11,500 bases of DNA, from positions 1-11,500 of the forward strand of contig CAKUZC010000023.1 of NCBI GenBank assembly GCA_934718145.1. Direction: 5' to 3'. The notes below the pieces were generated by a model. That model had not been told where the DNA came from and did not search any database. It saw only the letters and a list, made by a program, of their open reading frames with translations. Both the position numbers and the translations under genes were made by a program. This stretch comes from an uncultured Eubacteriales bacterium. GTDB taxonomy: Bacteria; Bacillota; Clostridia; Oscillospirales; Acutalibacteraceae. This document shows, piece after piece, positions 1 to 11,500 of this stretch. Position 1 is the stretch's first letter. Every line of letters begins with the position of its first letter.

Positions 1-1407
1 AAGACAATAAACGCCATGATGCTCGCTTGTTATTATTCCAAAAATGCTGACTTTAAAAAGCTCTTTGATAAACTTGAAATTAGTAAAAGTGAGCCATATT
101 TGGAACACTTAAATAAGCATAACGTGATATTTATTACATGGTGTAATCCTACAAGGGAATATAAAACTTTTGATGAGTATATGGATGGCTTCATTCCTCA
201 ATTAATTTTAGACCTAAAAGAAGAATTTCCAAATGCAAAAATTAATGATAATGATGCACTTGGAAAAATTTTCGAAGATATATATACCCAAACTGGAGAG
301 AGTTTCATATTTATACTTGACGAATGGGACTATATTTTTAATAACAATTTATTCGAACCTGAAGATCGGGAGAAATTTTTGGAATTTTTAAAAAAGCTTC
401 TCAAAGATAAACCTTATGTAGAGCTTGCATACATGACGGGAGTTTTGCCTATTGCTAAGTACTCATCTGGGTCTGCGCTTAATATGTTCAAAGAATATAA
501 TATTCTAAATGATAAAAAATATAATAAATATTTTGGATTTACACTCGATGAAACTAAAGCGTTGTGTGCAAAACAGGATAAAATAACTTTCAAAGAACTA
601 AAAAGTTGGTACGATGGCTACAAAACTTACTCAGGAGATGACATATTTAATCCTAGGTCTGTGGCCTATGCCCTTAGTGATGGCATTTGTCAAAGCTACT
701 GGACTAACACGGGACCTATGGATGAGATTAGTTATTACATTGAAAATAATGTGGAAGAAGTAAGAAACGATATAGTCCAGATGGTATCGGGAATACCTGT
801 TAATATTCATTTAGAAGGATATAGCGCAGAGCAAATAAATTTAAATACTCGTGATGAGATACTCTCTGCCATGACTGTTTACGGCTTTTTAAGCTACCAC
901 GATGAAACTCTCACTATTCCTAATAAAGAGCTCCGAATGAAATTTGATTATGCCCTTAAAAATCATCAAATGGGCGAAATTTCTAAATTAGTTTTAAAGT
1001 CTAATCAAATGCTTGAAGCAACACTCCGCAAGGACACAGACACAATGGAAAAACTTATTCAAGAAGCGCATGATATCAATATCCCGATTATAAAGTATAA
1101 TGATGAAAATTCGCTCGCTTGCATAGTTACCCTTGTTTACTTAAGCGCAAGAACAAAATATAAAATTGTGCGTGAAATGCCCGCAGGAATAGGATTTGCA
1201 GACTTCATTTTCTATCCAAACGATAAAAGCAAACCAGCGTTTATCATCGAACTAAAAAAAGACTCCACTCCCGAAGAAGCTTTAAAACAAATTAAAGAAA
1301 AACGCTATCCTTTAGCACTCAAAGATTATACGGGGCAAAAGCTGGCTGTTGGAATTACTTACGATTGCAAACAAAAACAACATCATATTAAAATCGAGGA
1401 AATTTAA
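1..1407 (+). CDS. AAA-ATPase-like / PD-(D/E)XK nuclease family protein, 5' end outside the window
   Basis: The reading frame is open from base 1. The five codons before the first ATG (position 16) read KTINA, which fits the end of a Walker A loop (GKT), so the true start lies upstream. Counting from that ATG, a Walker B stretch FIFILDEWD is at 97-105, followed by TGVLPI (141-146), WYDGY (198-202) and NPRSV (213-217), all typical of the AAA-ATPase-like family PF09820. The C-terminus carries the PDDEXK_9 nuclease-like domain: E387, GIGFAD ending at D396, and IIELKK with E412 and K414. The catalytic set looks intact. These proteins form large paralogous families in anaerobic Firmicutes, Fusobacteria and Bacteroidetes; their biological role is unproven. 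The gene ends at its own terminator and is convergent with its neighbour. Family assignment is secure, function is not. Confidence 0.9.
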   Translation, partial: KTINAMMLACYYSKNADFKKLFDKLEISKSEPYLEHLNKHNVIFITWCNPTREYKTFDEYMDGFIPQLILDLKEEFPNAKINDNDALGKIFEDIYTQTGESFIFILDEWDYIFNNNLFEPEDREKFLEFLKKLLKDKPYVELAYMTGVLPIAKYSSGSALNMFKEYNILNDKKYNKYFGFTLDETKALCAKQDKITFKELKSWYDGYKTYSGDDIFNPRSVAYALSDGICQSYWTNTGPMDEISYYIENNVEEVRNDIVQMVSGIPVNIHLEGYSAEQINLNTRDEILSAMTVYGFLSYHDETLTIPNKELRMKFDYALKNHQMGEISKLVLKSNQMLEATLRKDTDTMEKLIQEAHDINIPIIKYNDENSLACIVTLVYLSARTKYKIVREMPAGIGFADFIFYPNDKSKPAFIIELKKDSTPEEALKQIKEKRYPLALKDYTGQKLAVGITYDCKQKQHHIKIEEI

Positions 1408-1422
1408 TCTCAATACAAATAC

Positions 1423-1470
1423 AACGGACTATAAAACAGCGTAGAAACTGTAATATAATCCGTTTTTTAT
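1423..1470 (+). terminator. Intrinsic terminator of the AAA-ATPase/nuclease gene
   Basis: The arms 1423-1439 and 1448-1464 form a 17-bp stem with three mismatches (AACGGA pairs with TCCGTT at the base, ACAG with CTGT at the top) around an 8-nt loop. A run of six T (1463-1468) follows at once. It lies 16 bp after the stop codon, between two convergent genes. Confidence 0.75.
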
Positions 1471-1518
1471 TTTATTTTAAAAATTAGAATGTAAGTTCAA
1501 ATTGTATAATTGTTAAAT

Positions 1519-2304
1519 TCAGTCTGAATATCTTATTACATAGATTGAAGAAGAGCTTTTAAACAATACACCACTGTCTAATTTGTCCTGAGAATATTTT
1601 TTTAAAATATCTTGTTTTGCTTTAACCGCATTACCAATTAATATATTATCAACATAAAATTGTACGTCATAAGTCGACGATTGACCATTATTTTTTAATG
1701 CTTTAATTTCAACTGTATGAGATTCACTTTTTGTAAATTTATTAGAATCTGGATTATTAAAATCAATATTCAAATTTTTGCAAACTTTTTTCACTGTTTT
1801 GATAGATGAAATATTTTCATCATATATCTCAAATTCAAAGGATACATTATTATTTGCTTTCCATATAATTGACATTGCCTTAGATATTGCTAAATGTGCA
1901 TATCCATTTCCTCGAAAATTTTTCCCTATCCAGTAAGATACACTTAATCGATTCTCGTTGCTACTTTTTCCAATCAATATCTGACCTACAACATCATTGC
2001 TAGGATTTTTAATGGTCAGACTAAGTTCATTTTCGCTTGTAGTCAAAAGTTCATCAATATCAGCTACCTCTGCTCCATATCCCAAATAACGAGTAAATTC
2101 TTTTCCTTCGCCAATAATCATATTTTTTAATATTTCTTTATCTTTTTCATTTGTTTTTCTAATAACAATATTCTCTGAATCTTTTTCTTCAAAATAACAT
2201 GAATACTCTTCGTATAAAGACAAAGCTCGACAATTTTCAAATTGAAAACTGCTTAAAAGCATTCCACAAAATATAAAAGGAATAATTATATTTTTTATTC
2301 TCAT
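1519..2304 (-). CDS. GNAT-family acetyltransferase with an N-terminal signal peptide
   Basis: The 261-aa product starts with MRIKN, a hydrophobic core (about residues 6-20) and a possible cleavage region near CRA (25-27), so it is probably exported or membrane-anchored. C13 is not in a normal lipobox. A GNAT domain follows from about residue 46. The acetyl-CoA loop of motif A is at 123-136, ending FRGNGYA (R131, G134, A136), and ENISSIKTVKKVC (163-175) matches the RimJ/RimL-type C-terminal part. Residues about 180-261 are an extra tail I do not recognise. The start is supported by AAAGGA 8 bp upstream of the ATG and by a good promoter. GNAT enzymes use cytosolic acetyl-CoA, so a secreted one is odd: the domain may serve another purpose, or the hydrophobic segment may be an anchor facing inward. 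The substrate is unknown. Confidence 0.75.
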   Translation of the reverse strand: MRIKNIIIPFIFCGMLLSSFQFENCRALSLYEEYSCYFEEKDSENIVIRKTNEKDKEILKNMIIGEGKEFTRYLGYGAEVADIDELLTTSENELSLTIKNPSNDVVGQILIGKSSNENRLSVSYWIGKNFRGNGYAHLAISKAMSIIWKANNNVSFEFEIYDENISSIKTVKKVCKNLNIDFNNPDSNKFTKSESHTVEIKALKNNGQSSTYDVQFYVDNILIGNAVKAKQDILKKYSQDKLDSGVLFKSSSSIYVIRYSD

Positions 2305-2338
2305 TTTTGAGTTCCTTTGTTAATATAATCTCAATTTA

Positions 2339-2367
2339 ATTTTAGCATACAACACACTTAAAATCAA
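2339..2367 (-). promoter_or_regulatory. Sigma-A promoter for the exported GNAT gene
   Basis: On the minus strand, a -35 TTGATT (2362-2367) and a -10 TAAAAT (2339-2344) are separated by exactly 17 bp. TGC directly before the -10 forms an extended -10 (TGn). The start codon is about 35 bp downstream, so the gene is probably its own transcription unit. Confidence 0.6.
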
Positions 2368-2385
2368 CATATTTAGAAAACAGTC

Positions 2386-2437
2386 ATAAACAAAAAATAA
2401 ACCTATCTCAAAGCAAAAGCTATGCTTAAAAAATAGG
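2386..2437 (-). terminator. Nested hairpin with T-rich tail, possible terminator
   Basis: The outer arms 2402-2406 and 2433-2437 (CCTAT/ATAGG) enclose inner arms 2411-2415 and 2423-2427 (AAGCA/TGCTT). On the minus strand the structure runs into GTTTATTTTTTG. It would stop transcription coming from the RhuM-Fic side before the GNAT promoter. The stem is interrupted, so this is moderate evidence only. Confidence 0.35.
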
Positions 2438-2771
2438 CTTAAATTATTTTCTTATTTAAATTATAAAAACATATAGTTGATTTCATAAACTATTTTAACT
2501 CCATTTTTCTTACAGGCGGAAAAATTTTAAAACCCTAAAAGCGAACATTTTCCAAATCTACTTGTATTTTTAGCTACCATTTTATTCACAGGGTATTTAT
2601 AAGTCATTTCATCAGTGCACATTTTATTTAAATTTAATAAATTGCAAATTTCTCTTATTACCATAACAATTTTAAATTTATGCTAATTTGCGTTGCACTT
2701 CTTTTTAAAATTTTATACATAAAAAGGCCTCATCCATAAGGAAAGCACCTTGTAATTTTAGGTTTTATTGT
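2438..2771. other. AT-rich gap without a convincing gene
   Basis: About 335 bp separate the two minus-strand transcription units. A 45-codon minus-strand ORF (2527-2664, beginning MVIREICNLLNLNKM) has a coding-like composition but no ribosome binding site, and it may be a remnant of a lost gene. A second scrap (beginning MYKILKRSATQIS) lies just upstream of it in another frame. Near the right end, 2724-2751 can form a weak minus-strand hairpin (AAGG/CCTT with an inner TCC/GGA) followed by TTTTT. That could be a poor terminator for the RhuM-Fic gene. I see no RNA gene or strong repeat here. Confidence 0.4.
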
Positions 2772-4136
2772 TTAAATAAGAAAATTCATTATTAGCTTTA
2801 TAATGGTGTCTTTTTCTGAAGGTTTTGACTCTGCTACCATTATTGTGATTGATACTAAAGCGTAATCATCTATTATCTTTTTACTACCTTCAAATAACAC
2901 TCCATTTTTATCAAGAAAATAAAGGAACAACGCTGCAGCAATTCTTTTATTACCATCAGAAAAAGAGTGATTTTTTGTTATCAGATACAGTAAATTTGCA
3001 GCTTTTTCCTCAAGCGAAGGATAAACCTCTTGACCTCCAAATGTCTGATAAATGGCATTGATACTTGATTTAAAAGAATCGTCTTTTTCATTTCCGAATA
3101 AATCGCTTTCATTTCCAAACTTCATGCTTGAAATCACATTCCTGCATTCATCATAAGTCAGAACATAGGTTGCGATATTCCCACTGGGTTTTTCTATTTT
3201 TTGGTGGTCATAATCATCAAGAAGATCCAGTGCAACTGTATATTTTTCAATCACATCTAAAATTTGCTTGCTATCAAGTGTGCTTTCTGCACGTTTCATA
3301 ATTCGTATTACTTCTCCTAGTTCATTTATACGATTATTATTTACCGCATAGCCTTTTAGTATGTAATCTTTTAAAACTCCATTGGCCCATTTGCGAAATT
3401 CTACTCCTCGCTGTGATTTGACTCTGTATCCAACTGATATTATTACGTCTAAACTATAAAAGGATACAGGTTTATCTGAATTTGCAATGTGCAAAAAATG
3501 CACGTTGCTTTCTTCTTCAATTTCTCCTTCTTTGAAAATGTTCTTTATATGTTTAGTAATTACCGATCTGTCTCTTTCAAACAATTCGGACATCTGATTT
3601 TGAGTCAGCCACACGGTTTCGTTTTCGATATTCACATCCAATTTAACATTGCCATCCTGTGCTTTAAAAATTACTAATTCTGTTTTCTGATTCATGTATC
3701 TTTTTCCTCTAAATCTATAGTTGCACTCATATCTAGTGGTATTCCCTATTTTATTACCAATTTTAATATTAAAACCATACTTTGCATAAAATCCGACAGC
3801 TTCTTCATCTGTTTCTGCATTAAGACTTCTTATATCAAATTTTTCTATAATATAATCTATTAACTTAGAGCCGATACCTAATTTACGGTAGTATTTATTA
3901 ACGGCTATATCAGTGATTTCATAAATTTTATATTGCTTATTTATGTTTTTTATAACAATGAATCCGATAATCTTGTCTTTGTCAAATGCTCCAAATGTAT
4001 AAATATTATCGTTTTCACTGTACATTTTTGTCAATCCACTTAATTTTTCATCTGTGGGATTGTAATGACTATACTTTAAGATTTTAATAAATTCAGCATT
4101 GTTGCAAATATCATCTTTTATGTTTTTAATTTCCAC
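2772..4136 (-). CDS. GNAT-RhuM-Fic fusion protein
   Basis: This 454-aa ORF starts at GTG (4134-4136) with AGGAG 7 bp upstream. Residues 1-145 are a complete GNAT acetyltransferase (motif A YYRKLGIGSKL near 82-92; AVGFYAKYGF near 113-122). Residues 148-454 are a complete RhuM-Fic protein. The RhuM part (about 165-267) contains VWLTQNQMSELF and VIISVGYRVKSQRG. The Fic part has the active loop HSFSDGNKR at 390-398 with catalytic H390. Fic enzymes usually transfer AMP or another nucleotide part to proteins; RhuM proteins occur near defence and mobile genes, with unclear function. M148 starts what would be a normal RhuM gene and has AGAGGA 9 bp upstream inside the ORF, so both a 454-aa fusion and a separate 307-aa RhuM-Fic protein could be made. 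HFL at 213-215 departs from the usual QKM (see findings). Confidence 0.82.
   Translation of the reverse strand: MEIKNIKDDICNNAEFIKILKYSHYNPTDEKLSGLTKMYSENDNIYTFGAFDKDKIIGFIVIKNINKQYKIYEITDIAVNKYYRKLGIGSKLIDYIIEKFDIRSLNAETDEEAVGFYAKYGFNIKIGNKIGNTTRYECNYRFRGKRYMNQKTELVIFKAQDGNVKLDVNIENETVWLTQNQMSELFERDRSVITKHIKNIFKEGEIEEESNVHFLHIANSDKPVSFYSLDVIISVGYRVKSQRGVEFRKWANGVLKDYILKGYAVNNNRINELGEVIRIMKRAESTLDSKQILDVIEKYTVALDLLDDYDHQKIEKPSGNIATYVLTYDECRNVISSMKFGNESDLFGNEKDDSFKSSINAIYQTFGGQEVYPSLEEKAANLLYLITKNHSFSDGNKRIAAALFLYFLDKNGVLFEGSKKIIDDYALVSITIMVAESKPSEKDTIIKLIMNFLI
3693..3710 (-). promoter_or_regulatory. Internal ribosome binding site and ATG of the RhuM-Fic part
   Basis: AGAGGA (3705-3710) lies 9 bp before ATG (3693-3695), which is codon 148 of the long ORF. 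In the fusion frame these bases encode the linker RGKRY. This is the expected arrangement if an independent RhuM gene once began here, and it may still allow separate translation. Confidence 0.6.
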
Positions 4137-4180
4137 TTCTCTTCTCTCCTATCCTAACTATCTTAACCTTAATTCTTACT

Positions 4181-4474
4181 TTATTCAACCCGCTGCTTCT
4201 TTTGATTCATTCTTTTCCAAGAAATTATACCGAAAACTGCAAGCATTACCTGTACAAAATCAAGGAGGCTCCTTCCATATGTGCCGTTACAAAAATCCAA
4301 TGCACACCATAAAATATCTCCGATGAGCCAAATGCAAATTTTTTCTTATTGCGAAGCAACAAGGTTCCCGGGACCCGTAGAAAATCTATGATTTTCGTAA
4401 TGGGTGGTGGTCCTTATATTTAAAATGATTCCCGTCAACGAAATTGCTGTCAAGAACCACGTTATATCTATCAT
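4181..4474 (-). pseudogene. Small membrane protein gene broken in the middle, prophage-linked
   Basis: An ATG (4472-4474) overlaps the terminase stop as TAATG and has GGAGG 8 bp upstream, so this was the next gene of the phage operon. It reads MIDITWFLTAISLTGIILNIR, a normal first transmembrane helix. It then enters non-hydrophobic sequence (TTTHYENHRFSTGP) and stops at TAA (4346-4348). Directly after the stop, in the same frame, hydrophobic coding resumes (ICIWLIGDILWCAL, then FVQVMLAVFGIISW) and ends at TAA 4181-4183. Removing the odd middle would leave a protein of about 75 residues with three membrane helices. It resembles the short PnuC/NMN-transporter-like membrane proteins found in phages; that resemblance is from memory and is weak. 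The middle coincides with the hairpin element at 4361-4415. Only the 42-aa front piece can be translated now. Confidence 0.6.
4350..4415. repeat. GC-rich imperfect palindrome inserted in the membrane protein gene
   Basis: The hairpin spans 4361-4415: AAGG/CCTT at the ends, ACCC (4373-4376) with GGGT (4402-4405), TA/TA, and a perfect GAAAATC (4380-4386) / GATTTTC (4390-4396) around a TAT loop. It contains the CCCGGG palindrome at 4367-4372 and is much more GC-rich than its surroundings. The 5-bp word CTTAT occurs on both sides (4345-4349 and 4413-4417) and could be a target duplication, but joining at those points leaves the reading frame one base off. The boundaries are therefore uncertain. 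It could be a MITE- or REP-like element. No second copy was noticed in the window. Confidence 0.45.
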
Positions 4475-5058
4475 TATTTTTTCCTCCTTGCTGTCAGGAG
4501 TAATTCCATTGCATTGTCCTGTGGTGTGTCTGAAAAATTAGTCGTACAGTTTTGTTTAACTATATCAAAAATTTCGTACCATATGATATTAGCTTGTTTT
4601 TGAAAAGATACACTCATCTGAACAAATGGATTCGCAATCGCTGCTCCTGTGGTTGGGTGCTTTCCTAAAAATCCAAATTTACTTATGGCCTCTTCACATT
4701 GGACATGTCTTGCGAAAGCCTGAGAATAGGATTCGACCAATCTTGGATTTACAAATTGATCACACTTTCTCTTCTTAAGCCACAACCACGTTTCTTTAAA
4801 AATTTTATCTGCTCCGAGTGGTTTTCCGTCTTTTTGTTCGGAATTTAAATAATCACTTGGTTTTGGAATTTTTTCTCCTTCTAAATTTTCATAACTTAAA
4901 AAATCATTATCATCAACCTTAAACAACGTTTCATCTTCTAAATCGACTGGTTCGAAAATTCGTGCTGATCTTCCTGATGCTATTTTATCGGCTAAAGAGT
5001 CCGGCTTATTCCCGGCACGAACCCTTCGACCGCCTCTGTACGTTCCGTCTTTGGACAT
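4474..5058 (-). CDS. P27-family phage terminase small subunit
   Basis: The 194-aa protein is predicted to recognise phage DNA and hand it to the large terminase during packaging. The N-terminus (GTYRGGRRVRAGNKPDSLADKI, about residues 5-26) has the basic start typical of P27 small terminases. The core includes KETWLWLKKRKC (88-99) and the family hallmark at 125-144, including ISKFGFLGKHPTTG, followed by NPFVQMS. AAAGGAG 8 bp before the ATG supports this start, although that places the first 53 bp inside the preceding gene. No large terminase follows: the next gene is the broken membrane protein, and beyond it lie non-phage genes. The protein may thus be a leftover, or it may serve a satellite that uses a helper phage. 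Family assignment is good. Confidence 0.82.
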   Translation of the reverse strand: MSKDGTYRGGRRVRAGNKPDSLADKIASGRSARIFEPVDLEDETLFKVDDNDFLSYENLEGEKIPKPSDYLNSEQKDGKPLGADKIFKETWLWLKKRKCDQFVNPRLVESYSQAFARHVQCEEAISKFGFLGKHPTTGAAIANPFVQMSVSFQKQANIIWYEIFDIVKQNCTTNFSDTPQDNAMELLLTARRKK

Positions 5059-5269
5059 TTTTCATACTCCTTTCTCCGAGACTGCATCCCGACCAGGTTA
5101 TTAAGCTGTTTTTATTTCCATGAAGATCAATATTCAAAAGAGATTTATAGTATTCACTTTTTGGATTTCCGCATTCATACGCTATCCAAATTTCCTCGTT
5201 CATAGAGCTATCTTCTTTAACAAATCGGCAATATTTACATTTTACATAACACTTTTTATTACTGGACAT
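5006..5269 (-). CDS. Small Cys-rich protein, probable zinc-binding phage protein
   Basis: The 87-aa product starts at the ATG at 5267-5269, which has GGAGG (5278-5282) 8 bp upstream; a TTG five codons earlier overlaps that site and is not the start. Cysteines C11 and C14 (CKYC), C33 (ECGNPKSEYY) and C62 (GCSLGER) form a C-x2-C ... C ... C set that could hold one zinc ion. Similar short CKYC ... CGNP ... GCS-type proteins are common between early genes and the terminase in Firmicutes phages; their function is unknown. The last 20 residues (MKNVQRRNVQRRSKGSCRE) are read across the terminase ribosome binding site and start. They look like a run-on past a lost stop after GER rather than a folded part. 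Confidence 0.6.
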   Translation of the reverse strand: MSSNKKCYVKCKYCRFVKEDSSMNEEIWIAYECGNPKSEYYKSLLNIDLHGNKNSLITWSGCSLGERSMKNVQRRNVQRRSKGSCRE

Positions 5270-5286
5270 ACAATTATCCTCCAAAC

Positions 5287-5345
5287 TACAAATTTAAAGA
5301 TCATCTGAATTTTGTAATTTGTATATTGTAACTTTGCAATTTGTA
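5287..5345. repeat. Repeated AATTTGTA words upstream of the Cys-protein gene
   Basis: Two 14-bp copies, TTTTGTAATTTGTA (5310-5323) and CTTTGCAATTTGTA (5332-5345), match at 12 of 14 positions and start 22 bp apart, about two helical turns. An inverted TACAAATT lies at 5287-5294. They fill the gap between the VRR-NUC stop and the next gene. They could be protein binding sites, but AT-rich sequence makes chance matches fairly likely. Confidence 0.3.
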
Positions 5346-5362
5346 TTTTTTATTTTTATCGT

Positions 5363-5653
5363 TTATTTCTCTAGTACCCAACCTTTCAGGATATCTTTTA
5401 CTTCCTGTAAACTTACCACTTTAAACGCCATTCCACCTGCTTCGTTTATTCGTTTAATTGTAATTTTCTGCAACTTTGACAACTTTCCGCTTGGCGTCTT
5501 AACTTCAAATGACACGAATTTTCCCCTGTAACAACAAATTATATCGGGAATACCTGCAGTACTGTATAAACCACCATGCTCTTTGAAAGCAAAACAATCC
5601 CGTTTTGTCTTTAAGTATTTTAATATCTGATTTGTTATTGTCTTTTCTTTCAT
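5363..5653 (-). CDS. VRR-NUC domain nuclease (PD-(D/E)XK fold)
   Basis: The 96-aa product is a stand-alone VRR-NUC domain (PF08774). Key residues are HGG (26-28), GIPD with D37, and FEVK with E50 and K52, giving the D...ExK metal site; LQK near 61-63 follows. Related domains act as structure-specific endonucleases, and single-domain phage versions are thought to resolve branched DNA such as Holliday junctions before packaging. The start is the ATG at 5651-5653 with GGAGG (5662-5666) 8 bp upstream. An in-frame ATG five codons earlier overlaps the ribosome binding site. That site lies inside the first GAGGTTA repeat of the upstream array, so repeat binding or RNA folding could affect translation. 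It lies between the replication genes and the terminase gene, the usual place for this nuclease in clostridial phages. Confidence 0.85.
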   Translation of the reverse strand: MKEKTITNQILKYLKTKRDCFAFKEHGGLYSTAGIPDIICCYRGKFVSFEVKTPSGKLSKLQKITIKRINEAGGMAFKVVSLQEVKDILKGWVLEK

Positions 5654-5658
5654 ACAAT

Positions 5659-5937
5659 TAACCTCCATTAACCTCGGGTAACCTCAATTTTTTAAAAGAG
5701 GTAACTCCCTTAAACCCAACAACAAAGCCAACGTTTATATATAAGTAACCTCTATACCTTTATAATAAATTTATTTGTTATATATAGACTTTTTTAATTA
5801 ATACACTCTTTCAGTAATTATATATTTACTCTAATACGAAGGTGTGTGTGCGGAAAAGTGAGGTTAAGAGGTTACCGTTTTACAAATGGCTAATTTAAAG
5901 GATTTGTCGCATCCGAACTTTTGCTTTTGATAACCTC
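5659..5937. other. GAGGTTA/TAACCTC repeat array flanking an AT-rich core: candidate replication origin or operator
   Basis: TAACCTC occurs on the plus strand at 5659-5665, 5669-5675 and 5679-5685 (exactly 10-bp steps), 5746-5752 and 5931-5937. It occurs inverted (GAGGTTA) at 5860-5866 and 5868-5874, and a near copy GAGGTAA is at 5698-5704. Between the two clusters, about 5753-5835 is almost pure A+T. The non-coding part (5669-5889) lies between the primase-helicase stop and the VRR-NUC gene; the outermost copies enter those flanking units. Repeats on both sides of an AT-rich core, directly downstream of a primase/helicase gene, is the layout of the SaPI-type replication origin. The alternatives are a regulator's operator or an RNA structure. 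In the transcript, GGUAACCUC (from 5868-5876) could pair with GAGGUUACC (from 5677-5685), close to the VRR-NUC ribosome binding site. No DnaA box was recognised. Confidence 0.5.
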
Positions 5938-8772
5938 TTTAACGCAAAAACACTTTTGAACTATGCCATTTATTTTTTTAGAAACTTGCATTTTGGTATG
6001 TCCTTTATAGTCAGTTTGAGTTTCAATAAAACCACGATCCTTAAAACCACGAGTGACTTTTGAATAGTCAAACCCGTTTTCATCTAGAGCTTGGCGCAAA
6101 ATATTAGGTATAATATACACAGCATTTTGCTCTATTTTCCCATAACATGGCGTACTATCTGGAAGAAAGCGATTTTTATTGCTCGTTATCCATCCTGTTA
6201 CAAAATCCCATGCTCTATCGATTGTATCTGACTTTTGTAGTTCCTTGCAGTTTTCTAAAATTTTAATTCCAAGATCCACAGCTTCATTCCATGCATCTTT
6301 TTGATTTTTATCAAATACAGATATCGAAGAATAGTAATCGCCAAGACACACAATAGCCACATTATCAAGATGACTGTTATCACAATTATCTGATTGACAC
6401 TTTTTTATATCTTTACGGAGCATATCAAAATCTGTTCGCGCTTTACCTTTTACTTTAAGTACATCATTAATTAAATATTTAATAAATACTTTTCCGGCAA
6501 ATCCATAATTGTTTTCACTAACTAAGTGAAGTTGATGTGCAGTATCTGTATCATTCACAGGCTTACCATAAAGCTCTAGGACTCTTGTTAAAACACCATC
6601 GTTACTGGATTCTTTACTCATGGGCTGTTCTCCTGATGTTATGATATCATTTCTCCAACTAACTGTTTCCTGAATTCCACCTTCTTTTGAACCTCTGAGC
6701 CTTCCAAATCCATTTCCAAGACTATAAATAATATTTTCAACGGACAGTCGTTTATTGTTTAAAACTTGAAGTTCATCGATTGCAAAAGGTAAATGCTTAA
6801 GAATTCCTGCCATTCTTTCAAGTCCAACACTTGTAGCATTAAAGCTGCCCATAAGTTTTGTCGGATTACCCCAAACACTTATTGCCATCTTGATTGCTGC
6901 TGTTTTTCCCGATTTAGAGTCGTGCCAGATATGAACAAAAAATACACGATGATTCAATATTTCAAGAAGGGGAGAAGCAAAGGAAGTAGCAAGTATAAAC
7001 CTTCCAAATGGATTGTTTTTAAGTTGTGCTGCACTTTTAAGCCAAATGTCGAAACTACCATATCCAATAGTGCTATCAATTATATTTGATGCTTCTTTAT
7101 ATTCCGTTTCAAAAACAATTTGGTCACTTACGTTGTAAGGGAAAAATTCTCTGTCTATCCATCCGATACGAGATATTGACTTTATGAAAGGTATACACTT
7201 ATCATTTGCACTTTCATAGTCAGAGAGATATTTCACTATGTCTGATGCATTGCCCGAAGATACAGGTAGACCGCTATCAGCATACTTAATTATCGAAGTT
7301 CGATTGAACATGTGTGAACGTGGTGCAATGAACGATTTCCAATGATTGTGATTTAAGAATTTTATCTCAACTTTCTGAGTGCCATCATCGATATTCTCAA
7401 ATCTACGAGATATAATTATCGGACACGAACACACCATTACTAATTCATCTGAATTATTATTCTTAAGTATTTTTTGAATCCCATATTTCATAGAAACCTC
7501 CCAACCTTGCGGGATAACTGATCCTAAGGTATCAATCTCATCGAGTTTCAAAACTTTAAAGTTTTGTTTTTCTACAGAGTTCCTATGCGAAGTGCAATTT
7601 GCCATTCGTACGGCTCTTTCAAAGTCCCTTAAATTAACTTTTCCCTTGAGCTTAGTTTTTAATCTAGCGTACTCAGATGGAAGATTAAATTTTGCCCAAG
7701 CGCAAAGTTTCATATTTTGCTCTGACAAAATTTCATCCACATTAATCTCGTTACATGAAAGTAAATCCTTAAAACGCTCCTCAAAACTTGGCAGACCGTA
7801 GACGATCGGAGCTTTGACATGGCAGTTTTTGTTGCAGTCAAAATTAAGGTTTTCCCTGATATATTCGCAAGTATGTGGCTTATTTTCAATTATTGATCGT
7901 TGGATTTTTCTTTCTGTTTCATCAAAATTGTACTTTGGATAACTTTCGCTAAATTTATGTATCGCATTATTACCTCCTTTAAGTGGAGCAAGATTAGTGA
8001 TCATAGCATGCCACAGAGGTTCAGGTAAATTTGATGCATTGTCCACACAGTATTTAATAAATTCACAACTTTCAACTACTTTTTCCACACCATGTGCATT
8101 TTTACTAATGGATGCACCCATATCGTTACAATGTGTATATTGATTAAATTCCTTTAAATTGTACCGTTGCAGACTACTTTTGATAACTTCGCACTTAACA
8201 CCACCTTTCAGTTTGTGATTCACTGACCCTGGAACTCTTAAGATACGAGCAAGATCATAAACATTGTCAATTCTCCAATTAAATTTTTTTGCTTCGCTGT
8301 TGATGTATTTCCCAAATCCTTTAAATGTCGAAACAACATAGCTTCTACCTTTGTCATTCTCAATTTTAAAGGGCTTTTCCAAAAGCCAGTATCCGTGAAT
8401 ACCATTACCTGACTTTACGATTATACTTGGCTGTATTTTTAAATTGTTTAGAAATGTAACAGCATCATTTACTGTTTTCGGCAAGGATTTTTGCGCATGG
8501 GCGTCACCTTTAACATCTATATCAGCATACAAGGTTGTAATGCACGAGATATCTTTTTCGCTTCCCCTAAGGCCATTAGAAAGTATTTTATTCCTAAGTC
8601 CTACTCCGAAAAAAACATTTGTTTTTTGACCCACATTTTCAGCTACATTCGATATTTTTTCGATTTCACTGACCTTAAACCATTTTGTTTTTCTATCGGG
8701 CAGAGAAGTAAGTGTTACAAATCCTTGATTGCAACCTTTGTAAATTTCTTTAAAAAATTCCTTTGCGTTCAT
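5890..8772 (-). CDS. Phage primase-helicase: AEP/RepB-like primase fused to DUF927 helicase
   Basis: The 960-aa protein is the likely replication initiator and helicase of the element. The start is the ATG at 8770-8772 with AAGGA upstream and an ATGA overlap with the small gene before it; an in-frame GTG six codons earlier is less likely. The N-terminal archaeo-eukaryotic-type primase has the metal motif YADID (D84, D86), SGNGIHGYW (121-129) and RIDNVYDLARILRVPGS (167-183). A linker holds cysteines (C302, C313, C317) that may bind zinc. The DUF927 (PF06048) helicase-like domain spans roughly 440-770. Its P-loop HDSKSGKT (617-624) has H in place of the first glycine, and its Walker B is LPFAIDELQ with D666 and E667. 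The last 80 or so residues (from about 880) look like a winged helix and could bind DNA. The repeat array directly downstream is the obvious candidate target. Confidence 0.85.
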   Translation of the reverse strand: MNAKEFFKEIYKGCNQGFVTLTSLPDRKTKWFKVSEIEKISNVAENVGQKTNVFFGVGLRNKILSNGLRGSEKDISCITTLYADIDVKGDAHAQKSLPKTVNDAVTFLNNLKIQPSIIVKSGNGIHGYWLLEKPFKIENDKGRSYVVSTFKGFGKYINSEAKKFNWRIDNVYDLARILRVPGSVNHKLKGGVKCEVIKSSLQRYNLKEFNQYTHCNDMGASISKNAHGVEKVVESCEFIKYCVDNASNLPEPLWHAMITNLAPLKGGNNAIHKFSESYPKYNFDETERKIQRSIIENKPHTCEYIRENLNFDCNKNCHVKAPIVYGLPSFEERFKDLLSCNEINVDEILSEQNMKLCAWAKFNLPSEYARLKTKLKGKVNLRDFERAVRMANCTSHRNSVEKQNFKVLKLDEIDTLGSVIPQGWEVSMKYGIQKILKNNNSDELVMVCSCPIIISRRFENIDDGTQKVEIKFLNHNHWKSFIAPRSHMFNRTSIIKYADSGLPVSSGNASDIVKYLSDYESANDKCIPFIKSISRIGWIDREFFPYNVSDQIVFETEYKEASNIIDSTIGYGSFDIWLKSAAQLKNNPFGRFILATSFASPLLEILNHRVFFVHIWHDSKSGKTAAIKMAISVWGNPTKLMGSFNATSVGLERMAGILKHLPFAIDELQVLNNKRLSVENIIYSLGNGFGRLRGSKEGGIQETVSWRNDIITSGEQPMSKESSNDGVLTRVLELYGKPVNDTDTAHQLHLVSENNYGFAGKVFIKYLINDVLKVKGKARTDFDMLRKDIKKCQSDNCDNSHLDNVAIVCLGDYYSSISVFDKNQKDAWNEAVDLGIKILENCKELQKSDTIDRAWDFVTGWITSNKNRFLPDSTPCYGKIEQNAVYIIPNILRQALDENGFDYSKVTRGFKDRGFIETQTDYKGHTKMQVSKKINGIVQKCFCVKEVIKSKSSDATNPLN

Positions 8773-8927
8773 CGTTTCACTTCCTTGCACTTATTCGCTT
8801 TCTTTTTGCTAAACCTCAAAATGGTATATCTTCGCCTTCTTCGTTTTTCCTTTTTGGTAACATTTTTAATTGCTTCATGTGCCGTTGGATCATCATATCC
8901 TTCAGCATTTTTAAGTCCTAAATCCAT
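8769..8927 (-). CDS. Small basic phage protein (52 aa) between polymerase and primase-helicase
   Basis: The gene starts at the ATG at 8925-8927, 4 bp after the polymerase stop, with GGAGGG 8 bp upstream inside the end of the polymerase gene. Its TGA stop overlaps the primase-helicase ATG as ATGA. This double coupling, the strong ribosome binding site and the lack of any gap support a real gene. The N-terminus, MDLGLKNAEGYDDPTAHEAI, resembles the 'GYxDPTAxEAL' opening I recall from short proteins in clostridial phage replication modules. The rest is very basic (KKEKRRRRR at about 25-33, then FSKKKANKCKEVKR), which suggests nucleic-acid contact or a degenerated C-terminus of a longer relative. 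The function is unknown. On the plus strand a longer open frame crosses this region, but it lacks any supporting signal. Confidence 0.65.
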   Translation of the reverse strand: MDLGLKNAEGYDDPTAHEAIKNVTKKEKRRRRRYTILRFSKKKANKCKEVKR

Positions 8928-8931
8928 AATA

Positions 8932-10854
8932 CTAACCCTCCATTTCTTTAAGAGAACCGAATCGTGTCCCGATTGCAGCCTCTGCTACTAGCGGTATATC
9001 AAATTCTTTAAACGGCTGTGCTTCCATGCAATTTTTTATGAATTCTACAGCCTCATGCAATCTTTCTTTCGGTAGCTCAAACATCAGTTCATCGTGTATT
9101 TGAAGTAAAGGCTTGAGCCATAATCTATCAGGCAAACCACCAAGAATTCTTACTATTGATAACTTTAAAATATCTGCAGCAGTTCCTTGTATTGGTGTAT
9201 TTAAAGCTTGTCTTTCAGCGAAACTCTTCTTATTCCAATTGGACGAAAGAATATGAGGAAGATATCTACGTCTACCGAGATACGTTTCTGTATATCCATT
9301 AAATTTCGCTTTGCTTTTTACTTTACGTTGCCAATTTTCAAGTTCAGGATATCCTTCCTTAAGGTTTTTTATAATCTGATCACACTCTTCAAGTGTTTTA
9401 TTAAGTCCGGCTTTAAATTTAAGGCTTCTGAGCAATCCTTTAGCGAATAGTCCGAAAAATACTCCAAAATTGCACGCCTTTGCAATTGTTCTTCGCTCCT
9501 TATAGTGTGGTGCATTTTTATCCACTGCCTGCTCGAATGGTATCTTGTAAATTACAGATGTTGTCTTTGCATGAATATCCCCACCATTTTTATATGTTTT
9601 CATCATAGTTTCATCTCGACAATAAAACGCTCCCACACGAAGCTCAATTTGAGAAAAATCAAGTGACATCAAAACTTTACTTTTAGGTGCAATAAAAAAA
9701 TTTCTGACTCCGATGGGATCATTATCCTTTCTCGGACAGTTTTGGAGATTTGGATTTCTACTTGCAAACCTTCCTGTTTCAGTTCCAAGAGGAAAAAGGT
9801 CAGGATGTATTCGGTTTGTTGCAGGATTTAAATGTTTAATGTAGCTGTCTATATATGTTGACTTAATTTTGCCCCACTTTCGATATTCTTTAATAATTTC
9901 AAATAGCGGTACATATTCAGGTTTGTTTTCTTTACAGTATGAAGATAAAAGTATAAATGCTTCGTCATCAGCGGCTTCTTTATTTTTTTCTGTTGTCTTT
10001 AAAACAGGGAGGTCTAATCTTCCGTAAAGAAAATTTTTAAATTCCTGAGTTGTGGCATTAGAACCAATGTTTACGTTTCCCGTTAAAATAGCTATATCTT
10101 CTTTAAGCTCACTAAGCATATTCATTGCTTGGCATTGCTTTTCTTTTATTAAATCAATATCCACAAGCAATCCATTGTGTTTCATGAGTCCAACATACAC
10201 AGCAGTCGGAGACTCTATTTCTTCTACTATAAATCTGTGTCGTGGAAGATTTTCATCAAACCATTTATTAAACAAATGATAAAGCCTTAAAGCATAATCA
10301 CTATCTGCACAGGCATATCTGACAGTTTCAAAATTATAAGGATCTAACTCATCAAAGAACTTTCCCTCAGTAACACTTTCAAAGGTAGGTAAATTCTCCT
10401 TCAAAAGCTCTGGAACTAGCTTTTTAAGACCGCTATCCGATAAACTTCTAAATTCTGTATTTGTTTTAAGAGTAAGCTGAGCTGCTGCCATTGTGTCATA
10501 AACCTTGCATCTCATAACTATTCCCAAAGCATAGAAGAACGCACTTTCAAACGCAGCATTATGTATGACTACTGTTTTATTTTTATCAAGTAAAATATTT
10601 TCTGTGATATATAAAAAGACTTTATCAAAGTCTGCATTTTTAAAGTTTTTGTGGCAAAGGGGGATATATATCCCCGTACCATTTTTTACAGATAGACTAA
10701 TTCCAACAATTTGAGATTTATTTGAATCAAGTGATGCTTTCTTATCAGTTCGATACTGCTTCTTGGGTGAAGTTTCTACATCCAATCCGATCAAGTTGTG
10801 CCCACATAAATATTTTGCAATCTCATCCACAGTTTTTACCAGTTTATAGTTCAT
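8932..10854 (-). CDS. Phage family A DNA polymerase with 3'-5' exonuclease domain
   Basis: The 640-aa enzyme is predicted to replicate the element's DNA. It lacks the 5'-3' exonuclease of bacterial Pol I, as is normal for phage versions. Exonuclease domain: Exo I LDVET (D25, E27), Exo II HNAAFE (N99, with E103 where Asp is usual), Exo III YACAD (Y180, D184). Polymerase domain: TETGRFASRNPNLQN (358-372), motif A LDFSQIELR (D399, E404), motif B RRTIAKACNFGVFFG (R455, K459, F463, with F467 where Tyr is usual), motif C QIHDE (H587, D588, E589). All main catalytic carboxylates of the polymerase site are present. The ATG overlaps the upstream stop as ATGA, and GGAGG lies 10 bp upstream. The gene sits between the candidate ssDNA-binding protein and the primase-helicase, so replication proteins are made together. 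Confidence 0.95.
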   Translation of the reverse strand: MNYKLVKTVDEIAKYLCGHNLIGLDVETSPKKQYRTDKKASLDSNKSQIVGISLSVKNGTGIYIPLCHKNFKNADFDKVFLYITENILLDKNKTVVIHNAAFESAFFYALGIVMRCKVYDTMAAAQLTLKTNTEFRSLSDSGLKKLVPELLKENLPTFESVTEGKFFDELDPYNFETVRYACADSDYALRLYHLFNKWFDENLPRHRFIVEEIESPTAVYVGLMKHNGLLVDIDLIKEKQCQAMNMLSELKEDIAILTGNVNIGSNATTQEFKNFLYGRLDLPVLKTTEKNKEAADDEAFILLSSYCKENKPEYVPLFEIIKEYRKWGKIKSTYIDSYIKHLNPATNRIHPDLFPLGTETGRFASRNPNLQNCPRKDNDPIGVRNFFIAPKSKVLMSLDFSQIELRVGAFYCRDETMMKTYKNGGDIHAKTTSVIYKIPFEQAVDKNAPHYKERRTIAKACNFGVFFGLFAKGLLRSLKFKAGLNKTLEECDQIIKNLKEGYPELENWQRKVKSKAKFNGYTETYLGRRRYLPHILSSNWNKKSFAERQALNTPIQGTAADILKLSIVRILGGLPDRLWLKPLLQIHDELMFELPKERLHEAVEFIKNCMEAQPFKEFDIPLVAEAAIGTRFGSLKEMEG

Positions 10855-11500
10855 ATGTCTATATCCTCCTCAAAAACGTCAGCACCTTTTTGAGACTGCG
10901 TTTTTATCTGTGAAATCAATTCCCCCAGTCCATCTTTTTCGGTTTGATCCAAATCCCGTAACACAGAAAAATTTACCTTTGAAAATGATATTCCTGTTTT
11001 ATTAACTGCTTTTTTAAGTGAAAGTTTCGTTACCACACCATCCGACTTTTTACCTGTGGAAAGAAGTCTTTTGATATATTTTGAAAATTCTTGAATTGAG
11101 CTTGCGGGAAGTACCAAAATTACAGGAAATATCTCATTTTCACGGAGAATATAGAGTTTATGCTTATTTTTACACGCTTTGGTACCATTCTCACCACTTC
11201 CAAATTGATTCAATTTGCAATACCTACACTTCCCTCCCGGAGTACCTGATCCATTAACTCCATCAAAGCTACAACAGTCAGGGGGATTATTGTTTCCGTT
11301 ATATCTGTTTTCATAGTAAGTAAACATAGGGTGATGATGCAATATTACTGCAGAAAAATCTTTTGTAAATATAGGTTCATCTGAATTTTCTAGATTGGGA
11401 ATTTCAAAATTGAGTCCACCACCCGATGGAATTTTTATACGATCAAATCCACTATCAAGCCCTGCAAGTTCACAAAGCATATTGTCTTTTAAGTCTATGT
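10851..11500 (-). CDS. Cys-rich phage replication-associated protein with acidic tail, N-terminus outside the window
   Basis: The frame stays open to the right edge: codons IDLKDN precede the first visible Met at 11478-11480, so about 216 residues are visible and the start lies beyond. Counting from that Met, a cysteine cluster spans about 69-108 (CCSF at 69-72, CRYC near 86-89, then KACKN), consistent with a zinc-binding site. A likely beta-rich section follows (KLYILRENEIFPVILVLPAS), then KYIKRLLSTGKK. The protein ends in the acidic tip FEEDIDI, like the partner-binding tail of single-stranded DNA-binding proteins. I recognise it as a family found next to Pol A in Firmicutes prophages, in the slot where another family (DUF2815) is common. 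An ssDNA-binding role is an inference from position and tail, not a motif match. The TGA overlaps the polymerase ATG. Confidence 0.6.
   Translation of the reverse strand, partial: IDLKDNMLCELAGLDSGFDRIKIPSGGGLNFEIPNLENSDEPIFTKDFSAVILHHHPMFTYYENRYNGNNNPPDCCSFDGVNGSGTPGGKCRYCKLNQFGSGENGTKACKNKHKLYILRENEIFPVILVLPASSIQEFSKYIKRLLSTGKKSDGVVTKLSLKKAVNKTGISFSKVNFSVLRDLDQTEKDGLGELISQIKTQSQKGADVFEEDIDI

What the first reader, a model, noticed from the sequence alone, without database searches (positions are those of the whole stretch)
5659..5937. Iteron-like GAGGTTA array on both sides of an AT-rich core, next to a primase-helicase gene
Seven exact copies of a 7-bp word and one near copy occur within 280 bp; on random sequence about 0.03 would be expected counting both strands. 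Three copies are exactly 10 bp apart, and the right-hand pair is inverted relative to them, with almost pure A+T between. Iterons around an AT-rich core just downstream of the replication gene is the known layout of SaPI-type origins. Here it accompanies an AEP primase-DUF927 helicase rather than a SaPI Rep, so it may be a new origin/initiator pair.
Basis: partly seen in the sequence, partly recalled or inferred. Interest (0 to 1): 0.72.

Follow-up and report, generated by a model that had tools for sequence, protein, structure and literature searches.

The report
Phage origin repeats read by initiator
Beside a phage-type primase-helicase gene lies an array of a 7-letter DNA word around an A+T-rich core, and in dozens of relatives the word changes in step with one amino acid of that protein, so the array is likely the phage's replication origin and the protein is predicted to read the word through that amino acid.

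Summary
In detail: seven exact GAGGTTA copies and one near copy within 280 bp; no exact copy elsewhere in the window. The array follows a gene for a protein with an AEP-primase fold, a DUF927 helicase and a C-terminal Cch/HTH_56 winged helix. It is most likely a SaPIbov1-type origin: many relatives carry arrays in the same gap, with inverted inner iterons about 108 bp apart around an A+T-rich core, as does the DUF927 Rep of PT1028. It is not a wholly new origin/initiator pair, since DUF927 is also the helicase of Cch and SaPIbov1 Rep (PMC7581432 passages). What I did not find described: each genome has its own repeat word, whose 3' end follows one wing residue (K939 here): K with ACC/ACT, R with ACA, W with AG. 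The rule, written down before new loci were fetched, held in 18 of 21 scorable new loci with a scorer revised after seeing them (first scorer 13 of 23). Residue 939 leads 119 columns. Not every HTH_56 helicase has an array: 25 of 63 loci fail the strict test. Binding and origin activity are inferred.

The parts
5890..8790 (-). primase-helicase, predicted self-loading initiator (966 aa; AEP primase fold, DUF927 helicase, C-terminal winged helix)
7771..8772 (-). AEP primase region (residues 7-340); conserved LYADID, SGNGxHxYW and RxPGxxNHK stretches (reading them as AEP motifs is recalled)
   Evidence: alignment; AF2 model mean pLDDT 78.7; Foldseek best hit S-2L PrimPol 6zp9, E 5.7e-8
6667..7488 (-). 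DUF927 AAA+ helicase (residues 435-708)
   Evidence: Pfam PF06048, E 6.3e-49
5938..6228 (-). HTH_56 (Cch) winged-helix domain (residues 855-951), predicted iteron reader
5974..5976 (-). codon of K939, the wing residue that covaries with the iteron's 3' end; it overlaps no iteron copy
   Evidence: residue 140 of the model, in strand 136-141 just before the hairpin turn
5659..5665 (-). outer iteron 1 (also where the Shine-Dalgarno of VRR-NUC is expected)
5669..5675 (-). outer iteron 2
5679..5685 (-). outer iteron 3
5698..5705 (+). near-copy iteron GAGGTAAC (inverted single copy; several close relatives have one at the same place)
5746..5752 (-). inner iteron, VRR-NUC side of the core
5755..5857 (.). 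core between inner inverted iterons, 103 nt, 78% A+T; predicted unwinding region
5860..5866 (+). inner iteron, helicase-gene side of the core
5868..5874 (+). inner iteron, helicase-gene side of the core
5931..5937 (-). iteron copy inside the 3' end of the helicase gene; L016 has its own word (GTGGTTACT) at this place, L014 does not keep one
5838..5857 (+). box GAAGGTGTGTGTGCGGAAAA at the edge of the core, largely conserved in close relatives, role unknown
5707..5731 (-). TTGGCTTTGTTGTTGGGTTTAAGGG, holds GGCTTT and GGGTTT of a second, iteron-independent element between inner and outer iterons
5363..5653 (-). VRR-NUC nuclease gene, next gene of the replication block
   Evidence: PF08774 E 1.4e-4, 22.3 bits, just under the cut-off of 23.8; phrog_93 endonuclease E 1.4e-23

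Best explanation
The GAGGTTA copies are likely the iterons of a phage replication origin, and the primase-helicase encoded directly beside them is predicted to be the initiator that reads them. Mechanism, all of it inferred: the C-terminal winged helix grips the iterons mainly with its wing; one helicase ring assembles at each of the two inverted inner iteron clusters; the A+T-rich stretch of about 103 bp between them is melted; the two rings run apart while the fused AEP domain lays primers and the phage PolA extends them. The wing residue at position 939 sets which base the iteron must carry at its 3' end (K: C or T; R: A; W: G in place of C). Shown here: the array, its place and layout in relatives, the domain relationships, and the residue-to-base covariation. 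Not shown: binding, melting, replication.
For: (1) Array far above chance and only here; in two complete phages the best word also lies only in this gap (THSA-485A GGTAACCG 10 of 10; Epona GGTGAAA 10 of 10; in other registers 1-6 copies lie elsewhere). (2) 38 of 63 HTH_56 loci, window included, pass a strict identical-word test in the 3' gap, against 12 of 215 control windows elsewhere in 20 of these loci (window, L001-L019; 60 shuffles there instead of 100, a laxer rule). (3) Inverted inner iterons around a core in 41 of 45 loci mapped (near-duplicates included); distance median 108, 38 of 41 within 88-129. (4) PT1028, with a DUF927 Rep, has the same layout after its gene. (5) Iteron distance follows HTH distance with the helicase core held constant (partial r 0.186, 6 of 2000 permutations; 33 loci); best window residues 927-951 (0.36; 0 of 2000), best of 497 columns 939. 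(6) Rule stated, then new loci: 18 of 21; 0 of 20000 label shuffles; 14 of 16 after redundancy removal. (7) Independent pairs on a quick tree without the C-terminal 130 residues: R/ACA 10 pairs, 8.9 same way, 0 opposite, p 0.004; K/ACY 8 pairs, 6.6 same way, median p 0.016; W/AG 5 pairs, 3.7 same way, too few. (8) Residue 939 lies in the wing; the fold is that of SaPIbov1 Rep, Cch and TcpK, and TcpK binds tandem 9-nt boxes with its wing (PMC6137059 abstract and passages). (9) Six viral contigs of close relatives all hold a large terminase, five of six a portal gene.
Against: No binding or replication data. 25 of 63 HTH_56 loci fail the strict test: L002-L007 have few, degenerate copies, L038, L043, L050 and L056 show weak arrays, and the rest, some beside recombinases, show none by eye. 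Rule misses: L099 and L100 (K with ACA; alignment unsure there) and L108 (tie) among new loci; L003, L027, L037 in the discovery set. The scorer was revised after a first version gave 13 of 23 on the new loci, so scoring was not blind. PT1028's Rep gives no HTH_56 match at E 0.001 and has S at the aligned position. Foldseek alone found no C-terminal match at E 0.001 or better. In L012 a small gene separates helicase and array. GC skew shows no inflection.
Confidence: 0.88

Rival explanations
1. The array is an operator: a phage repressor or activator binds it to control the VRR-NUC and later genes.
For: The outer triple overlaps the start of the VRR-NUC gene and one copy is placed as its ribosome-binding site. 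In L012 a small gene annotated as a DNA-binding regulator lies between helicase and array.
Against: In Epona and THSA-485A the gene after the array is not annotated as VRR-NUC. Promoter-like matches around the gap are at the chance level (2 found, 2.4 expected). The word covaries with a residue of the helicase. Autoregulation by the same initiator is not excluded.
Confidence: 0.05
2. The repeats are a packaging (pac/cos) site, since the terminase small-subunit gene lies close by (4474-5058).
For: A terminase small-subunit gene lies about 600 bp away.
Against: In Epona the terminase genes begin about 6 kb from the array (19643; array within 13253-13579) and the array stays with the helicase gene. 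Covariation is with the helicase.
Confidence: 0.03
3. It is an origin, but the iterons are read by another phage or host protein and the helicase is loaded by it.
For: Some HTH_56 helicases have no array, and a second conserved element in the arms could bind another factor.
Against: The one-residue covariation in the wing domain points to direct reading by the helicase itself.
Confidence: 0.04

Closest known systems
SaPIbov1-type Rep and its origin (Ubeda 2007, 2012: known to me here only through passages of PMC7581432 and a reference list; those papers were not held)
   Different: Here in a phage replication block with its own PolA, and with the primase fused to the helicase; the iteron word differs
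SCCmec Cch and Cch2 systems (PMC7581432, passages)
   Same: Cch is a homologue of helicase and winged helix (5dgk). Cch2, another helicase family, binds iterons after its own gene with its C-terminal domain (passages)
   Different: NCBIfam Cch1 model scores 93.7 bits, cut-off 700; fused AEP primase
PrimQH primase family (PMC5862659, passages)
   Different: The word iteron does not occur in that text; membership of this protein in PrimQH was not tested
TcpK and TcpK box of plasmid pCW3 (PMC6137059, abstract and passages)
   Different: Conjugation oriT protein, no helicase

Membership tests
SaPIbov1-type initiator/origin module | DUF927 AAA+ helicase | tested here: met
   PF06048 E 6.3e-49; 8tch phmmer 6.6e-22
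SaPIbov1-type initiator/origin module | C-terminal winged helix of the Rep/Cch fold | tested here: met
SaPIbov1-type initiator/origin module | iterons directly downstream of rep around an A+T-rich core | tested here: met
   same layout in PT1028
SaPIbov1-type initiator/origin module | Rep binds its iterons and drives replication | not testable with these tools
   needs binding and replication assays
SaPI (the satellite island itself) | satellite element without its own full phage gene set | tested here: inconclusive
   The window shows 11.5 kb only (PolA, terminase small subunit). Close relatives hold large terminase (6 of 6 contigs) and portal (5 of 6); THSA-485A and Epona are annotated as complete phages
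SCCmec Cch (NF047345) | score over the curated cut-off | tested here: not met
   93.7 bits against 700
PrimQH AEP primases | AEP fold fused to an ATPase and a winged helix | tested here: met
PrimQH AEP primases | clusters with PrimQH sequences in a primase tree | not tested
   no PrimQH reference set used

The most novel reading that the evidence does not exclude
A whole clade of phage replicative helicases (HTH_56/Cch winged helix) reads its own origin by a simple wing code: one residue (K, R or W) selects the 3' end of the iteron (ACC/ACT, ACA, AG), so phages and satellites carry mutually incompatible origin-initiator pairs that can be predicted from sequence, and initiator and its iterons have switched specificity together again and again.
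Probability: 0.72. Interest if true: 0.75.

Novelty: new variant of a known kind. Interest (0 to 1): 0.62.

Why it matters
If true, the origin of many DUF927 primase-helicase phages could be located from sequence, and its DNA specificity partly predicted from one residue of the initiator. How an initiator and its set of binding sites change specificity together is an open evolutionary question; this family offers about ten independent natural switches to test. It also gives a candidate origin for named phages of anaerobes (Epona, Jekyll, THSA-485A).

Tried and rejected
GC skew in two complete phages and the window: no inflection at the array; uninformative. Promoter, terminator, Rfam and tRNA scans: nothing beyond chance. 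Exact-word counting alone misses degenerate arrays (L002-L007, L043, L050, L056), so position matrices were used, with hand-given seed words for nine loci. Own-genome search: no genome held. Sequence search of the PDB with the AEP alignment found no primase (one E 0.039 match); the fold search did. In the fold lists families not listed are not excluded.

Dropped before counts. L020 is cut before the gap; L021-L024 repeat other loci; L025 has no stop. One search read minus-strand loci in the wrong direction; searches set this right before any count used here; 8 loci left out as duplicates or of unsure orientation (L003, L005, L019, L030, L031, L032, L050, L056). L028 and L051 left out (truncated helicase). 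L004, L006, L007, L019 left out as near-duplicates; 20 discovery loci unscored (no array of 4 or more, or no inverted core of 70-135), 4 more scored but with S or F at 939; of 30 new loci 24 were scored (21 with K, R or W, 3 with Y or H) and 6 not (L088-L091, F, no array; L092 and L094, W, no core found by the script, but AGG by eye). Of 39 new loci fetched (L070-L108), 9 were not used: L073 (98% identical to Epona), L077, L080, L102 (100% identical to discovery loci), L076, L078, L082, L093 (cut before the gap), L079 (19 residues matched). L028 left out (too short); 5 near-duplicates left out. One search pools discovery and new loci and groups residues into classes.

Full report
Observation. 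GAGGTTA occurs seven times in the window, all between 5659 and 5937, plus a near copy GAGGTAAC at 5698-5705. In gene direction (- strand) the order is: one copy inside the 3' end of the primase-helicase gene, an inner pair pointing back (5868, 5860), a core of 103 nt with 78% A+T, an inner copy pointing forward (5746), a single near copy pointing back (5698) and a forward triple at 10-bp steps (5679, 5669, 5659) ending at the VRR-NUC start.

Relatives. By one test, 38 of 63 gaps after the helicase stop hold a significant array of one word, against 12 of 215 control windows in 20 of these loci (0 of 60 shuffles there, 0 of 100 in the gaps). The word differs between genomes but is largely uniform within each: GAGGTTA here, AGGTAACA in L013, TGGTTACT in L016, CGGTTACC in THSA-485A, AGGTGAAAC in Epona, TGGGAACA in L033. 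L026, L067, L068 and L028 are relatives whose gaps share layout and some flanking sequence, while the copies have changed together (ACTGGTTACC, AGTGGTTACA, AGGTGTTACA, ACTGGTTAGG). THSA-485A and Epona carry a DnaG-type zinc ribbon at the N terminus, and Jekyll has a separate primase gene, yet the origin layout stays. The 25 negatives stand: six close relatives (L002-L007) have few, degenerate copies; L038, L043, L050 and L056 show weak arrays; the others, some beside recombinases, show none by eye after the gene.

Layout. In 41 of 45 loci mapped, inverted iterons flank a core; their distance has median 108, and 38 of 41 lie within 88-129 (near-duplicates included). The core was chosen as the widest gap between oppositely oriented sites, which favours such a result. 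PT1028, a 15.6-kb S. aureus element with a DUF927 Rep (no HTH_56 match at E 0.001), has by eye the same order after its gene (triple, single, inner pair, A+T core, inner pair, single) with the word GGGAACT; the script finds 10 sites and a core of 80% A+T.

Who reads the word. Over 35 loci (8 set aside) iteron distance follows winged-helix distance; with the DUF927 core held constant the partial correlation over 33 loci is 0.186 (6 of 2000 permutations). Scanning 25-residue windows, the best is 927-951 (0.36; 0 of 2000 permutations reach it as a maximum), and of 497 columns the best is residue 939 (0.48). In the discovery loci K goes with ACC/ACT at the iteron's 3' end, R with ACA, W with AG. 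I wrote this rule down and then fetched new loci. A first scorer, which misplaced orientation or register in several loci, gave 13 of 23; the revised scorer gives 18 of 21: R 8 of 8, W 5 of 5, K 5 of 8. No label shuffle of 20000 reaches this, and 14 of 16 remain after removal of rows 70% or more identical. The discovery set gives 33 of 36 by the same scorer. The misses are L099 and L100 (K with ACA, one clade, alignment unsure), L108 (tie), L003, L027 and L037. Over 60 loci with a class, discovery and new together, residue 939 stands 24.9 SD above shuffles, the next of 119 columns 5.6. On a quick tree that leaves out the last 130 residues, independent pairs that differ in R go the same way for ACA in 8.9 of 10 and never the other way (p 0.004); for K/ACY in 6.6 of 8 (median p 0.016, range to 0.125); for W/AG in 3.7 of 5, too few to test. 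The codon of 939 (5974-5976) does not overlap the iteron copy in the gene (5931-5937), so this is not one DNA word counted twice.

Mechanism. Residue 939 lies in the first strand of the wing hairpin, just before its turn. TcpK, of the same fold, binds tandem 9-nt boxes with its wing in the major groove (PMC6137059, abstract and passages). From this I infer wing-led reading of the iterons, two helicase rings loaded at the inverted inner clusters, melting of the core and bidirectional unwinding, with priming by the fused AEP domain. [quoted passage not shown] None of these steps was measured here.

What is known and what is not. Origin type and protein architecture are known: SaPI and SCC systems (PMC7581432, passages), AEP-DUF927-winged-helix proteins with suggested origin recognition (PMC5862659, passages), DUF927 helicases likened to Cch and SaPIbov1 Rep (PMC10061031, passages). 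In ten searches of the open-access library I saw no listing on the origins of this phage group or on a wing-residue code; the SaPI origin papers themselves were not held and no search used the name HTH_56, so this is no proof of absence. I therefore call it a new variant of a known kind.

A second element. Between the inner and outer iterons the words GG[CG]TTT (30 occurrences, 28 at 30-59 nt from the inner iteron; shuffles mean 2.4, maximum 7) and AAA[CG]CC (29 occurrences, 23 at 20-39 nt; shuffles mean 2.9, maximum 9) recur in 22 of 59 loci each; the bands were chosen after seeing the positions, and the shuffles keep base content only. It was not tested against the protein; its reader is unknown.

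Noticed in passing
window 5707-5731 and arms of 59 loci: A second conserved element (GG[CG]TTT / AAA[CG]CC) sits at a set distance outside the inner iterons in 22 of 59 loci each; the window has GGCTTT and GGGTTT there. Reader unknown.
   Followed up: partly
window 5838-5857: A CACACACC-type box (GAAGGTGTGTGTGCGGAAAA) at the core edge is largely conserved among close relatives; GGTGTGTGT boxes are seen by eye in Epona and L002.
   Followed up: partly
TcpK box of pCW3 (PMC6137059) versus L043 and PT1028: The oriT box GGAACTTTA with 12-bp period resembles GGGAACT iterons, and TcpK shares the winged-helix fold: a conjugation protein may share ancestry with an initiator's DNA-reading domain.
   Followed up: partly
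window 2772-4136 (-): One 454-aa open frame joins a GNAT acetyltransferase to a RhuM-Fic protein, a fusion or two genes without a stop between them.
   Followed up: no
L035: HTH_56 fragment with a GTGGGTACA array on its upstream side rather than downstream.
   Followed up: no
window 5006-5269 (-): Small cysteine-rich frame (87 aa) between VRR-NUC and terminase without a match in Pfam, PHROGs or NCBIfam.
   Followed up: no
control genome Methanosarcina acetivorans: The only one of 14 control genomes with an HTH_56 match: the family reaches archaea.
   Followed up: no
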